A stretch of 64,000 nt of DNA, taken from the NCBI RefSeq assembly GCF_900115825.1, contig NZ_FOXW01000001.1, forward strand, positions 434,001-498,000. The letters run 5' to 3'. A program made the translations under genes and the position numbers. The stretch comes from Desemzia incerta (GTDB lineage: Bacteria; Bacillota; Bacilli; Lactobacillales; Carnobacteriaceae). How positions within the stretch are numbered: position 1 is the stretch's first letter; every line of letters begins with the position of its first letter. The notes under the pieces were generated by a model. That model was not told where the DNA came from. It searched no databases and saw only the letters and a program-made list of their open reading frames with translations. Positions 1 through 64,000 of the stretch are shown here, piece by piece.

Positions 1-396
1 TTCCATATAAGTTGGAACAACTAAACCAATTTTTGCGCCTTCTAAGTTAGGACCTAAGTCAACCATTTGGTCGCCATATCTTTCAAATTGTGCTCCATGA
101 GTTCCTGGTAACCATGCTGCTACCATTCCATCAGCTTCACCAGTTGCTACTGCTTCCCACATGATGGCATTATCTAATTGAGTTAATTCAACGTCATAAC
201 CTAAATCTTCTAGTACTTTACCAATAACGTTTGTTGAAGCAATCTCAGTATCCCATGCAACATAAGATAACTCGATTTCTTCACCTTTTCCTACAGTATC
301 TTCTTTAGACGCGTCATCTGATGAACAAGCTGCTAATACAAGAGTTGTAGCTAATGCAGCTGTTAAACCTGTTTTTTTCCAATTGAATTTTGACAA
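1..396 (-). CDS. opuAC: Glycine betaine ABC transporter substrate-binding lipoprotein (partial, runs off the left edge)
   Basis: The reading frame is open from the window edge to a TTG start preceded by an AAGGAGAG ribosome site; 132 codons are visible. The N-terminus is a lipoprotein signal: a few lysines, an Ala/Leu/Thr-rich core, then a lipobox (LAAC) at about residue 23 and a Ser/Asp/Lys-rich linker. The mature part opens with a strand ending in VAWDTEIAST and continues with GEADGMVAAWLPGTH, typical of OpuAC/ProX proteins that bind betaine in a Trp-lined pocket. It should deliver glycine betaine to the permease encoded upstream. It is the last gene of the minus-strand order ATPase, permease, binding protein, but 350 bp with hairpin repeats lie between it and the permease gene. 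The C-terminal two thirds are outside the window. Confidence 0.88.
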   Translation of the reverse strand, partial: MSKFNWKKTGLTAALATTLVLAACSSDDASKEDTVGKGEEIELSYVAWDTEIASTNVIGKVLEDLGYDVELTQLDNAIMWEAVATGEADGMVAAWLPGTHGAQFERYGDQMVDLGPNLEGAKIGLVVPTYME

Positions 397-446
397 ATCA
401 ATCTCTCCTTTTTGTGTTTTATCCGCTGTGCGGGTTTGTCCTGTTA

Positions 447-743
447 TTTTAAACGAGTTGCAAAAGGCTAAACGCCTTTCTCCACTCTCTGCTTCTGAAA
501 CGCGTTGCGCAAGGCAGACTACACGCTTATAAGCCGGATTCGACCTGTTAGGAAAAACACCTAACTGGTCGACCCCTTCTGATAAGCGGTAGCCTAAACG
601 CCTTGCTCCACGCTCTTATTTTAAAACGAGTTCCGAAAAGCAGCCTATGTGCCTATAAGCCAATTTCAACTGCCAGGTAAAGTACACCTGTCTGCTGAAA
701 TTTTCTTATAGTCAATAGGCTAAACGCTTTTCTCCACTCTCTG
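447..743. repeat. Hairpin repeat array 1 (one short and two long units)
   Basis: Three units stand in tandem: a short one at about 447-492 and long ones at about 496-616 and 618-743. Each opens with an AAACGAG/AAACGCG box and ends with TAAACG, a stem arm, and TCCACTCTCT or TCCACGCTCT. Each long unit folds into one long interrupted hairpin. In the second unit the pairs are GCAAGGC/GCCTTGC, CTAC/GTAG, GCTTAT/ATAAGC, TCGACC/GGTCGA and GTTAGG/CCTAAC. In the third they are GAAAAGC/GCTTTTC, CCTAT/ATAGG, CTATAAG/CTTATAG, AATTTCA/TGAAATT and CAGGT/ACCTG. The stems differ in sequence but keep pairing. The short unit has only the outer stem (AAAGGC/GCCTTT around TAAAC). The array fills the gap between opuAB and opuAC. 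Confidence 0.85.
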
Positions 744-746
744 CTC

Positions 747-1586
747 TTACTTAGTGAATTTTTGTGTTAGGCGGTCGATGATGATGGCTAGGATAACTAG
801 AGCTAGTCCTGAGACGAAGCCTGTTCCTACTTGTGCTCTTTGTAGTGAAGATAATACTTGGGAACCAAGTCCTGGAGCACCGATCATTGAGGCAATAACA
901 ACCATTGATAAAGCTAACATAACGGTTTGGTTGATACCGGCCATAATCGTTGATTTAGCAAGTGGTAATTCAACTTTAAATAGTTTTTGTGACCCTGTAC
1001 TACCAAATGAGTCAGCAGCTTCCACTAATTCTTCCGAAACTTGACGAATTCCTAGGTTTGTAAAACGCACAGTAGGTGGTAGTGCGAAGATGACTGAAGC
1101 GAAAACTCCGGGCACCATACCGATTCCGAAGAATGCTACTGCGGGAATCAAGTATACAAAGGCCGGCATTGTTTGCATAAAGTCAAGAATAGGGGTAACG
1201 ATTGTGTTTGCCCACTTGCTTTTAGCCATTAGAATTCCTAGTGGCACACCGATAATCACGGAAACCAAACTAGATACAATGACTAAGGTGATCGTACTCA
1301 TCAAATCATCCCAAAGACCTTGGTTCTGAACATAAAATAAACCTACAATTGAAAAGGCAGCTAATCCGAATTTTTTACCGGATGCAAAGAAACAGATTGC
1401 AGCTATCAGAACGATGAATAATAGGGGAGGGACAAGTAATAGTAGATCAGTTAAACCTTCCATTACGATTTCACTGAATGACTGAACAAAATCAAATATC
1501 GGTTCCAACACATCAGTGATCCAATCCATAAAGTTTTCAATATTTTCTGCTACTGGTAATTTGGGTATATTATCTAAAAAATCCAT
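747..1586 (-). CDS. opuAB: Glycine betaine ABC transporter permease
   Basis: A 279-residue integral membrane protein of the ProW/OpuAB family, the channel of the betaine importer. The start chosen is the ATG giving MDFLDNIP, which follows a GAGGTG ribosome site and lies one base past the stop of the ATPase gene; the longer frame lacks this support. Hydrophobic segments occur at about residues 45-80 and again from 95 to 270. The inner-membrane-component motif that docks on the ATPase is visible around EAADSFGSTGSQKLFKVELP (about residues 190-209). The permease is not fused to the binding protein, unlike the OpuABC fusion of Lactococcus; the arrangement is that of Bacillus OpuA. The gene is probably translationally coupled to opuAA. 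Confidence 0.92.
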   Translation of the reverse strand: MDFLDNIPKLPVAENIENFMDWITDVLEPIFDFVQSFSEIVMEGLTDLLLLVPPLLFIVLIAAICFFASGKKFGLAAFSIVGLFYVQNQGLWDDLMSTITLVIVSSLVSVIIGVPLGILMAKSKWANTIVTPILDFMQTMPAFVYLIPAVAFFGIGMVPGVFASVIFALPPTVRFTNLGIRQVSEELVEAADSFGSTGSQKLFKVELPLAKSTIMAGINQTVMLALSMVVIASMIGAPGLGSQVLSSLQRAQVGTGFVSGLALVILAIIIDRLTQKFTK

Positions 1587-1587
1587 A

Positions 1588-2778
1588 TTATAAAGACACC
1601 TCACTATCTTTGGCAAGTGCACCAAGAACTAAACTACGAACAATGATACCGACTAATTTTCCATCTTCGACAACGGCTACTGGTGTAGAAGCATCGTGGA
1701 TGACTTCAAAAATGTCATTGATCAATGTATCTTTTTGTACAGTCGGAATATCTGTACGTAGAATGTTATCAAAGTTCTTTTCATGGTTCTTAACTGCACG
1801 AGCAGTATCGCTATCTGTAACATATCCATATAGTTTTCGGCTGTCATCTATGACAAGCATATTTGACAAACCTTCTTGCTCCATACGTCTTAAAGCTACG
1901 TTCGGACCATCTTTCCCTATTTTCAGAGTAGTAGGGCGGTCCATGATGTTTTCTGCTGTCAATACTCTAGAACGATCAACATCTTCGACGAATTTCTCAA
2001 CGTAATCGTTGGCTGGGTTGGTTAAAATTTCTTCCCCAGTACCGATTTGCATGATTTCGCCATCTTTCATCAAAGCGATATGATTCCCGATGCGCAATGC
2101 TTCGTTTAAATCATGTGTGATGAAAATAATCGTTTTATTCATTTTTTCTTGCATGTCTAATAATTCATCCTGCATTTCACGACGAATCAATGGGTCCAAT
2201 GCTGAGAATGCTTCATCCATTAACAGAATTTCAGGATCGTTAGCTAAAGCACGAGCTAGCCCAACACGTTGTTGCATTCCACCTGAAAGTTGACTTGGAT
2301 ATTGGTCTTTATAAGCAAGTAGACCAGCGTTATCTAAGGCTTTTTCTGCACGTTCGCGACGTTCAGCTTTCGCCATACCTTGGATCTCTAAACCATACTC
2401 TGTATTTTCCAAAATTGTTTTTTGCGGGAATAAACCGAAGTTTTGGAATACCATACTCATTTCTTTTCTTCGTACATTACGCAAATCTTCTTTTCCCATT
2501 TTTGAAACATTTTTTCCATCAATAAAGATATTTCCTTGAGAAGGTTCAATCAATCGGTTCAATAAGCGAACCAAAGTTGATTTACCACTCCCAGAAAGCC
2601 CCATGATGACAAATATTTCTCCCTGTTCAACAGAAAAACTAGCATTGTTGACACCAACAGTTGCACCAGTTCTTTCAAGAATCTCAGATTTTTTCTTACC
2701 TTCATTAGCTAGCTTTAAAGCTTGTTCTTCTTTTTTACCAAATACTTTTGACAAGTTTTCAACAGTTACTTTAGGCAA
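1588..2778 (-). CDS. opuAA: Glycine betaine ABC transporter ATP-binding subunit with tandem CBS domains
   Basis: A 396-residue ATPase. The start is taken as the TTG giving (M)[13 protein letters not shown], seven bases after an AAGGAG; the frame extends further upstream, but without a ribosome site and into sequence unlike the family. Walker A (GLSGSGKST) lies near residue 60, the signature ([15 protein letters not shown]) near 165 and Walker B ([13 protein letters not shown]) near 185. Residues from about 275 to the end form two CBS modules ([12 protein letters not shown] and [23 protein letters not shown]). In Lactococcus OpuA these modules sense ionic strength and gate transport, so the same osmotic control is likely here. 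The gene is first in the opuA order. A 13-of-14 match to a cre site lies about 180 bp upstream. Confidence 0.93.
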
Positions 2779-2956
2779 AAGCTTCAACTCCTTTATTTTT
2801 TTAATCGTCAGAACACTTTTCATACAAAAGTAGTGAAAAGATTGATTCCATCGAGTTTTGAACGAATGTTTAAATTTTCTTTCCGCCTTGAACACAAGTA
2901 TAACCGTAACACACTTAAAACAGACCTGTAAAACGGAGTTGCCGTAAAAACACGTT

Positions 2957-2970
2957 TGTTAACGCTTTCT
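2957..2970. promoter_or_regulatory. Possible cre (CcpA) site upstream of opuAA
   Basis: TGTTAACGCTTTCT matches the CcpA consensus TGWNANCGNTTWCA at all but the last base. It lies about 180 bp upstream of the opuAA start. I could not settle a convincing -35/-10 pair for opuAA nearby, so its role in opuA control is inference. Confidence 0.35.
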
Positions 2971-3230
2971 ATGACCATGAGAACAGGACTCTAAGAATTT
3001 GATTAAAATTAAAAAAATGGTCAAAATAGGTTAATGAATTTATTTTGAAAAAACAGTTCCATTTGTAGAGATAGTTTGTAAAAAATTCTCCAATAAAAAA
3101 GTTGGAAAAGTAAAATTAGCGAAGATTATTAGTGTTAGTTTTTTTTTGTTTAAAGAACTACAGGAATAAAAAAGATGATTTTGAAATCATTAATTTTCGA
3201 TTAGAAATGGGTTTTTTATAGAATAAATCA

Positions 3231-3259
3231 TTGACAAGGAAACGCTTACATGATATATT
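3231..3259 (+). promoter_or_regulatory. Sigma-A promoter with an embedded cre-like site
   Basis: TTGACA at 3231-3236 and TATATT at 3254-3259 are separated by exactly 17 bp. The spacer contains AGGAAACGCTTACA (3237-3250), a 12-of-14 match to the CcpA site. The predicted transcript starts near 3266 and runs rightward into the hairpin-rich region. A cre between the -35 and -10 would normally mean repression by CcpA on good sugars. Confidence 0.7.
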
Positions 3260-3265
3260 CTAACT

Positions 3266-3690
3266 GTAAAGAGGGACATGCTAGAAACAATAGATAAAAA
3301 AGAAAGAGCATGCCGCTCTTTAGAAGAACCCTTGAAAAAGGGTTCTTAGGTTAATAGTTTAAGTAGAGCTATTAACCCAAAGTATCTTAGTTGGTGTTCA
3401 TCAAGTTTTAGTTGGTTAAAAAGGGACACCAATCTAAGATCTACTATCATAGCAACACGGAGTATCTCACATCTAGATTGTATATCCAAAGCTTCTATGT
3501 ATTGACGATTCAGATAAACGCAGTTTAACAGAGTCCCAACAGAACACTTTGAAAAAGGTAAACAAGATTATCTAGTTCAATTAAGACCATTTACGTGAAA
3601 AAATGGCATCGAAAAGATAAAAATGTGAGTACACGTGTTGCACATATGAGAGGGGAGGAGCCGTATAAGGTTCCTTCCTTTTTTTATGCT
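3266..3690 (+). ncRNA. Candidate structured RNA or leader, not recognised, ending in an intrinsic terminator
   Basis: A near-consensus promoter lies just upstream and a terminator closes the region: GGGAGGAGCC pairs with GGTTCCTTCC (with two G-U pairs) and is followed by seven T. Between them no long reading frame exists, but hairpins follow one another: AAAGAGC/GCTCTTT (about 3302-3321), AGAACCC/GGGTTCT (3322-3347), GGTTAATAG/CTATTAACC (3348-3379), ATCTTAG-TTGGTGT/ACACCAATCTAAGAT (3383-3441) and CCATTT/AAATGG (3589-3608). It does not carry the marks of RNase P RNA, tmRNA, 6S RNA, a T-box or any riboswitch I know. It could be a free RNA of about 425 nt. It could also be an attenuating leader for the sugar dehydrogenase gene about 100 bp downstream. 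Confidence 0.55.
3278..3349 (+). CDS. Possible 23-residue leader peptide inside the candidate RNA
   Basis: A short frame opens with ATG about 12 nt after the predicted transcript start, just behind an AGAGGG ribosome-site-like stretch (spacing short, 2-3 nt). It encodes 23 residues rich in charged amino acids and ends in TAG within the second hairpin. Its stop lies where translation could change pairing of the hairpins, as in leader-peptide attenuators. Nothing else supports translation, so this may be chance. Confidence 0.2.
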   Translation: MLETIDKKERACRSLEEPLKKGS

Positions 3691-3793
3691 TTTTTTGCCT
3701 ATGGTGGTAATATAAATAATGAATAGGAATTGTCTTATAAATGTTCTCTTTTTCGTTTTGATTGCTATGGTTTCTGCAGGAAGGAGACTTGCA

Positions 3794-5008
3794 ATGAGAA
3801 AGTATAATTTAGCTGCATTTTGCTTTTTGTTTCTACTTACTTCATGTACAATATCAAATGAAAACAGTGAACCAACCTCAGAGATGGAGTTATCTGAGTC
3901 TGAGTCCCTTGCAAAAGACCAAACTTCTAATTCTTTAACTTATGAAGTAGGAGAAGCTTATGAAAATGTTACTTTTGACCAGCCTTTACATTTCACTTCT
4001 GCCTATGACGACTCGAATAAGGTTTTTATAGTGGAAAGAACAGGGAAAATTTATGTGATGGATAATCAACCTGATGTCACTACTAAAGAAGTATTTGTTG
4101 ATTTAAGCAATAAAATAAGCACGAACGGTAATGAAATGGGCTTATTAGGATTGGCTTTCCATCCTGATTTTAAACAAAATGGTTACTACTATGTCAATTA
4201 TACTACTCAAGAAGAGACAGTTATTTCACGTTTCAAAGCAGATCTTAAAAGTTATGAAACGGACTTGAACAGCGAAACAATATTTATGACATTTCCTCAG
4301 CCGTATACTAATCACAATGGAGGACACTTGGCATTTGGGTTTGATGGTTACTTATATATTGGAACAGGTGATGGTGGAGGAAGTGGTGATCCGCAGAACA
4401 ACGCTCAAGATATAACGGAGATCCATGGAAAACTGTTGAGAATTGATGTAGACAAAAAGACCGACGAATCAGAGTATAGTATTCCAGAAGATAACCCATA
4501 TGAAGGAAACAGTGAAAACTATCGAGAAGAGATATTTGCTTACGGTTTTCGTAATCCTTGGAAATTTAGTTTTGATCCCCAAAAAGAGGAATTGTGGTTG
4601 GCGGATGTAGGTCAAAATGTTTTAGAAGAAATCAACTTGGTAGAGTCTGGCAAAAATTATGGATGGCGATTAAAGGAAGGAACTAAAGAATACATTCCGG
4701 ATAATTCAACAAACGATCAAACTTTGGAAGATCCTGTCTGGGTGTATGACCATTCGCAAGGACAATCCATTACGGGTGGGTATATTTACAATGGCTCAGA
4801 AATCCCTAGTTTAAAAGGGGCTTATATTTATGGTGATTTTATATCTGGAAGAGTATGGGCACTTAAAAAATCAGAAGATGGGCAAATCAAAAATAAAGAA
4901 TTGCTGGATACTGATTTGATAATTTCTTCTTTTGGACTAGATGAGAATGGGGAGCTGGTTATTGTAGATTTTAATGGCAAACTATATAAACTCATAGAAA
5001 AAGAGTAA
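3794..5008 (+). CDS. Glucose/sorbosone dehydrogenase family (PQQ-type) lipoprotein
   Basis: A 404-residue secreted beta-propeller protein of the GSDH family. The start chosen is the ATG behind GGAAGGAG; an upstream in-frame ATG at 3719 would put an extra hydrophobic stretch ahead of a normal lipoprotein signal (LLTSC, Cys near residue 18). A Ser/Thr/Glu-rich linker precedes the domain. Family motifs include ERTGKIYVMD, LLGLAFHPDFKQNGYYYVNY, the TNHNGGHLAFGFDGYLYIGTGDGG block with the catalytic-type His (about residues 175-200), HGKLLRIDVD and YGFRNPWKFSFDP. Known members oxidise aldose sugars with PQQ. Lactic acid bacteria usually do not make PQQ and no PQQ genes are in the window, so the cofactor and substrate are open. 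A terminator follows at 5045-5089. Confidence 0.85.
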   Translation: MRKYNLAAFCFLFLLTSCTISNENSEPTSEMELSESESLAKDQTSNSLTYEVGEAYENVTFDQPLHFTSAYDDSNKVFIVERTGKIYVMDNQPDVTTKEVFVDLSNKISTNGNEMGLLGLAFHPDFKQNGYYYVNYTTQEETVISRFKADLKSYETDLNSETIFMTFPQPYTNHNGGHLAFGFDGYLYIGTGDGGGSGDPQNNAQDITEIHGKLLRIDVDKKTDESEYSIPEDNPYEGNSENYREEIFAYGFRNPWKFSFDPQKEELWLADVGQNVLEEINLVESGKNYGWRLKEGTKEYIPDNSTNDQTLEDPVWVYDHSQGQSITGGYIYNGSEIPSLKGAYIYGDFISGRVWALKKSEDGQIKNKELLDTDLIISSFGLDENGELVIVDFNGKLYKLIEKE

Positions 5009-5044
5009 ACGAGATTTCTTTTTTACTAAAATCAGAGGTAGAGT

Positions 5045-5089
5045 CCCTTTTAAACGGAGAAATTGACCGCTGTTTAAAAGGGGCTTTTC
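5045..5089 (+). terminator. Intrinsic terminator after the sugar dehydrogenase gene
   Basis: CCCTTTTAAAC (5045-5055) pairs with GTTTAAAAGGGG (5072-5083), followed by a short T-run. Confidence 0.7.
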
Positions 5090-5193
5090 TGTCTGACTAT
5101 TTTTTTATTTTATCACTCATTTTCGTATACTAAATCAAGCAAAAACAGTACACTTATAAAGAGTAAAAAGCTAAAAGGAAAGGATTCAACTAA

Positions 5194-6372
5194 ATGACAT
5201 TGATTTTAATAATTGTTTATTTATCTTTTATTAGTTTGGGATTGCCCGATTCTCTACTAGGATCAGCTTGGCCTGCCATGTACGGAGAGCTGGGAGTATC
5301 CATATCTTCTATAAGCTGGATTTCAGTAATCACCACTGGCGGGACAGTCCTATCGAGTTTACTGAGCGGAACAATGATCAAGCGTTTTGGTACAGCAAGA
5401 GTGACATTAGTCAGCATTCTTTTGACTGCTATAGCTTTATTTGGGTTTGCTTTTTCAGGCAGTTTTTTAGGGTTATGTATTCTAGCGATTCCGTTAGGTT
5501 TAGGAGCAGGATCCGTGGATGCGGCTTTGAATAATTTTGTGGCATTGTATTTTAAAGCGAGCCATATGAGTTGGTTACATAGTTTTTGGGGGCTGGGGGC
5601 CACGATGGGTCCACTGATCTTGTCTTTTTTTATTGCACGTGGGAGTTGGGAGAACGGCTATTTGGCGATTGGGATTTTGCAATTGATTTTAGTCGCTTTT
5701 ATAACCAGCTCTTTGCCTAAATGGAAGCAAGTGGAAAACAAAGATGCCAATGATGCATCAGAAGCTGAAGTTGTTTTTCAGTCGAAGAAGTCTGTATTGA
5801 AGAAGAATAGTGTTAAGTTGTCAGTGTTGGCGTTCTTTTTGTATAGTGCGATTGAAACTACGACAGGTTTGTGGAGCAGTACTTATTTAGTAGAGTATAA
5901 GTCATTAGCTCCAGAAGTGGCTGCGCGTTGGACCTCGCTATTTTTTCTTGGCATAACCATCGGAAGACTAATTTCCGGATTCTTAACGTATACGATGAGC
6001 AATAAATTACTGATTCGTTTGGGACAATTGATTTGTGCATTTGGTGGAGTTTTGTTGCTGCTGCCGTTTTCTAATCTGTTTTCAATGGCAGGTTTATTGT
6101 TCATTGGACTAGGTTGCGCACCGATTTACCCTAGCATGATTCATGATACACCGAATCGGTTCGGCAGAGGAGCCTCTCAATCCGTTATGGGACTGCAAGT
6201 GGCATTTGCTTATATCGGAAGTTCAATCATGCCGCTAATTTTTAGCGGATTAGTTTCTTTCAGCACGATTGGACTATTTCCGGTGTATATCTTGCTGAGT
6301 GTTGTGGTGATGACCCTTTGTTCAGAAAAAATGAATACTTCTGTTAAACATGAATTGCTGTCTAATAAATAA
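5194..6372 (+). CDS. Major facilitator superfamily transporter
   Basis: A 392-residue polytopic membrane protein with about 12 hydrophobic segments. An ATG behind AAAGGAAAGG starts the frame. The loop between segments 2 and 3 carries SGTMIKRFGTARVTLVS, the MFS motif A region, and the fourth and fifth segments run through LGLGAGSVDAALNNFVALYF and SWLHSFWGLGATMGPLI. The FWGLGAT pattern is common in MFS proteins annotated as sugar or fucose-type permeases, but I cannot name the substrate. It stands alone between two terminators, right after the sugar dehydrogenase lipoprotein. A link between the two is only positional. Confidence 0.8.
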   Translation: MTLILIIVYLSFISLGLPDSLLGSAWPAMYGELGVSISSISWISVITTGGTVLSSLLSGTMIKRFGTARVTLVSILLTAIALFGFAFSGSFLGLCILAIPLGLGAGSVDAALNNFVALYFKASHMSWLHSFWGLGATMGPLILSFFIARGSWENGYLAIGILQLILVAFITSSLPKWKQVENKDANDASEAEVVFQSKKSVLKKNSVKLSVLAFFLYSAIETTTGLWSSTYLVEYKSLAPEVAARWTSLFFLGITIGRLISGFLTYTMSNKLLIRLGQLICAFGGVLLLLPFSNLFSMAGLLFIGLGCAPIYPSMIHDTPNRFGRGASQSVMGLQVAFAYIGSSIMPLIFSGLVSFSTIGLFPVYILLSVVVMTLCSEKMNTSVKHELLSNK

Positions 6373-6382
6373 AATAACGTAC

Positions 6383-6414
6383 AAAAAGCTGCGAGATATC
6401 CTTGCGGCTTTTTT
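6383..6414 (+). terminator. Intrinsic terminator after the MFS gene
   Basis: AAAAAGCTGC pairs with GCGGCTTTTT and runs into six T. Confidence 0.8.
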
Positions 6415-6501
6415 ATACGTCAAAATAGAACCAGACCGTTTCTTTAGTAAATGACTCTCTAAGAAATTATAATAAAGATGATCCTACTTGGAGGTGGTTA
6501 C

Positions 6502-7968
6502 ATGCTCAAAGATTTTGATTTTAATGAAACAAGAAACCCTTACGCAGGTTTTAAACGCAAAGAATTGGGAGAACGCTTAGCACGAGCACAACGACTGATC
6601 AAAAACTTGAATATTCCAGTTTTGATCATTGTGGATGGCTGGGAGTCTTCAGGGAAAGGTTACGTCATTAAAGACCTTGTTCGAGAACTGAATCCAAAGT
6701 CGTATAAAGTCAGTGTATTTGAAACTCCTACTGCAGAAGAAGAAGCTAGACCTTTTTTGTGGCGATTTTGGGAAAAAATTCCGTCAAAAGGGAACATGGC
6801 TATCTTTGACCGCAGTTTTTACTTCAATTTACTGAATGATTTATCTATTGAGAATGGCGAATTGCAGCAGGGGATAGAGGACATCAGTATCATTGAAAAA
6901 CAATTGTTGGATGACAATGTGATCATCATCAAGTTCTTTCTTCATCAGAAAGAAAAAACGCAGCAAGGAAGAATCGACACTTTAAAAAATGATGTCGATA
7001 AAGCTTTCATGGTTGGGGAGCGGGACGAAGAGCAATATAAGCATTATGCTGACTATTTAGAACATTTTGATGAGATTCTAGAAAAATCGGATTTCCCTTT
7101 CAGCAAGTGGCATATCGTTTCAACGGAAGAGAAAAAAGCTGCTTCGGAAAAGATTCTCGGTATGTCGATCGATTTGATTTATGAAGGGATCGATCGAATT
7201 TTAGGACAAAAGAACGGCGGTATCCGTTACGCGAGAAATTATATTCCTTCTCAAAAACCGCTGGAAAAAATTGATTTGGGTCTTACGTTAACAGAAGAAG
7301 AGTACGACAAACGAAAAGACGCTCTCCAACTGGAAGCTCAGCGTATCGCTTTTCAACTTTACACTAAAGGGATCCCTACTGTCTTAGTGTTTGAGGGAGT
7401 GGATGCTGCTGGTAAAGGTGGAGCCATTGAACGGCTGACGCGGGAAATGGACCCTAGGGGATACGAAGTGATTACAACCTCCGCACCAAATGAGTTAGAG
7501 CAACAATACCATTATTTGTGGAGGTTCTATAGAAATTTCCCTAAGAAAGGCGATATCAAAATTTTTGATCGGAGTTGGTACGGAAGAGTTCTGGTTGAAA
7601 GAGTAGAGGGATTCGCAACTGAAAAAGAGTGGGAAAGGGCTTATGAAGAAATCAATCAAATGGAAGCTCAGTTAACGAAATTTGGGACATTGGTGATTAA
7701 ATTTTTCCTTTATATTGATAAAGAGGAACAATTGAAACGGTTTAAAGATCGTGAAAATGAGCCGGATAAAGTATACAAACTAACTGATGAAGACTGGCGC
7801 AACCGTGAAAAATGGGATGAGTATATCGATGCAATGAATGAGATGTTAGACCGGACTTCTACTCCACAAGCGCCATGGAACATTGTATCAGGAATGGATA
7901 AAAAATACGCTCGTATAAACGTTCTTGAAACGTTTATTGAACAAGCGACTAAAAAATTAAATGAATAA
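6502..7968 (+). CDS. pap: Polyphosphate:AMP phosphotransferase (two-domain PPK2)
   Basis: A 488-residue cytoplasmic enzyme made of two PPK2 modules. The start chosen is the ATG after GGAGGTGG; the frame opens eight codons earlier, but that stretch contains the ribosome site. The N-terminal module has a P-loop (VDGWESSGKG, about residue 44) and FDRSFYFNLL; the C-terminal module has the fuller set, FEGVDAAGKGG (about 298), WRFYRNFPKKGDI, FDRSWYGRVLVERVEGF and KFFLYIDKEEQLKRF. Two-domain PPK2 proteins transfer phosphate from polyphosphate to AMP, making ADP. The N-terminal module looks less complete and may be structural, as in other members. It heads a close-set trio with a pyruvate-kinase-like gene and a DUF503 gene. 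Confidence 0.9.
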   Translation: MLKDFDFNETRNPYAGFKRKELGERLARAQRLIKNLNIPVLIIVDGWESSGKGYVIKDLVRELNPKSYKVSVFETPTAEEEARPFLWRFWEKIPSKGNMAIFDRSFYFNLLNDLSIENGELQQGIEDISIIEKQLLDDNVIIIKFFLHQKEKTQQGRIDTLKNDVDKAFMVGERDEEQYKHYADYLEHFDEILEKSDFPFSKWHIVSTEEKKAASEKILGMSIDLIYEGIDRILGQKNGGIRYARNYIPSQKPLEKIDLGLTLTEEEYDKRKDALQLEAQRIAFQLYTKGIPTVLVFEGVDAAGKGGAIERLTREMDPRGYEVITTSAPNELEQQYHYLWRFYRNFPKKGDIKIFDRSWYGRVLVERVEGFATEKEWERAYEEINQMEAQLTKFGTLVIKFFLYIDKEEQLKRFKDRENEPDKVYKLTDEDWRNREKWDEYIDAMNEMLDRTSTPQAPWNIVSGMDKKYARINVLETFIEQATKKLNE

Positions 7969-8011
7969 ACTATAAGAAACAGAAGATGAATTTTCGTAAG
8001 GAGGATTATCA

Positions 8012-9535
8012 GTGGTAAAAAATAGTTATCTAAGCAATCCAGAAAAGTTGTATGAAAAATTGATTTCTTTAAGAAAAAAAGTTACTGAAGAAGGGGATAG
8101 GTTATACCAAAAGTGGCAACCTTTTTTAAAAGAAGAAAATCAAGAATCCAGTGCTAAAAATCTGGCTTATTATTTGGCTTTGCGAAATCACGATATTAGG
8201 AAAATTCAAGAAGCTTTGACTCCATGGGGATTGTCTTCACTAGGAAGACTAGAGTCGCGTGTTTTAGATAATTTGAATGCGGTGATTTTAAGTTTAGGGA
8301 CCATTTTAGGGAAAGAAAAAGAAGTTGCGGAAGTCGACTACCCTTCTATGGACTACTATCTCGCCAGCAGCAAAGAATTGGAAAAAAATACTGCGACTAT
8401 TTTTGGGAAGAAGCCGGCAGATCGCTTTACGCGTATCATGGTTACTATACCTGGCCAAGCAGCTAAAGACAGTAAATTCATTGAAGATTTGATGAAGGCT
8501 GGAATGAATGTAGCTCGTTTGAATTGTGCGCATGATGATCCTGAAACATGGAAAGCTATTATCAAAAATATCCGAAAATGTGAAAAAAAGCTTGATCAAA
8601 AATGTCAGGTATTGATGGATATTGCAGGACCAAAAGCTAGGATCAGCTGGATCTTTACTAGTTTGAAAAAGCCGAGAGTAAAAGTGGGGAATCAGTTTTT
8701 ACTGACTGGATCTGACACACCTCCAAAAATGAGCGGAATTGAATTGATGATTGGATGCAACATTCCTGAAATCATCTCTCATTTAAAACAAGGCGACCCA
8801 ATCAAAATCGATGACGGGATAGTAGAAGGTGTAATAAAAGAAGTTACAGAAGAAGGTGCGATCGTTGAGACGACAAAAGTCGATTCTAAAAAAGGGGTAC
8901 GATTAAAAGCTGAAAAAGGCTTGAATTTCCCTGCATCAGAAGTGAAAATGGAATTTATTACCGATAAGGATAAAAACGATTTAGATTTTGTCTGCGACCA
9001 TGCTGATATCATAGGGTTTTCATTTGTTAAAAATGCTGGCGATGTTCAAGAAATCCAACAAGAGTTGCTGAAGCGTATGCCGAAGAAAAAAGCTCAGACG
9101 ATTCCTTTGATGGCGAAAATCGAAACCGTTGAAGCGGTGAGAAAACTGCCGGAAATCATTGTAGCTGCAGCCGGACAAAATCCGTTTTCTGTCATGATTG
9201 CTCGTGGAGACTTGGCTGTTGAAGCTGGGTTCTTAAGATTAGCAGAGTTGCAGCAAGAAATCTTGTGGATCTGTGAAGCAGCTGATGTTCCTGTAGTATG
9301 GGGAACGCAAGTGTTGGAAAATATGGTGGCCACAGGAATTCCAACTCGAGCAGAAGTCACGGATGCTGCTCAAGGGAGTCGTTCAGAATGCGTCATGTTG
9401 AATAAAGGCGAATATTTAACAGAAAGTGTAGCTTTCTTAGATGAAGTCATCAAGCAAATGCATGAACATGAATATAAGAAAACACCGAAACTAAGAGCAC
9501 TGAACATTGCAAAAAGAGAAATCGAAAAAGAATAA
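8012..9535 (+). CDS. Pyruvate-kinase-like TIM-barrel protein with an extra N-terminal domain
   Basis: A 507-residue protein starting at GTG, seven bases after AAGGAGG. The first 130 residues are a helical, charged domain I do not recognise. From about residue 140 a pyruvate kinase barrel begins (RIMVTIPGQAAKD, MNVARLNCAHDDPETWK, LMDIAGPKARI), with the catalytic-type Lys in PLMAKIETVEAV (about residue 367), MIARGDLAVE (about 396), WGTQVLENM and PTRAEVTDAAQGSRSECVML. It ends soon after the barrel, so the C-terminal allosteric domain of ordinary pyruvate kinase is missing. It may act on phosphoenolpyruvate or an analogue. Co-transcription with the polyphosphate:AMP phosphotransferase, 43 bp upstream, suggests a nucleotide-energy role. 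The housekeeping pyruvate kinase is probably elsewhere. Confidence 0.75.
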   Translation: MVKNSYLSNPEKLYEKLISLRKKVTEEGDRLYQKWQPFLKEENQESSAKNLAYYLALRNHDIRKIQEALTPWGLSSLGRLESRVLDNLNAVILSLGTILGKEKEVAEVDYPSMDYYLASSKELEKNTATIFGKKPADRFTRIMVTIPGQAAKDSKFIEDLMKAGMNVARLNCAHDDPETWKAIIKNIRKCEKKLDQKCQVLMDIAGPKARISWIFTSLKKPRVKVGNQFLLTGSDTPPKMSGIELMIGCNIPEIISHLKQGDPIKIDDGIVEGVIKEVTEEGAIVETTKVDSKKGVRLKAEKGLNFPASEVKMEFITDKDKNDLDFVCDHADIIGFSFVKNAGDVQEIQQELLKRMPKKKAQTIPLMAKIETVEAVRKLPEIIVAAAGQNPFSVMIARGDLAVEAGFLRLAELQQEILWICEAADVPVVWGTQVLENMVATGIPTRAEVTDAAQGSRSECVMLNKGEYLTESVAFLDEVIKQMHEHEYKKTPKLRALNIAKREIEKE

Positions 9536-9552
9536 TCAATGAGGTGATCCCC

Positions 9553-9834
9553 ATAGCTGTTGTCGGAATGAAATTAAGCTTTCGAATTGATGAAGCTTAT
9601 TCTTTAAAGGATAAAAGAAGTGTAATAAAAAGTATTATCCACAAGATGCACCGCAAATTTAATATCAGTATTGCAGAACTGGATAAGCAAGATATGCTGA
9701 ATCAAGGAGTGATCGGAATCAGCGTGGTGGGGAATGAGTACCAACAATGCCACACCGTAATAGATAAGGTTTTAAACGAAATTGAAGAAACTTATGCGAT
9801 TGAAGTTTATAACATTGAACGAATGGAAATGTAG
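9553..9834 (+). CDS. DUF503 (YlxP-like) protein, apparently starting at ATA
   Basis: About 94 residues of the DUF503/YlxP family, marked by SLKDKRSVIKSIIHKMHRKF and ISIAELDKQD. Function is unknown; in other firmicutes ylxP sits beside the ribosome maturation gene rbfA. The start is odd. GAGGTGATCC (9541-9550) is the ribosome site, and six bases later stands ATA, giving (M)AVVGMKLSF, which lines up with the usual N-terminus MIIGVLECE of the family. The alternatives are GTG at 9544, which lies inside the ribosome site, and ATG at 9568, which would cut into the first strand. The gene follows the pyruvate-kinase-like gene by a few bases and probably shares its transcript. Confidence 0.7.
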   Translation: MAVVGMKLSFRIDEAYSLKDKRSVIKSIIHKMHRKFNISIAELDKQDMLNQGVIGISVVGNEYQQCHTVIDKVLNEIEETYAIEVYNIERMEM

Positions 9835-9888
9835 AACGGCTTCGGGATAATGATTTTTGGCCATCAAGAGCCAAGGTAGAAGTGTCGT

Positions 9889-9985
9889 GGACGATTTACA
9901 AGTATATTCGTCCGTGAAGAAATAAAAACCAAGGTTGATGGATGTTGTAAAGGTATTTTCGGTCATGAACAAATCAAACCAACAG
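9889..9985. repeat. Degenerate direct repeat, about 46 bp, two copies
   Basis: 9889-9934 and about 9940-9985 align as diverged copies sharing the pattern GGA-G--T-TA-A-GTAT-TTCG-(C/T)C(G/A)TGAA-AAAT-AAA-CCAA. They fill the 200-bp gap after the DUF503 gene. No gene is visible there. The copies may be the remnant of a tandem intergenic repeat. Confidence 0.35.
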
Positions 9986-10038
9986 CTCATGGAACAAAAT
10001 GACACTTTACACATGTTTTAGAAGCTGAACACTACAAT

Positions 10039-10074
10039 AAAAAGGCGCTCCCTTTAATAGGGAAGCGCCTTTTT
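10039..10074. terminator. Bidirectional intrinsic terminator
   Basis: AAAAAGGCGCT pairs with AGCGCCTTTTT around a short AT-rich loop. It serves the plus-strand DUF503 gene and the minus-strand pspA gene. Confidence 0.88.
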
Positions 10075-10087
10075 ATATACATTATGT

Positions 10088-10765
10088 TTATTTGCCAAGT
10101 TCTTCTTTCAAGCGAGACAATTCATCTTCAACAGCTGCTGAACCTTGAGAAGAGTATTTTTCTTCCAAACTCTTAGCTGGGTCTTCTGGTTGAGCATTTA
10201 AATCTGCCATAGCATTAGCTTCATCCAATTTGCGAGTAGCTTTTTCTTCCATACGTTGGAAAGCACTCATTGCGCCGTCTGTTTTTCCAATAGATTCGCT
10301 GACTTCATTCAGTTTCTCTTGTGTGTCAGCAACAGATAATTGTGCTTTGATCATTGAACGGCGGCCTCTTAACTTCTCAATATCAGAGGCTAGTTTATCA
10401 TGCATCTGGCGCATCTTAGTCGCATTTTCATGTGCTTTTGCGTAAGAATTCGCTAAGCCAGTTCCTATGTCTTCCAATTCTTGTTTTTTAGCCAAGAAGA
10501 CACGAGCGTCATCGTCATTTCCAGCTTCGATAGCTTTTTTTGCGAAGTTGGTGTATTTCATTACTTCAGCTTCATTTTCATCAACTAAACGTTTAGATTT
10601 CGTTTCTTCTGCCATAACTCCAGCAGTGTTTTGTTTTACTTCTGCCAAATCTTCCATCATATCACGGAGGTATTGGTCGATCATTTTTTCTGGATCTTCC
10701 ATTCTATCGATAACCGCATTGATGTTTGCACTGATGATATCTTGAAAACGACTTAATATTGCCAT
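10088..10765 (-). CDS. pspA: PspA/IM30 (LiaH-like) membrane-stress protein
   Basis: A 225-residue, almost entirely helical coiled-coil protein starting MAILSRFQDIISANINAVIDRMEDPEKMIDQYLRD in two ungapped family motifs (amphipathic helix, then the DPEKMI block). Members peel on to stressed membranes as large ESCRT-III-like oligomers and preserve the proton gradient. The length is standard. ATG follows AGGAGG. It is the second gene of a two-gene minus-strand unit after the TPM-domain membrane protein (26 bp apart). This pairing suggests that the TPM protein recruits or regulates PspA at the membrane. A bidirectional terminator lies just downstream. Confidence 0.92.
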   Translation of the reverse strand: MAILSRFQDIISANINAVIDRMEDPEKMIDQYLRDMMEDLAEVKQNTAGVMAEETKSKRLVDENEAEVMKYTNFAKKAIEAGNDDDARVFLAKKQELEDIGTGLANSYAKAHENATKMRQMHDKLASDIEKLRGRRSMIKAQLSVADTQEKLNEVSESIGKTDGAMSAFQRMEEKATRKLDEANAMADLNAQPEDPAKSLEEKYSSQGSAAVEDELSRLKEELGK

Positions 10766-10791
10766 ATTGCATTCCTCCTAATAAACTGTTT

Positions 10792-11832
10792 TTATTTTTT
10801 ATTGCTGTCCTCATATTTTTTTGCGAGCTTTTCAGCTGCAGAGTCTCCAAAAGTATCCAAAGGTTTGCTGAGCATTTCTTCGGTACGTTTTGCTTCCAAA
10901 TCTTTTTGTTGTTGTCTTCGTTTCCACCAAGTATACAGTAAGAAAAGTACAGCCAGTACTCCTAGAACGATCAGAACAGGAATCCATGGAGAACGGGTCA
11001 CTGTCATAATGCGATCTGCAGCATCTCTAAAGGAATTGCTGAAGAATTCTTCGTTACTTAGACTATTATCATAATAATTCCGGTCGATATAATCCAGTAA
11101 AATGTCTCCGGCTTCTGCGTCGATCACACTTTTAGCTTGAGTTCCTGTCACATAATAGTCCATATAAGAATTATTGTCTGGAGCAAAGAACACGAGCAAC
11201 AGATGAGCCTCATCTGTAAATAATTCATCATATAAGTTGTTCGAAAACTCTTCAAGTTCAGCACTAGAAGGGGCAGTAGAACCATTGATATTGTCTGTAA
11301 TGTATACGTGAGGCTGCACGCCTGTTTCGTTGTAAAAATGTCGTAGCCCATCAATCATAGTTGTTTGATTGCCGATCCAGCCAGCTTGTGTTTGATCGGT
11401 GAAATAGGCTGTCTCATTGACTGAACCTTCAGGTAAAGCTTCTCGCTCGATAGTTGAACGAGTAATTGATGATGAACCCGAACTAGAACCGGAGAATCCA
11501 CCTGAAAAGAAATAGAGAATTGCACCCATAACCAATAAAATGATAATAATTGAACTGCAGCCGGTGCCTCCACACCCATTTCCGCCGCCACCTCCACCGG
11601 TTCCGTAATAACGACCTCCACGAGGCCTAGAACCATAAAACGGTCTAGTCGGAATAAAAACAGGTCTGGAAGGACGATTGTATCCTCCTCCTCTTCCTCT
11701 AGGAGAACCTCCAAAACCACCGAAACCTCCGCCTCGATTGCCGCCAAAACCACCGCCGCCGCTTCGACCGGCTCCGCCCCTGCTTCCTCCGAAAGATCCT
11801 CCTCCTCCACGACTTCCGCCACCTCTAGCCAT
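10792..11832 (-). CDS. TPM-domain membrane protein with a Gly/Arg-rich N-terminus
   Basis: A 346-residue protein. Residues 1-90 are extremely rich in Gly, with Arg and Ser (low-complexity RGG-like). A hydrophobic helix follows (SIIIILLVMGAILYFF, about 95-112), then a TPM-fold domain with ETAYFTDQTQAGWIG, LRHFYNETGVQPHVYITDN and HLLLVFFAPDNNSYMDYYV, and a second membrane helix (WIPVLIVLGVLAVLFLLYTW, about 285-305) before a charged tail. TPM domains occur in stress-linked membrane proteins next to PspA. Here the Gly-rich part is at the N-terminus rather than at the C-terminal end, where such tracts often occur. The start ATG follows GGGAG. It forms a unit with pspA. Confidence 0.8.
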   Translation of the reverse strand: MARGGGSRGGGGSFGGSRGGAGRSGGGGFGGNRGGGFGGFGGSPRGRGGGYNRPSRPVFIPTRPFYGSRPRGGRYYGTGGGGGGNGCGGTGCSSIIIILLVMGAILYFFSGGFSGSSSGSSSITRSTIEREALPEGSVNETAYFTDQTQAGWIGNQTTMIDGLRHFYNETGVQPHVYITDNINGSTAPSSAELEEFSNNLYDELFTDEAHLLLVFFAPDNNSYMDYYVTGTQAKSVIDAEAGDILLDYIDRNYYDNSLSNEEFFSNSFRDAADRIMTVTRSPWIPVLIVLGVLAVLFLLYTWWKRRQQQKDLEAKRTEEMLSKPLDTFGDSAAEKLAKKYEDSNKK

Positions 11833-12067
11833 ATGCGTGTCACTCCCTCATCCATCATTTACTATTGCCCTAAATCTAGCATAGTGGATGAAACGCTGTC
11901 AATTTATATGCGGGTCGTCAAAAATGGAATCAATAAAAAGACGGTTGAAGGCGACGTAATTTTCGAACTCTTAGATTAGAAAGAGTATACTTTACTTGAA
12001 AAATAAACGGCTAATGGGAGAACTATAAAAACAACTGTACTTATTGGAAAGAAAAGAGGTGAGTAAA

Positions 12068-12499
12068 ATGGTTTTGAAAATAGAACAAATATTTGTTAAC
12101 TTACCGGTGAAAGATTTAGAAGTTTCAATGGATTTCTTTAAGAAAATAGGGTTTGAATTTGATGAACGGTTTACAGACGAAAAAGCCGCTTGTATGGTTT
12201 TAGGATCCAATATGTACGCTATGTTGTTAGAAGAAGACTTTTTCAGCAGTTTCACTCACTTGGGCATTGCAGATACAAGTAAAGAAAATGAATGTATTTT
12301 GGCATTCAATGTATCTTCCAAAGAAGAAGTAGATACGATATTCAATAAAGCGCTAGAAGCTGGCGGAGAAGACAAATCGATCCCTGGAGAAGAAGAAATG
12401 ATGTACTTCAAACGGATCAAAGATATAGACGGTCATTTATGGGAAATCAGTTTCATGGAATTCAACCAGTTTGATAATACGGACTATACGATCATATAA
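12068..12499 (+). CDS. VOC (glyoxalase/bleomycin-resistance fold) family protein
   Basis: A 143-residue single-module VOC protein: KIEQIFVNLPVKDLEVSMDFFKKIGFEFDERFTD, then MVLGSNMYAMLLEED, and the second half GGEDKSIPGEEEMMYFKRIKDIDGHLWEISFMEF. Members are metal-dependent lyases, dioxygenases or drug-binding proteins; the exact role is unknown. The start chosen is the ATG after AAGAGGTGAG, eight codons inside the longest frame. The metal-binding set is only partly recognisable (the Glu of WEISF and the His of GHLW). The gene is monocistronic, with its own terminator. Confidence 0.8.
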   Translation: MVLKIEQIFVNLPVKDLEVSMDFFKKIGFEFDERFTDEKAACMVLGSNMYAMLLEEDFFSSFTHLGIADTSKENECILAFNVSSKEEVDTIFNKALEAGGEDKSIPGEEEMMYFKRIKDIDGHLWEISFMEFNQFDNTDYTII

Positions 12500-12506
12500 A
12501 GTTACG

Positions 12507-12538
12507 AAGAGAGCAAGACTTAGTCGAGCTCTCTTTTT
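12507..12538 (+). terminator. Intrinsic terminator after the VOC gene
   Basis: AAGAGAGC pairs with GCTCTCTT followed by T-run. Confidence 0.85.
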
Positions 12539-12607
12539 ATAGGCATTTTACGAAAAGTAAAATATGATGTAAAATAGAAATATTATGGAAAGAAAGTCGG
12601 GGGTAGA

Positions 12608-13202
12608 ATGCATTCCAAAATAGATTTATGGGTCATTAAAGGAAGCTAAAAAGAATCATTAGAAGAGAGTCTCTTAAGTTATAAACAAGAGCACCTTCTA
12701 GAAGTAGCTGCCTATTATGGAATAGATCTTAAAAAGGTATACAAAAGTAAAAATGATGGAGTTGCTGCTGTCGGTAGTAAAGGAACAGTTTCAAGAGGAG
12801 TGGGAAAAGACACCTTCTATAGAAAAAGAGCAATGGCTGGACATCGAGAGTACGGAAAATGTAAAACTGCAGGACATTCGTCATTGGATTGAAAAAGGAT
12901 TTCTGTTCGTCTACTTAGTTAAAGGACAATTAAAAGTGAACATACCAACTGAACTGAAGTACGTAATGCAAAAAACAACCAACAATCCTTTAACAGAAGA
13001 ACTAGACAGATTTGTTGTGTTTTATCAACATGCAAATATGATGAAAAGGATATACGGTTTTATAAATATCAATCATTTAATTTCTGTTTGGAATCGGTAC
13101 TATAAATCACAACTTAATAAAGAAAACGTTATCCAATTATTAAAAGCGAAAAATATTCTTTCAAAACAAAAAATATATCTTGAAAACGAAGAAGTTTACT
13201 GA
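12608..13202 (+). pseudogene. Broken paralogue of the SEC-C protein gene
   Basis: The ATG at 12608 opens a frame that meets TAA at 12647-12649 after 13 codons. The same frame then continues with coherent coding (SLLSYKQEHLLEVAAYYGID, KKVYKSK). Near 12745-12755 the coding switches to another frame, which runs as 149 codons from 12753 to 13202. Joined, the product matches the N-terminal half of the next gene: KKVYKS with IKVYKS, IEKGFLFVYLVKGQLK with [16 protein letters not shown], and MMKRIYGFININHLISVWNRYY with [22 protein letters not shown]. The C-terminal half and the SEC-C motif are missing. A stop, a frameshift and a truncation all point to a decayed duplicate. The 149-codon remainder could still be translated. 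Confidence 0.65.
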
Positions 13203-13273
13203 AAAAGGTTGCTATTATAGCAAATAATAAGATAGACTAGATGAAGAGATAAAAATGTCAGGAGTAATTTTTA

Positions 13274-14392
13274 ATGAATAATACAGAGTCTATAACTAGT
13301 CCATCACAAACTGGATTAGTCAATTTACTGCAATCAAATACAAAAGATGTAATGATGAGTATTGCAGAAAAACACGAAATCAAAGTTTATAAAAGCCATA
13401 CAAAAACTAAAATGGCTGAAAATATGAAAGAACCATTATTGCAAAACCTTCCAGGTTTATTGAGTTATATGGACAGCAATAGTCAAGAAACACTGAAGAA
13501 AGTCATGAACTTTAAAGACAGTGAAACTATTTTTGACTTTTTAGATGCTAAACCGTTAGCAACTTTAGCTGAACACGGTTATTTATATGTAGAAGAAGAA
13601 GACGGCAAATTCCATCCGTTTTTAGCAGATGAAGTAAAAGAAGCTGTAAAAGAGCTGGCCGAAAATGAAGAGTTCCAGCAAGCAACGGCTGAAAACCTAG
13701 AATTTTCTAAATACTTAACAGCTCTCATTCATTTATATGGTATTTATTCTGTAGAACAATATGTCAAAGTATGGAATGAACATCATGCTGAGGCGATTAC
13801 GGAAGAAACAGCCAGCGCAGTGATTGCTCGTTTAGCTGATTGGGATGTTCAATTTACCTTCGAGGAAAATTTAGTGACGTCGGTTTTATTCGAGGCAGAA
13901 GAAATCGACAAAGAAGGCTTGAAACGTATTCTTCATGTAGACTACTATATGCCGACAAAAGAAGATGTCGACTATTACGAAAATTATTGGATCGATACAA
14001 ATTCACTACAGTACTTAAATATGAAACAATATATTTTTGGAAAAGAATTAGATGAAGTAAAGAAAAATCGCGTGCTGTACACTATCGCAGAAGGCGCAGT
14101 AATCGGGAAATCTGGTGAAAAACTTTACCAGAGTATTACGAAACAAGACTTTACTTTTGAAAATAAAGAAGAAGTGACCAAGTTTGTCGAATTGTTCAAA
14201 GAATTAAGAGAACACGCTAGAACTTGGCATAATCACGGCTTTACTGTTCAAGAATTAGCATCTAGTCAATTGGTGAAATCTGCGAATGTAAAACTAGGCA
14301 AACAACAGCCAGTGACTGCTCACAAAGTTGGAAGAAATGAACCTTGCCCATGCGGCAGCGGTAAAAAATACAAAAAGTGTCACGGTAAATAA
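13274..14392 (+). CDS. SEC-C motif protein of unknown function
   Basis: A 372-residue soluble, mostly helical, acidic protein. The only recognised motif is the C-terminal zinc-binding SEC-C module, [21 protein letters not shown] (residues about 352-372), with the [13 protein letters not shown] ligands intact. SEC-C modules appear at the end of SecA and many unrelated proteins and bind zinc and often ribosomes or SecB-like partners. The remaining 350 residues have no family I can name. The neighbour upstream is a degenerate copy of its N-terminal half. ATG follows a weak AGGAG seven bases upstream. A very strong terminator follows immediately. Confidence 0.8.
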
Positions 14393-14438
14393 AAAAAATA
14401 AGCTCTACAAGAGTCGACTCTTGTGGAGCTTATTTTTT
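14393..14438. terminator. Strong bidirectional terminator
   Basis: A near-perfect 21-bp stem: AAAAATAAGCTC...ACAAGAGT pairs with ACTCTTGT...GAGCTTATTTTT. It separates the convergent SEC-C and MATE genes. Confidence 0.92.
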
Positions 14439-15778
14439 TACATCCGATCTTTTTTGAATTGATTTCTAAAGAAATAGCTAGTGATACCAAATGCAATCAA
14501 GTCCGCTGTAGGAACTGCAAAATAAATTCCGTATAATCCAAATAAACGGGAGAAAATAAAAATCAATGGAATCAGTACAATAATTTGTCTCATCAGATTC
14601 AAAAAGCTGGCCAGACGTATTTCACCAATAGCTTGGAAGTAATTAGCCCAAACGATTTGTATACCAACCAGAGGGAAACCCAATACCCAAATTCGAATAG
14701 CAGGAACACCTAATTCGACAACAGCAGGTTCTTGGTTGAACAACATAACTACTGCTTCAGGGAATAGCTGGATCACTAAGAAACCAATAGTAGTAATCAC
14801 TCCTCCGATGATCGTTCCCCATTTCAAGACTTCTTTCACGCGATCCCCTTTTTTCGCACCATAATTAAAGCTGGTGATCGGCTGCATCCCTTGAATCAAT
14901 CCTGAAACGAACATAACGATCAACGTTACTGCACTGGTAATGATTCCTGCTACGGACACGGCGACGTCTCCACCGTAACTCACCAAAGTAGTATTTAGAA
15001 TGATATTCAAAATACTATTAGCGATTTGAAGCATAAAAGCCGGAATACCAATGGATAAAATAGCTGTGACATAGATTTTTTGAGGCAGCATATTTTTTAA
15101 TTTCAAGGACACATTGCTTCTGCCCCTTAAAAAATAATTCAATTGCCATAACATTGAAAGAAATTGACCGCCAATAGTAGCATAAGCTGCCCCAGCCATT
15201 CCCCAGCCGAGTTGAACAATAAAGATGTAATCAAAAACAATGTTGAATCCTGCTCCAATCAGCATACTGATCATGGAAATACGCGGACTGCCATCTGCTC
15301 GAGCGAAATTATTCAAAGTTATAGCCACTGATTGGAAAACCGCTCCAAACAAAATAATTCTCAAATAATCTTCAGCATAAGGCAAGACATCTGGACTGGC
15401 TCCTAAAAAAGAAAGGAGAGGCTCGATAAACAGATTTCCAAAAATCATGAAAATAGTACCTAAAATAATAGCTATAGCCACTGCGTTGCCTAAGAAATGT
15501 TGCGCTTTGTGTTCTTCATTTTTCCCTAAACTGATGGAAAAAATGGTAGATCCTCCAACGGCCACCATAAGAGAAAAAGCTAATAAGACTAAAGTAACAG
15601 GGTAAGTAATGGATACTGCAGCTAATCCTAATGAACCGAGATCAGGTGCATTCCCGATAAAGATTCTATCCACTATGTTATAAATGCCGTTTACCATCAT
15701 TCCAATGATAGCGGGTATAGAAAATTCCATCAATAATCTAGGGATTTTCTCAGTGCCTAACCGATTTTCTGTCTTCAT
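14438..15778 (-). CDS. MATE family efflux transporter (MepA-like)
   Basis: A 446-residue protein with 12 predicted membrane helices in two related halves. The opening (TEKIPRLLMEFSIPAIIGMMVNGIYNIVDRIFIGN) and the mid-protein FARADGSPRISMISMLIGAGFNIVFDYIFI with LIQGMQPITSFNYGAKKGDRVKEVLKWG are typical of MepA-type Na+/H+-driven drug exporters. It is the first of two MATE genes here; the other is at 24849-26192 and only distantly similar. The gene stands alone, with ATG preceded by AGAAGG. The substrate cannot be read from the sequence. Confidence 0.88.
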   Translation of the reverse strand: MKTENRLGTEKIPRLLMEFSIPAIIGMMVNGIYNIVDRIFIGNAPDLGSLGLAAVSITYPVTLVLLAFSLMVAVGGSTIFSISLGKNEEHKAQHFLGNAVAIAIILGTIFMIFGNLFIEPLLSFLGASPDVLPYAEDYLRIILFGAVFQSVAITLNNFARADGSPRISMISMLIGAGFNIVFDYIFIVQLGWGMAGAAYATIGGQFLSMLWQLNYFLRGRSNVSLKLKNMLPQKIYVTAILSIGIPAFMLQIANSILNIILNTTLVSYGGDVAVSVAGIITSAVTLIVMFVSGLIQGMQPITSFNYGAKKGDRVKEVLKWGTIIGGVITTIGFLVIQLFPEAVVMLFNQEPAVVELGVPAIRIWVLGFPLVGIQIVWANYFQAIGEIRLASFLNLMRQIIVLIPLIFIFSRLFGLYGIYFAVPTADLIAFGITSYFFRNQFKKDRM

Positions 15779-15950
15779 TTTTTGACCTTCTTTTCTATAA
15801 TATATGTCTATTAAAAATAGCAGTGTTAAACAATCTTGTCAATTCAATCCGAAAGCCCCGTTTTTTAGATAAGGCATATTATTTCAAACTTTTGAAAGAG
15901 TAGGCTATACTAAGATGTGTACAAAATATTACAAAAGAGGAGAGATAGAT

Positions 15951-17228
15951 ATGGACAATGTATCGAATACGATTAGTTCAGGATTCAACTCGTTTGTTGA
16001 TTTCTTGCCTACGTTATTAGGCGCAATTGCTTTAGTCATAGTGGCATGGGTTTTAGCAGTACTAATTAGAAAAGGGGTCAAGCAAGGTCTTAAAATGGCC
16101 GGTTTTAATAGACACCTAGTTAAGTGGGGAGTAGCTCAAAATGAAGAGCAAGCTAATACTACTGTAGAATCAATTGGGAATGTTTTGTACTATCTTGTAT
16201 GGTTATTATTCTTACCAGCGATTCTAGGTATGTTAGGTTTAACAGCAGTAGCTCAACCTATTTCAAATATGTTTGACACTGCACTAAGCTTCATTCCAAC
16301 GTTAATTGGAGCTATCTTTATTTTGGTAATTGGTTACTTTGTAGCGAAGTTTGCTAAAAACCTTGTTTACAACTTAGCTTTATCTCTTAACTTAGATAAG
16401 TGGATGTCTAAATTAAGCGGATCATCAGACACACCAGATGCTACACCAACAGCATCTCAAAAAAATACGTTAGCCAAAGTATTGGCAAACTTAGTATTTG
16501 TAGTGATTTTGATTCCAATTGCTACAGCTGCTCTTGATGTGTTAGGTATTGAAAGCATTTCTAGACCAGTAATTGGTGTGTTAAATTCTATTCTTGCAGC
16601 TATACCTAATATCTTAGTTGCAGTGATTTTATTAGGTATCGGTATTTTCCTTGCTAAATTCATTGGTCAATTATTGGCTGATTTGTTACGCGGAACAGGA
16701 ATGAACAGCTTAACAAAATACTTGAATACAAATGGTAAAATGAACTTAGATTTAGCTAAGTTGACTGGACAAGTGGTTTCAGTAGTCATTGGTATTTTCT
16801 TCTTAGTAGAAGCCTTAAATGTTTTGAACTTAGAAGTTCTGAATACAATCGGTGGAGCGATCATTGCTTACTTGCCGCTAGTTATTAGTGCGTTAGTTAT
16901 TCTAGGTCTTGGAATCATCGGAGGAACGTTGTTAGGAAACTTCATCTCAACGTCAACGAAGAGTGAATTCTTTGGAGAAGCAGTGAAATACATCTTAATC
17001 GTTTTCTCAATCTTCATGGCTTTAGATCAATTACAGTTTGCGACAAACATTGTTAATACTGCATTCATGTTTATCATGGGTGGTATTGCAGTTGCCTTTG
17101 CTATTGCTTTTGGTATCGGTGGACGCGATGTTGCAAAACGTACTCTTGAAAAAGCAGGAAATAAAGTAGAAAAAGAATCAAACAAAACATCCGATTCTTC
17201 AAACGACTTTACTCCTCCAACAATGTAA
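15951..17228 (+). CDS. Small-conductance mechanosensitive-channel-like protein (TM-helix repeat)
   Basis: A 425-residue membrane protein. The start is the ATG behind GGAGAG; the frame opens 12 codons earlier without a ribosome site. Three repeats of a conserved pair of helices can be seen: FNSFVDFLPTLLGAIALVIVAWVLA, FIPTLIGAIFILVIGYFVAKF and AIPNILVAVILLGIGIFLAKF, followed by LPLVISALVILGLGIIGGTLLG. This is the conserved-TM-helix (CmpX-like) family linked to mechanosensitive channels, and the C-terminus ends in a short Lys/Ser-rich tail. It probably acts in osmotic or membrane-stress release, in keeping with the betaine and ectoine importers in the window. It is followed by its own terminator. 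Confidence 0.8.
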   Translation: MDNVSNTISSGFNSFVDFLPTLLGAIALVIVAWVLAVLIRKGVKQGLKMAGFNRHLVKWGVAQNEEQANTTVESIGNVLYYLVWLLFLPAILGMLGLTAVAQPISNMFDTALSFIPTLIGAIFILVIGYFVAKFAKNLVYNLALSLNLDKWMSKLSGSSDTPDATPTASQKNTLAKVLANLVFVVILIPIATAALDVLGIESISRPVIGVLNSILAAIPNILVAVILLGIGIFLAKFIGQLLADLLRGTGMNSLTKYLNTNGKMNLDLAKLTGQVVSVVIGIFFLVEALNVLNLEVLNTIGGAIIAYLPLVISALVILGLGIIGGTLLGNFISTSTKSEFFGEAVKYILIVFSIFMALDQLQFATNIVNTAFMFIMGGIAVAFAIAFGIGGRDVAKRTLEKAGNKVEKESNKTSDSSNDFTPPTM

Positions 17229-17236
17229 TCAAAAAT

Positions 17237-17279
17237 AAAACAAAGAAGTCTGGCTCTTGAGCCAGACTTCTTTTGTTTT
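17237..17279. terminator. Intrinsic terminator after the channel gene
   Basis: AAACAAAGAAGTCTGGCTC pairs with GAGCCAGACTTCTTTTGTTT around a two-base loop. Confidence 0.92.
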
Positions 17280-17410
17280 AAAGACTTAAAGAAGATTCAC
17301 AAAGCAAATACATACAGGTTTCTCCATTTTATTTATACTTTCAGGTATGGTACAATACTAGATAGATTGTTTGTACTATACAACTTTATAGGAAAGGAAG
17401 TGGATGTTAT

Positions 17411-18889
17411 TTGAACCCATTAACAGATAAACTTAAAGAAGTGTTAGTGTCAGTGATGCCAATCGTAGCTATGGTGTTGTTGCTAAACTTCACGATTGTA
17501 CCTTTAGAAGGAACGATATTGATGCGTTTTTTGCTTGGAGCTGGATTGATCGTTCTTGGATTAGCTATTTTCCTTTTAGGAACCGACATTGGAATCACTC
17601 CAATAGGAAACTATCTTGGTAAGGGAGTTACGCGAAGCAATAAAGTCTGGGTCGTTATAGTAGCTGGATTATTTCTAGGTTTTTTTATTTCGATTGCAGA
17701 ACCTGATTTGCATATATTAGCCAATCAGATCAACACTGTTACCGGCGGCGTGGTTCCTAGTTCTACTATTCTAGTATCTGTTTCTATTGGAATAGCCGTA
17801 ATGATGACGATCGGTATTTTACGGATTGTCTATAACGTACCGTTATTTAAATTATTAACAGGCGTTTATCTTTTTATCTTAGTTTTGTCTCTTTTTACTT
17901 CAAGTGAATTTTTAGCCATTTCGTTTGATGCTTCGGGTGCAACAACTGGTGCACTTACGGTGCCTTTTATGTTGTCTTTATCATCTGGGATATCCTCGTT
18001 GAAAAAAAATGGAAAAGCTTCAGAAAAAGATAGTTTTGGTTTAGTAGCTATTTCTTCATCGGGAGCTATTATAGCAGTGATGTTTTTAAATATCATTACT
18101 GGACAAAATGAATTGACCGGAGAATTGCCAGTTGATTTGAATCCGTCTGGAACGGTTTTAGAACCTTTTATTCATGAATTACCGATTATTTCACAAGAAA
18201 TCTTTATTGCTTTGCTCCCTATAGTATTAGTTTTCTTAGGCTATAATTTCTTTTCTTTACGCTTGAACAAGCGACCGTTAAGAAGAGTACTGAAAGGAAT
18301 TGTATACGTATTTGTAGGATTGGTCATCTTCTTAGTGGGAGTTAATGCAGGCTTCATGAATGTGGGGAGTGTGGTCGGATACCGTCTAGCAGGAATGGAA
18401 ATGTCCATTTATCTATTAGTTATTGCTTTTGTGCTAGGATTGGTAACGATTTTGGCTGAACCGGCTGTATATGTTTTGACTCATCAAATAGAACAAGTCA
18501 CCAACGGTTATGTTAAGAGAAAAGCTGTTTTGGGAGCATTATCTCTTGGAGTTGGGCTAGCCGTATTATTATCGGTTATCCGAATTATGGTTCCTGGTTT
18601 AGAGCTGTGGCATTATTTGTTGCCAGGATATATTATAGCAGTAGGGCTGATGTATATTGTGCCTAAAATGTTTATTGGAATGGCATTTGATGCCGGTGGT
18701 GTTGCCTCAGGTCCAATGACAGCCACTTTTATTTTAGCCTTTGTGCAAGGTGCTGCTCAGTCAATAGAAGGAGCCGACGTGATCCGTGATGGATTTGGAA
18801 TGATTGCTATGGTCGCTATGATGCCGATCATCACGTTGCAGTTGCTCGGTTTGATCTTTAAATTGAAATCAAAAAGAGAGGATCGTTAA
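17411..18889 (+). CDS. DUF1538 family membrane protein
   Basis: A 492-residue membrane protein built of two homologous halves. The first contains FLLGAGLIVLGLAIFLLGTDIGITPIG...AEPDLHILANQI and the second FVGLVIFLVGVNAGFMNVG...AEPAVYVLTHQIEQV, each followed by a GASGATTGAL or FDAGGVASGPMTATF re-entrant-like Gly-rich stretch. This duplicated AEP(D/A) plus FDAGG pattern defines DUF1538; function is unproven but an ion or small-molecule transporter is likely. It starts at TTG behind GGAAAGGAAG; the only nearby ATG is in another frame and hits a stop. The next gene, four bases downstream, encodes a tandem PII-like protein and is surely co-transcribed. Confidence 0.85.
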   Translation: MNPLTDKLKEVLVSVMPIVAMVLLLNFTIVPLEGTILMRFLLGAGLIVLGLAIFLLGTDIGITPIGNYLGKGVTRSNKVWVVIVAGLFLGFFISIAEPDLHILANQINTVTGGVVPSSTILVSVSIGIAVMMTIGILRIVYNVPLFKLLTGVYLFILVLSLFTSSEFLAISFDASGATTGALTVPFMLSLSSGISSLKKNGKASEKDSFGLVAISSSGAIIAVMFLNIITGQNELTGELPVDLNPSGTVLEPFIHELPIISQEIFIALLPIVLVFLGYNFFSLRLNKRPLRRVLKGIVYVFVGLVIFLVGVNAGFMNVGSVVGYRLAGMEMSIYLLVIAFVLGLVTILAEPAVYVLTHQIEQVTNGYVKRKAVLGALSLGVGLAVLLSVIRIMVPGLELWHYLLPGYIIAVGLMYIVPKMFIGMAFDAGGVASGPMTATFILAFVQGAAQSIEGADVIRDGFGMIAMVAMMPIITLQLLGLIFKLKSKREDR

Positions 18890-18892
18890 TCT

Positions 18893-19561
18893 ATGACAGA
18901 AAATCAGTCAGTAAAAGTAAATACCGATCTGCTCTGCCTTATTGTCAATGACGGTATGGGAAGTGAAGTCATCCGTATTGCTAAGAAGAATGGCAGCAGT
19001 GGCGGAACGGTTTTTTATGGTTCGGGTACCATCAATAACTCCCGGTTAAAAATGTTTGGTTTAGACAATATTCGAAAAGAAATTGTTCTAATGATTACTA
19101 ATGATGATCAAAGTGATGCTATTTTGAAAGTTCTTTCAGAAAAATTAAAGCTCGATCGCCCAAATCATGGAATAGCTTTTTCAATCTCGCTGTTGAATGT
19201 TCTTGGAAGACGAAACAGTACTTATGATCAAAATGCTCAAATCGGAGAGGATGACAGTGTAATGCACCAAGCCATTTTTGTTATTGTGGAACGCGGAAAA
19301 GCGGAAGACGTTATCGACGCAGCTGTAGAAGCCGGTTCTCAAGGAGGAACCATCATCAGTGCACGTGGTTCAGGAGTAAATGAGACCAGTCGTTTGTTCG
19401 GAATGGATATCGAACCTGAAAAAGAAATCGTGTTGATTTTATCAGACAAAGATAAAGTGGATCCAATCGTGGCTTCTATTAGTCATGCAACGAAAATTGA
19501 AAAACCTGGTAATGGTATTATTTTTACTATTGATGTGAAAAATACTAAAGGATTATTTTAA
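18893..19561 (+). CDS. Tandem PII-like signal protein, partner of the DUF1538 transporter
   Basis: A 222-residue cytoplasmic protein with two PII-like (ferredoxin-fold) repeats. Repeat one: LLCLIVNDGMGSEVIRIAKKNGSSGGTVFYGSG...FGLDNIRKEIVLMITNDD. Repeat two: AIFVIVERGKAEDVIDAAVEAGSQGGTIISARGSG...FGMDIEPEKEIVLILSDKD. GxGGT(V/I) followed by (Y/A)GSG is the nucleotide-binding B-loop type seen in GlnB. The canonical T-loop tyrosine of GlnB is not obvious. PII proteins usually gate a transporter encoded beside them (as GlnK with AmtB), so this one probably senses a nucleotide and controls the DUF1538 protein. The GAGAGG site lies at the end of the upstream gene. A strong terminator follows. Confidence 0.8.
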   Translation: MTENQSVKVNTDLLCLIVNDGMGSEVIRIAKKNGSSGGTVFYGSGTINNSRLKMFGLDNIRKEIVLMITNDDQSDAILKVLSEKLKLDRPNHGIAFSISLLNVLGRRNSTYDQNAQIGEDDSVMHQAIFVIVERGKAEDVIDAAVEAGSQGGTIISARGSGVNETSRLFGMDIEPEKEIVLILSDKDKVDPIVASISHATKIEKPGNGIIFTIDVKNTKGLF

Positions 19562-19585
19562 TTCAGTTTTTACTTAATAGTGTAT

Positions 19586-19641
19586 AAAAACAACAGTTCT
19601 GGAATGTTTGCAAAGAAACTATTCAGAACTGTTGTTTTTTT
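19586..19641 (+). terminator. Intrinsic terminator after the DUF1538/PII-like pair
   Basis: AAAAACAACAGTTCTGGAAT pairs with ATTCAGAACTGTTGTTTTTT with one mismatch. Confidence 0.92.
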
Positions 19642-19644
19642 GTT

Positions 19645-19673
19645 TTGACTTTTTGTAAGTGCTTCCTTAAAAT
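19645..19673 (+). promoter_or_regulatory. Promoter of the HTH-PfkB gene
   Basis: TTGACT, a 17-bp spacer and TAAAAT lie 54-82 bp before the start. Confidence 0.6.
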
Positions 19674-19726
19674 TAAGTAAGATAAACTGGGTTAAAGAGA
19701 AAGATGTTGGATTGGGAGGAAGTTAG

Positions 19727-20848
19727 ATGGCTTTAAATAAAAATGAGCGAAAAGTTTTAGATGTGATTCGGCAAGATCCTTACGTATCACAGCAAGATCT
19801 TGCAGATGCAGTAGAGTTATCCCGGTCTGCAGTTGCAAATATCATTTCAAACTTAGTTAGAAAAGGTTATTTGTTAGGAAAAGCATACATCGTAAATGAA
19901 GAACGTCCTATCGTATGTATTGGTGCAGCGAATATTGACAATCGGTACATTGTACAAGATGACTTGATTGCAAATACTTCGCATAATATAAAAGCTGCTT
20001 CTTCTTTAGGCGGAGGCGCACGAAACGTGGCAGAAAACTTAGGACGACTAAGTGAACATGTGAAATTAATTTCGGTGGTCGGTAATGATGATGACTGGAG
20101 AAGAATCAAAAGCCATTCAAAACATTTCATTGATTTAACAAGCGTTTCTGTATTGGAAGAAAAAACAACGGGCAACTTTATTGAAATCATCAATAAAGAG
20201 CAAGAAATGTTGGTGGGTTTAGCTGATATGTCCATTTATGAATGTCTTACTCCTAAATTGATCAATAAATACCTGAATGTTATTCAACGAGCTAAATGTA
20301 TTGTAGTGGACTCTAACTGTCCTAAAGAAACTATTGAATTTTTATTAGCATTTACAAAACGATATAATATTAAATTAGTGTTATTGACCGTTTCTGTACA
20401 ACAAATGAAAAACTTACCTCATCGTTTGGATGGAGCTACTATGATCACGAAACACAATGAATTAGAAGCTTTGTTTAAGCGTCCGGTTCAAACAAATGCA
20501 GATTTGAAAGAAATGGTGTCGTTATTCTTACAAAGAGGTTTTAAAGAAGTCCTCATCTCTAAAGATAGTGAAAAAATCATATACGGAAATAAGAATCATA
20601 TGAGGATATTTGAAAATCCTTATCCTCATAACCAGAAATACGATTGGGGGCAAAATGAAGCAATGTGTGCGGGGATGCTTTACGCCGAATTCCATCCTGA
20701 TTTTTGTGAAGACATTGTTTTGGCGGGTGTAGTCAATGCCTTTAGAACGCTAGAATGTTTAGAAATCGTTCGACCTAGTTTAACTAATGATAAATTACAA
20801 AACGATATAGAAGAAAATAGGATTCCTATAACGGAAATCAAGTTTTAG
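19727..20848 (+). CDS. HTH-PfkB family protein with a degraded kinase motif
   Basis: A 373-residue protein. Residues 1-60 form a winged HTH (NERKVLDVIRQDPYVSQQDLADAVELSRSAVANIISNLVRKGYL). A PfkB/ribokinase-like fold follows: VCIGAANIDNRYIV, SLGGGARNVAENLGRLSEHVKLISVVGND, then TGNFIEIINKEQEMLVGLADMSIYE. This layout is that of PsuK/YeiI-type sugar or nucleoside kinases. The C-terminal signature, normally DTTGAGDAF with a catalytic Asp, reads YDWGQNEAM (about residues 305-312): the Gly-Ala-Gly anion hole is lost and the Asp is replaced by Glu. Catalysis is therefore doubtful, and the protein may be a ligand-sensing transcription regulator. The promoter is clear and the start ATG follows GGGAGGAAG. 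Confidence 0.8.
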   Translation: MALNKNERKVLDVIRQDPYVSQQDLADAVELSRSAVANIISNLVRKGYLLGKAYIVNEERPIVCIGAANIDNRYIVQDDLIANTSHNIKAASSLGGGARNVAENLGRLSEHVKLISVVGNDDDWRRIKSHSKHFIDLTSVSVLEEKTTGNFIEIINKEQEMLVGLADMSIYECLTPKLINKYLNVIQRAKCIVVDSNCPKETIEFLLAFTKRYNIKLVLLTVSVQQMKNLPHRLDGATMITKHNELEALFKRPVQTNADLKEMVSLFLQRGFKEVLISKDSEKIIYGNKNHMRIFENPYPHNQKYDWGQNEAMCAGMLYAEFHPDFCEDIVLAGVVNAFRTLECLEIVRPSLTNDKLQNDIEENRIPITEIKF

Positions 20849-20929
20849 TTTTGCTCACATTAGTGCTGGTTCAAATTGCAAACGTGTGTTATCTTTGAGT
20901 CAACAAAAAATGAATGTGAGGAAAAAGCA

Positions 20930-21430
20930 ATGAAGTATATCAAATACATTGGAAACAGTTTATTAACTATTGTGATTGTCCTTTTCGCAGTAACCGCTGC
21001 AGTCAGTTTTTTTTCAGGACCTAAAGATGAAGGTTTATTTGGTTATAAAGGGTATACAGTCGTAAGCGGAAGTATGGAGCCTGTTTTTTCGACAGGAGAT
21101 TTTATCTTTGTCAAAATGACTCCATTTGAAAATGTGGAAGCTGAAGACATTGTTACATTTGTCAGTGATGAGGAAATCGTGACACATAGAGCTATAGAGG
21201 TCAATGAAGAAGGGCTGATCACTCAAGGAGATGCTAATAACATCCCTGATCAAGCTGCAGTAACAGCAGATACTTATATTGGAGAATTGGCGTTGATTGT
21301 ACCTTATTTTGGTTATGTCGTAGTTGCAACGCAACAACCATTAGTTTTAGGCGGGTTAGTAGTATTGTTGGGGATCTATTACATTCTTACTTATGTTGAT
21401 GTAGCGAAAAAAGACAAGCAAAAAGTCTGA
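20930..21430 (+). CDS. sipW: Signal peptidase I, SipW type
   Basis: A 166-residue membrane protease. The start chosen is the ATG after GTGAGGAAAAAG; upstream codons look non-coding. A membrane helix at about residues 8-28 is followed by YTVVSGSMEPVFSTGDFIFVKM, holding the nucleophile Ser of SGSMEP (about residue 46). The second box reads VTHRAIEVNEEGLITQGDANNIPD: His (about residue 86) stands where bacterial enzymes have Lys, the mark of the ER/SipW subclass, and GDANN is the family's third box. A C-terminal membrane helix completes it. SipW processes TasA-type precursors, and two such precursors follow within 4 kb, so this is a dedicated peptidase. Confidence 0.92.
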   Translation: MKYIKYIGNSLLTIVIVLFAVTAAVSFFSGPKDEGLFGYKGYTVVSGSMEPVFSTGDFIFVKMTPFENVEAEDIVTFVSDEEIVTHRAIEVNEEGLITQGDANNIPDQAAVTADTYIGELALIVPYFGYVVVATQQPLVLGGLVVLLGIYYILTYVDVAKKDKQKV

Positions 21431-21484
21431 TATCTGTTAATTTTATTTAAATTGTCATATTTTGTTCACAATCAATAATTATGC

Positions 21485-21539
21485 AAAAAAGAAGCAAATG
21501 CTTGAATAGAAACTTATTCTAGCGATTGCTTCTTTTTTA
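21485..21539 (+). terminator. Intrinsic terminator after sipW
   Basis: AAAAAAGAAGCAA pairs with TTGCTTCTTTTTT across a long loop. Confidence 0.75.
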
Positions 21540-21759
21540 TGGTAAAAATTTGCATAAATTAACTAAAAAAAATTTAAAAATGATAAAAGTATTAAAATCA
21601 AAAAAATAAATCATGTAATTATACGAATAAAAATATACCGGTTATTTAACTAGACGATAAAACACTTTGAATTCAAAGTATTTGTCATTAACGAAAATTG
21701 TATTAAAATCCTAAATTTGAATAAAAAAATAGGACAAAAGTTTAGATTATCGTGAAAAT

Positions 21760-21914
21760 AATATTCAATTATTTTTTAATGATGAATATCTTTTGATATA
21801 TAAGTATTTCGAAGTTAAAATCACTCATAAAACGTAATGTATTTTAATAAATATCTAAACATAATTTTATTGCTCGAATTAGTATTAAATAAAATGAATA
21901 TTCAGTTATTTTTT
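21760..21914 (+). repeat. Pair of 18-bp direct repeats upstream of the tasA-like gene
   Basis: AATATTCAATTATTTTTT (21760-21777) and AATATTCAGTTATTTTTT (21897-21914) differ at one base. They lie 137 bp apart in the 550-bp, very AT-rich gap between sipW and the tasA-like gene. The second copy ends in the -35 hexamer, so it may bind a regulator. Apart from these, a terminator and the promoter, I see nothing else in the gap. Confidence 0.5.
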
Positions 21915-21941
21915 GACTTTAAAAAACAAGATGGATATATT
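21913..21941 (+). promoter_or_regulatory. Promoter of the tasA-like gene
   Basis: TTGACT (21913-21918), a 17-bp spacer, and TATATT (21936-21941), about 50 bp before the start. Confidence 0.75.
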
Positions 21942-21991
21942 GAAAAATGGAAAGAGAACAAATATAGACCAAAATGGAGGAATAATTAGAA

Positions 21992-22609
21992 ATGAAAAAT
22001 ATCAAAAAGTTTTATCCGCTGATCGTCGGTTTAGTATTGTTAATTAGTGTAGCTGCTTATGGAACCCGTGCTTACTTCTCGGATTCAACTAGTGAAGATG
22101 CTGGGATTAATCTTACTTTGGGCAATGTAGATATCACTGCCAGATCAGGAGACTGGATATATATTCCTGATGTAGAAAATGAACAATTAACTGCTTCAGG
22201 AACTACATCAATAGGTGAAACTATTAAAGATAAAAATAATTTTGGTAAAGAGGATAATATAGCAAAAGGTGTTGTTTTAAAAAATGCTCGACCTGGAGAT
22301 GCCTTTAAAAAAACATTTACTTTTGAGAATACTGGCTCTTTAGATCAAGTCTTAACTTTTGACTCTAAGGATAATAAAACTGACGGCATTTTTGTTGTGA
22401 GCTGGGAAAAAACTGGTCTTGATGAAAGTGAAAGTATTATTTTAGCTCCAAAAGAAGAATTTACAGCAACAATGACAGTTACTGTAGATTTGACTAATGC
22501 TGAACAAGAATATAATGAAGTAACTGCTAAACATGTTGATTCTAATAACTTTGTTGGAAAAACTGTAGAAGTTAAGACTAAACAAACGAACGTTACAGCT
22601 GCTGAATAA
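21992..22609 (+). CDS. tasA: TasA/camelysin-family surface protein
   Basis: A 205-residue secreted protein. A Lys-rich start and a hydrophobic core lead to GTRAYFSDSTSEDAG (about residues 23-37), the SipW-type processing region with the AYFSDS motif shared by TasA, TapA and camelysin. The mature part is a beta-sandwich with LTLGNVDITA, KGVVLKNARPGDAFKKTFTFENTGSLDQVLTF and ATMTVTVDL, as in TasA-domain (M73) proteins. In Bacillus TasA forms biofilm fibres. The gene has a strong promoter and follows sipW. The symbol is used for family likeness; at 205 residues it is shorter than the 261 of Bacillus TasA. ATG follows GGAGG. Confidence 0.85.
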   Translation: MKNIKKFYPLIVGLVLLISVAAYGTRAYFSDSTSEDAGINLTLGNVDITARSGDWIYIPDVENEQLTASGTTSIGETIKDKNNFGKEDNIAKGVVLKNARPGDAFKKTFTFENTGSLDQVLTFDSKDNKTDGIFVVSWEKTGLDESESIILAPKEEFTATMTVTVDLTNAEQEYNEVTAKHVDSNNFVGKTVEVKTKQTNVTAAE

Positions 22610-22648
22610 TAATTATATTCAAAGTTTATAAAATAATTAAATGCGCTA

Positions 22649-22690
22649 ATAAGATTACCCTTTAGTTATTTACCTGGAGGGTAATCTTAT
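22649..22690 (+). promoter_or_regulatory. 13-bp perfect stem-loop between the two surface-protein genes
   Basis: ATAAGATTACCCT (22649-22661) pairs exactly with AGGGTAATCTTAT (22678-22690) around 16 nt. There is no T-run, so it is not a standard terminator. It ends about 18 bases before the ribosome site of the next gene. It could stabilise the tasA-like message or lower translation of the second gene. Confidence 0.65.
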
Positions 22691-22724
22691 GGGTTGTTTG
22701 AATCTTAAAGGAGGGTACTTTCAA

Positions 22725-24575
22725 TTGGATAAAAGAATCAAAATTAAACTATATCTCACAATTCTTTTGGTGCTTTTGTGCATTTTGTTAGTACCTAATG
22801 CTAAGGTATACGCTTATTTTTCTGATGATATTTCTGAAGATTCAGGAATCGAATTGACGTTAGGCTCGATAGATTTAAAAGTTAAAGAAAAAAGCAATCG
22901 AGTAGTGAACTTAGAAACTGGACAAAATAAAATTCAATTAGAAGAAACTATTCAAAATGAAGGAACTCTTACTGGCAAAATAGCGTATAGAATTCTATTT
23001 AAAAATATTAATAGTAATAAAGTTTCTTTCCAAAGTGAATATAAAATGTTAACTGATGGGTCTAGTAATAACTCATTGATGATAGAACCAAATGAATCTA
23101 AAGTAGTTTCTGTTGAAGTAGATATCACATCAATACAAAGTCAAATTGAACATACTGAAGTACAAATTGAGTTTGTATTATTCCAAACCAATGGGACTAT
23201 AGAGAAGCCTTTATTTCATGATAACGAAGCTGTTTTTTATAGCTTAAAACTAACTGAGGATCCCTTTTGGAACAATAATGATGTAGATACAGTTGGCAAT
23301 TATAAAATTGCTATAGAAAAACCAAATACCTTTTATTTTATAAAAAATGATAAAAAACATTTAGGAATGAACGTTGGGATTATATATATAGAAAGTAAGC
23401 ATAGTGTAAAAAAATGGGAAAATGTAATAAATTTTTCGAGTTCTCCCCATTTTAGTATTAGTAGGATTGATACTGATGCTAACAATACTAGAGCTAAGAT
23501 ATATTTTTATTTGGATAGACCAACTACTACTGATTTAAATAAAGTATTTTATACAAATAAGAGTTCAATTCATATAGGTGGATCTAAGAAAGAATTTGAA
23601 TACAGTGCAAATCTCATATTTTTAAGTAGTGACTTATTTAACTCTAGTGCGCTTTCTATTGAAGAATCTGCAATTAATATTGGAAGTTCTGCTAATGAAA
23701 GAATTTCATTGCAATACATGACTAAAAGCGATGATGGATTTAAAAGAAATGACTTGAAATTTGATTCAGTTTATTTACTCAGTGCTGTTATTAAAAGACC
23801 TCTATGGTGGGACGAACCTCTAGAGGTGCTTGATAATAAAATTAGCTTAGATGTAAATGGTTTTATTAAACTTATAGAAGCTATTACCAGTGGAAACATT
23901 TATAAGTTAGAAGCTAAGCTTTCTCATCCTAAAGAAAACAATATTATAATTTCTAGATATTTAACCTATAAAGTAGTAAGTGAAACGAGATCTGTTAAGT
24001 CTGATGGTGCATCTAACTTAAGTATAGATAATTCTAAAAATTATTCATCAAATGAAAATAAAGTAAGTAAAAGATATGTGGCTCCTAAAAATGAGTATAA
24101 GACTGATAAGAGTTCTTTTGATGAACAAAATAAAAAAATAGAAAAAGTAAAACCAGATTCTAAAGTAGTCGCTGTTCCTGAATCAGAAGAAAATAGAGCG
24201 CCAGAAAACCAAATAAAATCACCCGAAAAACAGACAGATAAACCTAAAGAACAAATCAATGAATTGGATGAATTCAGACTTCCTACAGATGAACAATTTA
24301 AGTACATGGAACTGATATTTAATGAAAAAAGTTATTACATTGGACTCACACAAGACCAGATTAATTGGATTATGAAATACAAAACTATACAAGAATTTTC
24401 TGATCAACTGACTGGAGAAAATCAAGCACTTTACGTAAAATACGATAAAATTGTAGGAATTGATAATATTGAACAATATATCTATCAACTAGCAGAAGAA
24501 AAACAACTGGATTTTGAAATCGTAGTGGAAGATATACCAGAGCGAGATATCTTACAAATTAAATTCACAAGATAA
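22725..24575 (+). CDS. Large secreted protein with a SipW/TasA-type N-terminus
   Basis: A 616-residue protein starting at TTG, eight bases after AAAGGAGGG; the longer frame from ATG runs through the preceding stem-loop. A signal helix is followed by KVYAYFSDDISEDSGIELTLGSIDLKVKEKSNRVVNLETG, the same processing motif and first strands as the TasA-like protein upstream. Residues from about 90 to 430 are beta-rich and not recognised. Residues 440-540 are a Lys/Glu/Pro/Ser-rich low-complexity linker. The last 90 residues form a folded domain (LPTDEQFKYMELIFNEKSYYIGLTQDQINWIMKY). There is no LPXTG or membrane anchor. It probably joins the fibres of the smaller protein, as TapA does in Bacillus, but is unrelated to TapA beyond the N-terminus. 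Confidence 0.75.
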   Translation: MDKRIKIKLYLTILLVLLCILLVPNAKVYAYFSDDISEDSGIELTLGSIDLKVKEKSNRVVNLETGQNKIQLEETIQNEGTLTGKIAYRILFKNINSNKVSFQSEYKMLTDGSSNNSLMIEPNESKVVSVEVDITSIQSQIEHTEVQIEFVLFQTNGTIEKPLFHDNEAVFYSLKLTEDPFWNNNDVDTVGNYKIAIEKPNTFYFIKNDKKHLGMNVGIIYIESKHSVKKWENVINFSSSPHFSISRIDTDANNTRAKIYFYLDRPTTTDLNKVFYTNKSSIHIGGSKKEFEYSANLIFLSSDLFNSSALSIEESAINIGSSANERISLQYMTKSDDGFKRNDLKFDSVYLLSAVIKRPLWWDEPLEVLDNKISLDVNGFIKLIEAITSGNIYKLEAKLSHPKENNIIISRYLTYKVVSETRSVKSDGASNLSIDNSKNYSSNENKVSKRYVAPKNEYKTDKSSFDEQNKKIEKVKPDSKVVAVPESEENRAPENQIKSPEKQTDKPKEQINELDEFRLPTDEQFKYMELIFNEKSYYIGLTQDQINWIMKYKTIQEFSDQLTGENQALYVKYDKIVGIDNIEQYIYQLAEEKQLDFEIVVEDIPERDILQIKFTR

Positions 24576-24634
24576 AAGTAAATTATTTGTGAGGGATTGA
24601 CGAAAGATACACATTTCGCTGCTATACTAGAAAC

Positions 24635-24697
24635 AACCAACAGATATACCTTGATTATAGAACAAACCATTGAGGGCCAGATATTCTGGCTCTTTTT
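24635..24697 (+). ncRNA. Possible small RNA
   Basis: An extended -10 box (TGCTATACT, ending 24628), with TTGACG 20 bp upstream, precedes a 60-nt stretch ending in a hairpin (CCAGA/TCTGG with flanking GAGG/CTC) and five T. No gene follows on this strand. The -35 spacing is too long, so support is weak. The rest of the 270-bp gap holds nothing I recognise. Confidence 0.25.
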
Positions 24698-24848
24698 GAT
24701 GTTTACGCATTTTTCATTACCTTGATGTTTGTATGGATGAAACAAAATAAGCACCGGAATTTCAAATCACTCGTATGAGCAAAATATAAGAAGAATCTAA
24801 ACTTCTGAGGGCGCTACCTTGTTTTGGAAAAAGTTGTTATTTTACTGT

Positions 24849-26192
24849 CTATTCCAATAAAAGGCGGTTCGCTTTTTTAAAATATCGTCGAATAAAGTAA
24901 ATCGTCAGCAGTAATGTCAATCCTTCTGTAAATGGGAGGGTCAACCATACACCAGTTAAGCCAAAGAAAGAAGACAAGATAAACAATAATGGAATGACTA
25001 AAATCAAACCTCTCAATAATGAAAGAATAAATGATTGTTTTGGTTTAGCTACTGCTGAAAAGAACGCAATCGATACGATGTTCAGCCCCATAAACAAGAA
25101 GGCCATAAAATAAAGTGCAATGCCTTTTTTCGTAATAGCCGCTAAGACAGCATCGTTTTCACTGTTAAACCATTGAGTAATGGTATCAGAATAAACTAGA
25201 CCAATTCCATAAAACAGTATTCCTAAGATTAGAGCAGTAGAAAAACCATACGTCATTAAGTGAATAATATTAGTGTGTTTTTTTGCACCGAAGTTTACGC
25301 TCACGATTGGTTGAATACCTTGTCCAATGCCTGTGAAAATAGCTACACAAACCAACGAGATATTGGCAATGATACCATACGCCGCAACCCCGACGTTTCC
25401 GGATAATTCCAAGATAACAATGTTGAACATAAAAATGACTAATCCAGATGAAAATTCAGTAATGAAAGAGGGGAACCCGATAGATAAAGTTGATAAAAAG
25501 GGATTTATCTTCCAATTAACTGTAGAAAAAGCTAATTGTCTTTTAGGGAACGGTTTATGAAAAGTCAAGATTAGTAAACTGATGATCGGAGAAGTTGCTG
25601 TAGCTAGAGCAGCTCCTTCCATGCCCATTTCCAAAGGGAAAATGAATAAATAGTCTAATACGATATTTGCTAAGCTGCCTACTAACATTCCGGTCATGGC
25701 TAATTGAGGATTGCCGTCATTTCGAACAAAACACACCACAATATTATTCACTACAAAAAACACGGAGAACAATAAAATGATGCCAAAATAATTTTTCGCC
25801 AAAGGAAGAATGTTCCCAGTAGCCCCTAGCATTTGGAGTAAAGGATCGATAAACAGCAATCCTAATACAGTAAAAATAATTCCTGAGCCTGTTCCTATAA
25901 TAAGAGTTGAGGTAAAAATTTGACGGCTTTCTTCTCGCTCATTTTTTCCTTGCGAAATAGCATATAAAGTAGCGCCTCCCATCCCCAGCATTAACCCCAG
26001 ACCATTCAATACGTTGTAAACCGGGATGACAAGATTCAAAGCAGTCAAACCATCTTGTCCGACACCATTTGCGATAAAGAAAGTATCAGCCAAGATATAC
26101 AATGATAACCCCAACATACTGAACAAACTTAGACTAACGTAATGGATGAATGATTTATGCAAAGGTTGATTTATTAACTCAGTAGATTTCAT
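24849..26192 (-). CDS. MATE family efflux transporter (second copy)
   Basis: A 447-residue protein with 12 predicted membrane helices, MATE fold: HYVSLSLFSMLGLSLYILADTFFIANGVG, LGLMLGMGGATLYAISQGKNE, CFVRNDGNPQLAMTGMLVGSLANIVLDYLFIF, and IGQGIQPIVSVNFGAKKHTNI in the second half. This set is close to the MepA/DinF-like subgroup. It differs from the other MATE gene in that a leader of about 120 nt, with a hairpin and an apparent terminator, precedes the start, implying induction by an attenuation switch, perhaps by the exported compound. ATG follows AAGGAGG. The gene ends without a clear terminator in the 270-bp gap beyond. Confidence 0.87.
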   Translation of the reverse strand: MKSTELINQPLHKSFIHYVSLSLFSMLGLSLYILADTFFIANGVGQDGLTALNLVIPVYNVLNGLGLMLGMGGATLYAISQGKNEREESRQIFTSTLIIGTGSGIIFTVLGLLFIDPLLQMLGATGNILPLAKNYFGIILLFSVFFVVNNIVVCFVRNDGNPQLAMTGMLVGSLANIVLDYLFIFPLEMGMEGAALATATSPIISLLILTFHKPFPKRQLAFSTVNWKINPFLSTLSIGFPSFITEFSSGLVIFMFNIVILELSGNVGVAAYGIIANISLVCVAIFTGIGQGIQPIVSVNFGAKKHTNIIHLMTYGFSTALILGILFYGIGLVYSDTITQWFNSENDAVLAAITKKGIALYFMAFLFMGLNIVSIAFFSAVAKPKQSFILSLLRGLILVIPLLFILSSFFGLTGVWLTLPFTEGLTLLLTIYFIRRYFKKANRLLLE

Positions 26193-26203
26193 ATTTTCCT
26201 CCT

Positions 26204-26299
26204 TTCAAAATAAAAGAGCACCACTTCTACTGTCCAAGACCTGATGACAGAAGAAACGAGTGCTTTAAGAGGTTCGTTGTCCGGCGACAAAAGAACCTC
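26204..26299 (-). promoter_or_regulatory. Attenuator-like leader of the MATE gene
   Basis: Reading on the minus strand, hairpin 1 is GAGGTTC/GAACCTC (26269-26299) with an inner GTC/GAC. Hairpin 2 (about 26211-26264) pairs AGCAC/GTGCT, TTCT/AGAA and CTGTC/GACAG, and is followed by CTTTTATTTT, an intrinsic-terminator form just ahead of the AAGGAGG ribosome site. A promoter lies upstream: TTGATT (26343-26348), 16 bp, then extended -10 TGC-TATACT (26321-26329). The layout is that of a transcription attenuator. It does not match a riboswitch class I can name. The remainder of the 360-bp gap, up to the next plus-strand gene, is AT-rich and empty. Confidence 0.6.
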
Positions 26300-26556
26300 A
26301 GCAAAATTCAATTTAACTGGAGTATAGCATATCCTGTTTTACAATCAAAGAGTATAATAGGATTTAAATCTATCTAAGGAAAAAAACGTCAAATTATCAT
26401 TTTTAATGAAAAAACTTTTTTTTACTATTAACTTTCTTTTTTTAGTGCCGATAAGAATAATAACAACTAAATAGGTAATTCTCGTATAGATGTTCTAAAG
26501 TATGTATTTACATAAGCAATGGTTATAATTGCATCCATTTGAACGGAGGAAACCCA

Positions 26557-27267
26557 ATGAACCCAAGTATATCTCATCCATTTAAATTGAACAATAAGAA
26601 AGCTTTATCAGCCGCCGTAATTCGTGCGGCTTTTTTTGTACTCATTTTTTCTCTGGTACTTTTAGTGTTAGGCGGACTTCACTTCACAAAAGCGGAGGCT
26701 AAAAGTATTTCATCAGCTGAATCATTAGGGTATCAAATAGTAGAAATGACAAACGAAAATCTACCTGAGACGTTGCAAGTAGCTATCTACAGGGACACCG
26801 TTTCTAAAAAAGATGCATTAGCAATCGCTAAAGAATTAAATAAAGAAAACAAACAAGATGTCGTGGTATATGTCAGTATGGCACCACTATCGTCAGAAAA
26901 AGAAGTTCGATTCAACGAAGAGATTGCTTACAAAGTTACAGTAAATGACGGTTCTATTGAAACTGTAGACTTCGATGTTTACAAAGATGTCCAGCCGGAT
27001 AGAACCGTTGATGGAAATTGGAACTTGGAGGATAATGTCCTGAATTTAGTTACGGGTGAAGTGACTATCAATATCAATATGGACGACGGATTAGCTAAAG
27101 AAACGGTCTTGTCTAAAGCTCAAGCTTTATCTGAACAAATTCTAGCTCTTAATAAAGAAAGTGGAATAAGTTCTGTGCTATTCCGTATTTCTGCAGGAGA
27201 AAAAGAGTATGTGTATCATTCTGATCAGTTCTATACCATTGGAGAAGCTCGTGTATCTAAAGGTTAA
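26557..27267 (+). CDS. Membrane-anchored protein of unknown function
   Basis: A 236-residue protein. The start is the ATG after GGAGGAAAC. An N-terminal hydrophobic segment (about residues 27-47, AAFFVLIFSLVLLVLGGL) is followed by FTKAEAKS, so it is either a signal peptide or an anchor. The extracellular part is mixed alpha/beta with no family I can name; it repeats a (V/T)SKxxALxxAxxLxxE pattern twice (about 83-99 and 190-206), which suggests an internal duplication. Its neighbours give no hint of function. Within codons 19-27 the DNA forms an apparent intrinsic terminator (separate entry). Confidence 0.65.
   Translation: MNPSISHPFKLNNKKALSAAVIRAAFFVLIFSLVLLVLGGLHFTKAEAKSISSAESLGYQIVEMTNENLPETLQVAIYRDTVSKKDALAIAKELNKENKQDVVVYVSMAPLSSEKEVRFNEEIAYKVTVNDGSIETVDFDVYKDVQPDRTVDGNWNLEDNVLNLVTGEVTININMDDGLAKETVLSKAQALSEQILALNKESGISSVLFRISAGEKEYVYHSDQFYTIGEARVSKG
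26610..26637 (+). terminator. Terminator-like hairpin inside a coding sequence
   Basis: AGCCGC pairs with GCGGCT around a 10-base loop and is followed at once by seven T, within codons 19-27 of the membrane protein gene. A 6-bp stem may occur by chance in a Ala/Phe-rich stretch, but the form is textbook. Confidence 0.4.
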
Positions 27268-27350
27268 GCACCTATTAATCAAGTGAGTAGTCTTCAAGAA
27301 TTCATTTGATTAATAGCACTTGCTGTCTAGAAAAATAAGGGAACTCATCA

Positions 27351-27386
27351 AAAAGGAGAAAGTTAACTGAATAACTTTCTCCTTTA
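27351..27386. terminator. Bidirectional intrinsic terminator
   Basis: AAAGGAGAAAGTT pairs exactly with AACTTTCTCCTTT, between convergent genes. Confidence 0.9.
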
Positions 27387-27391
27387 AACGA

Positions 27392-27595
27392 CTAGTCGCC
27401 GTTTTCTTTCTTCACTTGTTTCAGTTTTTCTGGATCGCCAAAAGATTGGAAATCTTCTGGGGCTGTCTCGTTTTCTTTATCTGCTTCTGTTTTTTCGTCT
27501 TCTTCAGCAGGAGAAACGATCTCACCAAGTCCTTCTTTTACGAAAAATGGGTTGACGATAGGGTTTTGTCCATCACCAGGTGGTTGTTGTGCCAT
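27392..27595 (-). CDS. Small acidic protein of unknown function
   Basis: 67 residues, with no hydrophobic segment; rich in Glu, Asp, Pro and Gln and probably disordered. It starts MAQQPPGDGQNPIVNPFFVKEG and ends in Lys/Glu. ATG follows GAGG eight bases upstream, and a strong terminator lies just behind the stop, so it looks like a real gene with its own unit. I do not recognise the family. Confidence 0.55.
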   Translation of the reverse strand: MAQQPPGDGQNPIVNPFFVKEGLGEIVSPAEEDEKTEADKENETAPEDFQSFGDPEKLKQVKKENGD

Positions 27596-27775
27596 ATAAA
27601 AACCTCATTTCTTTTATAGTTTAAACTAACTATACCATTATCGTTTTGGAAACGCTTTAAATTTGCTTTATAAAGTGTAAAATTGACTGAGCAATTTATC
27701 TCTAAACTTAAGAATATATGGTAAACTAGGAGAAACTGAAAGAACTAAGTAATGAATTCTACCGGAGGCAAAGTT

Positions 27776-28609
27776 ATGATTTGGATTATACTAGGATTAT
27801 TGATCGTATTTATATTGCTTTACTTGTACTTAAACAATACATGGCTTCAGACAACACATTATTCGATTCGGATTCCTTTTTTAGATGAAGAGTTGAAGGG
27901 CACGAAAATCGTTCAAGTATCAGATGTGCACTTTCCAAAAGAAGGCGTATCGATCCAGCGATTGTTGAAAAAAGTGGCTAATGAAAGTCCGTCTTTCATT
28001 GCGTTAACGGGAGACTTGATTCAAGTAGATGAAAAATTCCCGGCAAGCAAATTAAGCCAATTGAGTACGGGGTTGGCAAAAATTGCACCTACTTATGCAG
28101 TAACAGGAAACCACGATTTAAAAGGTGGCCATTTGAGAGATTGGGAGCAGATGTTAAGCGAATCAGGAGTCACCGTGTTGATCGATGAAGCGGTCTGGCA
28201 TCCAATTAATGGCAGCGGACTGGTTCTTATGGGGTTGTCTGAAAAAGAAGACTTTGAATCGGCTCCGAAACCTATTTTAAAAGAGATTGAATTGGCGGAT
28301 GAACAAAAAGATGAAAAACGTATCTTACTAGCCCATCATCCAGAGTTTTTGGAAGAGTACTTGATGGACCTGACGCGAGTTCCGGATCTGATTTTATCTG
28401 GTCATGCTCATGGGGGGCAAATCCGACTGCCTTTCTTTGGTGGACTGTTTGCGCCTGGACAAGGACGTTTCCCAAAATACACTTCAGGTGTGCACTTTGA
28501 TCCGGATCTTCCTGATAAACGCATGGTCGTCAGTCGTGGGATCGGAAACTCAACCTTTCCCTTCCGTTTCAACAATCGACCAGAAATTGTTGTCATTGAA
28601 TTGCAGTAA
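27776..28609 (+). CDS. Membrane-anchored metallophosphoesterase (YkuE-like)
   Basis: A 277-residue protein. The start chosen is the ATG after CCGGAGG, eight codons inside the longest frame. An N-terminal anchor helix (residues 1-20) is followed by the calcineurin-like metallophosphoesterase motifs: VQVSDVHFPKEG (D-x-H), ALTGDLIQVDE (GD), VTGNHDLKGG (GNHD), ILLAHHPEF (H) and LILSGHAHGGQIRLPF (GHxHGG). All metal ligands are present. YkuE of Bacillus is a membrane-linked relative; candidates for the substrate are lipid-linked or cyclic phosphates. Monocistronic, with a terminator after it. Confidence 0.88.
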   Translation: MIWIILGLLIVFILLYLYLNNTWLQTTHYSIRIPFLDEELKGTKIVQVSDVHFPKEGVSIQRLLKKVANESPSFIALTGDLIQVDEKFPASKLSQLSTGLAKIAPTYAVTGNHDLKGGHLRDWEQMLSESGVTVLIDEAVWHPINGSGLVLMGLSEKEDFESAPKPILKEIELADEQKDEKRILLAHHPEFLEEYLMDLTRVPDLILSGHAHGGQIRLPFFGGLFAPGQGRFPKYTSGVHFDPDLPDKRMVVSRGIGNSTFPFRFNNRPEIVVIELQ

Positions 28610-28614
28610 CACGC

Positions 28615-28647
28615 AAAGCACTTTTCATTTCGATGAAAGTGCTTTTT
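28615..28647 (+). terminator. Intrinsic terminator after the phosphoesterase gene
   Basis: AAAGCACTTT-CAT pairs with ATG-AAAGTGCTTT, then T-run. Confidence 0.9.
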
Positions 28648-28740
28648 GTATAGAAAAGAAGTTTTAATGTAAGTGGTTTCCTTTGATGTTTTCGATGGTC
28701 TTAGCTAAACTAAAGGTAACTTGATTAGGAGGCGAAGCAT

Positions 28741-29652
28741 ATGGTAGTAGGCTTATATGATAGAATTCCTTTGAACAACGGTTATACGATCCCAAGAATT
28801 GGGTTAGGTACGGCAGGCTTGTCGGGTGCAGAAGCAGAGGAAGCTGTGTTTTATGCACTGAATCATGGTTATCGATTGATTGATACTGCAGCTATATACG
28901 ATAATGAAGAAGAAGTTGGTCGGGGGATCAATTTAGCGATCAATGCAGGTATCAGCCGGGAAGAAATCTTTGTTGTTACGAAGATTGCACCTGAAGATAT
29001 GGGGTTTGATAAAACAACTGATGCTTTTGAAGAAAGCTTAGAACGATTGAATACTCAATACGTTGATTTATTATTGATCCATAAACCGGCTAAAGACGAT
29101 GAAGTAACGTTAGAGACTTGGCGAGCAATGGAAGAAATCTATGCTTCGGGACGAGTACGTTCCATCGGGGTTTCCAACTTTGACCGCGGAGACTTAGCGA
29201 TGCTGTTGGAAGAAGCGAAAGTCAGACCAGCAGTCAACCAATATCAAATGTTCCCGGGAGCAAGCGCACGACACACGAATGATTATTGTGATGAAGAAAA
29301 TATCGTGTCAATGGCGTATTCTCCGTTGAAAAAAGGTAAAGTTCAAAAAGACCGCAAATTAAGTTCTATGGCTGAAACGTATGGTAAAACAGCTGAGCAG
29401 CTAGTTTTACGCTGGTCAATCGACCGAAACGTCGTGCCAATTCCTCAGTCTGGCAATAAAGATCATATCCGTGACAACATCGATATTTTCGATTTTACGA
29501 TTAGTGATAATGATATGGAAATTTTAAACAGTTTAGATATTCCTCGTGGAGAAAGACAAAGCAATGACGCTTCGGGCTTGAGAGACCGTACTCACCGCCG
29601 TCAAAACATCCAAAAAGGACGCGGAAGAGGTTCAGGTCGAATGAGACATTAA
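28741..29652 (+). CDS. Aldo/keto reductase with an Arg/Gly-rich C-terminal tail
   Basis: A 303-residue NADPH-type aldo/keto reductase. The catalytic tetrad lies in RLIDTAAIYDNEEEVG (Asp, Tyr), VVTKIAPED (Lys) and DLLLIHKPA (His); the strand RSIGVSNF and the C-terminal VVPIPQSGNKDHIRDN cofactor site are present. The last 30 residues, after LDIPRGERQSND, are unusual: SGLRDRTHRRQNIQKGRGRG and then SGRMRH, basic and Gly-rich, beyond the usual end of the fold. This tail could bind nucleic acid or membrane. ATG follows AGGAGGCG. The gene stands alone; substrate unknown. The other two aldo/keto reductases in the window (42861, 61999) lack the tail. Confidence 0.85.
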   Translation: MVVGLYDRIPLNNGYTIPRIGLGTAGLSGAEAEEAVFYALNHGYRLIDTAAIYDNEEEVGRGINLAINAGISREEIFVVTKIAPEDMGFDKTTDAFEESLERLNTQYVDLLLIHKPAKDDEVTLETWRAMEEIYASGRVRSIGVSNFDRGDLAMLLEEAKVRPAVNQYQMFPGASARHTNDYCDEENIVSMAYSPLKKGKVQKDRKLSSMAETYGKTAEQLVLRWSIDRNVVPIPQSGNKDHIRDNIDIFDFTISDNDMEILNSLDIPRGERQSNDASGLRDRTHRRQNIQKGRGRGSGRMRH

Positions 29653-29685
29653 TAGAATAAATAGGCTAACTCTTACAAATAAGGA

Positions 29686-29739
29686 GAAACCATTATCCGT
29701 TGCACGTACATTTGTGCAGTGGGTAATGGTTTCTTTTTA
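29686..29739 (+). terminator. Intrinsic terminator after the aldo/keto reductase gene
   Basis: GAAACCATTA and TGCAC pair with GTGCA and TAATGGTTTC, then T-run. Confidence 0.9.
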
Positions 29740-29874
29740 TGGAAGCTTTTACTATTGGATGAGATTTGGTAAAATAAGCATGTGAGTGCGATAGTAGTTG
29801 GTTATAGAATGATTGACCCTATTTCGCAAAGAACTATAGATAAGAAGAAAATATACCTACTGGAGGTTATAAAG

Positions 29875-30879
29875 ATGGTTTTAAATCTTGGGATTATTGG
29901 TACAAATTCAATTACAAATGTGTTTGTGGATGCAGCATTGGAATCAAAATTATATGCAGTAAAAGCGGTTTATTCGCGCACAATAGAGAAAGCTCAAGCA
30001 TTTGGGGAACCTTATGGTGCAGATGTATTTGAAACGGATCTGACAGCATTCGCTCAACATCCTGAAATAGATGTGGTCTATATTGCTTCTCCAAACAGCC
30101 TGCATTTTGAACAAGCAGTGGAAATCATGAAAAATGGAAAACATGTGATTGTTGAAAAGCCTATGTTTTCTAACCCGACGGAATGGAAAATCGCTGCAGA
30201 AACAGCTAAAGAAAATAATGTGTTTATGTTTGATGCAGCTCGTCATATCCATGAAGAGAACTTCAAGCGTGTGAAAGAAGAAATCAAAAACATCGAACAC
30301 ATCCAAGGGGCTAATTTGACTTATATGAAATACTCTTCTCGCTACGACAATGTATTAAACGGAGAAGAGCCAAATATCTTTTCATTGAAGTTTTCAGGCG
30401 GAGCATTAGCTGATTTAGGCGTGTACGTGGTGTATGCTGCAATCGATTGGTTTGGTGTGCCGCAATCTGCACATTACTTTGCGCAAAAGATTTCTACAGG
30501 AGTAGATGGAAAAGGAACGATCATCTTCCGTTATCCAACTTTTGATGTAACAATGCAAACCGGTAAAATTGCTAGTTCATATTTACCGAGCGAAATCTAT
30601 GGATTGAATAAAACAATCTCCCTAGATGGTGTAACAGGTATTTCAACGATCGATGTGATTGATCGTAAAGCTGGTTTGAAAGACAATATCGCTAAACCAA
30701 CTCAAAAATCACCAATGATCGAAGAAGCGGTAGATTTTGCTGATGTCATTAATCATCCTAATGATGAAAAAGCCTTGAAAAATTATCAAGAATGGCTTGA
30801 ATTAAGCCGAAATGTTAACCAAGTGTTATATGATCTAAGAGCTGATGCTGGAATCATTTATCTAGCAGATAAAAAATAA
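29875..30879 (+). CDS. Gfo/Idh/MocA family oxidoreductase
   Basis: A 334-residue NAD(P)-dependent dehydrogenase. The start is the ATG after CTGGAGG; the frame extends 31 codons upstream but without support. The Rossmann motif GIIGTNSITNVFVDAAL opens the protein, VYIASPNSLHFEQAVEIMKNGKHVIVEKPM carries the EKP motif (Lys about residue 94), and the C-terminal alpha/beta half starts at NLTYMKYSSRYDN with GGALADLGVYVVYAAIDWFG. The family oxidises sugars, inositols and their derivatives; the substrate cannot be deduced. It sits alone before the helicase gene. Confidence 0.87.
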   Translation: MVLNLGIIGTNSITNVFVDAALESKLYAVKAVYSRTIEKAQAFGEPYGADVFETDLTAFAQHPEIDVVYIASPNSLHFEQAVEIMKNGKHVIVEKPMFSNPTEWKIAAETAKENNVFMFDAARHIHEENFKRVKEEIKNIEHIQGANLTYMKYSSRYDNVLNGEEPNIFSLKFSGGALADLGVYVVYAAIDWFGVPQSAHYFAQKISTGVDGKGTIIFRYPTFDVTMQTGKIASSYLPSEIYGLNKTISLDGVTGISTIDVIDRKAGLKDNIAKPTQKSPMIEEAVDFADVINHPNDEKALKNYQEWLELSRNVNQVLYDLRADAGIIYLADKK

Positions 30880-30902
30880 ACTACGATAAAATAGAGATGA
30901 AT

Positions 30903-30936
30903 AATGGGCTGAGCGAATTGTCTCAGTCCATTAAAT
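30903..30936 (+). terminator. Weak hairpin before the helicase gene
   Basis: AATGGGCTGAG pairs imperfectly with CTCAGTCCATT. The T-run behind it is interrupted. It may end the oxidoreductase transcript or lie in the helicase leader. Confidence 0.4.
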
Positions 30937-30962
30937 TATGTTTTAAGAGGAGCAACTAAAAA

Positions 30963-32270
30963 ATGAGTGAATTTTTAAGTCCTGAATTTCAAGAATATTG
31001 GACGAAATCAGGTTTCAAGGCACCAACAGCTATTCAGTTAACAGCGTATGAAGTGTTAAAAGAAAAGAAAGATATGGTCGGGATTTCTCCTACAGGAAGC
31101 GGGAAGACATTAGCGTTTACCCTTCCATTACTGGAAACTCTTGTTCCAGACAAGCGCATGCAATTATTGATTTTAGAACCTTCTCAAGAACTAGCTGTTC
31201 AAGTTGGACAGGTAGTAAAAGAGTGGGCTGATATTCGCCAATTAAGCACCCTAACACTGATCGGGGGAGCAAATGTACAACGTCAGATTGATAAATTAAA
31301 AACTAAACCTGAGATCATCATTGGAACACCAGGACGAATTTTAGAATTGGCCGACAAAAAGAAATTAAAACTGCATCAAGTCCAAACAGTCGTTTTAGAT
31401 GAAGCGGATCAATTGTTGGGACAAGATCAATTGAATACCGTGCGCGAGCTGGTCAAAAAAATGCCGAGTGATCGTCAAATGGGCTTCTTTTCTGCTACAA
31501 GCAACACATTGATGGATGATTTATCAACATGGTTCAATGTGGATCCGATTTGGAAAGATGTGACAGCAGTAGATGATTCTAAAGGCGAGATCACTCATGC
31601 ATTTATTGAGACACCTATTCGTAAAAGAGATGCGATGTTAAAACAACTGAGTCATTTGTCAAAATTCAGAGCATTGGTTTTTTTCAATGATGTAGCTAGT
31701 TTGACAGCCGCTTTAGATCGTTTGCGTTACGAAGGTATTTCAGCAGGAGTATTGCATAGTGAGCGAAATAAAACAGAACGGAAACAAGTCTTGCAAGATT
31801 TCCGTAATGGAAAGATCCAATTTTTATTGACCACAGATATAGCTTCTAGAGGATTGGATATTGAAGAGTTGGATTATATTATTCAATATGATATTCCTAT
31901 TTCTAAAGAGAGTTATGTGCATCGTTCTGGAAGAACCGGTCGAATGAGAAGAAAAGGAACCGTCTTAACGTTAGTGAATGAACGAGAACTGCGGAATTTC
32001 AAACAACTAATATCTCCTTTAGAGCTTTCGTTAACTCGCTTGTATTTATATGGTGGAGAACTGGTTGAGGAAAAAATTGCTGTTGAAGCACCGCAATCAT
32101 CTGTAAAGAACACTTCTGAAAAGGGAGCCAAAGAAGTGAAAGTCATGCCGAAAAAAGAGCACAAACCACGTGTTGTAAAAGATTCTCCACCAGTTCCAGT
32201 AAAGAAAAAGAAAAAAAATCGGACGAAAAAAGCGAAAAATAAAGGGGCAAGACGTAAAAAAACAGATTAA
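30963..32270 (+). CDS. DEAD-box RNA helicase
   Basis: A 435-residue ATP-dependent RNA helicase. Motifs in order: Q motif GFKAPTAIQ, motif I SPTGSGKT (about residue 42), Ia EPSQELAVQ, Ib TPGRILE, II VLDEADQ, III SAT, IV ALVFFNDV, V TDIASRGLDI and VI HRSGRTGRM. The C-terminal 70 residues are Lys/Arg-rich, an RNA-binding tail. The length and the shortened N-terminus fit the CshB/YfmL group, involved in ribosome assembly and cold growth. ATG follows AGAGGAGC. Only 24 bp separate it from the sigma-54 activator gene, so the two may be co-transcribed, though no functional link is known. Confidence 0.9.
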   Translation: MSEFLSPEFQEYWTKSGFKAPTAIQLTAYEVLKEKKDMVGISPTGSGKTLAFTLPLLETLVPDKRMQLLILEPSQELAVQVGQVVKEWADIRQLSTLTLIGGANVQRQIDKLKTKPEIIIGTPGRILELADKKKLKLHQVQTVVLDEADQLLGQDQLNTVRELVKKMPSDRQMGFFSATSNTLMDDLSTWFNVDPIWKDVTAVDDSKGEITHAFIETPIRKRDAMLKQLSHLSKFRALVFFNDVASLTAALDRLRYEGISAGVLHSERNKTERKQVLQDFRNGKIQFLLTTDIASRGLDIEELDYIIQYDIPISKESYVHRSGRTGRMRRKGTVLTLVNERELRNFKQLISPLELSLTRLYLYGGELVEEKIAVEAPQSSVKNTSEKGAKEVKVMPKKEHKPRVVKDSPPVPVKKKKKNRTKKAKNKGARRKKTD

Positions 32271-32294
32271 TCCTGTGCAACAAAGGAGAATGTA

Positions 32295-34973
32295 TTGAAG
32301 ATGAACAATCGTAAAGACTTGGTTTTAACTTTTTTACAACAAAAACCAAATGAGTCCTTCTCAGCAAAAGTGCTTGCGGAAGAACTAAAGCTTGATCGAT
32401 CTAATGTGAGTCGTTACTTAAACGAACTTTACAATGAAAACAAAGTTCACAAAAATGCTGGCCGACCAGTATTGTTTCAATTCAAACCATCCCGTACAGA
32501 AAAAGAAGAAGGAGAAAGCAAAGCATTTTCAAAAATCGTTGGACACAGTTTGTCGTTAAAAGTGATGGTCCAGCAAGCTAAAGCAGCTATCTTATATCCA
32601 CCTAGAGGACTGCACACCATTATTTTCGGGGAAACGGGTACGGGTAAATCCGTTTTTGCAAGAAGTATGTATGAATTCGCGTTGGAGTCTAAAGCAATGT
32701 CACAAGATGCACCGTTTATTTCCTTCAACTGTGCAGATTATGCCCAAAACCCGCAATTATTATTTGGGCATATCTTCGGTGTAAAAAAAGGCTCTTATAC
32801 AGGCGCTACAGAAGACAGTCCAGGATTGTTGAAAAAAGCTGATGGAGGGATTTTATTTCTGGATGAAATCCATCGTTTGCCGCCTGAAGGGCAAGAAATG
32901 CTGTTCACTTTTATTGACAAAGGTGTCTACCAGCCGTTAGGAGAAAGCGGCAAAGAGTATGAAGCCAGTGTGCAGATCATTGGAGCTACGACAGAGAATT
33001 CTGATGTTCTACTATCCACTTTCAACAGACGAATCCCGATGTCGATTACTATGCCTCCTTTAAGAGAACGAACGATTGATGAACGGTATCAATTAGTAGC
33101 TTCCTTTTTGCAGCAAGAAGCTCATCGGTTGAATCAAGAGATCGTTGCAGAAAGAGAAGTCGTTTTGGCTTTTATGTTGTACCATCCAGAAGCCAACATT
33201 GGACAAGTTGAGCGGGATTTGAAATTGGTCTGTGCTAAAGCCTTTTTGCATTATCGGACCAATAATGAAGACCATTTAACGATCACGCAAGAAGACTTGC
33301 CTTTGCCGGTTCAAAAAGGGCTGCTGTTGAAAAAAGAAGCTCCGGAAAGATTGAATAGAATCGTTAAACCGCAACAAAAGCACTTTTCATTTGAACCCAA
33401 TCAACCCCAACCGGATTATTTTTTAGGTTCTGGAGAAGATATGAGTGTCTATAACGCAATTGAGGAACGAGTCGATGAGTTGCTCAAATCTGGTGCGGAA
33501 CAAATTGACTTAGAAACATTTGTTGAAAATGGAATGGGGCATTATTTTAGTGATTACATTGAGCAATTAGCGAGCAGGGAAGTTCGAAAAGAATTAATCT
33601 CTAAAGAAATCTTAAAAGCTACTGATTTAGTGTATGATGTTGCAGAAAAACGGTTGAATCGTTCTTTTAATAACAGTACACGCTTTGCTTTTTCATTGCA
33701 TTTGCAGAGTACTTTAGATCGTATTCGTGAAAACCGTCAGATCATTCATCCTAATCTAAACGGGGCACGGAAACAGTATTCTAAAGAATTTCAAGTGGCT
33801 ATCGAATTGTCTGCTTTGATTGAGGAACAATTTGCGATTGAAATCCCTTTAGATGAGATTGGCTTTATTACGATGTTTTTAACGATTGATCTCACAGAAA
33901 AAGCGGAAAAGACGCAGGAAAAAGTAGGTATCGTGGTTATCATGCACGGTAAATCAACGGCTACCAGTATGCTGGAAACCGTACAAGAATTATTGGATAC
34001 AAAAGTAGGCATTGCTTTAGACATGCCTTTGACGATGAAAGTGAAAGAAATGTATGAGGTTGTGAGGAATACCTTAAGGCAGAAAAGTAAAGAATACACC
34101 AAAGGGATATTTTTGTTGACCGATATGGGGTCTTTGAATTCTTTTGGTAGGATTTTAGCAGAAGAATTGAGCCTTCCCATTAAGACGTTATCCATGACCA
34201 GCACTCCTATTGTACTTGAAGCTGTTCGAATGGCCAGTTTAGGCAGACCTTTAGAGGATATTTATCAAAGCTGCTTGAGTGCAATGAATACCAGTCTCCA
34301 GCAAATCGTTTCCGTCCAAAAAAACAAACCGCATGCTATTGTGGTCACTTGTTTCACAGGTGAAGGAGTAGCAAAAAGTCTTGAAGATAAATTGGAAAAC
34401 GAAATAGATACCTCTGCTGTCAAAATTATTTCACTCCAGTTTTTACAGCGAGAGCAATTCAGACAGCAAATCGATCATTTGATGGCAGACTATGATATCA
34501 AAGCTATTGTGGGAACAGTTGCTTTTGATTATGCTTCTATCCCTTACTATTCTGCATATGATATTTTTGAAGACAGCAAATTGAATGAGTTGAAGAGACG
34601 CCTAGAGGTCCATGTTTCAATAGAAGAAATGGCAAATTCTTTATCAGGAACGCTACGAGTTGTCGGTTCTATTTCAGAACTTTTAACTAAAATTCAAACT
34701 GTAGTAAATCAAGTGTTGACTGATAGACGACTTCAAATCGATTCAGGAGTCAAAGTCGGGTTGATGCTGCATATGGCTTTTTTAGTGGACGCCTTGAAAT
34801 CAGGAACGATTACACGTAAATTTCCAAAGAAAGAAGCTTTTTTGAAGGAAAATCGTTTGTTGATGGATGTAGTGAAAACAAAACTGCTTTCATTGGAACA
34901 ACAATACAGCATTCAATTTCCTGAAGATGAGATTGCATATATCAGCTATATCATTATAGAAAATGCTTTTTAA
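32295..34973 (+). CDS. LevR-type sigma-54 activator with PTS regulation domains
   Basis: An 892-residue regulator. Domains in order: N-terminal HTH (about 1-65), AAA+ sigma-54 activation domain with GETGTGKS (about 112), the sigma-54 contact loop as GSYTGA (about 172) and Walker [14 protein letters not shown]1 with His in SLHLQ (about 467); an EIIA-Man-like domain with His in IVVIMHGKS (about 551); an EIIB-like segment with Cys in VVTCFTGEG (about 684); and PRD2 with His in LMLHMAF (about 824). HPr and PTS enzymes phosphorylate these sites, so activity follows sugar supply. It stands beside the consensus -24/-12 promoter of the IIB/IIA genes, its evident target. The TTG start is seven bases behind AAAGGAG. 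Confidence 0.9.
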
Positions 34974-34980
34974 CTACTGA

Positions 34981-35034
34981 AATACACACTAAAAATAAGA
35001 GTGTAACAACTTATCTTTAGTGTGTATTTGCTTT
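34981..35034 (+). terminator. Probable terminator after the activator gene
   Basis: AATACACACTAAA (34981-34993) pairs exactly with TTTAGTGTGTATT (35016-35028), then TGCTTTT. Confidence 0.65.
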
Positions 35035-35054
35035 TCCGAAAAGAAAGCCCTTTC

Positions 35055-35068
35055 TGATAACGCTTTCG
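35055..35068. promoter_or_regulatory. cre (CcpA) site before the sigma-54 promoter
   Basis: TGATAACGCTTTCG matches the CcpA consensus at 13 of 14 positions. It lies 12 bp upstream of the -24 element, so catabolite repression of the PTS genes is likely. Confidence 0.65.
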
Positions 35069-35079
35069 AAATAAAAAGT

Positions 35080-35095
35080 TGGCACGATACTTGCT
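35080..35095 (+). promoter_or_regulatory. Sigma-54 (-24/-12) promoter
   Basis: TGGCACGATACTTGCT is a complete match to the sigma-54 consensus TGGCACG-N4-TTGCT. It lies 45 bp before the PTS IIB gene and downstream of a LevR-type activator gene. The activator's upstream binding site was not identified. Confidence 0.9.
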
Positions 35096-35139
35096 TATAT
35101 AGAAGTGTAAGCAAAAAAACTATTTGGAGTGAATGAATA

Positions 35140-35454
35140 ATGGCAGAAAAAACAATCATGTTAGTATGTGCAGCAGGTATGAGTACAAGTTTATTGGTAA
35201 GTAAAATGGAAAAAGCAGCAGCAGCTAAAGGATTAGACGCTGAAATTTTTGCAGTATCCGCTTCTGAAGCAGATGCTCACTTAGCGAATAAAAATGTAGA
35301 CGTTTTATTATTAGGCCCACAAGTTCGCTTTATGAAGTCACAATTTGAAAAGAAAGTTGCGGACAAAAATATTCCTGTAGACATCATCAACATGCAAGAT
35401 TACGGTATGATGAACGGTGAAAAAGTACTAGATCATGTATTAACTTTAATCTAA
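35140..35454 (+). CDS. PTS lactose/cellobiose-type IIB component
   Basis: A 104-residue cytoplasmic phosphocarrier. The N-terminal strand IMLVCAAGMSTSLLVSKM carries the phosphorylatable Cys (residue 9) in the C-AAGMSTS loop of the lactose/chitobiose class. The sequence continues LDAEIFAVSASEAD and VDVLLLGPQVRFM, standard for this family. It is the first gene after the sigma-54 promoter and the IIA gene follows 52 bp later. No IIC gene is adjacent. The two lactose/cellobiose-type IIC genes at 49267 and 52558 lack their own IIA and IIB, so this component probably serves them. ATG follows GGAG. Confidence 0.92.
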   Translation: MAEKTIMLVCAAGMSTSLLVSKMEKAAAAKGLDAEIFAVSASEADAHLANKNVDVLLLGPQVRFMKSQFEKKVADKNIPVDIINMQDYGMMNGEKVLDHVLTLI

Positions 35455-35506
35455 ACCTAAAAAATAAAAAATTACTTATTTTTAAGATCCGAAAGGGAGT
35501 TTTATT

Positions 35507-35842
35507 GTGGTAGATGAACAAAATTTAGAAACAATCATGGGCCTCATCATTAACGGAGGGAACGCTAAGAGCGATGCCATGGAAGCTATCCAAGCTGCTA
35601 AAAAAGGAAACTTTGAAGAAGCAGACCAAAAAATAAAAGATGCTGATGCATCATTAACAGAAGCACATAGATCTCAAACAGGAATGCTGACAAAAGAAGC
35701 TTCAGGAGATCCAGTAGCTTTATCATTATTAATGGTACATGGACAAGATCATTTGATGAATGCTATTACATTCCGTGATCTAGCAGCTGAAGTTGTAGAC
35801 GTATACAAAGCTATTGCAGGCGTCTCAACTGAACAAGAGTAA
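35507..35842 (+). CDS. PTS lactose/cellobiose-type IIA component
   Basis: A 111-residue helical bundle of the IIA-Lac family. The active His is in LLMVHGQDHLMNA (about residue 84), where the HGQDHLM motif is complete; IMGLIINGGNAKSDAMEAIQAAKKGNFEEAD is the first helical pair. A trimer of IIA passes phosphate from HPr to IIB. The start is GTG after GAAAGGGAG. It shares the sigma-54 transcript with the IIB gene, and a terminator-like hairpin follows at 35850-35890. Confidence 0.92.
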   Translation: MVDEQNLETIMGLIINGGNAKSDAMEAIQAAKKGNFEEADQKIKDADASLTEAHRSQTGMLTKEASGDPVALSLLMVHGQDHLMNAITFRDLAAEVVDVYKAIAGVSTEQE

Positions 35843-35849
35843 AGTCGAT

Positions 35850-35890
35850 GAAAAGCTGTAAAAAGTGTCTATTCCTTTTTGCAGCTTTTT
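35850..35890 (+). terminator. Terminator between the IIA gene and the following small genes
   Basis: AAAAGCTG...AAAAAG pairs with CTTTTT...CAGCTTTTT, then a short T-run. Some read-through into the next gene is likely because no promoter is seen for it. Confidence 0.7.
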
Positions 35891-35922
35891 CTTATCATGA
35901 AATTATTTGAGGGGGGAAAAAG

Positions 35923-36144
35923 ATGATTTTATTAAATGCACCGATTCAACAAGACAAAATTATTGACACTTTATCTAATTACAGTGAAAATGGAGTTAGC
36001 TACAAATTCATCAAAAAAGCTGGTATGAAATTGTACTTTGAAACAACAGCTGAAAATGAAGAAGAAGCAGCACAATTAGCTAAAAAAATCATCAAATCTA
36101 CTGACTACGGTTCGGTATTGTATTTCCAAGCTACTGTGGAATGA
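35923..36144 (+). CDS. Small protein of the PTS cluster, not recognised
   Basis: 73 residues, soluble, alpha/beta. It opens MILLNAPIQQDKIIDTLSNYSENGVSYKFIKKAGMKLYF and ends YGSVLYFQATVE, with a central acidic helix (ENEEEAAQLAKKIIKS). The pattern suggests a single ferredoxin-like or ACT-like beta-alpha-beta unit, but I cannot name a family. ATG follows GAGGGGGG. It lies between the IIA gene and a two-helix membrane protein and probably belongs to the same regulon, perhaps as an accessory of the sugar system. Confidence 0.65.
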   Translation: MILLNAPIQQDKIIDTLSNYSENGVSYKFIKKAGMKLYFETTAENEEEAAQLAKKIIKSTDYGSVLYFQATVE

Positions 36145-36156
36145 GGGAGATAGGCA

Positions 36157-36321
36157 ATGCTTAAAAACGGAATGTTCATCATGTCCCTAGGATTTATTAT
36201 CCTTATACTGGGCTTAACGAGTCTGTCCGAAAACAATGGATGGATAGTGCTTTTGGCTACAGTGTTTATTCTGGTGGGCTTCATTCTGTATTATCGTGTC
36301 GAAAAAAAGGAAAAACAATAA
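36157..36321 (+). CDS. 54-residue protein with two membrane helices
   Basis: The frame ATG-CTT-AAA starts seven bases after GAGGGAG and 12 bp behind the previous stop. It encodes two hydrophobic helices (FIMSLGFIILILGLTSL and GWIVLLATVFILVGFILYY) with a short polar turn between and a basic tail (RVEKKEKQ), so both ends are probably cytoplasmic. Translational coupling to the 73-residue protein is likely. A terminator follows. Function unknown; too short for reliable family assignment. Confidence 0.65.
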   Translation: MLKNGMFIMSLGFIILILGLTSLSENNGWIVLLATVFILVGFILYYRVEKKEKQ

Positions 36322-36331
36322 AAGCAATTCA

Positions 36332-36361
36332 TAAAAAAGACTCTATTTATAGAGTCTTTTT
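36332..36361 (+). terminator. Terminator closing the PTS cluster
   Basis: AAAAAGACTCTAT pairs with ATAGAGTCTTTTT. Confidence 0.9.
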
Positions 36362-36388
36362 AGTCTATTAAGGAAAGAAGGGATTAGT

Positions 36389-36874
36389 ATGACAGCAAGT
36401 ATTCGAAAAATGGACGACCAAGTGATCGCAGAATTTGAAAGAGAATATCCAGTCGAAATAGATTTGGTGTGGCGTATGTTGGCAGAAAACCAATATCTGC
36501 AAAAATGGTTCGCCGATTTAGAAATCCAAACACTAGAAGAAGGTGGAAAGATTCTATTTGATATGAAAGATGGAACATTTGAAGAAATGACTATTACTTC
36601 ATTAAGTGTGTCGAATGTTTTAGAATATACTTGGGGAAATGATTTGGTGCGTTTTGATGTGACTCCATCGAAAATAGGTACACATTTGATTTTTAAAGAA
36701 ACTATCAGTGAAGTAACAGACCACACACCAAAAGATATTACTGGTTGGCACATTTGCTTGGATGTCATCGAAGCCATTCTATCCAATGAGGAATTGCCTG
36801 ACCGACAGTTGAGTTACAATGAATGGTATCCTGTGTATGAGGAAAAGTTCACTGAACTAACCGAAGAAAAGTGA
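36389..36874 (+). CDS. SRPBCC/AHSA1-like protein
   Basis: A 161-residue helix-grip protein: FEREYPVEIDLVWRMLAENQYLQKWFADLEIQTLEEGGKILFDM, then YTWGNDLVRFDVTP and THLIFKETISEVTDHTPKDITGWHICLDVIEAILSNE. This is the START-like AHSA1 family, whose members bind hydrophobic ligands or assist protein folding. The function here is unknown. ATG follows AAGAAGGG. Monocistronic between two terminators. Confidence 0.8.
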   Translation: MTASIRKMDDQVIAEFEREYPVEIDLVWRMLAENQYLQKWFADLEIQTLEEGGKILFDMKDGTFEEMTITSLSVSNVLEYTWGNDLVRFDVTPSKIGTHLIFKETISEVTDHTPKDITGWHICLDVIEAILSNEELPDRQLSYNEWYPVYEEKFTELTEEK

Positions 36875-36903
36875 CACACATTTTAGGCTTTCAACAATAA
36901 AAA

Positions 36904-36960
36904 AGAACCTAAAAGACAGCAGTTCTAAATAAAATAGGGCTCCTGTCTTTTTTTAGGTTG
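36904..36960. terminator. Bidirectional terminator
   Basis: GAACCTAAAAGACAG pairs with CTGTCTTTTTTTAGGTT across a loop, between convergent genes. Confidence 0.7.
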
Positions 36961-36961
36961 G

Positions 36962-37366
36962 TTAATCTGGAGTGAACCATCTAGAAGATGGAAGAATCTT
37001 AACGTGCCGGATCAAAGATAAATCAATGACGACAGATTCTTCGTTGGATTGAATGTAAATCAGTTGATTGTCGAACCCTGTCACGACTCCTATAATATCT
37101 GGTTCATAAAAACCGTCTACAATGAAATCTAATTGAACAGTTAACTGATGACCATATGCAAAAGAACGATGTAAATAATCACTGATGACAGATAAAGACT
37201 GTTTTTCTTTCGCTATAGGTTTTATTTGCTGTTCTTTTTCTTGATGAATCAAGTCTGAATGATCGGATAAAATGAATCCTTGCCATTTAGCCATTTTTCG
37301 ATCTTGATACCCTTCTTTAAAAGGACTGATTCTTTTGTTTTTTTCCTCCGATTGAACTTTCTCCAT
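36962..37366 (-). CDS. YolD-like protein under a LexA box
   Basis: A 134-residue soluble protein. The start is the ATG following GGAGGCGAG; the longer frame would include that site. The YolD-like core is DRKMAKWQGFILSDHSDLIHQEKE, followed by VDGFYEPDIIGVVTGFDNQLIYIQSNEESVVIDLSLIRHVKI, which has the two-part layout of the family. YolD-like genes normally sit next to a UvrX (UmuC-like) polymerase gene in SOS operons; here no polymerase follows. An exact palindromic LexA box (37405-37418) lies about 40 bp upstream, so SOS induction is very likely. The solitary state could mean that it acts with a polymerase elsewhere. Confidence 0.8.
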   Translation of the reverse strand: MEKVQSEEKNKRISPFKEGYQDRKMAKWQGFILSDHSDLIHQEKEQQIKPIAKEKQSLSVISDYLHRSFAYGHQLTVQLDFIVDGFYEPDIIGVVTGFDNQLIYIQSNEESVVIDLSLIRHVKILPSSRWFTPD

Positions 37367-37404
37367 AAACTCGCCTCCATATACTAGCTTCATTATTGAT
37401 TATA

Positions 37405-37418
37405 CGAACAAATGTTCG
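37405..37418. promoter_or_regulatory. LexA (SOS) box
   Basis: CGAACAAATGTTCG has perfect half-sites CGAAC and GTTCG with four bases between, the Gram-positive SOS box. It lies between the divergent YolD-like and acetyltransferase genes. The former, 39 bp away, is the likelier target. Confidence 0.85.
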
Positions 37419-37511
37419 GATAGTAAAGCGAAAAACTTATCACCACTTAAAATAGAATATGGTAGAATGGTTTTTAAAGACTGAATGATCAAATCAAAGA
37501 GGTGATACATA

Positions 37512-38009
37512 GTGCAAATTAGAAAGACAGTCCTTAATGAGTTGGAGCTGATCCAAGCGATTTACGATGAAGCCAGACAATACATGAGAGATAACGGCAA
37601 TTCACACCAATGGGTAAATGGCTATCCTAGTGACGAGTTATTGAAAAAAGATATAGCAGAAGGTATCAGTTATGTTTGTATAGATCAAGGAGAAATCGTT
37701 GGTGTATTTACTTTTTCTATCGGGGAAGATGAAACCTATAAAAAAATATATGATGGACAATGGCTGAATGAAAAGACATACGGAGTGATTCATCGTTTAG
37801 GAGTTTCAAGTGCGAAAAAAGGGGTAGGCACTGTGTGTTTAGATTGGTGTTTCCAGCAAATACCAAACATTCGAGTAGATACTCATGAAGCGAATGTGCC
37901 GATGCAAAAATTATTGATGAAAAATGGCTATCAAAAATGTGGTATCATTTATGTGAATGATGGCACTCCACGAGCAGCTTTTCAAAAAACAATCGATTCA
38001 GTGATGTAA
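37512..38009 (+). CDS. GNAT family N-acetyltransferase
   Basis: A 165-residue acetyltransferase. It starts at GTG after GAGGTGAT. The sequence shows ELIQAIYDEARQYMRDNGNSHQW, the central strand YVCIDQGEIVGVFTFSIG, the acetyl-CoA site VIHRLGVSSAKKGVGTVCLDWCFQ (a variant of the Q/RxxGxG/A motif) and IRVDTHEANVPMQKLLMKNGYQKCGIIYV. The acceptor is unknown; homologues are generic in LAB genomes. It lies divergent to the LexA-controlled YolD-like gene, and the box may affect it too. Confidence 0.82.
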   Translation: MQIRKTVLNELELIQAIYDEARQYMRDNGNSHQWVNGYPSDELLKKDIAEGISYVCIDQGEIVGVFTFSIGEDETYKKIYDGQWLNEKTYGVIHRLGVSSAKKGVGTVCLDWCFQQIPNIRVDTHEANVPMQKLLMKNGYQKCGIIYVNDGTPRAAFQKTIDSVM

Positions 38010-38084
38010 TAAAATGGAGTAAAATGAATACAGATTCTCCTTTTAAGAAGAGCATCAAACAACAAGAATAAAGGAGGATTAATT

Positions 38085-39110
38085 TTGAGTAAGTTTAAAA
38101 GTTATTTAGCTGGTATTTTATTGACCATTTTACTGGCGATCACAGCTAATCAAATCAGTGGATGGGTGCCAAACGGCATCATCAGCGGAAGTGTATTTGC
38201 GTTATTGATCGGGATGGCCTTAAACCCATTGATTGCTAAGTACCCTATTTTTAAAGATGGTATCCAGTTCGTTTCGAAGCGCGTATTGAAATTTTCGATT
38301 ATTTTATTGGGATTGACTCTTAGTTTTACCCAAGTATTAAATGTAGGCAAATATTCTTTGATCGTGATGATGTTTACGTTGCTCACTGCATTTGGCGGGG
38401 GATATTTGATTGGAAAATTGTTCAATATGAATTGGAAATTATCCAGCTTGATCTCAGCCGGTACAGGGATTTGCGGAGGTTCGGCTATTGCAGCAGTGGC
38501 GCCAACGATTGAAGCCGAAGACAAAGATGTAGCTTACGCGATTTCAGCAACGTTTATTTTCGATATATTGATGGTCATTTTATTTCCTATAGCAGGGGTC
38601 TACTTCGGAATGAGCGACTTAGGGTATGGGTTATGGACAGGTACAGCCGTGAATGATACATCTTCTGTAGTAGCTGCTGCTTATGCATTTTCTGACGCAG
38701 CAGGGGCTTATGCGGTTATTGTGAAGTTGACAAGAACTTTGGCGATCGTTCCTATGGTCATGATGTTCTCGATTATTAATTTGCGTGTTAAACAAAAAGA
38801 ACAACTTGCAGCAGGGGAAACTGTCACAAGGCAAAAAGTAAACATCAAAAAAATTTTTCCATTTTTCATTCTGCTGTTTCTAGTCATGGTAGCTGTTAAA
38901 AGTACAGGAATCATCTCAGATTCATTGAGCAGCCAAACTTCTACAATCAGTAAATTTTTAATGGTGATGGCACTAGGTTCTATTGGGTTAAAGACTAATT
39001 TCGCTGATGTCGCAAAATCCGGTTTCAGACCGATGCTGCATGGTTTCATCGTTTCTACACTAGTCGTAGTAGTCTCATTTGTCGTGCAAGTATTCTTAGG
39101 CCAAGTCTAG
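38085..39110 (+). CDS. YeiH/UPF0324 family membrane protein
   Basis: A 341-residue protein with about ten hydrophobic segments, family UPF0324 (YeiH), sometimes called a putative sulfate exporter. It starts at TTG seven bases after AAGGAGG. Family motifs include NQISGWVPNGIISGSVFALLIGMALNP, ISAGTGICGGSAIAAVAPTIEAEDKDVAYAISATFIFDI, TGTAVNDTSSVVAAAYAFSDAAG and LGSIGLKTNFADVAKSGFRPM. The ICGGSAIAA and AVNDTSSVVAA stretches are the conserved re-entrant loops. The function is not proven. Monocistronic. Confidence 0.85.
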   Translation: MSKFKSYLAGILLTILLAITANQISGWVPNGIISGSVFALLIGMALNPLIAKYPIFKDGIQFVSKRVLKFSIILLGLTLSFTQVLNVGKYSLIVMMFTLLTAFGGGYLIGKLFNMNWKLSSLISAGTGICGGSAIAAVAPTIEAEDKDVAYAISATFIFDILMVILFPIAGVYFGMSDLGYGLWTGTAVNDTSSVVAAAYAFSDAAGAYAVIVKLTRTLAIVPMVMMFSIINLRVKQKEQLAAGETVTRQKVNIKKIFPFFILLFLVMVAVKSTGIISDSLSSQTSTISKFLMVMALGSIGLKTNFADVAKSGFRPMLHGFIVSTLVVVVSFVVQVFLGQV

Positions 39111-39147
39111 AACAAATAAATCGTAAATCGTAGAAGTATTGATGGAT

Positions 39148-39176
39148 TTGCATTTATATAAAATAAGTGCTATACT
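39148..39176 (+). promoter_or_regulatory. Promoter of a candidate small RNA
   Basis: TTGCAT, 17 bp, then extended -10 TGC-TATACT. No gene starts downstream; a hairpin follows about 180 bp later. Confidence 0.5.
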
Positions 39177-39182
39177 AATTGA

Positions 39183-39395
39183 ATACGAAAGATATTGATA
39201 TACGATTTTTGTGTTTTACGCGGCAAGTTTATTCACACTGGAGTAGCTATGGGGCTACAAGGATGTATTAGAGGTTAGGGAATACATTGTATAAATTGAA
39301 ATATTGAAAATGAGTAATAGTTTAGTCAGCCTTAAAATATTGAATATTGATTAGTTAGATAGCCTTCTCTTAAATAGAGAAGGCTATCGTTCATT
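39183..39395 (+). ncRNA. Candidate untranslated RNA, not recognised
   Basis: The stretch behind the promoter at 39148-39176 has no reading frame of note. It contains GTAGC/GCTAC (about 39247-39264) and ends in a perfect 12-bp stem (GATAGCCTTCTC/GAGAAGGCTATC, 39358-39388), followed by the weak T-run GTTCATTTT. A second hairpin, AAAAGCACCG/CGGTGCTTTT, lies at 39403-39434 just before the repeat array. The long outer pairing of 6S RNA was not apparent. Expression is unproven. Confidence 0.35.
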
Positions 39396-39402
39396 TTACA
39401 GA

Positions 39403-39434
39403 GAAAAGCACCGGCAGTTTTATGCGGTGCTTTT
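39403..39434. terminator. Hairpin resembling an intrinsic terminator
   Basis: AAAAGCACCG (39405-39414) pairs exactly with CGGTGCTTTT. It may end the candidate RNA to its left, or belong to the edge of the repeat array. Confidence 0.6.
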
Positions 39435-39724
39435 AAAATGTGAAGGAACTCTGGACGCCCTGTTCCACTCTCTGGTTTTAAACGAGTTGCTCGAGGCAGC
39501 TTACACGTCTATAAGCCGAATTCGACCTGTTAGGAAAAGCACCTAACTGTTCGAATCCTTCTTATATCCGGTAAGCTAAACGCCTCGATCCACTCTCTGG
39601 TTTTAAAACGCGCTGCACAAAGCAGTTTACACTGCCATAAGAGCCATAAGAATAGTAGGTAAAAAGCACCTAATTTTCTTATGGCTCTTATGTTCGGTAA
39701 ACTAAACGCTTTGTTTCACGCTCT
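39431..39724. repeat. Hairpin repeat array 2 (one degenerate short and two long units)
   Basis: This has the same make-up as the array at 447-743: a short unit (39431-39474), then long units at about 39476-39599 and 39600-39724. The first long unit pairs CGAGGC/GCCTCG, CTTAC/GTAAG, TATAAG/CTTATA, ATTCGA/TCGAAT and GTTAGG/CCTAAC. The second pairs ACAAAGC/GCTTTGT, TTTAC/GTAAA, an uninterrupted 16-bp CATAAGAGCCATAAGA with TCTTATGGCTCTTATG, and TAGGT/ACCTA. Units share the TTTTAAAACG opening, the loop (G/T)AAAAnGCACCT, CTAAACG and TCCACTCTCTGG. The array ends against the 3' end of the split tRNA gene. Confidence 0.85.
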
Positions 39725-39762
39725 ACGGTCCTAGAGAGGTTCGAACTCCCGACCTAACGTTT

Positions 39763-40574
39763 ATACTGATAGGTAACGTTCTTCTGCAACATGACTTGCT
39801 CAGAATACTTGTTTTCCCCCAGTCCACACCTTGCAGGCGACTTTCATCGCACAAGGCGTTCCATCAATCAGAATTTCGTTGAAGAGAGAAGAACTCTTAT
39901 GAATGTAAAACACATCTCATTTGCGCAAAGGAAAAATGAATCTATGATACTGGAAATAAATGCATTATGCTTCAACGAAATACTCAACTGACTAGCCATC
40001 TTCCCTCCGCTGGTTGTTATCCCAGGTTCCTCGGTACTACACAGCTGCTGCCGCAACTATTCAACAGCCATTATCCTGCTGTTTAGAACCCTCAAATAGG
40101 AGTTGACAGTTCCTAGTTGCTTCCAACGTTCCGTTATTACTAGCTTTGCCATTAAACTTAGGTGCTTTCTATAAATGTTTCAGCGTTTTTGATCCACAAC
40201 CATTCAATCAAAAACTATTAAGGTCAAATCCTTAATAACAGTTTGTGTTTTCCTAGACAGTCCACCGTGCTTTAATTCATCGAGTGAAGAAACATCCGTA
40301 CGTTCGAAAGTTCGTCAGTGTCAAAACACATTCTCACCTTATTTAATTTATAGCCCTCCGACTACTGGGCAGATGCTTTTCGCCGACTTTACCGAACTTT
40401 TGACAATACCCAACTATTTTTAAGTCTTGCCAATCGGAGATCAAGGTATTTCTCAAGCGGTTGACTTGAGTGTGCTTTTTTCATTTTGCACAATATCGTA
40501 ATAACAGTTAAGCCAAGCGGCTCTTACTTTTTATAAACTTTTTCAAGTTTACTTTGTAGTAAAACGTTGCGTAC
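39763..40574 (-). mobile_element. ORF-less group II intron in tRNA-Arg(CCU)
   Basis: The insert is 812 nt on the minus strand and falls between anticodon position 36 and position 37. It starts GTACG (consensus GUGYG) and ends AT (consensus AY). A branch-point-like A lies eight nt from the 3' end. Domain V is at 39859-39826, exactly 34 nt: lower stem ACGCCTTGT/GCAAGGTGT, a two-nt CT bulge, and GCGAT-GAAA-GTCGC at the top; the catalytic triad reads CGC. AGGAAA at 40254-40249 can act as EBS1 for the exon's TTTCCT (IBS1), and the T before it can pair with the first 3' exon base. Several hairpins fill domains I-IV. No reading frame of reverse transcriptase or maturase size exists, so mobility and perhaps splicing depend on a protein from elsewhere. 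Boundaries could shift by one or two bases. Confidence 0.8.
39826..39859 (-). other. Group II intron domain V
   Basis: 34-nt hairpin: nine-pair lower stem with CGC triad, two-nt bulge on the 3' side, five-pair upper stem and GAAA tetraloop. The upper part is the same as in the yeast and organellar-type sequence (GCGATGAAAGTCGC). Confidence 0.85.
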
Positions 40575-40697
40575 AGGAAACGTTTGCTCTATCCAACTGA
40601 GCTATAGGACCACATGGATAAAATTATTTTCTCATGATTCTAAAAAGTTGTCTAGTGATTTTGAGAGAATTATGATGTCAGTCCATTTTACCTTCAC

Positions 40698-40733
40698 AAA
40701 AAAACAAGCTAGGTCTAATGACAATAGCTTGTT
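40698..40733 (-). terminator. Terminator of the KAS III-like gene
   Basis: AACAAGCTA pairs exactly with TAGCTTGTT, followed on the minus strand by seven T. Confidence 0.85.
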
Positions 40734-40742
40734 AGAAACAAA

Positions 40743-41723
40743 TCAATATTTGTATAACATGGTAATAAATTCATAACCTGTTCCGATCGTCCAGAAGAGA
40801 ACGTGATCACCGCGTTTGATTTTTTCCGTTTGAATCCCTTCATGTAGAGCCAAAAATGGACTGCTGGTGCCAGGATAGCCGAACTGATCGCCTACAAAAA
40901 TCATTTGGTCATTTGAAAAACCTATTTCTTCTTGAATCATATCCAGATTAGCTTTATTACTTTGCGAAAAGCAGCATTTCACATCACTTGGAGATAAATC
41001 GTATTGATCCAAAAGTTCTCGAATAGAGTCATAGACATGAGGATACATTTCAGAATCATCAAACGGACGAGTCTTCATGTAAGCATGAGAGTTTCCAGCA
41101 ACCAATTGAGTTAGACCTTCTGCCGGGAACATCATATTAGTTGGATCAGTGCTGTCTATATAGTGAATGGCATCTATAAAGCCGGTTGCTTCATCTGTTT
41201 TTTCTAAAATGACCGCAACAGACAGATCACCAAAGAAAGGATAAGCAACTTCATCTTCTGGATCTAAAATAGGAGAAAAATGGTCTGCACCAACGACTAG
41301 AGCTCTCTTTATACGAGGATTGGAGAGCATAGTTCTGGAAGCCTGTTCCACAGCCATCGTCATTCCGGCACAGTTCGCATTCAAGTCATAAGCCAGCATC
41401 CGGTTTTTTCCTTTGATGGCTTGATGCACAAACAAAGCATTCATCGGAAGACTATGTTCAGGAACTTGAGTAGAGTAAATCAGTAAATCGATATCTTCAC
41501 CAGTTAAACCAGCTTTTCGCAAGACTTCTTTACTAGATTCAACAGCCATTGTGACGCCAGTTTCTCCAGAATCCTTTATGCGATAACGGTTCTGTCTTCC
41601 AAGGTGTAATAATAGATTTTGAATATCTTTTCCTTTTTCAGCAAAGTGGTCAATAAAATAATCGTTTTCCACGGTATGAGCAGGATGGTATAATGCAATT
41701 TCTGTTAGTTTGATATGTGTCAC
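40743..41723 (-). CDS. KAS III-like (FabH-fold) thiolase-superfamily enzyme
   Basis: A 326-residue protein of the ketoacyl synthase III fold. The nucleophile Cys is in LNANCAGMTMAVEQA (residue 118). LLIYSTQVPEH and RALVVGADHFS are typical strands. By eye, the FabH motif with the catalytic His (HQAN) aligns with NKAN (about 255-258), and the Asn of YGNTS aligns with Tyr in FGYPGTSS. Thus His and Asn of the decarboxylating triad seem to be missing, and the enzyme is probably not the housekeeping FabH. Acyl-transfer or other condensation is more likely. ATG follows AAAGGACTGT. The small STAS-like gene lies upstream on the same strand, with its own terminator. Confidence 0.75.
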   Translation of the reverse strand: MTHIKLTEIALYHPAHTVENDYFIDHFAEKGKDIQNLLLHLGRQNRYRIKDSGETGVTMAVESSKEVLRKAGLTGEDIDLLIYSTQVPEHSLPMNALFVHQAIKGKNRMLAYDLNANCAGMTMAVEQASRTMLSNPRIKRALVVGADHFSPILDPEDEVAYPFFGDLSVAVILEKTDEATGFIDAIHYIDSTDPTNMMFPAEGLTQLVAGNSHAYMKTRPFDDSEMYPHVYDSIRELLDQYDLSPSDVKCCFSQSNKANLDMIQEEIGFSNDQMIFVGDQFGYPGTSSPFLALHEGIQTEKIKRGDHVLFWTIGTGYEFITMLYKY

Positions 41724-41773
41724 AAAAGACAGTCCTTTCTATATATCGATTCAAATGATAGAATTCTTTTTCA

Positions 41774-41812
41774 TAAAAAAAGTAAGGGAAAAATGCTCCC
41801 TTACTTCAAAAA
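41774..41812 (-). terminator. Intrinsic terminator of the STAS-like gene
   Basis: AAGTAAGGGA pairs with TCCCTTACTT, with T-runs on both strands. Confidence 0.88.
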
Positions 41813-41820
41813 ACGATTAT

Positions 41821-42174
41821 TTACACTTCAACAACGTTCGCGTTGGTTAAATTAACTTGACGCACTATGCGATTAATTTGCATTTTTAAAATAGCACTAT
41901 TAACTTCAAATGTAATTTCTTTAAAACCTGTTTCTTTGTATAAATTAAAACTAGCTGCTAGTTGCTCCAGCATATCAGATGTCTCTACTTGCATTTCTTT
42001 GCAATTTACCACTAATTCGTATTCGGACGGTTTAATATCACTGACAGTTTGACTGTAGTCATTAAAGAATCCTTGAATTGCCTCAGGTTCTGCTTTTCCA
42101 GATACAAAAAGAAAGACCTTTTTCTCTTTTGCGTCTACAGTGATAGTATAACTACCTTTTGATGAAATGGACAT
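41821..42174 (-). CDS. Small STAS/SpoIIAA-like protein of unknown function
   Basis: A 117-residue soluble alpha/beta protein: YTITVDAKEKKVFLFVSGKAEPEAIQGFFNDYSQTVSDIKPSEYELVVNCKEMQVETSDMLEQLAASFNLYKETGFKEITFEVNSA. The strand-helix order with ELVVNCKEM matches the SpoIIAA/STAS-like fold, but I cannot assign a family with certainty. No catalytic motif is seen. ATG follows AAGAAGGGAAAG. It lies upstream of the KAS III-like gene, which may be a functional partner. Confidence 0.6.
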   Translation of the reverse strand: MSISSKGSYTITVDAKEKKVFLFVSGKAEPEAIQGFFNDYSQTVSDIKPSEYELVVNCKEMQVETSDMLEQLAASFNLYKETGFKEITFEVNSAILKMQINRIVRQVNLTNANVVEV

Positions 42175-42435
42175 ATGTATAACTTTCCCTTCTTAAAAAA
42201 AAATATAATTGTACAGAATTTTATTATACCATTTAAGAGAAGGTTCACAATGAAAAAAATGAATAAAGTGGATATTTTTAAATCAAGGAAAGTAAAAAAG
42301 GCGAAAATAAGCTTAGATTCTGTATTCATATGCATAACTAAAGCATAGACCAGCATGTTGGAAATTTTTATCACAAGACTGAAACCATGTTATACTATAT
42401 AAAATAAGTAGATGAAAATAGAAAAGAGGGATAGA

Positions 42436-42765
42436 ATGACTGCTTTTAAGCAAGCAACATCCATTGAAGAAGTAAGACGATTTATTGAAGAGAATCAATT
42501 GGCTTTTGTGTATATTTCAAGAGAAGATTGCAGCGTTTGCCATGCAGTTCGTCCTCAAGTACAAGATATTCTCAAAGATTATCCACGCATTCAGTCTATC
42601 CAAGCAGATGCGGATCATATCCCAGAGGTGGCTGGAGATTTTACTGTTTTTAGTGTCCCGGCATTATTATTGTTTGCAGATGGCAAAGAACTGATTCGAG
42701 AAGCCCGATTTGTCAACATGGAAAATTTAAATCGTCAGTTCAGCCGAGTGGTCGAAAATTACTGA
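42436..42765 (+). CDS. Thioredoxin-like protein
   Basis: 109 residues. The start is the ATG seven bases after GAGGG; eight codons upstream in the same frame are unlikely to be translated. The fold is clear: FVYISREDCSVCHAVRPQVQDILKDYPRIQSIQADADHIPEVAGDFTVFSVPALLLFADGKE, with the redox pair as CSVC (about residues 33-36) and the cis-Pro in SVPALL. It is not the housekeeping WCGPC thioredoxin; small LAB relatives of the YtpP type resemble it. The reduction target is unknown. Monocistronic. Confidence 0.85.
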   Translation: MTAFKQATSIEEVRRFIEENQLAFVYISREDCSVCHAVRPQVQDILKDYPRIQSIQADADHIPEVAGDFTVFSVPALLLFADGKELIREARFVNMENLNRQFSRVVENY

Positions 42766-42860
42766 TTGTTAATGAGTTCGTAAGCCATTCATATTGTTTT
42801 ACAAGGTGTTTTGATGACTGCTAAGATAGAGCAGTAAACACATTGAAGGGAATGAAGACA

Positions 42861-43712
42861 ATGAATAAATCTATTCCAACATATACACTGAATGACGGTC
42901 AAGAAGTACCGGTTATTGGACTGGGAACGGTCGGGATAAAAGGAGCTAAGGGAGTAAATGAGGTCTTAGATGCTCTGGATAATGGGTATCGGTTGATCGA
43001 TACATCCACGAATTACAATAATGAAGGAATGGTTGGAGAAGCTATTCGCCGAAGTTCCGTGCCCCGTGATCAAATTTTAGTCAGTTCAAAATTACCTGGT
43101 GCTAAACATAAATACGAAGACGCAATTCAAATGATCCAAGAATCTTTGTATCGTATAGGCATCGACTATTTTGACAAATATTTGATTCACTGGCCATTGC
43201 CTAAACAAGATCAATATGTAGAAGCTTGGCAAGCACTTGTAGATGCACAAAAATTCGGCTTGATTCGTTCCATCGGAGTATCCAATTTCCTGCCTGAACA
43301 TTTAGACCGCATCATTGAGGAAACAGGTGTGACTCCGGCGACCAATCAAATCGAGCGGCATCCATATTTTACAAACAAACGTGTCATAGAGTACAACAAA
43401 GAACACGGGATTTTAACAGAAGCTTGGAGTCCATTTGGCCGGGAAATCAACGATTTATTAGAGAATGAAATGATAGCTTCGTTGGCTGAAAAGCACAAGA
43501 AATCGGTTGGGCAAATCATTTTGAGATGGAATTACCAAGAACAGATCTTAACGATTCCTAAAGCTTCCAGCAACAAACATCAAAGAGAAAACATGGATAT
43601 TTTCGATTTTACTTTAAGTGATGAAGAAATGAAGATGATCGACAGCTTGGATAAAGGGTTAGATGGTCTGGTCGAAGGACAACACCCAAATGAATACGAA
43701 GAGTTCGACTAA
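42861..43712 (+). CDS. Aldo/keto reductase
   Basis: A 283-residue NADPH-type reductase. The start is the ATG nine bases after AAGGGA. The tetrad is in RLIDTSTNYNNEGMVG (Asp, Tyr), ILVSSKLPG (Lys) and YLIHWPLP (His); RSIGVSNFLPEHLDRI, EAWSPFGR and ILTIPKASSNKHQRENMDIFDFTL complete the barrel and cofactor site. The family covers 2,5-diketogluconate and glyoxal reductases; the substrate is not evident. Standard length, without the tail of the other copy at 28741. Confidence 0.88.
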   Translation: MNKSIPTYTLNDGQEVPVIGLGTVGIKGAKGVNEVLDALDNGYRLIDTSTNYNNEGMVGEAIRRSSVPRDQILVSSKLPGAKHKYEDAIQMIQESLYRIGIDYFDKYLIHWPLPKQDQYVEAWQALVDAQKFGLIRSIGVSNFLPEHLDRIIEETGVTPATNQIERHPYFTNKRVIEYNKEHGILTEAWSPFGREINDLLENEMIASLAEKHKKSVGQIILRWNYQEQILTIPKASSNKHQRENMDIFDFTLSDEEMKMIDSLDKGLDGLVEGQHPNEYEEFD

Positions 43713-43717
43713 AAAGC

Positions 43718-43758
43718 AAAAATACCAGCCGAGAAAATAGTTTCTCGACTGGTATTTT
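43718..43758. terminator. Bidirectional terminator
   Basis: AAAATACCAG-CGAGAAA pairs with TTTCTCG-CTGGTATTTT. Confidence 0.92.
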
Positions 43759-43783
43759 ACTTATTTGGATCTTATGTTTTAAA

Positions 43784-45022
43784 TTATGCCCACTCGCCAT
43801 TACGGAAAACAGGAACTGTTGAGCCGTCTGCTTTGATTCCGTCGATATTCATATCTTTTGAACCAATCATAAAGTCCACATGAACAGTAGAGCGGTTTAA
43901 TCCGGCTGCTGCTAATTCTTCTTCAGACATTTCAGTTCCGCCAACGATGTTGAACGCATAACCTGAACCTAAAGCTAAGTGGTTTGAAGCATTTTCGTCA
44001 AATAGCGTATTGAAGAAAGTCAAACCAGATTGAGAAATAGGAGATTGGTTAGGAACTAATGCTACTTCACCTAAACGAGCAGCTCCTTCATCGGTTTCGA
44101 TCAAACGTTTTAACGTTTCTTCTCCTTGAGCTGCAGTAACTTCTACAACTTTACCATCTTTGAAAGTGAATTCCATGTCTAAGATAGTTGTTCCTGCGTA
44201 ACTTAACGGTTTAGTACTGCGCACTACACCATCAACACGGTTAGCATCTGGAGCAGTAAACACTTCTTCAGTCGGCATGTTCGCCATGAAGCGTTCGCCG
44301 CGAGCGTTCAAGCTTCCAGCACCTTCCCAACGGTGACCAGCAGGCAACCCGACAGTTAAGTCAGTACCAGGAGCCGTATAGTGTAAAGCAGTGAATTGTT
44401 GCGCGTTCAATTCTTCAGCTTTTGTTTCCAGCGTAACGTCTTTTTCTTTCCAAGTTGCGATAGGATCTTCATCATAAATATGAACAGCTTTAAAGATAGC
44501 ATCCCATAAAGCGTCAACTTGTTCTTCAGTTGTTTCTAGTTCAGGGAAAACTTTAGCAGCCCATTTAGCACCTGAAGCTGCAGCTACTAACCAGCTTACT
44601 TTGTTTGCTTGAGTAGCTTTTCTTTGTTCAATCATTGCTTTACCCACTGCTGATTGGTAAGCAGCAATTTTCTCTGCATCGATTCCTGATAGAGCATCCG
44701 GATCAGAAGAACGAACGCTGATACGGCTTGCGCCTTTTTCAATATGGTCTAATGACTCGTCGATTTTGTATTGCGGGATATCTGTCAAACGTTCCACCGG
44801 AGTGTGTTTCATAACCTCGCGATTAATGATGTCGTCCGCCCATTTGACAATCACTTCAGTAGCTCCTAGAGCGTAAGCTTCTTTAGTGATCATACGTGCT
44901 AGTGGTGCTTGGTCTACGTCGATAGATAGAACAACTGTATGACTCTTTGATACATTGACACCAACTTCAACGATTGCACGAGCATATTTTTGTAAATTTT
45001 CTTCAAAATTTGGTAATACCAT
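43784..45022 (-). CDS. pepS: Aminopeptidase PepS (M29 family)
   Basis: A 412-residue metal-dependent aminopeptidase of family M29. The start is the ATG after GAGGAGG; ten extra codons upstream are not supported. Family landmarks are VEVGVNVSKSHTVVLSIDVDQAPLARMITKEAYALGA, DLTVGLPAGHRWEGAGSLNARGERFMANMPTEEVFTAPD (metal-site Glu and substrate region), TTILDMEFTFKDGKVVEVTA, LGEVALVPNQSPISQSGLTFFNTLFDENASNHLALG and the C-terminal STVHVDFMIGSKDMNIDGI with His-x-Asp. The length matches PepS of lactic acid bacteria, which frees N-terminal Arg and aromatic residues from peptides. Confidence 0.93.
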   Translation of the reverse strand: MVLPNFEENLQKYARAIVEVGVNVSKSHTVVLSIDVDQAPLARMITKEAYALGATEVIVKWADDIINREVMKHTPVERLTDIPQYKIDESLDHIEKGASRISVRSSDPDALSGIDAEKIAAYQSAVGKAMIEQRKATQANKVSWLVAAASGAKWAAKVFPELETTEEQVDALWDAIFKAVHIYDEDPIATWKEKDVTLETKAEELNAQQFTALHYTAPGTDLTVGLPAGHRWEGAGSLNARGERFMANMPTEEVFTAPDANRVDGVVRSTKPLSYAGTTILDMEFTFKDGKVVEVTAAQGEETLKRLIETDEGAARLGEVALVPNQSPISQSGLTFFNTLFDENASNHLALGSGYAFNIVGGTEMSEEELAAAGLNRSTVHVDFMIGSKDMNIDGIKADGSTVPVFRNGEWA

Positions 45023-45318
45023 TTTTAAAATCCTCCTCATCTTAGATAACACACGATTTTACTGCAATAATTCACCTTTCTATCATAGCATAAGAAAATA
45101 AGAAAAAACAATTTGCCTGATAAAAAATCTGAAGCTGGAACAGTTGCTAAATCTAAAGGCGTTCTGATATTATTACATGAATAACCTATGGTATAATTAT
45201 TGTGCATAAGATAGAGGTTGCTTTATATAAAAATTGCCGTTATATTAATATGCATCTTGTCTTTATTACTATACAAGTGATACAATAATGATTGTCTGCT
45301 AAAGAGTAGAGGAAAAAA

Positions 45319-45390
45319 TTGAAAAAAACGTTGGTAAATTTCTTAACCGTTTCAGAAAGAAGAACTAACCAAAATGTATTTTTATGCTAA
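45319..45390 (+). CDS. Possible 23-residue peptide
   Basis: A TTG codon five bases after GAGGAAA opens a frame of 23 codons for a basic, partly hydrophobic peptide. A candidate promoter (TTGTCT, 18 bp, TACAAT at 45281-45286) lies just upstream. A short inverted repeat (TATGCT/AGCATA) spans the stop. The 500-bp gap between pepS and the TetR gene otherwise shows no gene. Support is weak. Confidence 0.2.
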   Translation: MKKTLVNFLTVSERRTNQNVFLC

Positions 45391-45525
45391 ATGAACAGCA
45401 TAAAGTTTGTGTACCTTTCTAAGTCGTTTAAGAATTTTTTGTATGGATACTATAACCAAGAGGTAATACTGTAGCTGAGACTATAACTATTCCTTGAGAA
45501 AAGAAAGAATTTAGAGGTGAGGAAG

Positions 45526-46080
45526 ATGGCAAGGAAAAAAACGATTATGAAGTCTAGTATTTTAGACACTGCATATGAAGTTGTCAGAAAAGAAGGGTTT
45601 GACGGGTTTACTGCTCGTAATATTGCAAAAGAAATGAACTGTTCTACACAACCTATTTACTTGGAATTCAAAAACATGAATGATCTAAAAAGAGAATTGA
45701 TTATCAGAATAAAAGCTCATTTGACAGAAACGATCTATACTCAAGAAAGAACAGAACATCCAGTATTGAATGACGCACTCAACTATTTGTATTTTGCAAA
45801 AGAGGAATCTACTTTCTTTAAAGCGTTGTACTTGGAGAACCGCTTAGATGCAAAAAAAGTCTACACTATTTCACGTGATGTAGTGCTTGATTCATTTAAT
45901 GAAGTATCTGAAACAAAAGAGTTGACGGAAAAAGAAAAAGAAAAAGTCTTCGGTTTATTTTGGTCCAGTGTACACGGAGGAGCTTCATTTATTGCTCAAG
46001 AACTAGTTCCGCTTCATGAAGAAGATTTGATCCAATATTTAAACCAAGCATTCCAAACCAGCTTAAAACTTGTCCAATAG
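45526..46080 (+). CDS. TetR family transcription regulator
   Basis: A 184-residue regulator. The start is the ATG five bases after GAGGTGAGG. Residues 8-55 form the TetR HTH (SSILDTAYEVVRKEGFDGFTARNIAKEMNCSTQPIYLEFKNMNDLKRELI); TQPIYLEFKNMNDLK is the recognition and linker region. The rest is the helical ligand/dimer domain. No operator could be paired with it. The neighbours, pepS and flavodoxin, are on the other strand, so the target is unknown. Confidence 0.85.
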   Translation: MARKKTIMKSSILDTAYEVVRKEGFDGFTARNIAKEMNCSTQPIYLEFKNMNDLKRELIIRIKAHLTETIYTQERTEHPVLNDALNYLYFAKEESTFFKALYLENRLDAKKVYTISRDVVLDSFNEVSETKELTEKEKEKVFGLFWSSVHGGASFIAQELVPLHEEDLIQYLNQAFQTSLKLVQ

Positions 46081-46090
46081 ACTAGATATT

Positions 46091-46127
46091 AAAAAACTCA
46101 ACGTCTTGATGACGTTGAGTTTTTTTA
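46091..46127. terminator. Bidirectional terminator
   Basis: AAAAAACTCAACGTC pairs with GACGTTGAGTTTTTT. Confidence 0.92.
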
Positions 46128-46577
46128 GTTTGCGGCAGCTTTTTCAACTAATGATTTGCTGAAAGCTACTAATTTTTCGATATCTTCTTCTTCGGGATCT
46201 AAATCCACTTTGACACTTTCTGCTCCTTCTACAGCACCAACAGATTTGAATTGTTCTGTAAAATCATCCACAGACTGGCAAAATTTTTCATAAAAGGTAT
46301 CTCCTGAACCAAACGTCCCAAAAATTTTTCCTGTTAAATCTACCTCTGACAACTCTTCATAGAAGTCCTCGATCTCATCCGGCAAGTTGGCATCTGTCCC
46401 GTAAGTATAAGTAGCGACCAAGCACAAATCTACATCTAGAAAGTCATGAGGATCAGCTTGCATGCTTTCTACAACTTCAACATCTACATCCAAGTCTGTT
46501 AAGGCTTCTTCAACAATATCCACGCATTGAGCTGTATTTCCTGTTAAACTTGCATATACGATCAAGGCTTTAACCAT
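46125..46577 (-). CDS. Flavodoxin
   Basis: 150 residues, short-chain flavodoxin. The start is the ATG nine bases after AAGGGATG. The FMN phosphate loop is YASLTGNTAQCVD (about residues 7-19, with T/S-x-T-G-N-T), the first flavin-stacking region is YTYGTDANLPDEIEDF and the second is GTFGSGDTFYEKFCQSVDDF. It carries electrons to reductive enzymes such as IspG or pyruvate formate-lyase activase. Monocistronic and sharing a terminator with the TetR gene. Confidence 0.92.
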   Translation of the reverse strand: MVKALIVYASLTGNTAQCVDIVEEALTDLDVDVEVVESMQADPHDFLDVDLCLVATYTYGTDANLPDEIEDFYEELSEVDLTGKIFGTFGSGDTFYEKFCQSVDDFTEQFKSVGAVEGAESVKVDLDPEEEDIEKLVAFSKSLVEKAAAN

Positions 46578-46804
46578 TCTGTTTTCATCCCTTTGTGTAT
46601 AGTTTCTCAAGCTAGTATATCAAATTTTATCTTATAGTACCAATAGGAATCTCAGAAGAAATGAATGAAGGGATAAAGACCATAATCTAGTAGTTACATA
46701 GGTAAAAAAATGTTCATAATAAGACATTAAAAATAACGTATAATAAGAGCAAAATTATGCTAAGATGAAAAGGAAATCAATTTTGAGCGCTAGGGGGAAA
46801 GAAC

Positions 46805-47548
46805 GTGTTTAATCTGGATATGATCCATTCATTTACTGAAACTGAGAGAGTGCTTTACGACTATATTATGCAGCATAAAGACACGGTCTATTATATGCGG
46901 GTTCGAGACTTGGCGGAAGCAGCACACGTTTCACCGGCGTCTGTTATCCGCTTGATGAAAAAAGGCGGGTACGAAAGTTTTGCAGAGTTTAAGCTGGAGA
47001 TTCGAAATCAACACAAACAAGTAGAGCAACAAGCTGTTTTTGACACGAAAGAAATCGTGGATGAGTTTTTCAATCGCACATTGAGCAATGACTACAATAA
47101 GCAGTTAGATAAAGCGGTAGAAATGATCCACACTGCGGGACTAGTAATTTTTCTAGGGATTGGAACTTCAGGTATTTTAGCGGAATATGGATCCAGACAG
47201 TTTTTTAATCTAGGGCAGCGGACATTCTTTGTAAAAGATCCTTTTTATCCGCTAGGACACTCTAGAGAAGACTTTACAGATTCGGTGGCAATTATTTTGT
47301 CGGTCTCTGGAGAAACAGAACAAATATTGGAACAAACGGAGATATTGATCGAACGGGGAAGCAAAATCATTAGTATCACAAATACTTCTGGAAATACATT
47401 AGCAAAACATTCCGATGTAAATCTGGCGTATCATTTAACCCCAGAAACGATCAATAAAACGGTCAATATTACTTCTCAAGTTCCTGTAGCCTATTTAGTT
47501 GAAACTTTGGCACGAAAAAACTACGCAAAAAGGCAAAACCGCATTTGA
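46805..47548 (+). CDS. RpiR family regulator
   Basis: A 247-residue regulator with an N-terminal RpiR HTH (FTETERVLYDYIMQHKDTVYYMRVRDLAEAAHVSPASVIRLMKKGGYESFAEFK) and a C-terminal SIS sugar-phosphate domain (LVIFLGIGTSGILAEYGSRQF, ILSVSGETEQILEQTEILIERGSKIISITN). It starts at GTG after AGGGGGAAAG. The gene precedes a beta-glucosidase/PTS operon and probably senses a sugar phosphate produced by it. A perfect 29-bp palindrome overlaps its stop codon and could be its operator. Confidence 0.87.
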   Translation: MFNLDMIHSFTETERVLYDYIMQHKDTVYYMRVRDLAEAAHVSPASVIRLMKKGGYESFAEFKLEIRNQHKQVEQQAVFDTKEIVDEFFNRTLSNDYNKQLDKAVEMIHTAGLVIFLGIGTSGILAEYGSRQFFNLGQRTFFVKDPFYPLGHSREDFTDSVAIILSVSGETEQILEQTEILIERGSKIISITNTSGNTLAKHSDVNLAYHLTPETINKTVNITSQVPVAYLVETLARKNYAKRQNRI

Positions 47549-47568
47549 AACACTGTGTTTCAAATGCG
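47540..47568. promoter_or_regulatory. 29-bp perfect palindrome at the end of the RpiR gene
   Basis: CGCATTTGAAACAC (47540-47553), a central T, and GTGTTTCAAATGCG (47555-47568) are exact mirror arms. It overlaps the RpiR stop codon and lies 50 bp before the promoter of the beta-glucosidase gene. With one unpaired base and no T-run it looks more like a protein-binding site than a terminator. Confidence 0.6.
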
Positions 47569-47616
47569 AAACATGTTCCAATTAAATGAAACCGCATCCA
47601 TAAAATTAAAAACAGA

Positions 47617-47644
47617 TTGTTTTATTTGTAAAAACGGTTACAAT
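47617..47644 (+). promoter_or_regulatory. Promoter with overlapping cre before the first beta-glucosidase gene
   Basis: TTGTTT (47617-47622), 16 bp, TACAAT (47639-47644). TAAAAACGGTTACA (47629-47642) matches the CcpA site at 13 of 14 positions and covers the -10 box, a repressing position. Confidence 0.65.
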
Positions 47645-47670
47645 AAAAAGTGTAATAAATGAAAAATTGA

Positions 47671-49116
<1,446 letters not shown>

Positions 49117-49123
49117 AAATCAT

Positions 49124-49166
49124 TTCTTCGCACTTCAGTGGGGCTTTTAGCCTCACTGATCGAAGG
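49124..49166 (+). other. Hairpin between the GH1 and IIC genes
   Basis: CAGTG-GGC pairs with GCC-CACTG, and outer CTTCG with CGAAG, within the 150-nt gap. There is no T-run. It may be a processing or stability element that sets the ratio of the two products. Confidence 0.45.
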
Positions 49167-49266
49167 GGGGCAACAAGTTTAGAGTCAGTGTTCATTCGAC
49201 ATACCGCAGAAAAGATTTTCTTTAAGGGGACAGGAAGTATAATTTTACTTATTGGAGGGAAACCAA

Positions 49267-50622
49267 ATGAGCTTTATGGACAAATTTGAAGGTGCATTAG
49301 AAAAAACTTTAGTGCCTCTATCAATTAAGTTAAACAGCCAAAGACACATCGGAGCTGTACGTGATGCATTTATTCTAGCTTTTCCATTAACAATGGCAGG
49401 ATCATTGATCCTATTACTCAATTTTGCTGTATTATCCCCAGACGGATTCATCGCTTCATTATTGAATTTAGAAAGTATTTTTCCCAACTTAGCCGAAGCA
49501 CAAAATATTTTTTCACCCGTTGTCCGTGGAACGAATGATGTCTTATCTATCTTCATCGTCTTCATGATCGCAAGAAACTTAACTGAAACATATAAGCAAG
49601 ATTCTTTATTAGGTGGATTGACAGCGATTTCAACATTCTTTATTCTGTATCCGCCATATCAAAATGTTGAAGGTGCGAACTACTTAGCTACACAATACAT
49701 AGGCGCTCAAGGATTATTTGTTGCTATGATCGTCGGATTGTTAGTTGGGGAAATTTTCAGCCGTTTGTCTTTAAATAAACGCTTAAAAATCAAAATGCCG
49801 GAGCAAGTACCTCCAGCTGTAGCACGTTCGTTCTCTGTATTGATTCCGATCATTTTGATCTTGATGCTTTTCTCAGTGATCAATTATGTAGTGACTTTAT
49901 TCTTCCCAGATGGAATCAACCAATTGATTTACTCATTAATTCAAGCACCACTAACAAATATTGGTGGAAACGTATTTGCGGTTATCATTTTAGCACTAGT
50001 TTCTAACATGTTATGGGTGTTGGGAATTCATGGACCAAATACCATCGCAGCAATTCGTGACCCTATCTTCTCACCGATGGGAATTGAAAACTTGAACTAC
50101 ATTGCTGAAAAAGGAACAACATGGGGTGTTCCATATCCAATTAACTGGGGTTCTATGAACGACGGTTTTGCGAATTACGGTGGTAGCGGAATGACTCTTG
50201 GATTGTTGATAGCTGTATTCCTAGTGTCAAAACGTAAAGATTACCGCAACATTGCAAAATTATCTTTTGCTCCTGGTCTATTCAACATCAATGAGCCAGT
50301 AGTATTCGGACTTCCAATCGTATTAAACCCAATCATGATCATTCCTTTTGTATTGACTCCGGTCATCAACATTTTGATAGGATATTTCTTTATTGTGAGT
50401 GAAATCATACCTCCAATCGGTTATTCAGTACCTTGGACAACTCCAGGTCCGCTGATCCCGTTCTTAGGAACAGGCGGCAGCTGGGGAGCATTAGCTGTTG
50501 GGTTCTTATGTTTAGGAGTATCTGTTTTGACATACATGCCATTTGTTTTAGCAACGAACAAAGCTGCTGTGAAAATGGAAGAAATGGAAAATGCACAAGA
50601 TGCAACTAGTGTAGAAGCTTAA
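49267..50622 (+). CDS. PTS cellobiose/lactose-type IIC component (first)
   Basis: A 451-residue membrane transporter of the Lac/Cel class. The start is the ATG behind GGAGGG. Landmarks are MDKFEGALEKTLVPLSIKLNSQRHIGAVRDAFILAFPLTMAGSL, VLGIHGPNTIAAIRDPI, GSGMTLGLLIAVFLVSKRKDYRNIAKLSFAPGLFNINEPVVFGLPIVLNPIMIIPFV (the GxFNINEP sugar site) and WTTPGPLIPFLGTGGSWGA. It has no IIA or IIB domain and no such genes beside it. The IIB/IIA pair at 35140-35842 is the only one in the window. It is preceded by the glucosidase and followed by a ROK gene after an apparent partial terminator. Confidence 0.92.
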   Translation: MSFMDKFEGALEKTLVPLSIKLNSQRHIGAVRDAFILAFPLTMAGSLILLLNFAVLSPDGFIASLLNLESIFPNLAEAQNIFSPVVRGTNDVLSIFIVFMIARNLTETYKQDSLLGGLTAISTFFILYPPYQNVEGANYLATQYIGAQGLFVAMIVGLLVGEIFSRLSLNKRLKIKMPEQVPPAVARSFSVLIPIILILMLFSVINYVVTLFFPDGINQLIYSLIQAPLTNIGGNVFAVIILALVSNMLWVLGIHGPNTIAAIRDPIFSPMGIENLNYIAEKGTTWGVPYPINWGSMNDGFANYGGSGMTLGLLIAVFLVSKRKDYRNIAKLSFAPGLFNINEPVVFGLPIVLNPIMIIPFVLTPVINILIGYFFIVSEIIPPIGYSVPWTTPGPLIPFLGTGGSWGALAVGFLCLGVSVLTYMPFVLATNKAAVKMEEMENAQDATSVEA

Positions 50623-50633
50623 TAAATGATGGA

Positions 50634-50668
50634 CTATCTGCCTGAAAACCTCGGGCGGATAGTTTTTT
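50634..50668 (+). terminator. Terminator-like hairpin inside the beta-glucoside operon
   Basis: ACTATC-GCC pairs with GGC-GATAGT, followed by six T, between the IIC gene and the ROK gene. It would lower expression of the last two genes. Confidence 0.75.
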
Positions 50669-50689
50669 CACTAAGGAGGTTATGATTAA

Positions 50690-51601
50690 ATGAATGCAGT
50701 TTGTTTTGATATTGGAGGAACAGCTATCAAGTATGCATTGGTTTCCCAAAGTAAAGGAATTGCCCATCAAGGAAAAATCACTACACCTTACGACCTTACC
50801 GCATTTCAAAAAGTGATTGCGGAAGTCGTAGAAGAATACGCTGCAACAGATGAAATAACGGCAGTTGGTATCAGTATGCCAGGTTACATCAATCCCCAAA
50901 CGGGATATGCTGAAAGAGCCGGTGCGTTAGCTTATCTAGACCACAAAAATATCATTGATGTGCTGAGCGAGAAAATTTCGTTCCCGATTTACATAGAAAA
51001 TGATGCAAGATGTGCAGCGTTAGCAGAGCGGTACTCGGGAAATGCTCAAGGATTGAATAACTTTATTGTGATGACGATCGGTACGGGTATCGGAACTGCT
51101 TTTTATTTGAACGGCAGTTTGTATCGAGGAGCATCTTTCAAAGCTGGAGAATTTGGACATTCTAGAATCGATTATCAAAAAAGACCACAGCACACCATGC
51201 ACGATATTTTTTCGACGCGCATATTAGTAGAAGAATATAAAAAGTACATGAAGATACCTGCACCGGCGGTCGTCACAGGTGAAGAAGTATTTGAAACCGC
51301 TAAATTGGATCCTGAAGTAGAAGAAATGATTCAAAAATGGGTACAGTGGTTATGTGTGGGGACATATAATCTGGCATGTACCTTCAATCCGGAAAAGATC
51401 TTGATTGGAGGAGGAGTCAGTGCGAATCCTGAGTTGTTGCCGAGGATCGAACAACAAATGTCTCAGATTGATGAACGATGGATCACAGACTTTTATACAG
51501 TGATCGAACCTTGTAAGTATTTAAATAATGCGGGCATCTTAGGAGCTTTTTATTTTGTAGAACAACAATTGGAAAAACAAACCGTTAAAGGAGAGAGCTG
51601 A
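50690..51601 (+). CDS. ROK family sugar kinase
   Basis: A 303-residue kinase. FDIGGTAIKYALV is the ATP phosphate-1 loop, IENDARCAALAE holds the catalytic Asp region, FIVMTIGTGIGTAFYLNG is the phosphate-2 loop and GEFGHSRI follows. The ROK zinc site (CxCGxxGCxE) is missing; the segment after GEFGHSRIDYQKR reads PQHTMHDIFSTRIL, which has no Cys cluster. Such zinc-less ROK proteins are found among beta-glucoside kinases and LAB sugar kinases. In this operon it may phosphorylate a free glucose or a beta-glucoside entering without the PTS. ATG follows AAGGAGG. Confidence 0.82.
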   Translation: MNAVCFDIGGTAIKYALVSQSKGIAHQGKITTPYDLTAFQKVIAEVVEEYAATDEITAVGISMPGYINPQTGYAERAGALAYLDHKNIIDVLSEKISFPIYIENDARCAALAERYSGNAQGLNNFIVMTIGTGIGTAFYLNGSLYRGASFKAGEFGHSRIDYQKRPQHTMHDIFSTRILVEEYKKYMKIPAPAVVTGEEVFETAKLDPEVEEMIQKWVQWLCVGTYNLACTFNPEKILIGGGVSANPELLPRIEQQMSQIDERWITDFYTVIEPCKYLNNAGILGAFYFVEQQLEKQTVKGES

Positions 51602-52405
51602 ATGGCCATTCTATCAGGATCATTTCAATCGCGTGAATTGTTTCGAAAAGTTAGTTTTACGGCAGTCATTCCAACTAGTACACGATCCATTTATGAAGCT
51701 AAAATAGAAAATGAGGAGGAAGACAAACCTCTAAAGACGTTATACTTATTGAATGGATGGGACGGAAATCATGAAGATTGGTTGCATAATACACGTATAG
51801 CTGAATTGGCAATCAAGTATCATGTGGCTGTCATTATGCCAGATGGGCAAAACAGTTTTTACGCTGATCATCCCAATGGGGATAATTATGGTACTTATAT
51901 AGGAGAAGAGTTGGTACAGGAAACACGCAAATTGTTTCATTTGTCGATGAAAAAAGAAGATACAGCTATAGGAGGTCTGTCGATGGGAGGATACGGGGCT
52001 TTAAGAAATGGGCTCAGCTACTTGGATACATTCGGTACGATCATAGCTTTGTCAAATAAAGTATTGACCAAAAGTTCAAAGGAGCATTTTGATGCTGCTT
52101 ATCCTATTTATCAAAGGCTTCAAGCCATAGTACAAACAGACAGAGCTGAAAAGATGCCTGATGAAATGGATATTGAGTCGCTGGTTTTAAATGCATTGGA
52201 ACAACCTGAAAAAAAACCGGACTTGTATTTGGCATGCGGAACAGAAGACGATATTTTCCAAGAAAATAAAGACTTGCATCAATTTTTGATGACACACGGC
52301 TATCAGCATAAATATATAGAAGCACCCGGGAAACATGATTGGGATTTTTGGAATACAACCATCAAAGACAGTATGGAATGGTTGTATGGAGAAAATAAAA
52401 ACTAG
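51602..52405 (+). CDS. Esterase D/tributyrin-esterase-like alpha/beta hydrolase
   Basis: A 267-residue serine esterase. TLYLLNGWDGNHEDWLHNTRI is the oxyanion-side loop, AVIMPDGQNSFYAD follows, and the nucleophile Ser is in TAIGGLSMGGYGALRNGL (about residue 125). The acid is probably the Asp in LACGTEDDIF and the His is in APGKHDWDFWN (about 243). The family includes EstA of LAB and acetyl-xylan or feruloyl esterases. Its ATG overlaps the last base of the ROK stop, so translation is coupled. A role in removing acetyl groups from plant glycosides would fit the operon, but this is inference. Confidence 0.85.
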   Translation: MAILSGSFQSRELFRKVSFTAVIPTSTRSIYEAKIENEEEDKPLKTLYLLNGWDGNHEDWLHNTRIAELAIKYHVAVIMPDGQNSFYADHPNGDNYGTYIGEELVQETRKLFHLSMKKEDTAIGGLSMGGYGALRNGLSYLDTFGTIIALSNKVLTKSSKEHFDAAYPIYQRLQAIVQTDRAEKMPDEMDIESLVLNALEQPEKKPDLYLACGTEDDIFQENKDLHQFLMTHGYQHKYIEAPGKHDWDFWNTTIKDSMEWLYGENKN

Positions 52406-52420
52406 TCAAATTAGCAGTCC

Positions 52421-52457
52421 TTATTAGGAGAAAACCTCTCTTAATAAGGACTTTTTT
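52421..52457 (+). terminator. Terminator of the first beta-glucoside operon
   Basis: AGTCCTTATTA pairs with TAATAAGGACT, then six T. Confidence 0.9.
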
Positions 52458-52469
52458 TATTTATGATAA

Positions 52470-52485
52470 ATTTGTAAATACAATT
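52470..52485. promoter_or_regulatory. Predicted GntR operator upstream of the second IIC gene
   Basis: ATTTGT-AAAT-ACAATT is a near-palindrome that shares its layout and 12 of 16 bases with the perfect ATTTGT-CTAT-ACAAAT in front of the GntR gene 3 kb downstream. It sits just upstream of the promoter at 52498-52526. Confidence 0.55.
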
Positions 52486-52497
52486 TTAACATAAAGC

Positions 52498-52526
52498 TTT
52501 ACAATTAATTTGGAAGGGGTTACAAT
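52498..52526 (+). promoter_or_regulatory. Promoter of the second IIC/GH1 unit
   Basis: TTTACA, 17 bp, TACAAT, about 32 bp before the start. Confidence 0.75.
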
Positions 52527-52557
52527 AGTGGTGTCAAAAAAAAGGAGGAAAGACAAA

Positions 52558-53883
52558 ATGGAAGAAAGTAAATGGGTCAGTATGTTAGGTAATTTCGCAG
52601 CAAAAGTCAACAGTTACAAATACATCATCGCCATCAAGAATGCTTTTACGATGTTATTGCCGGTCATCATTACCGGTGCATTTGCAACCTTGATCTCAAA
52701 TATGGTGTTTGGAACTACAAGTGGTTTAGCAGCTATCAATGGGTTCGGTTTTCTAGAAAATTTAAAACCGATAACGGACTCGATCAGTTATGCTACATTG
52801 AACTTTTTAACGATTAGTGCGGTATTTTTGATCGGTATGGAGTTAGGGAAATTAAACCAGTTAAAAGGATTTTTCCCAGGGTTATTGGCGGTTATCAGTT
52901 ACATAACCATTATCCCGAAAACGATTGAAACATTGGTCAATGAATCGCCTGTAGAAGTGGTAGATGTGATCGCTAAACAATATACCAACAGTTCAGGATT
53001 ATTTTTAGGCATGTTTGTAGCTATTTTATCTATCGAATTGTTTAGCTGGTTGCAGAGACAAGATAAGTTGAATATTCACATGCCTGATTCAGTGCCTTCT
53101 AATGTGTCAGCGAGTTTTTCAGCATTGGTTCCTACGATTTTAACAATCACCATTATTTCTGCACTAGGTTTTGCGGTGTTGTCTCTGACAGGTATGACCC
53201 TTTACGATATCATTTACACGATCGTTCAAGAACCATTATCTAATCTAGTATCAGGATTGCCGGGAATATTATTGTTGATGTTTGTATCGCAAGTCTTTTG
53301 GGTAATCGGTATTCATGGAAATCAAATCATCAAACCGATTCGCGAACCGATTCTATTAGCTGCCATCGCAGAAAATACTGCAGCATTTGAAGCAGGAGAA
53401 GCGATTCCTAACATCATCAACATGCCTTTTTGGGATATTTATATGAGCGTGGGGGGATCAGGGGTAACTTTTGGTCTGTTGATCGCTATTTTCATCGTCA
53501 GCAAACGGGAAGATTACCGTTCAATCTCTAAATTATCTTTTGCTCCAGGAATTTTTAATATCAATGAACCAATGATTTTTGGATTGCCGATCATGCTGAA
53601 CCCGGTCATGGCGATTCCATTTATTATCACACCATTAATAACAGGGGTAATTGGTTACTTTGCAACAGCTATCGGGTTTGCCGGTCCAGCTGTAGTTATG
53701 ATTCCATGGACAACACCGCCAATCATCAGTGCTTACTTGGCAACAGCTGGAAGCCTTGGAGCTGTTGCGACACAATTGATTTGTATCGCAGTTGCTACAT
53801 TGGTTTACTTGCCATTCGTCAAAGCATCAAATGTGACTAAGAGAGTCGATGAAGTAGAAGAAGTACCGCAAGAACAAAACTAA
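52558..53883 (+). CDS. PTS cellobiose/lactose-type IIC component (second)
   Basis: A 441-residue membrane transporter of the same class as the IIC at 49267, but clearly diverged. The start is the ATG after AAAGGAGG; the longer frame includes that site. It has WVSMLGNFAAKVNSYKYIIAIKNAFTMLLPVIITGAFATL, VFWVIGIHGNQIIKPIREPIL, GGSGVTFGLLIAIFIVSKREDYRSISKLSFAPGIFNINEPMIFGLPIMLNPVMAIPFIITP and PWTTPPIISAYLATAGSLGA. IIA and IIB are absent and must come from elsewhere. The glucosidase gene follows 12 bp later. Its own promoter and a GntR-type operator lie upstream. Confidence 0.92.
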   Translation: MEESKWVSMLGNFAAKVNSYKYIIAIKNAFTMLLPVIITGAFATLISNMVFGTTSGLAAINGFGFLENLKPITDSISYATLNFLTISAVFLIGMELGKLNQLKGFFPGLLAVISYITIIPKTIETLVNESPVEVVDVIAKQYTNSSGLFLGMFVAILSIELFSWLQRQDKLNIHMPDSVPSNVSASFSALVPTILTITIISALGFAVLSLTGMTLYDIIYTIVQEPLSNLVSGLPGILLLMFVSQVFWVIGIHGNQIIKPIREPILLAAIAENTAAFEAGEAIPNIINMPFWDIYMSVGGSGVTFGLLIAIFIVSKREDYRSISKLSFAPGIFNINEPMIFGLPIMLNPVMAIPFIITPLITGVIGYFATAIGFAGPAVVMIPWTTPPIISAYLATAGSLGAVATQLICIAVATLVYLPFVKASNVTKRVDEVEEVPQEQN

Positions 53884-53895
53884 AGGAGAGATTTT

Positions 53896-55314
53896 GTGTT
53901 TAAAACAATACCAGAGAATTTTATTATTGGAGCTGCATCTTCAGCATGGCAGACAGAAGGATGGAAAGGGAAAAAAGAAGGACAAGATTCTTATTTGGAT
54001 ACATGGTATAAAAATGAGCGTCATGTCTGGCATGAAGGTTATGGACCAGGAGTAGCAACCAATTTTTATGAACGTTACGGGGAAGATGTAGCTTACATGA
54101 AAGAAATCGGGCTTACACATTACCGTACGTCGATCAATTGGGCTCGCTTCTTTACCGACTATGAAACATTGGAAGTCGATGAAGAGTATGCTCAACATAT
54201 AGACAACGTCATCAATGCTCTGATTGAAGCCGGTGTAGAACCCATTCTTTGTCTGGAACACTACGAGCTGCCGACTGCCTTGCAGGAAAAATATGATGGC
54301 TGGAGCTCTAAAAAAGTGGTGGAATTATTCGTTGGATATGCGGAGATCGTGTTTGAACGGTATGCTGATCGTGTCAAACAGTGGTTTACCTTCAATGAGC
54401 CGATCGTTATCCAAACCCGCGTCTATCTAGATGCGATCCGTTACCCTCATGAACAAAATACGAAAAAATGGATGCAATGGAACCATCATAAAGTTCTCGC
54501 AACTACAAAAGTAGTAGAACTATATCATCGAAAAAACTACGACGGTGAAATCGGTATTGTATTGAATCCTGAGGTCACTTATCCGCGTTCCTCTTCTCAA
54601 GCAGATAAAAAAGCTGCTGAGATGTATGATTTATTCTATAACCGAGTTTTCTTAGATCCATTGGTAAAAGGAGCTTATCCGGAAGAACTATTTTTGAAAA
54701 TGGCCGAACATGACATCACTTTTGATTACACACAAGAAGAATTGGACATTATCCGTGAAAATACAGTAGATTACTTAGGTGTCAATTTGTATTTCCCGCA
54801 TCGTGTCCAAGCGCCTAAGCACAAATGGAATGAAAACACACCATTCCATCCTGCTTATTACTTCGATTCATTTGAACTGCCAGGCCGTCGAATGAACAAA
54901 TCAAGAGGATGGGAAATTTATCCGCAAATCGTTTACGATATGGGGATGCGTTTGAAAGAAGAGTATGGAAACATTCCATGGATACTGACAGAAAATGGTA
55001 TGGGGATCGAGAATGAACACTTATTCATGAATGAGGAAGGTGTCGTTCAAGACGACTACCGTATTGAGTACATTACCGAACACATGAGCTGCTTATTGGA
55101 TGCTTATGAAGCAGGATCGAACTGCCGCGGATATATGCTGTGGGCCTTTACCGACTGTGTGTCGCCAATGAATGCTTTCAAAAATCGTTATGGTTTAGTG
55201 CGGATCGATTTGGAAAACAATCGAGCTCGTTCGCTGAAAAAATCAGGTTTTTGGTATAAAGACGTGATCTCAAGTAGTCGATTAGAAGTACCAGACGTTC
55301 CAGAGTACAAATAA
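53896..55314 (+). CDS. 6-Phospho-beta-glucosidase (GH1), second
   Basis: A 472-residue family-1 enzyme. FKTIPENFIIGAASSAWQTEG is the N-terminal signature. The acid/base Glu is in QWFTFNEPIV (about residue 168) and the nucleophile in PWILTENGMGIE (about 366). The NEP is canonical, unlike in the enzyme at 47680. It begins at GTG after AAAGGAGAG. It is coupled to the second IIC gene and should hydrolyse the phosphorylated sugar that this IIC imports; the divergence from the first enzyme suggests a different aglycone range. A strong terminator follows. Confidence 0.9.
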   Translation: MFKTIPENFIIGAASSAWQTEGWKGKKEGQDSYLDTWYKNERHVWHEGYGPGVATNFYERYGEDVAYMKEIGLTHYRTSINWARFFTDYETLEVDEEYAQHIDNVINALIEAGVEPILCLEHYELPTALQEKYDGWSSKKVVELFVGYAEIVFERYADRVKQWFTFNEPIVIQTRVYLDAIRYPHEQNTKKWMQWNHHKVLATTKVVELYHRKNYDGEIGIVLNPEVTYPRSSSQADKKAAEMYDLFYNRVFLDPLVKGAYPEELFLKMAEHDITFDYTQEELDIIRENTVDYLGVNLYFPHRVQAPKHKWNENTPFHPAYYFDSFELPGRRMNKSRGWEIYPQIVYDMGMRLKEEYGNIPWILTENGMGIENEHLFMNEEGVVQDDYRIEYITEHMSCLLDAYEAGSNCRGYMLWAFTDCVSPMNAFKNRYGLVRIDLENNRARSLKKSGFWYKDVISSSRLEVPDVPEYK

Positions 55315-55329
55315 ACATTGTTTGCCCCC

Positions 55330-55367
55330 GCAAGAGTTGAAAGCAGTCTTTCAACTCTTGCTTTTTT
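55330..55367 (+). terminator. Terminator after the second GH1 gene
   Basis: GCAAGAGTTGAAAG pairs exactly with CTTTCAACTCTTGC, then T-run. Confidence 0.93.
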
Positions 55368-55403
55368 GTTCAGAATAGGTATCTAGTGCTGTTGTACAAT
55401 TTG

Positions 55404-55553
55404 CGTTCCATTTTAGCTGTTAAAAAGACCTTAGCGGAACGCAAAATAATTTTTCGTCTCTTTTTTACGTCATTTCAGCTAAAAAAGAAACGGAAATGAA
55501 AATTGCGTGCCGTTAAAAGAAAGAAGAGTTGTAAAAAGGAACGCAAGCCTAAT
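55404..55553. repeat. Interleaved inverted repeats upstream of the GntR gene
   Basis: TTTGCGTTCC (about 55408) pairs exactly with GGAACGCAAA (about 55435), with a third GGAACGCAA copy near 55540. TTTTAGCTG (about 55421) pairs exactly with CAGCTAAAA (about 55478) and crosses the first pairing. No coding sequence is present. With the GntR operator and promoter, this accounts for the 350-bp gap. Confidence 0.5.
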
Positions 55554-55572
55554 TGCTACATGTATTCCTTTT

Positions 55573-55588
55573 ATTTGTCTATACAAAT
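55573..55588. promoter_or_regulatory. Predicted GntR operator
   Basis: ATTTGT-CTAT-ACAAAT is a perfect inverted repeat, close to the TreR-like GntR operator pattern. A half-site TATACAAAT lies at 55610-55618, inside the promoter spacer. Confidence 0.6.
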
Positions 55589-55601
55589 CATAGAACTGTC
55601 G

Positions 55602-55630
55602 TTTAAAAATATACAAATTCATGCTATACT
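55602..55630 (+). promoter_or_regulatory. Promoter of the GntR gene
   Basis: TTTAAA, 17 bp, extended -10 TGC-TATACT. The operator half-site in the spacer implies autorepression. Confidence 0.65.
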
Positions 55631-55671
55631 AATAAAAAGAAGCAGTTATCTCATGAAGTTAGGTGAATGAA

Positions 55672-56397
55672 ATGGTCAAATACAAAGAAGTGGCAAATGA
55701 AATTCGTAAACGAATCAAAAACGGGTCGTATCCCCTTGAAGAACGAATGCCTGATCAAACATCGTTAGCAAAAGAGTTCCACACAAGTCGTGTGACCATA
55801 AAAAAAGCTCTAGACTTGCTGACTGTCGCAGGATTAGTGTACACTATCCAAGGTTCTGGAACATATATTAAACAAAACGCTCTTCAATTAGCGGAATCAA
55901 GCATTCGCATCGGACAAAACGTGGGATTAACAGCTCAAGTTGATGAGAGAATGCATCTGGAAAATAAAACCATTAAATTTGATGTGCGTTTTCCTACCGA
56001 AGAAGAATGTGAACAGTTGTTGTTGAAAAAAGAAGACCCAGTTTATGAAATCGAGAGGCTACGCATTTTGAATAAGCAGCCTTATTCATTGGAACATTCT
56101 ATATTGCCTTTGTCGCTTGTACCAGGAGTGACAAAAGACGTGTTGCAAAAATCGATGTATGATTACATCAGAAACGAGCTGGGTATCGTATTTGGAGAGA
56201 ACCGGCAGACTATTCGGGCAGCTCAGCCAGATGAATTAGATAAAGAATTTTTGCAGTGTGGTGAGAATGAACCAGTGTTGGAAGTGACTAAAGTGATGTT
56301 CACTTCGAGTGGAACGCCATTGGAATTTTCTAAAGTACGCCATCGATTTGACATGGTGGAGATGTCGTTTGTCAATTTAAATACAGAGATCTACTAG
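55672..56397 (+). CDS. GntR/HutC family regulator (UTRA domain)
   Basis: A 241-residue repressor. The start is the ATG after TTAGGTGA. Residues 1-65 carry the GntR winged HTH (YKEVANEIRKRIKNGSYPLEERMPDQTSLAKEFHTSRVTIKKALDLLTVAGLVYTIQGSGTYI). The rest is the UTRA ligand domain, with DPVYEIERLRILNKQPYSLEHSILPLSLVPG. Such proteins sense sugar phosphates, for example TreR and the BglR-type regulators. The paired operators before this gene and before the second IIC gene make the latter its likely target, besides itself. Confidence 0.88.
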   Translation: MVKYKEVANEIRKRIKNGSYPLEERMPDQTSLAKEFHTSRVTIKKALDLLTVAGLVYTIQGSGTYIKQNALQLAESSIRIGQNVGLTAQVDERMHLENKTIKFDVRFPTEEECEQLLLKKEDPVYEIERLRILNKQPYSLEHSILPLSLVPGVTKDVLQKSMYDYIRNELGIVFGENRQTIRAAQPDELDKEFLQCGENEPVLEVTKVMFTSSGTPLEFSKVRHRFDMVEMSFVNLNTEIY

Positions 56398-56533
56398 GCT
56401 TTAGAATAACAATGATGAGGGTTTCATGCTGTTGTATGAGAATAAGAAAGAAGACTTTCTCTTCACAACCTTCGAAAATGAGTTATAATAGATAAGAATG
56501 GTATAGCGTAAAAAATAGAAAAGAGGAATAAGA

Positions 56534-57289
56534 GTGATTACATTAAAGTCAAAACGCGAAATTGATGCAATGGACGAGTCAGGTACATTATTAGCCAACA
56601 TGCATATTGCATTGCGTGATTTTATCAAACCAGGAATTACAAGCTGGGATATTGAAGAATTCTGTCACAAATTTATTGTTGATAATGGAGCGATTCCTGA
56701 ACAAATCGGATTTGAAGGGTACGAATACGCTACTTGTGTAAGTATCAATGATGAGATTTGTCATGGTTTCCCTCGTAAAGAAAAATTAAAAGACGGAGAC
56801 TTGATCAAAGTTGACACTGTTATCAACCTAAAAGGCGCTTTGAGCGACTCTTGCTGGAGTTATGTAGTAGGGAAATCGACTCCTGAATTGGACAAATTGA
56901 TGGAAGTAACTCGTACCGCTTTATACAAAGGAATCGAACAAGCACAAGTCGGCAATCGTATTGGAGATATTGGGCATGCGATTCAATCTTATGTAGAACC
57001 AGAAGGATTTTCAGTTGTACGTGAGTTTATTGGACATGGTGTTGGACCAACTCTTCATGAAGCTCCATCTGTTCCTCACTACGGAGATCCAGGTAAAGGC
57101 CTTCGTTTGAAAGAAGGAATGGTCATTACGATTGAACCGATGATCAATACAGGAACATGGAAATCTAAAATGGATGACAATGGCTGGACAGCACGTACTC
57201 AAGATGGTGGAATCAGCTGCCAGTTTGAACACACATTAGCGATCACAAAAGATGGTCCGAGAATTTTAACTTCTCAAGGCGACCAATAA
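56534..57289 (+). CDS. map: Methionine aminopeptidase, type I
   Basis: A 251-residue cytoplasmic metalloenzyme that removes the first Met of nascent proteins. It starts at GTG, nine bases after AGAGGAA. Metal ligands are visible in KVDTVINLKGALSDSCWSY (two Asp), FIGHGVGPTLHEAPSVPHYG (His), VITIEPMI (Glu) and CQFEHTLAI (Glu). The length is the usual 250. It is monocistronic, away from the secY-adk-map cluster where this gene usually sits, so it could be a second copy. Confidence 0.92.
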   Translation: MITLKSKREIDAMDESGTLLANMHIALRDFIKPGITSWDIEEFCHKFIVDNGAIPEQIGFEGYEYATCVSINDEICHGFPRKEKLKDGDLIKVDTVINLKGALSDSCWSYVVGKSTPELDKLMEVTRTALYKGIEQAQVGNRIGDIGHAIQSYVEPEGFSVVREFIGHGVGPTLHEAPSVPHYGDPGKGLRLKEGMVITIEPMINTGTWKSKMDDNGWTARTQDGGISCQFEHTLAITKDGPRILTSQGDQ

Positions 57290-57312
57290 AAGCCCGAAAT
57301 AATCAGTGGCAA

Positions 57313-57366
57313 TAAAAAAGAAGGGGCAGGCGCATCTCAATGATGCGTCTGACTCTTCTTTTTTAT
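57313..57366. terminator. Bidirectional terminator between map and ehuA
   Basis: AAAAAGAAGGG...CGCATC pairs with GATGCG...CTCTTCTTTTT. Confidence 0.9.
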
Positions 57367-57376
57367 TGCATAATAG

Positions 57377-58159
57377 TTAGAGGGAATTGGTTGCGTTAAA
57401 GCGACTCAAGAACTCGTTTAATCGTGGTGTCTCCGGGTTATTGATCATTTGTTCAGGAGAACCTTGCTCGACGATTTTTCCGCCATCGAAGAAAGCAATT
57501 CGATCTGCTACTTCTAAGGCGAAGTCCATCTCGTGAGTAATCAAGAGCATCGCCATTTCACCTTCATCAGCAATTTCTTTGATAATCTCCAACACTTCAC
57601 CGACTAACTCAGGGTCTAATGCAGAAGTAGGTTCATCAAAAATCATTACTTTAGGTTTCATTACTAATGCTCGCGCAATTGCGACACGTTGTTTTTGTCC
57701 ACCGGAAAGTTGAGCAGGGTAGACGTCAGCTTTTTCCAGCAATCCCACTTTATCCAACATGTCCTTAGAAATTTTTTCAGCTTCTTTTTCAGGCGTTTTT
57801 TTAACCGTTACTTGAGCTTCCATGACATTTTCTAAGACCGTCATATGTGGGAATAAATGGAAATGTTGAAATACCATACCAATATTTTGACGCACTTCAC
57901 GCAAATGCTTAGAGCTGGCTTTAACTAACTTGCCGTCTTTTTCTTCATGCCATAAATACTGACCGTCAACTTGGATAGTCCCTGAAGACAAACTCTCTAA
58001 AGTCATCAATAAACGGGCAAAAGTAGTCTTACCCGAACCACTGGGACCGATCAATGCCACCTTCTCACCTGGCATAATGTCAAAATCAATTTTGTTCAAT
58101 ACTTGTAGATCCCCAAAATATTTTGATACTTGATTGTAACGTACAATTGGTTCAGTCAT
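57377..58159 (-). CDS. ehuA: Ectoine/hydroxyectoine-type ABC transporter ATP-binding protein
   Basis: A 260-residue ATPase of the polar-amino-acid (GlnQ) class. Walker A GPSGSGKTT (about residue 38), Q-loop VFQHFHLFPH, signature AQLSGGQKQRVAIARAL (about 157), Walker B VMIFDEPTSALDP (about 182) and switch His in LLITHEMD are complete. Within the amino-acid class, its binding protein points to ectoine and hydroxyectoine. Last gene of the minus-strand order SBP, permease, permease, ATPase. ATG follows AGGAGCG. The intergenic distance to the second permease is 15 bp. Confidence 0.85.
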   Translation of the reverse strand: MTEPIVRYNQVSKYFGDLQVLNKIDFDIMPGEKVALIGPSGSGKTTFARLLMTLESLSSGTIQVDGQYLWHEEKDGKLVKASSKHLREVRQNIGMVFQHFHLFPHMTVLENVMEAQVTVKKTPEKEAEKISKDMLDKVGLLEKADVYPAQLSGGQKQRVAIARALVMKPKVMIFDEPTSALDPELVGEVLEIIKEIADEGEMAMLLITHEMDFALEVADRIAFFDGGKIVEQGSPEQMINNPETPRLNEFLSRFNATNSL

Positions 58160-58174
58160 TAAATCGCTCCTTTT

Positions 58175-58834
58175 CTAAACTTGATACTTCTTATTTAATT
58201 TATTTTCTAGTTGCTTGATCAATAACGATGCGGGATAACTGAGGACGAAGAACAAAATACCAACAATCGTAATCGGTTCGACGTAACTAAAGGAATTAGC
58301 ACCTAATATTTTTGCTTGCTGCAAGATTTCTACTAAAGTGATTGCAGATAGTAGAGGGGTTTCTTTAAACATCGTAATAAAATAATTCCCGATAACTGGA
58401 ACGATCGGCGGAACAGCCTGAGGTAAAATAATACGAGTCCAAGTTTGCTTTTGCGTAAAGTTCAATGCTTTTCCAACTTCCCACTGTCCAACCGGAACAG
58501 CGTCGATTCCGCTCCGAAAAACTTCTGACAAGTACGTACTGTAATGAATTCCCAAACCCAATACACCGGCTACGAATGGAGATAATGTCAGCCCGAAAGA
58601 AGGGAAGACATAAAAAATAAAATACAGTTGAACCAATAAGGGTGTGTTACGAATAAATTTGATAACTCCATTCGTAATCGTGGCTATTGTTTTGACTTTT
58701 GTACGTGACAGCATAGCCAGCACTAATCCTAATACAAATGCGAGGATAAACCCGACAATAGTAGCTGAAATGGTGATTCGCAAAGCGGATAGAATCGTGG
58801 GAAAGATTTCAATCGCATACTGAAAATCAAACAT
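58175..58834 (-). CDS. ehuD: Ectoine/hydroxyectoine-type ABC transporter permease 2
   Basis: A 219-residue permease of the His/Glu/Gln/Arg family with five hydrophobic segments. FLGLVLAMLSRTKVKTIATITNGVIKFIRNTPLLVQLYFIFYVFP is the N-terminal family block and VPVGQWEVGKALNFTQKQTWTRIILPQAVPPIVPVIGNYFITMFKETPLLSAIT is the ATPase-contact loop. It forms the channel with the other permease, whose stop lies three bases upstream. Transcribed with ehuBCA. The ribosome site AGGGAG falls inside the end of ehuC. Confidence 0.83.
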   Translation of the reverse strand: MFDFQYAIEIFPTILSALRITISATIVGFILAFVLGLVLAMLSRTKVKTIATITNGVIKFIRNTPLLVQLYFIFYVFPSFGLTLSPFVAGVLGLGIHYSTYLSEVFRSGIDAVPVGQWEVGKALNFTQKQTWTRIILPQAVPPIVPVIGNYFITMFKETPLLSAITLVEILQQAKILGANSFSYVEPITIVGILFFVLSYPASLLIKQLENKLNKKYQV

Positions 58835-58837
58835 CGC

Positions 58838-59485
58838 TTAAAATCTCCCTTCTGTTAGTTTACGTTCTAATACATTCATTCCTTTTGTCAGCGGCCATGC
58901 CAAGACAAAATAAATGAGTAAGAGCAACGTATAGATTTTTGTCGTTTCAAGAGTAGAACCGTTTAAGACGTTCGCTTGATACGTTAAATCTGTTAAAGTA
59001 ATCAACGATACGAGAGAAGTGCTCTTGAACAATTCGATCAATTGATTTCCCAAGTTTGGGATCATTCGAATAAAAGCTTGAGGAATAATAATGCGGCGCA
59101 TCATTTGTTGTCTTGTCATATTCAAAGCTACAGAAGCTTCTCGCTGACCAACGTCAATTGCTTGTACAGCACTTCGCACTACCTCAGATGTGTAAGCTCC
59201 GAAGTTTAATCCGATAGCTAAAACAGCAGCTACCATTGCAGACATGCGCAAGCCAAACATCGGTAAAACGAAATAAATGAAAAATAACTGAACCAATAAA
59301 GAGGTCCCCCTAAATAATTCAACATAAGTGCCAGCGATAAACCATATTATTTTTGATTTTGACATCCTTGCCAACCCAGAACCGAATCCCAATACTAGAG
59401 CGAGGATTGCGGAAAAAAAAGTTAATGATACGGTTACCAGGAGCCCTTCTTTTAGTAATGATCCTAAAATTTCTAATGTACTCAT
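58838..59485 (-). CDS. ehuC: Ectoine/hydroxyectoine-type ABC transporter permease 1
   Basis: A 215-residue permease of the same family: ILGSLLKEGLLVTVSLTFFSAILALVLGFGSGLARMSKSKIIWFIAGTYVELFRGTSLLVQLFFIYFVLP and VDVGQREASVALNMTRQQMMRRIIIPQAFIRMIPNLGNQLIELFKSTSLVSLITL, with the EAA-type contact loop. Follows the binding-protein gene by 33 bp. ATG follows AGGAGC. Confidence 0.83.
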   Translation of the reverse strand: MSTLEILGSLLKEGLLVTVSLTFFSAILALVLGFGSGLARMSKSKIIWFIAGTYVELFRGTSLLVQLFFIYFVLPMFGLRMSAMVAAVLAIGLNFGAYTSEVVRSAVQAIDVGQREASVALNMTRQQMMRRIIIPQAFIRMIPNLGNQLIELFKSTSLVSLITLTDLTYQANVLNGSTLETTKIYTLLLLIYFVLAWPLTKGMNVLERKLTEGRF

Positions 59486-59518
59486 GATTTGCTCCTTTCG
59501 ATTTCATTTATAGGTTTA

Positions 59519-60400
59519 TTATTCTAAAACGTCCTCGACAGTAACGTCTCCTGGAAGTTCTTTTTCTGTAAAGCCAAATGGCTCAATAATTTCTAATAGT
59601 TCACCAGACTCTTTTAATTTTTCGAGTTCAGCGTTAAAAGCATCAATAAAAGTTTGGTCTTCAGAACGGAAAACGGTCGCTCCATAACCTTCAACGGATT
59701 CGCCGTCCACAACTGGCTGCTCAAATTCTTCTACACGTTCAATATTGTCATTGTTGGCAGTATCAAGTGTTGCTTGTAGGGAAGGACCAGTAGCAGTTAT
59801 CGCATCAACACGACCAGATAACAAGGCTGATAATGCAGAGGGCATATCGGGGACGGTAACGATTTGGTCTTCAGAAATTCCAGCCTCAATGGCGTATTGG
59901 TATTCAATCGCTCCACCTACAATGGCAATAGTGGCTTCAGAGTTTTCTCCAGTATCTTGATAACTGTGCAAATCTAACGGATTTCCCTTTTGGACAGCAA
60001 TCGCTTGACCAATTTTATACTCTGGATTTGCAAATTGGACAGATTCTTCTTCTGCTCGTTGAGGAGTAATGAACATCCCGGCAGTGACCATATCAAAACG
60101 TCCAGCCTGCAATCCTGGTACAAGTGAGGAAAACTCCGTTAAGACACCTCTCATTTCTTTAATACCTAATCGTTCTAGAATAACGCGAGCAATTTCCACT
60201 GCCTCACCAGTCAGTTCACCATCAGCTGTTTGGTAGGCGTAAGGTTTTTCATTGGCAAAACCAACAACTACATATCCTTGGTCTCGGACTTTATTCAAAG
60301 TAGTTTGCTCATCTGTCTCATTGCTGCAGCTCGCTAAAAATATAACAGCAATGAGTAAAGCAATAATGGATTTGCCAATTTTAGCAAATGCGTACTTCAT
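59519..60400 (-). CDS. ehuB: Ectoine/hydroxyectoine-type binding lipoprotein
   Basis: A 293-residue substrate-binding lipoprotein. The signal has a lipobox (LASC, Cys at about residue 25). The mature part, VVVGFANEKPYAYQTADGELTGEAVEIARVILERLGIKEMRGVLTEFSSLVPGLQAGRFDMVTAGMFITPQRA, closely resembles EhuB, where ANE-PY, TEFSSL(V/I)PGLQAGRFD and AGMFITP are diagnostic. The transporter brings in the compatible solutes ectoine or hydroxyectoine as osmoprotectants or nitrogen sources. First gene of the minus-strand unit. A terminator-like hairpin in its leader suggests attenuation. ATG follows AAAGGAGG. Assignment by family memory; a related amino-acid SBP cannot be wholly excluded. Confidence 0.8.
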   Translation of the reverse strand: MKYAFAKIGKSIIALLIAVIFLASCSNETDEQTTLNKVRDQGYVVVGFANEKPYAYQTADGELTGEAVEIARVILERLGIKEMRGVLTEFSSLVPGLQAGRFDMVTAGMFITPQRAEEESVQFANPEYKIGQAIAVQKGNPLDLHSYQDTGENSEATIAIVGGAIEYQYAIEAGISEDQIVTVPDMPSALSALLSGRVDAITATGPSLQATLDTANNDNIERVEEFEQPVVDGESVEGYGATVFRSEDQTFIDAFNAELEKLKESGELLEIIEPFGFTEKELPGDVTVEDVLE

Positions 60401-60464
60401 TTTTTTCCTCCTTTATAATAGTTAGAATGGGCCGCTTTATTTCTATCCTTTGAAAAAACTGCAA

Positions 60465-60493
60465 TAAAAAAGAGCATATGTTTACATAGGCTC
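60465..60493 (-). terminator. Terminator-like hairpin in the ehuB leader
   Basis: On the minus strand, GAGC-C-TATGT pairs with ACATA-T-GCTC around AA, followed by TTTTTTATT. It lies about 65 nt before the ehuB start and may attenuate the operon or end a short leader RNA. The gap 60401-60873 is otherwise AT-rich; I see no gene in it. Confidence 0.55.
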
Positions 60494-60873
60494 CTAAAAG
60501 AGATAGCAAATACGCTTTATCACATTAACTTTAATGAAATAAAAAGTTCAGTTAATAACCGCGTGTTGTTAACTGTGTAAATCGAGACGTATGCTTATGG
60601 AGTAAGCTGACGGATTCGGAATAAATTCTACCCCTACACAAATTGTGATTCACCCCAAAAAAGGTGGTTCCCCCATTTTCCTTTTAGGAAATTCAGCAGT
60701 TCAATCTAAGTTATTTAATTTTTTGCGCAACTTTTCTCTAAAACCCTAACATAAATAACAATAACGGGTCAAAATAAACGCATTATTGATGTTTGAGGTA
60801 AATGGAAAGCAAATATAGAGTGTTTTAGTAAATGTTTGATATAATAAATTATGATGATAAAAAGGAGCAGCTT

Positions 60874-61917
60874 ATGAAAAACAGATTATGGTATGTCGAT
60901 TTGATACGAATTGTATCTATTTTTTTAGTTATCGTAGTACATATTTCTTCCAGCAATTTTGATTGGTACCAACCTGATTCAGCCCAGTGGCAAATCATCA
61001 ATGCCTATGACTCTGTGGCCCGAATCTGTGTGCCGTTATTCGTCATGATCAGCGGAATTTTTTTTCTCGACCCGAAAAAAGAAATCGGTATTCGTAAATT
61101 ATACCGTAAAAATATTTGGCGTATCGTGAGGGTATCCCTTTTTTGGTCGTCTTTCTATGCTGTTTTTATGGCGTTTTACCCATTTAATTCATTTTCTATG
61201 GATCAAATGGACGAAACGATCAGTCGGTTTATTGAGGGACACTTTCATTTATGGTTTTTATTCCGGATCGTAGAATTATACATTATGACTCCTGTACTGC
61301 GTAAAATTTCGGAAGAGAAAAAACTCATGCAGTATATCATGTTGTACTGTTTTATATTAGGATTTATTATCCCCACGATTCGGCAATTCCCGATTGGTTC
61401 AACAGTCACAATGGCAGACGATTGGATCAATTTAGACATTACTTTTGGGTATGTGGGATACTTTTTTGCTGGAAGCTACCTTCATCGATATGGGGTGACA
61501 CCAGTAGTGAAAAAGTGGATTTATGCTCTAGGAGTAATAGGTCTATTGACAACATTTTTAGGAACAGGATTCTTATCTATAGAGGCAGGCAAACCAGTGG
61601 GGTGGTTATATGAATACTTGACGCCTAATGTGATGATTACTAGTTTAGCTGTATTTCTATGGTTTAAAGAGACCTTCAATCACCGCACATTCTCTAAAAG
61701 AGTACAAAAATGGATCAAAGAATGTTCGGATATCTCATTTGGAGTTTATTTGAGCCATGTATTAATCATCTTTTTACTGAACCAATTGAACATCACTACA
61801 CAACTTTTAAATCCGATTTTATCGGTACCATTGCTAACAGGAATAGTAGCGATACTGGGTTACATCGTTGTAAAAATGATGTCAAAAGTACCGGGATTAA
61901 AAAAATGGATTTTATAA
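60874..61917 (+). CDS. Acyltransferase 3 family membrane protein
   Basis: A 347-residue protein with about ten membrane helices. The start is the ATG after AAAGGAGC; 14 extra codons upstream are not supported. YVDLIRIVSIFLVIVVHISSSNFDWYQ (first helix with the catalytic-type His) and VARICVPLFVMISGIFFLDPKKEIGIRKLYRKNIWRI are the family signature of OatA/WecH-type O-acyltransferases, and GHFHLWFLFRIVELYIMTPVLR holds the second conserved block. The C-terminal esterase domain of OatA is absent. It would transfer acetyl groups to a surface sugar. The acceptor is not evident. Confidence 0.85.
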   Translation: MKNRLWYVDLIRIVSIFLVIVVHISSSNFDWYQPDSAQWQIINAYDSVARICVPLFVMISGIFFLDPKKEIGIRKLYRKNIWRIVRVSLFWSSFYAVFMAFYPFNSFSMDQMDETISRFIEGHFHLWFLFRIVELYIMTPVLRKISEEKKLMQYIMLYCFILGFIIPTIRQFPIGSTVTMADDWINLDITFGYVGYFFAGSYLHRYGVTPVVKKWIYALGVIGLLTTFLGTGFLSIEAGKPVGWLYEYLTPNVMITSLAVFLWFKETFNHRTFSKRVQKWIKECSDISFGVYLSHVLIIFLLNQLNITTQLLNPILSVPLLTGIVAILGYIVVKMMSKVPGLKKWIL

Positions 61918-61926
61918 CGGTTTCGG

Positions 61927-61976
61927 TTGACTATTTTTAAAAAAAGAATGATATACTAAATCGGAAAACGATTTCA
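61927..61976 (+). promoter_or_regulatory. Promoter and cre site of the aldo/keto reductase gene
   Basis: TTGACT (61927-61932), a 19-bp spacer, and TATACT (61952-61957). GGAAAACGATTTCA (61963-61976) matches the CcpA site at 13 of 14 positions and overlaps the expected transcript start, where binding would repress. Confidence 0.6.
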
Positions 61977-61998
61977 ACAATAGAATGGAGGAACAAAT

Positions 61999-62922
61999 GT
62001 GAACAAAATCAGTATAGGACAGTCAGAGTTAATGGCTTCTCAGATTTCTTTAGGAATCATGCGTATGAATGCTTTATCTGTAGAAGAAGCAAAAACGGTC
62101 ATCGAAACAGCTATCAGTGAAGGTATCGATCACTTTGACCATGCGGATATATATGGTAAAGGCGCCTCAGAAACGATATTCGGTCAAGCGTTTAAAAAGC
62201 TGGGTATTTCTCGCGATTCAGTCATTTTACAAACGAAGACAGGAATCGTGCCAGGAATCATGTATGATTTTTCAAAAGAGCACATCATCCAATCAGTAGA
62301 AGAAAGTTTGACTCGTTTACAAACGGATTATGTCGATACCTTACTGCTTCACCGACCAGATGCACTAATAGAACCAGAAGAAGTGGCAGAAGCATTTGAT
62401 GAGTTGGAAAAATCTGGAAAAGTAAGAACATTTGGAGTCAGCAACCACAATCCTTTGCAAATTGAATTGCTGAAAAAATTTGTTAATCAGCCATTGATCA
62501 TAAATCAATTACAATTGAGCTTGACTCATACGCCGATGATTGATGCCGGATTGAATGTGAACCGAACGGAAGCCGGATCTGTCTTGCATGAGGGACAATT
62601 AATCGACTACAGCCGAATAAACGATATGACGATCCAACCATGGTCTCCATTCCAATCAGGAAATGGGAAAAAAGGATTGTTCTTTGACCATCCTGATTAT
62701 CTAGAATTGAACAAAGTCGTCAATGAAATGGCAAAAGAAAAAGGAGTGGCTCGTGAAGCCATTGCGATCGCTTGGTTATTGCGTCATCCAGCGAAGATGC
62801 AGCCAATTGTTGGTACAATGAACCCAGATCGTATCAAAGCGATCACAAAAACGACTGAAATTTCTTTAAGCAGAGAAGAATGGTACAAACTTTACCTAAG
62901 CGGTGGGAAAATGCTGCCATAA
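61999..62922 (+). CDS. Aldo/keto reductase (YdhF-like)
   Basis: A 307-residue reductase of the AKR11/YdhF type. It starts at GTG after TGGAGG; the ATG two bases before is in another frame and meets a stop at once. The tetrad lies in HFDHADIYGKGASE (Asp, Tyr), ILQTKTGI (Lys) and YVDTLLLHRPD (His). VRTFGVSNHNPLQIELLKKF and QPIVGTMNPDRIKAITK complete the cofactor site. In Escherichia coli YdhF is a putative oxidoreductase. CcpA control is likely from the cre site. Monocistronic, with a terminator. Confidence 0.88.
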   Translation: MNKISIGQSELMASQISLGIMRMNALSVEEAKTVIETAISEGIDHFDHADIYGKGASETIFGQAFKKLGISRDSVILQTKTGIVPGIMYDFSKEHIIQSVEESLTRLQTDYVDTLLLHRPDALIEPEEVAEAFDELEKSGKVRTFGVSNHNPLQIELLKKFVNQPLIINQLQLSLTHTPMIDAGLNVNRTEAGSVLHEGQLIDYSRINDMTIQPWSPFQSGNGKKGLFFDHPDYLELNKVVNEMAKEKGVAREAIAIAWLLRHPAKMQPIVGTMNPDRIKAITKTTEISLSREEWYKLYLSGGKMLP

Positions 62923-62925
62923 AAT

Positions 62926-62968
62926 AAAAAATGCTCTATTCCAGTGAATCTGAAATAGAGCATTTTTT
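62926..62968. terminator. Bidirectional terminator before galE
   Basis: AAAAAATGCTCTATT pairs with AATAGAGCATTTTTT. Confidence 0.9.
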
Positions 62969-62975
62969 GTTTGAT

Positions 62976-63989
62976 TTAATCAGTGTATCCATTTGGATTG
63001 TTTTCTTGCCATTTCCAAGAGTCACGGCACATTTCCTCTAAAGTGAATTCTGCTTTCCAGTCTAATTCTTTAGCTGCTTTTGATGCATCTGCAAAGAAGC
63101 TTGCAATGTCACCAGGTCGTCTATCAACGATCTCGTAAGGTACTTTTTGACCGGTAGCTTTTTCAAAATTATTGACGACATCTAATACACTGTATCCAAC
63201 ACCCGTACCTAAGTTGTATGCTTCGATTCGTTCAGTTTCTAGAACCTTGTTTACGGCCTTTAAATGACCTTTAGCCAAGTCGACAACGTGTATATAGTCA
63301 CGCACACCTGTACCATCTGGAGTATCGTAGTCATCGCCAAACACACTTAGATGTTCGCGTTTGCCAACAGCTACTTGAGTAATATAAGGCATTAAGTTAT
63401 TCGGGATGCCGTTTGGATCTTCTCCTATGCGTCCACTTTCATGAGCACCAATAGGGTTGAAATAACGCAATAGGGCGATGCTCCAAGAATTATCAGAAAC
63501 ATAAATGTCTTGCAAAATTTGTTCGATCATTAATTTAGTCGTTCCATAAGGATTAGTTGCACTTAATGGCATATCTTCTGTGTAAGGAGCAGGATTATTC
63601 TCGCCATAAACAGTCGCAGAAGAACTGAAGACGATTTTCTTTACATTATATTGCGCCATTAATTCACACAACACTATAGTACCTGTCAGATTGTTATGGT
63701 AGTACTTCAAAGGTTCAGCAACAGATTCGCCAACTGCTTTATAGCCAGCAAAATGAATGACTGCTTCTAGGTCGTTTTCTTTAAAAACAGGTTCAAGAGC
63801 TTCTTTATCCAAGATATTTACTTCATAGAATTTAAAGCTTTTACCAGTGATTTCTTTAATGCGATTTAAAACTTCTGGTTTACTGTTTGAATAATCATCT
63901 ACGATAACGACTTCATGACCTGCATTTAATAATTCGACTACTGTATGGCTGCCGATATACCCGGCACCGCCTGTAACTAAAATTGACAT
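62976..63989 (-). CDS. galE: UDP-glucose 4-epimerase
   Basis: A 337-residue NAD-dependent epimerase that interconverts UDP-glucose and UDP-galactose for galactose use and surface polysaccharide. The start is the ATG five bases after AAGGA; an ATG two codons upstream overlaps that site. [20 protein letters not shown] is the NAD loop, FSSSATVYG holds the catalytic Ser, YGTTK (about residue 147) the Tyr-x-x-x-Lys pair, and [10 protein letters not shown] with YNLGTG are typical. The gene starts 11 bp from the window edge, so its upstream region is not visible. Confidence 0.93.
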
Positions 63990-64000
63990 ATTCATCCTTC

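Follow-up and report, generated by a model that had tools for sequence, protein, structure and literature searches.

The hairpin repeat between the opuAB-like and opuAC-like genes of Desemzia incerta looks like an undescribed mobile element of gene 3' ends that has relatives across the lactic acid bacteria and is not specific to this operon. A single 119-nt architecture can be recognised in Desemzia, Secundilactobacillus and further Lactobacillales families, where it is located at the stop codons of housekeeping genes, with copy numbers reaching one hundred or more in a genome. It is missing from Rfam, as searches of Rfam 15 at gathering and relaxed thresholds returned solely unrelated or chance matches to the element and no family; absence from Rfam alone does not imply that it is undescribed in the literature. 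The element offers a second independent system, beside the REPs of E. coli, for the effects of stop-proximal hairpins on termination and mRNA decay.

Two arrays in the analysed window

The window is the whole stretch of DNA that was analysed, 64,000 nt of contig NZ_FOXW01000001.1. An earlier note had proposed a modular, structured and dispersed repeat inside the opuA operon, in the gap between opuAB and opuAC, and this was borne out. The opuA array occupies positions 451-742 of the minus strand, which is the transcribed strand of opuAA-opuAB-opuAC, and the short-long-long modules claimed for it correspond to one 40-nt short unit and two 119-nt long units. The features of the window are as follows (CM, match to the covariance model):

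1..396, minus strand: opuAC-like binding-protein gene, start of the ORF, downstream of the array (ORF, TTG start)
451..490, minus strand: short unit of the opuA array, 40 nt (CM 44.0 bits, and sequence)
498..616, minus strand: long unit 2 of the opuA array, 119 nt (CM 117.6 bits)
624..742, minus strand: long unit 1 of the opuA array, 119 nt, transcribed first (CM 113.3 bits)
747..1625, minus strand: opuAB-like permease gene, upstream of the array (ORF)
39452..39473, minus strand: 5' half-unit AGAGAGTGGAACAGGGCGTCCA beside the second array (sequence and tail scan)
39480..39598, minus strand: long unit 2 of the second array (CM 125.6 bits)
39606..39724, minus strand: long unit 1 of the second array (CM 111.3 bits)

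The permease ORF is called opuAB-like from operon order and sequence resemblance. Long unit 1 of the opuA array has its 5' end 4 nt past the opuAB stop codon, the start-to-start spacing of the two long units is 126 nt, and the inner hairpin of long unit 2 is of the class GTCGACCAGTTAGG...CCTAACAGGTCGA. On the transcribed strand of this array neither a promoter nor a terminator was found. The second array follows a tRNA-Arg(CCT) gene, beginning 2 nt past its 3' end, with the tRNA taken as its joined exons, and the half-unit beside it stops at the position of the bulge described below.

The tRNA-Arg(CCT) gene itself (39727-40611, minus strand) has its anticodon loop interrupted by a group II intron of ~812 nt (39763-40574). 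Joining of the exons, ...TTTCCT + AAACGTT..., yields the tRNA, and the intron is kept in the sister species (86%). Near the second array and this split gene we also observed a match to the Rfam small RNA BsrC (62.3 bits, 39213-39300, minus strand).

Unit architecture and covariation

The unit is a quasi-palindrome of 117-121 nt with the conserved end boxes AGAGMGYGGAG ... GCARCKCGTTT and an interior in which a 4-5 nt GTTTA bulge and a 3x3 internal loop are conserved while the paired arms vary freely. In unit numbering helix H1 pairs 4-7 with 112-115 and H2 pairs 11-17 with 102-108, followed by the GTTT(A) bulge and by H3, H4, H5 and H6 at 22-30, 33-38, 41-48 and 52-57, respectively. The four or five stems per long unit that had been described are thus present as ordered helices, not as separate stems but within one long imperfect hairpin. 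The short unit consists of the terminal boxes and H2 alone, its inner part being missing, so that GTTTA forms the hairpin loop.

The covariance model was built from 25 seed units, and alignments with slid partners served as controls. The earlier claim that paired bases change together between units was supported: in the seed alignment 88.8% of the cells were paired and the covariation score was 0.60, far above the 0.10-0.19 of the slid controls. For 115 matches from the sister genome 93.4% of the cells were standard pairs (score 0.69 vs 0.07-0.12 slid), and for matches mainly from other genera 91.9% were paired, with a covariation score of 0.88. The seed alignment is the fairer test, since the later alignments were fitted to the model, and it agrees with them. 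The flanking boxes AAACG(A/C)G and TCCAC(T/G)CTCT were found as proposed, with (A/C) pairing with (T/G) in all 25 seed units (C-G 14, A-U 11, 0 exceptions). Terminal inverted repeats, a criterion for MITEs, are likewise present, AGAGMGY pairing with RCKC-G-TYT in 99.4% of the helix 1 cells of the seed.

Copy number and distribution

BLAST of the opuA array against its own genome gave 37 matches and the covariance model 51 (E < 0.01). Neither of the outcomes that the earlier note had named as refuting its reading, a restriction to two loci or absent covariation, was observed. The sister Desemzia species has at least 93 model matches, and together the two genomes hold 96 arrays with 163 non-redundant units, which occur singly or in tandem with linkers of 2-7 nt, mostly as arrays of 1-3 and at maximum 6 units.

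An exact 23-base pattern was found in Desemzia, Levilactobacillus koreensis and two Secundilactobacillus species, and the model matched 16 times in L. koreensis, 124 times in S. paracollinoides and 100 times in S. similis. Matches at 1e-5 were present in 43 of 295 genomes of a Lactobacillales sample, where several arrays have a period of ~120 nt; a class-level sample had matches in 8 of 200 genomes, the own genome being one of these 8. Weak matches in other orders have the bulge in common and lie two to a genome, as pairs, so the superfamily may extend beyond Lactobacillales. Plasmid and phage records gave zero matches to the element.

Several variants were observed. At one Lactobacillales locus (L078, 1501-2095) five units stand in tandem with a period of exactly 120 nt, and at Secundilactobacillus loci L063 and L181-L200 GTTT is immediately followed by an extra short motif that is conserved and reads approximately CGGC...GCCA(G)AA. 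A subfamily starting AGAGYGGGAMAAAA comprises loci L022 and L100-L105 of the own genome and L129, L130, L147, L150, L151, L155 and L158 of the sister; its 3' tails are genome-specific (ACGAAACCAATATTCGTAAA in the own genome, AAAAGCACCCGCTTAGTATGTGACA in the sister), and its distance to the stop is often 14-40 nt, another gene ending ~60-110 nt further on.

Placement at stop codons

The arrays lie in sense orientation, their 5' end being at or next to the stop codon of the upstream gene. Across both Desemzia genomes, 43 of 96 arrays start in the interval from -3 to +6 nt relative to the stop of an upstream gene on the same strand. Sliding the arrays within their own spacers gave an expectation of 6.4 ± 2.3 for this interval, compared to 42 observed among 81 usable arrays. 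The commonest offsets are -2, where the AG of the element completes a TAG, and -1; elements often contribute the last one or two bases of the upstream stop codon, and TAG stops account for 19 of 43 at arrays vs 23 of 115 elsewhere. For more than a third of the arrays the recognised stop is more than 6 nt away or none was found, and a few genes run into the element and terminate inside it, e.g. in both species a gene for a thiolase. Convergent genes do not stop within 40 nt past an array 3' end, with the exception of one overlapping ORF call. Of 69 arrays from other genera, 39 fall within -30 to +15 of an upstream stop and 1 on the opposite side; the elements there have different ends, such as AGGATG or GAAAAGCGG, yet the same stop placement.

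The upstream genes, whose names were assigned by eye from sequence, include guaB, metK, tyrS, dnaJ, recR, nusG, metG, pyrG, lpd, infB, glpK and rnc. In both Desemzia species an element lies inside the infB-rbfA operon, and hence it is not a plain terminator.

Turnover between sister species

For 21 of 23 loci of the own genome the flank was located in the sister genome, and 13 of these 21 carry arrays there too; from the numbers of arrays and genes we estimate that only a few percent would be shared by chance. Orthologous units were found at just two shared loci, opuA (identity 0.92) and tyrS (0.85), while the units at the remaining shared sites are near background identity (0.63 ± 0.07). At opuA, long unit 1 has a 92% identical ortholog at the same site of the sister, and the place of long unit 2 is taken by an unrelated unit (0.62-0.71 identity; background 0.63). 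At infB each species has one unit with similar ends and a different inner hairpin. Between the two species the gene sites persist, with most of their units replaced.

Other sites are filled in the own genome and empty in the sister, most clearly the tRNA-Arg site, as well as those at dnaJ, metK, guaB and lpd, and no target-site duplication was clearly recognised at such pairs of empty and filled sites. A 5' fragment of another unit, often broken near the bulge, trails 46 of 96 arrays, some of these fragments being chance matches. The motif CGTTTA is repeated at the bulge and at the 3' end, and many tail half-units break there, often directly behind the bulge; since other breakpoints lie further inward or before the bulge, precise excision of a cassette is not established. 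From these patterns we infer that units spread via insertion at gene 3' ends and are swapped, or grow, inside existing arrays.

Pairing at the RNA or the DNA level

As it lies between a stop codon and the next gene or terminator, the element should be transcribed. On the sense strand of the Desemzia units G-U mispairs (202) are nearly balanced by A-C mispairs (157), unlike in RNA under selection; across genera the numbers are 125 and 42, and in a tRNA control, which is biased because ARAGORN demands pairs, 50 and 0. Pairing kept for RNA would be expected to give a large excess of G-U over A-C on this strand. Of the two options in the earlier note, selection for structure or hairpin-dependent copying, neither is singled out by the covariation; the near balance in Desemzia tilts the evidence somewhat towards a process that acts on DNA or symmetrically on both strands, and with pairing nearly strand-symmetric covariation alone is no proof of RNA function. 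The sense strand folds better than the antisense strand in 119 of 154 units, by a slight margin (-54.4 vs -51.5 kcal/mol), the difference being mostly not due to G-U pairs. We conclude that DNA-level processes account for much of the covariation; an RNA function of the element is likely, though unproven.

Possible function and mobilisation

We explain the arrays, with moderate confidence, as a mobile REP-like hairpin family at gene 3' ends that is transcribed and, for the gene upstream, probably alters termination or the decay of its mRNA. The cotranscribed hairpin, beginning at the stop codon, would be within reach of the terminating ribosome and, by analogy to stop-proximal REPs of E. coli, might slow termination and shield the mRNA 3' end from exonucleases. 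At opuA and infB-rbfA it would uncouple the downstream cistron from the upstream one. Against a translational role stands the array adjoining a tRNA gene, a site at which translation is not involved.

The same tRNA array fits a selfish or neutral element, which we consider a rather unlikely but serious alternative. Here the insertion machinery would target gene 3' ends or stop-like sequence, purifying selection would purge other insertions, and pairing would be kept by a folded single-strand transposition substrate together with quasi-palindrome template switching, with no benefit to the host. The nearly strand-symmetric mispairs, the use of the element's AG to rebuild stop codons at the -2 and -1 placements, the frequent 3'-truncated tail units and swapping, and the high copy number in Secundilactobacillus all agree with it. 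It does not readily account for the strongly sense-only orientation with its peak at the stop, and not throughout the 3' UTR, for sites kept between species despite sequence turnover, or for the better fold of the sense strand in 119 of 154 units, although the latter arises mostly not via G-U.

The array may possibly boost the opuAC message, as the earlier note proposed. That raising it relative to the permease is an opuA-specific function is very unlikely: the array does separate opuAB and opuAC in both Desemzia species, with unit 1 orthologous there, but the element also follows dozens of unrelated genes, and nothing opuA-specific was found. Because the identical family equally follows infB, metG, tyrS, recR, nusG, dnaJ, glpK, a tRNA gene and many others, a link to osmoprotectant uptake is not supported. 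Transcription terminators or attenuators amplified as repeats would account for strong hairpins right behind stop codons, yet a T4 run follows the last unit in just 12 of 79 arrays, a distinct terminator-like hairpin stands further downstream in 30 of 79, arrays lie within operons (infB-rbfA, opuA), and the opuA array lacks a terminator on the transcribed strand; we regard this as the most improbable of the readings. The arrays accordingly fail the definition of an intrinsic terminator, a GC stem directly followed by a T run. Integron attC sites, which share the post-gene position and a covarying stem, were set aside on host context, the hosts being scattered chromosomal housekeeping genes.

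The element also poses the question by which activity units are inserted and exchanged at the ends of genes, an IS200-type transposase being absent. The Y1 transposase was ruled out as mobiliser, as PF01797 is absent from the own and the sister genome while control genomes were positive. The few RVT_1 proteins of both genomes show no link to the elements, and reverse transcriptase was rejected as well; within these two families no mobilising enzyme was found. Separately, a reverse-transcriptase-like gene of the own genome (G000:C17:118987-119609) is apparently broken by a frame change, and the sister has an uninterrupted RVT_1 gene. A speculative and improbable extension is an order-wide system of long-lived docking sites at the stop codons of genes, into which hairpin modules would be swapped as cassettes, perhaps at the repeated CGTTTA, by an enzyme recognising the conserved bulge and internal loop.

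Comparison with known systems

REPs are 20-40 bp long, carry a GTAG or CGTC tag and are often associated with IS200/IS605-type Y1 transposases. The units described here differ in having 117-121 nt, in starting with AGAG with no GTAG or CGTC tag noted, and, unlike REP/RAYT systems, in the absence of a PF01797 protein from either Desemzia genome. They resemble the REP/BIME/REPIN repeats of Gammaproteobacteria, which are dispersed palindromes, many just past stop codons. The ends of these repeats can supply TAG, GTAG REPs providing TAG stops (PMC3733652). REPs less than 16 nt from a stop codon lower translation (Liang 2015, as reported in PMC12306157). By analogy the element would work most like stop-proximal REPs, yet it fails REP membership.

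Elements of similar architecture occur in several Lactobacillales families. EFAR/Efa of Enterococcus faecalis is reportedly palindromic, 42-650 bp long and made of variable modules (Venditti 2007). The EFAR structure comprises two stem-loops of about 170 bp. Efa elements are found close to the 3' ends of CDSs and could stabilise mRNA (PMC1590033), and EFAR figures among the MITEs (PMC3733652). Both EFAR/Efa and the element, compared by description only, are palindromic, modular and near gene 3' ends, and EFAR may be the likeliest prior description of a cousin.

The proposed likeness to the BOX repeats of Streptococcus pneumoniae holds for modularity, as both form stem-loops in modular tandem repeats, and not for organisation: BOX has distinct end modules, boxA and boxC, flanking boxB repeats, unlike the element, in which every full unit has both terminal boxes. 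In the available part of PMC3049150, BOX is described as modular tandem stem-loop repeats, transcribed and enriched downstream of genes, and that part makes no mention of a fixed register relative to the stop codon such as the element shows. The LPSM supermotifs, reported to be specific to Lactobacillus plantarum, are likewise large repeats between genes of a lactobacillus that are transcribed and cruciform-like (Wels 2009, cited in PMC5643018), and differ from the 119-nt unit of the element in their length of 800-1000 nt.

Follow-up and report, generated by a model that had tools for sequence, protein, structure and literature searches.

The array of folded repeats that follows a split tRNA-Arg(CCT) gene of Desemzia incerta is, in our judgement likely, a local build-up of a genus-level family of non-coding, strongly folded repeats that belongs to the MITE/REP/BOX class and owes its spread to movement as non-autonomous DNA. 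The best reading of the family is a MITE/REP/BOX-like repeat with unusually exact, one-way anchoring on stop codons. Its copies are dispersed, they share a folded structure, and they occupy characteristic positions in a fixed orientation. Many bacteria carry small folded repeats. In this family the copies are positioned in one direction only and with a precision of a few bases, and filled and empty orthologous sites are both available, which makes stop-codon targeting directly testable.

The window (the whole stretch of 64,000 nt that was analyzed) contains two such arrays on its minus strand. The one next to the tRNA, array 2, consists of two full repeat units of 123 nt, unit 1 at 39602..39724 and unit 2, of core subtype A, at 39476..39598, both recognized by covariance-model match and by fold. 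In the window search, covariance model R1 scored 115.1 bits (E 8e-29) for unit 1 (39724-39602) and 135.0 bits (E 3e-34) for unit 2 (39598-39476), values that are high partly by construction because both units are among the 23 sequences from which the model was built. Measured against dinucleotide shuffles, unit 1 folds at z -8.6 and unit 2 at z -7.8; the array taken whole gives z -11 against shuffles. The array described in the first-pass annotation is thus real, both of its long minus-strand hairpins folding far beyond shuffles; the unbroken arm pair reported for one of its units is likewise present, as the inner pair of unit 1, although it extends over 17 bp and not over 16. The core of unit 1 differs from the common subtypes. 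Its nearest relative is a unit of an array in the congeneric genome G001 (85% identity), and the nearest relatives of unit 2 also reside in G001 (85-87%).

Beyond unit 2, after a gap of 2 nt, a third unit is represented by 18 nt of its head, AGAGAGTGGAACAGGGCG (39456..39473, minus strand, recognized by sequence), a fragment like the one at another site (L003/L109). This fragment had been taken for the short unit of a short-long-long order, but as a folded module it does not hold up: the 43-nt stretch from 39473 gives z -0.8, 37 of 200 shuffles fold as well, and the third module had no match to the covariance model in the window search. Nor can the array start at 39431, as had been proposed, since that position falls inside a separate terminator-like hairpin past the array, AAAAGCACCG/CGGTGCTTTT (39404..39434, minus strand, fold z -4.5), and 39431-39455 is outside the repeat family.

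At its other end the array adjoins the tRNA discriminator as claimed, the head of unit 1 (39724) being one base (39725) from the discriminator G at 39726. The tRNA is indeed split: ARAGORN finds none in the sequence as it stands, whereas the 5' part (40575..40611) and the 3' part (39726..39762), when joined, yield a tRNA-Arg(CCT) on the minus strand. The two exons are separated by a group II intron of 812 nt (39763..40574, minus strand; Rfam RF00029 and RF02004), which sits in the anticodon loop after CCT and is without a long ORF, its longest stop-free stretch being 76 aa. The interrupted gene is the only match of tRNA-Arg(CCT) in the focal genome (G000) at the threshold used; the intron also occurs in G001 (86%) and in G005, from a second genus (79%), and the gene is uninterrupted in other genera. 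Both G001 and G005 carry the interrupted tRNA-Arg(CCT) without the array, and the family is found elsewhere, so that the array is not a feature fixed at this site in all relatives and never seen at another. At the tRNA-Arg locus of G001 (L205, 2366-2960), about 500 bases lie between the tRNA and a duplicate of its 3' end, ATCTCTCTAGGGCCGT, an arrangement such as is left by an element integrated at a tRNA.

A position directly behind a tRNA had suggested that the array might take part in tRNA 3' processing or act as a termination signal, and the units could more generally be perceived as ordinary intrinsic terminators, because they form stable hairpins past the ends of genes, with GUUUU coming next, and because a study of low-GC Firmicutes describes stable stem-loops near stops as a general class there (PMC1590033). 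We consider it highly improbable that they are terminators, be it in general or of this tRNA in particular. A unit greatly exceeds a terminator in length and carries only about four T, some arrays lie in short spacings between genes of the same direction, and array 2 is followed by the hairpin at 39404-39434, just as T-rich hairpins follow other arrays (for example at L101, L108 and L164). Because this separate terminator-like hairpin lies past it, array 2 is probably a trailer of the tRNA and not its terminator, and the hairpin itself, which is absent from the consensus-scan listing, is probably the terminator of the tRNA transcript. Upstream of the array at L097 there is a terminator hairpin, AAAAGAGTGGAACA...TGTTCCACTCTTTT, with an arm resembling the repeat head; as in that case, the repeat may give rise to terminators. 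Just past array 2 and its hairpin, Rfam matches the BsrC small RNA (62.3 bits, 39213-39300, minus strand), and at 60578-60708, also on the minus strand, it places a c-di-AMP riboswitch (ydaO/yuaA leader, RF00379).

The family unit, about 123 nt long, is one long hairpin. Its alignment comprises 23 units of two species and was seeded from DNA matches within the same genome. At E<=1e-3 the covariance model has 56 matches in G000, corresponding to some 50 distinct units without opposite-strand shadows, and at least 147 in G001, a few such shadows included; the dispersal that had been surmised from two loci therefore extends to many other places in both genomes. Five genomes of two further genera give 1-8 weak matches, most of which represent another family related to the first, AGAGTGGGACAAAAAGCGTTTAG ... 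GGAGCACGTTTTAGA, that is present in the focal genus too. This second family was seen at L086, L088 (6931), L089-L091, L094, L100, L104 (5962), L111 and L062-L084 in the form AGAGYGGGAMAA...GCACGTTTACGA or ACGCGTTTAAAA; the sequence past its tail is also conserved, it is shared with another genus, and a convergent gene often has its stop 50-95 nt from the far side of the repeat. The arrays have no match in Rfam 15 at the gathering score, and no description of the family was found in the literature on repeats as judged by titles and abstract openings. There was likewise no match in plasmid and phage records, a collection from which records close to this genome may be missing, and none when a neighboring protein was compared with viral contigs.

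Pairing within the hairpin is kept by compensatory changes. Pairing is seen in 91.9% of cells, double changes occur at 29 of the 35 pairs, the covariation score is 0.561 versus 0.219 in shuffles, and none of 500 shuffles reaches any of five measures; when the alignment is slid, the paired share drops to 33-43%. Across 139 units of family 1, the conserved parts are the head AGAG, a bulge region GCG-TTTAG / CTGC and the tail CTCGTTTA (as RNA, CUCGUUUA), and the head begins AGAGAG.... The bulge consists of four bases, GUUU, on one arm only (GCGUUUAG opposite CUGC). By comparison, the core varies, with at least three subtypes, the hairpin tip is free and can be rewritten, and the base of the hairpin offers a terminal inverted repeat of only 4 bp, GAGY/RCUC, in which A-U to C-G covariation is seen. 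A one-sided bulge conserved amid freely rewritten stems points to a recognition feature. Stem mismatches are G.T in 179 cases and A.C in 138 (p 0.02), a near-equality that we take as an indication, and not as a measurement, that pairing is probably kept at the DNA level with at most a weak RNA preference. Selection on sense RNA alone should favor G.U strongly; near-equal numbers point less to an RNA-only constraint than to pairing at the Watson-Crick level, such as DNA hairpins or copying from arm to arm would produce.

We examined 106 arrays taken from the stretches around copies, with the G001 loci coming from the better-scoring matches. Arrays comprise 1-6 units, head to tail, with spacers of 0-3 nt and one exception. 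By the pattern of the first 12 bases, 79 of the 106 belong to family 1. Fifty-one of the 79 have an ORF of at least 100 codons whose stop codon ends at -8..+26 of the head, gene ends being ORF-based and not annotated. Random positions within the same loci do so in 1.8% of cases (p 3e-68, a value that assumes independent arrays, counts sites common to both species twice and, with control positions spread over whole loci including genes, overstates the case relative to a control in gene-free DNA). All 51 arrays at stops are in sense orientation and none is antisense, a one-sidedness that holds regardless of the random-position control. Among exact offsets, +2 (T|AG) and +1 (TA|A) occur most often, meaning that the repeat itself supplies the end of the stop codon (A or AG). 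Among the remaining 28 family-1 arrays, several turn out on inspection to open with a degenerate unit located at a stop, two lie behind tRNAs (array 2 and one behind a tRNA-Arg(CCG) in G001), two, one per species, lie behind what is seemingly the same T-box terminator, and roughly ten are beside divergent genes. By eye, the repeat at L109 (3001) and L132 (1501), the same locus in both species, directly follows the T-run of an apparent T-box leader terminator.

When C-termini are compared between the two Desemzia genomes, which constitute our whole sample of the genus, both filled/filled and filled/empty pairs are encountered. Of 20 G000 sites for which G001 has an ortholog, roughly 13 are filled there as well; in the reverse direction, most of the G001 sites tested are empty in G000. 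Empty orthologous sites have the same protein end and usually TAA, and many filled sites have a TAG derived from the element, as exemplified by filled ATGAGA-TAG-AGAGTGG versus empty ATGAGA-TAATAGAGC. The first-pass annotation had pointed to empty sites and target duplications in relatives as informative; the former were found, but the 3' flanks at empty sites have mostly diverged and none allows a duplication to be read, with T or TA standing before many heads and TA occurring in many tails.

Placement of this kind could conceivably also arise if the hairpins were primarily functional 3'-UTR RNA elements kept at particular genes, with mobility being secondary; past a stop they might cause ribosomes to stall or to be released, obstruct 3' exonucleases or be cut by RNase III. 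The strict sense orientation (51:0) only a few bases from the stop would be expected of such elements, and many of the same genes are occupied in both species, which fits selection for function there as well. There is also some precedent, with passages of PMC12306157 reporting that E. coli REPs located no more than 15 nt from a stop stall ribosomes, and passages of PMC10969869 that ERICs at gene 3' ends in Y. enterocolitica change transcript levels via RNase E. On the other hand, G.U barely exceeds A.C (179:138) when selection on sense RNA should clearly favor it, many orthologous genes end in the same C-terminus without the element, and units at shared sites are often not closest relatives. 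We therefore regard a primary 3'-UTR function as unlikely.

Shared sites frequently hold units that are more closely related to others than to one another (exceptions are L092/L121, L105/L118 and L109/L132), a pattern compatible with older mixed arrays having lost different units, or with replacement. The median identity of adjacent units is 0.52, versus 0.50 for random units, and 6 of 67 adjacent pairs reach an identity of 0.9 or more. Since neighbors resemble each other no more than random units do, arrays seem to gather different members singly and not as a block, and tandem duplication was rejected as their main source.

This bears directly on the proposal that a three-unit short-long-long block moves or is amplified as a whole, which was prompted by the similar order of the two window arrays. 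Array 1 spans 447-742 on the minus strand and was delineated by covariance-model matches: unit 1 (620..742, subtype B) begins 4 bases past the stop codon that ends the sense gene upstream of it, unit 2 (494..616, subtype A) follows, and a short 44-nt unit (447..490, E 1.5e-10), in which head and tail are joined and the core is missing, matches the model end to end (1-123). Both arrays thus do possess two long units and a short piece, but a true short unit exists only in array 1, and its counterpart in array 2 is the 18-nt fragment. As had been noted, the stem sequences differ, the paired units of the two arrays being 59% and 82% identical; the two arrays rank 266th in 2176 unit-pair comparisons, and in either array unit 1 has its nearest relative in the other species, not in its counterpart. 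Two similar consecutive units are common to few array pairs (5 of 2176 at 0.8 or above), and a shared unit order is to be expected anyway because two-unit arrays are common (29 of 106). With unit identities and shared neighbors speaking against block movement, the three-unit reading is largely refuted, and we give it next to no credence.

Returning to the build-up of single mobile units as the preferred reading, we envisage the following course of events. Units would spread as non-autonomous mobile DNA recognized as a folded single strand, to which the one-sided bulge would give a direction, and would insert just inside or behind a stop codon, often TAA, or, less often, land behind a tRNA or a T-box terminator. 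Later units would join earlier ones and others would be lost, leaving mixed arrays that vary between species. Such arrays would be transcribed as 3' UTR (at array 2, as tRNA trailer) upstream of the normal terminator, and, in what is the weakest step of the model, a hairpin a few bases past the stop may alter ribosome release or mRNA stability. A plain TA target has no polarity and cannot explain the strict direction, which calls either for a directional recognizer or for selection at the RNA level, and the one-sided bulge is an obvious candidate for what the former reads. In its most specific and rather doubtful form, the model has an enzyme read the folded strand via the GUUU bulge and insert single units sense-wise into stops, remaking TAA to TAG and leaving the host protein unchanged. 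If this were true, any gene would offer a selfish element a harmless place to settle behind it.

A directional reading of a folded strand inevitably brings integron attC sites to mind. They share with our units an imperfect hairpin, one-sided extrahelical bases, a variable tip and, on the attC side, strand-specific recognition; according to passages of PMC2727003, the extrahelical bases and the unpaired spacer govern strand choice and recombination. It could thus be imagined that the units are site-specific cassettes of folded single strand, inserted singly into a stop-like site by a recombinase that reads the bulge in an attC-like manner, and the conserved one-sided bulge, the variable tip, the strand-specific orientation and the heterogeneous head-to-tail arrays would all agree with that. 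However, the head AGAGAG... and the tail CTCGTTTA are without an obvious attC R box pair (AAC/GTT core), no attC-type recombination boxes are seen at unit ends, and the neighboring genes look like housekeeping genes and not like cassettes, which makes this a quite improbable origin.

Being short, non-coding, strongly base-paired and dispersed, the copies of about 123 nt do have the general properties of MITEs, and the repeat probably owes its dispersal to being a small mobile element. RUP of S. pneumoniae, ERIC/RU-1 (127 bp) of enterobacteria and Correia/NEMIS of Neisseria are alike in their size of 100-160 bp, their long hairpin and their non-autonomous nature, and passages of PMC2229807 ascribe to them a short terminal inverted repeat with TA at the ends. 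They differ from the present family in that its units are placed on stops in strict sense orientation and that profiles of the IS630-type (DDE_3) and Y1 (Y1_Tnp) transposases have no match in the G000 and G001 draft genomes, so that no partner of these two types with matching ends was found. With no target duplication readable and no such partner found, the family cannot be filed among these elements. The BOX elements of S. pneumoniae (boxA-boxB-boxC) resemble it as dispersed, modular and folded repeats of a low-GC Firmicute with a variable number of modules; passages of PMC3049150 add that BOX length differs between strains and that BOX is over-represented between convergent genes. In BOX, however, distinct end modules surround a repeated boxB, whereas here every unit has its own head and tail and arrays are repeats of whole units, a module layout that sets the family apart; moreover, the described passages on BOX contain no exact one-way stop-codon anchoring such as is present here. 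From the REP/BIME elements with their RAYT, the family is distinguished by its 123-nt length and other ends and by the missing Y1_Tnp, REPs being 20-40 bp long and mostly carrying GTAG or CGTC tags according to PMC3733652, and by its head-to-tail arrays, orientation alternating in BIMEs. What the two have in common is that REPs, too, are extragenic palindromes, some of which lie near stop codons: in one analysis, described in passages of PMC12306157, about 11% of E. coli REPs were within 15 nt of a stop.

Follow-up and report, generated by a model that had tools for sequence, protein, structure and literature searches.

Our analysis of a 64,000-nucleotide stretch of Desemzia incerta DNA (hereafter the window) makes it very likely that the only tRNA-Arg(CCU) gene detected in this bacterium is interrupted by a spliced group II intron of the D1D4-5 type, a splicing-only element with no cognate maturase. 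The two halves of the gene lie on the minus strand at 40611-40575 and 39762-39726 with 812 nt between them (Table 1), and the interruption falls in the anticodon loop between tRNA positions 36 and 37. ARAGORN reported zero tRNAs in the unjoined window and recognized the joined exons as tRNA-Arg(CCT) with every arm paired and a complete CCU cloverleaf, both in this genome (G000) and in two relatives (G001 and G005). These results bear out a first-pass annotation, made from the letters alone, that had proposed two halves forming a full cloverleaf around an 812-nt insert running from GTACG to AT, which we confirmed and placed at 40574-39763. CCA is absent from the encoded 3' end of the tRNA.

Table 1. 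Features of the interrupted tRNA-Arg(CCU) gene, in window coordinates
Feature	Position	Strand	Description and basis
Promoter-like hexamers	40626..40654	minus	TAGACA, 17, GAAAAT, with TG before the -10; upstream of the tRNA; weak
5' exon of tRNA-Arg(CCU)	40575..40611	minus	37 nt, first acceptor base to anticodon position 36, ending ...TTTCCT; sequence, ARAGORN
Proposed IBS1	40575..40580	minus	TTTCCT; tRNA positions 31-36, last six bases of exon 1
Group II intron	39763..40574	minus	812 nt, GTACG...AT, between tRNA positions 36/37, without a reverse transcriptase ORF; cmscan
RF02004 group-II-D1D4-5 match	40347..40512	minus	61.5 bits, E 1.2e-10, gathering 34.5; also in L002 and L003
Proposed EBS1	40249..40254	minus	AGGAAA; predicted hairpin loop (consensus fold), complementary to IBS1 UUUCCU
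RF00029 domain V/VI match	39763..39861	minus	51.2 bits, E 4e-7, gathering 40
Domain V helix	39826..39859	minus	GAAA tetraloop; identical in all three homologues; cmscan, consensus fold
Domain VI helix	39765..39823	minus	bulged A at 39770; consensus fold
3' exon of tRNA-Arg(CCU)	39726..39762	minus	37 nt, position 37 to discriminator base, AAACGTT...GGACCG; sequence, ARAGORN

The surroundings of the gene contain several further elements. The promoter-like hexamers upstream of the tRNA are one of three such arrangements found in the region, versus 3.5 expected by chance; TGAGAAAAT is kept in G001 and TGCGAAAAT in G005. Directly after the tRNA, two similar hairpin-rich repeats of ~125 nt occupy window positions 39460-39725, each ending in AACCAGAGAGTGGA and fitting no Rfam family. 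A BsrC-like sRNA lies downstream on the minus strand (39213-39300; 62.3 bits) and is also found downstream of the tRNA in G001 (L002 3090-3177), and the window additionally holds a c-di-AMP riboswitch on the minus strand (60578-60708; 78.9 bits).

We assigned the insert by running cmscan against Rfam at gathering thresholds. Two separate models, RF02004 and RF00029, matched in the correct order on the same strand, both here and in the two homologues, and the RF00029 match ended exactly at the 3' splice site. The catalytic triad of domain V is CGC, a variant known from other group II introns. Domain VI is nearly identical in the three homologues. A39770, unpaired in the consensus fold, is the presumed branch point in this model; counting back from the 3' splice site it is the 8th base of the intron, within the 7-8 bases typical of the bulged A in group II introns. 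Group II introns usually start with GTGYG and end with AY; the 5' end here is GTACG in all three genomes, one base off that consensus, and the AT at the 3' end fits it. GTGCG is found at the 5' end of two other tRNA introns described below (L051 and L043). No ORF of more than 66 amino acids is present inside the intron, and no reverse transcriptase ORF was found there.

The proposed exon-binding site would recognize the tRNA itself: since IBS1 includes the anticodon CCU, EBS1 would pair with the anticodon. EBS1 occurs at the same place in G001 and reads GGGAAA in G005, forming one G-U pair. Because the AGGAAA 6-mer alone is present in 25% of shuffled introns, the argument for EBS1 rests on its position and conservation. 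Matching sequences in other tRNA introns make a stronger argument than the 6-mer itself, including GGAAACC in L051 for exon GGUUUCC, UUAUGAG in L049 and L050 for exon CUCAUAA, and UAUGGGC, with one G-U, in L043.

The same intron was identified in relatives of D. incerta. Among 59 genomes searched, the whole insert was found in G001, of the same genus (86% identical; 818 nt), and in G005, of another genus (79% identical; 806 nt), and only G000, G001, and G005 were carriers among 395 genomes of the order. Two new exon matches from the order-wide search (L101 and L102) were rejected as carriers, both being intact tRNAs. In most intron-free family members, the exons are contiguous and gapless at the same point, and this observation, together with the identical insertion point in G001 and G005, excludes the possibility that the halves arose by chance. 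The pepS gene, encoding a Pfam M29 peptidase, is no more than a few kilobases away from the CCU tRNA, both in carriers and in several noncarriers, indicating that the locus is the same.

A profile search with TIGR04416 detected a broken, frameshifted group II reverse transcriptase in G000, an intact one in G001, and none in the draft genome of G005. The presence of these proteins in G000 and G001, and the demonstration in a cyanobacterium that such a protein can act in trans (review PMC4424553), could favor splicing of the tRNA intron with a maturase supplied by a different group II intron of the cell. We consider this explanation unlikely, as the G000 and G001 proteins sit in introns of another RNA class (D1D4-3/D1D4-1 rather than D1D4-5), the G000 protein is frameshifted, and none was found in G005. 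None of the three carriers yielded a group II reverse transcriptase that matched the class of the tRNA intron, an absence that is not absolute in draft genomes.

We then consider whether the gene is needed and whether it is alive. A match to an uninterrupted CCU-type tRNA turned up in each of the other 15 family genomes, and the majority of these matches differ little from the joined exons (e.g., TCCTAAACGTTAGG...GTTCGAACC). An intact copy elsewhere in the genome, for which the first-pass annotation had proposed a search, was not found in G000, G001, or G005, and the few CCU-pattern matches in these genomes were unlike tRNAs. The tRNA-Arg genes listed in G000 are acg, ccg, and tct, and likewise in G005; neither has cct. 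The absence of an intact CCU gene in the carriers is well supported, if not absolute, in draft genomes with part of the tRNA candidates scored, and is weakest for G001; the interrupted gene is probably the sole tRNA-Arg(CCU) gene. The first-pass annotation had also held that splicing would be needed to read AGG codons unless another tRNA serves. No other CCU gene was found, but an intact tRNA-Arg(UCU) is present that may read AGG by wobble, so that AGG decoding need not strictly depend on splicing.

Several lines of comparative evidence suggest that the interrupted gene remains under selection. The tRNA exons are nearly identical across the three carriers, and acceptor pair 3-70 is T-A in G000, T-G in G001, and C-G in G005, compensating changes indicating that the two exons, though apart, are still evolving as a single tRNA. 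Folding the three intron homologues together gave a consensus of 233 pairs with 96.3% of cells paired, and 35 of these pairs have changed on both sides yet remain paired, a level reached in 0 of 500 shuffles and compared with 3-5 for slid partners, the fold being derived from the same three sequences, few in number, that were used to test it. At the sequence level, exon conservation, compensatory intron changes, and an invariant domain V argue for splicing. The same observations make it very unlikely that this is a dead gene, into which the intron jumped when the tRNA was dispensable and from which it no longer splices, with tRNA-Arg(UCU) reading AGG. Such an explanation would be compatible with the intact tRNA-Arg(UCU), which might let the cell do without the CCU tRNA, with the rarity of AGG (35 of 607 arginine codons in window ORFs), and with the failure to find a cognate maturase. 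However, decay at the rate of the flanks would then be expected, whereas the exons, with their compensatory acceptor pair, are almost unchanged across genera and compensatory changes keep the intron helices. Finally, a group I intron, suggested by a site adjoining the anticodon that resembles known group I sites in bacterial tRNA genes (PMC4033280 and PMC8450103), can be dismissed with near certainty, because no group I model matched and group II models matched in two separate places. The Rfam covariance check proposed by the first-pass annotation, covering D1-D4 and domain V/VI, thereby upheld its assignment of the insert to group II and not group I.

For the spliced group II intron that we favor, we infer transcription, splicing in the cell, a lariat pathway, and no need for a maturase. 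The tRNA-Arg(CCU) would be transcribed together with the intron, which would fold into domains I-VI, with EBS1 AGGAAA holding the 5' exon via the anticodon and surrounding bases. The bulged A of domain VI would attack the 5' splice site, and ligation of the exons would yield a 74-nt tRNA to which CCA would then be added. The reverse transcriptase may have been lost or never carried here, with the intron kept as a splicing-only element that is probably aided by host RNA-binding proteins rather than by a cognate maturase.

A survey of ~85,000 species genomes, using a pattern of the domain V signature joined to a tRNA T arm, identified nine further loci, all nine of which match RF00029 at the expected place. 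Rebuilding of the exons gave a tRNA in seven of the nine, which belong to Bacillota, Paenibacillus, Ktedonobacteria/Chloroflexi, and Poribacteria. These are a tRNA-Arg(CCT) interrupted at the same site by 906 nt in a Bacillota MAG (L051); a CAU tRNA with a 2923-nt intron encoding a 693-aa reverse transcriptase in Paenibacillus chibensis (L043); a tRNA-Arg(CCT) interrupted in the D arm by 3005 nt with a reverse transcriptase in Poribacteria (L048); and CAU tRNAs interrupted by 670 nt in Thermogemmatispora carboxidivorans (L049) and by 530-577 nt in Ktedonobacteraceae or Chloroflexi MAGs (L050, L045, and L047). In a second Poribacteria genome, L046 shares its 3' part with L048 and is likely an interrupted tRNA, rated no higher because its 5' exon was not seen in the piece examined. 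L044 is unproven as an interrupted tRNA, with no tRNA rebuilt with the chosen 3' junction. A few extra bases ahead of the TGCG start motif in L044, L045, and L047, all from Ktedonobacteria or Chloroflexi, recall the shifted 5' splice site of the Clostridium tetani intron C.te.I1. Viral contigs gave zero matches to the domain V and T-arm pattern.

The distribution of these introns among relatives varied. In the family of L051, 30 of 33 other genomes match the exons, most as two contiguous pieces. Among 100 genomes of the P. chibensis genus, the full-length intron was found only in P. chibensis, and 95 others match the 5' exon region only; G497, a candidate second carrier in Paenibacillus on the basis of split matches, was rejected upon finding two uninterrupted copies. 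The Thermogemmatispora family has the full intron in six genomes (84-100%), with exon and domain V pieces in several others, and a group II reverse transcriptase was not detected in G401 (Thermogemmatispora) or G397. ARAGORN labels the interrupted Thermogemmatispora tRNA as Met(cat), and in a pattern search of G401 the intact CAU tRNAs resemble fMet and Met, with no Ile2-like gene among them. Judged by sequence, the interrupted gene appears to encode tRNA-Ile2(CAU), which is normally needed for AUA codons; if so, ribozyme splicing would be essential in Thermogemmatispora.

Introns of the same family also occur in protein genes. G005 carries a second, ORF-less intron in recJ, and ORF-less D1D4-5 introns in recJ were observed at L005 (809-1589), L006, L009, L010, L011, and L111, the hosts being genomes of genus g3 (G008, G010, G013, G015, and G017) plus G005. 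The site lies inside the DHH motif, at GATTACGATGCA G/GTGCG ... CTAT/ATGG (slashes mark the intron ends), and the domain V was also seen in G003. Most genomes with a recJ intron have no detected group II reverse transcriptase, and the recJ intron of G004 (L171) still encodes one. Like the tRNA intron, the recJ introns (L005, L006, L009-L011, and L111) belong to RNA family D1D4-5 and lack an intron reverse transcriptase, but they interrupt a protein gene, are ~50% identical to the tRNA intron, and fall on another branch of the tree. On a plasmid of Paenibacillus polymyxa M1, an ORF-less group II intron (L180 2840-3605) apparently interrupts a DNA cytosine methyltransferase, for which the annotation gives two CDS. 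We also considered a lineage specialized on tRNA genes, as an initial tree joined the tRNA introns in one group; plasmid introns from protein genes, when added in a FastTree analysis, fell among them, leaving such a lineage unsupported.

Taken together, these comparisons make it reasonably probable that group II introns have colonized bacterial tRNA genes several times, mostly in the anticodon loop with EBS1 pairing in a codon-like manner, and that in some lineages, such as the D. incerta family and Thermogemmatispora, they live by splicing only in a sole tRNA copy without a cognate maturase, paralleling organelle introns; for the apparent tRNA-Ile2(CAU) of Thermogemmatispora, splicing would be essential. 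To our knowledge, group II introns in tRNA genes have hitherto been credited to organelles only. The first-pass annotation knew of no bacterial example and suggested that this one could be new. Our literature search, with subscription papers mostly outside its reach and an earlier report therefore possible, likewise turned up no case of a group II intron interrupting a bacterial tRNA gene, but the D. incerta intron is not unique, as other bacteria carry comparable introns in tRNA-Arg(CCU) and CAU tRNA genes. A 2001 study by Vogel and Hess reportedly dealt with chloroplasts. It is the work cited in one sentence of a review that mentions both group I and group II introns for bacterial tRNA, and the table of the same review gives bacterial tRNA genes with group I introns only (PMC4033280). 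The description of tRNAscan-SE 2.0 mentions only group I introns (PMC8450103). These findings imply a blind spot in annotation, in that a seemingly missing tRNA may be one interrupted by a group II intron.

Bacterial group II introns lie mostly outside housekeeping genes, and ORF-less members are known, an intron-encoded reverse transcriptase being usual but not required (2015 review PMC4424553). The group I introns of bacterial tRNA genes resemble the D. incerta intron in placing a ribozyme at the anticodon loop, sometimes in a tRNA without another copy (PMC8450103), but they are a different ribozyme with group I chemistry and lack domain V and a branch point. C.te.I1 is likewise a group II intron from a bacterium whose genome encodes no related reverse transcriptase, the only one so described (PMC4424553); unlike the intron reported here, which has one pair of splice sites in a tRNA gene, it resides in a protein gene and undergoes alternative splicing. 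Chloroplast trnK, with MatK, and other chloroplast genes similarly harbor a group II ribozyme inside a tRNA gene (PMC4424553). Those introns are organellar and rely on nuclear host factors or MatK, whereas the D. incerta intron resides in a bacterial chromosome in which no matching reverse transcriptase was found. An intron that occupies the one copy of a tRNA gene, in a genome with no reverse transcriptase to match it, would represent an organelle-like, splicing-only life in free bacteria, where maturase-free splicing of such an intron becomes testable.
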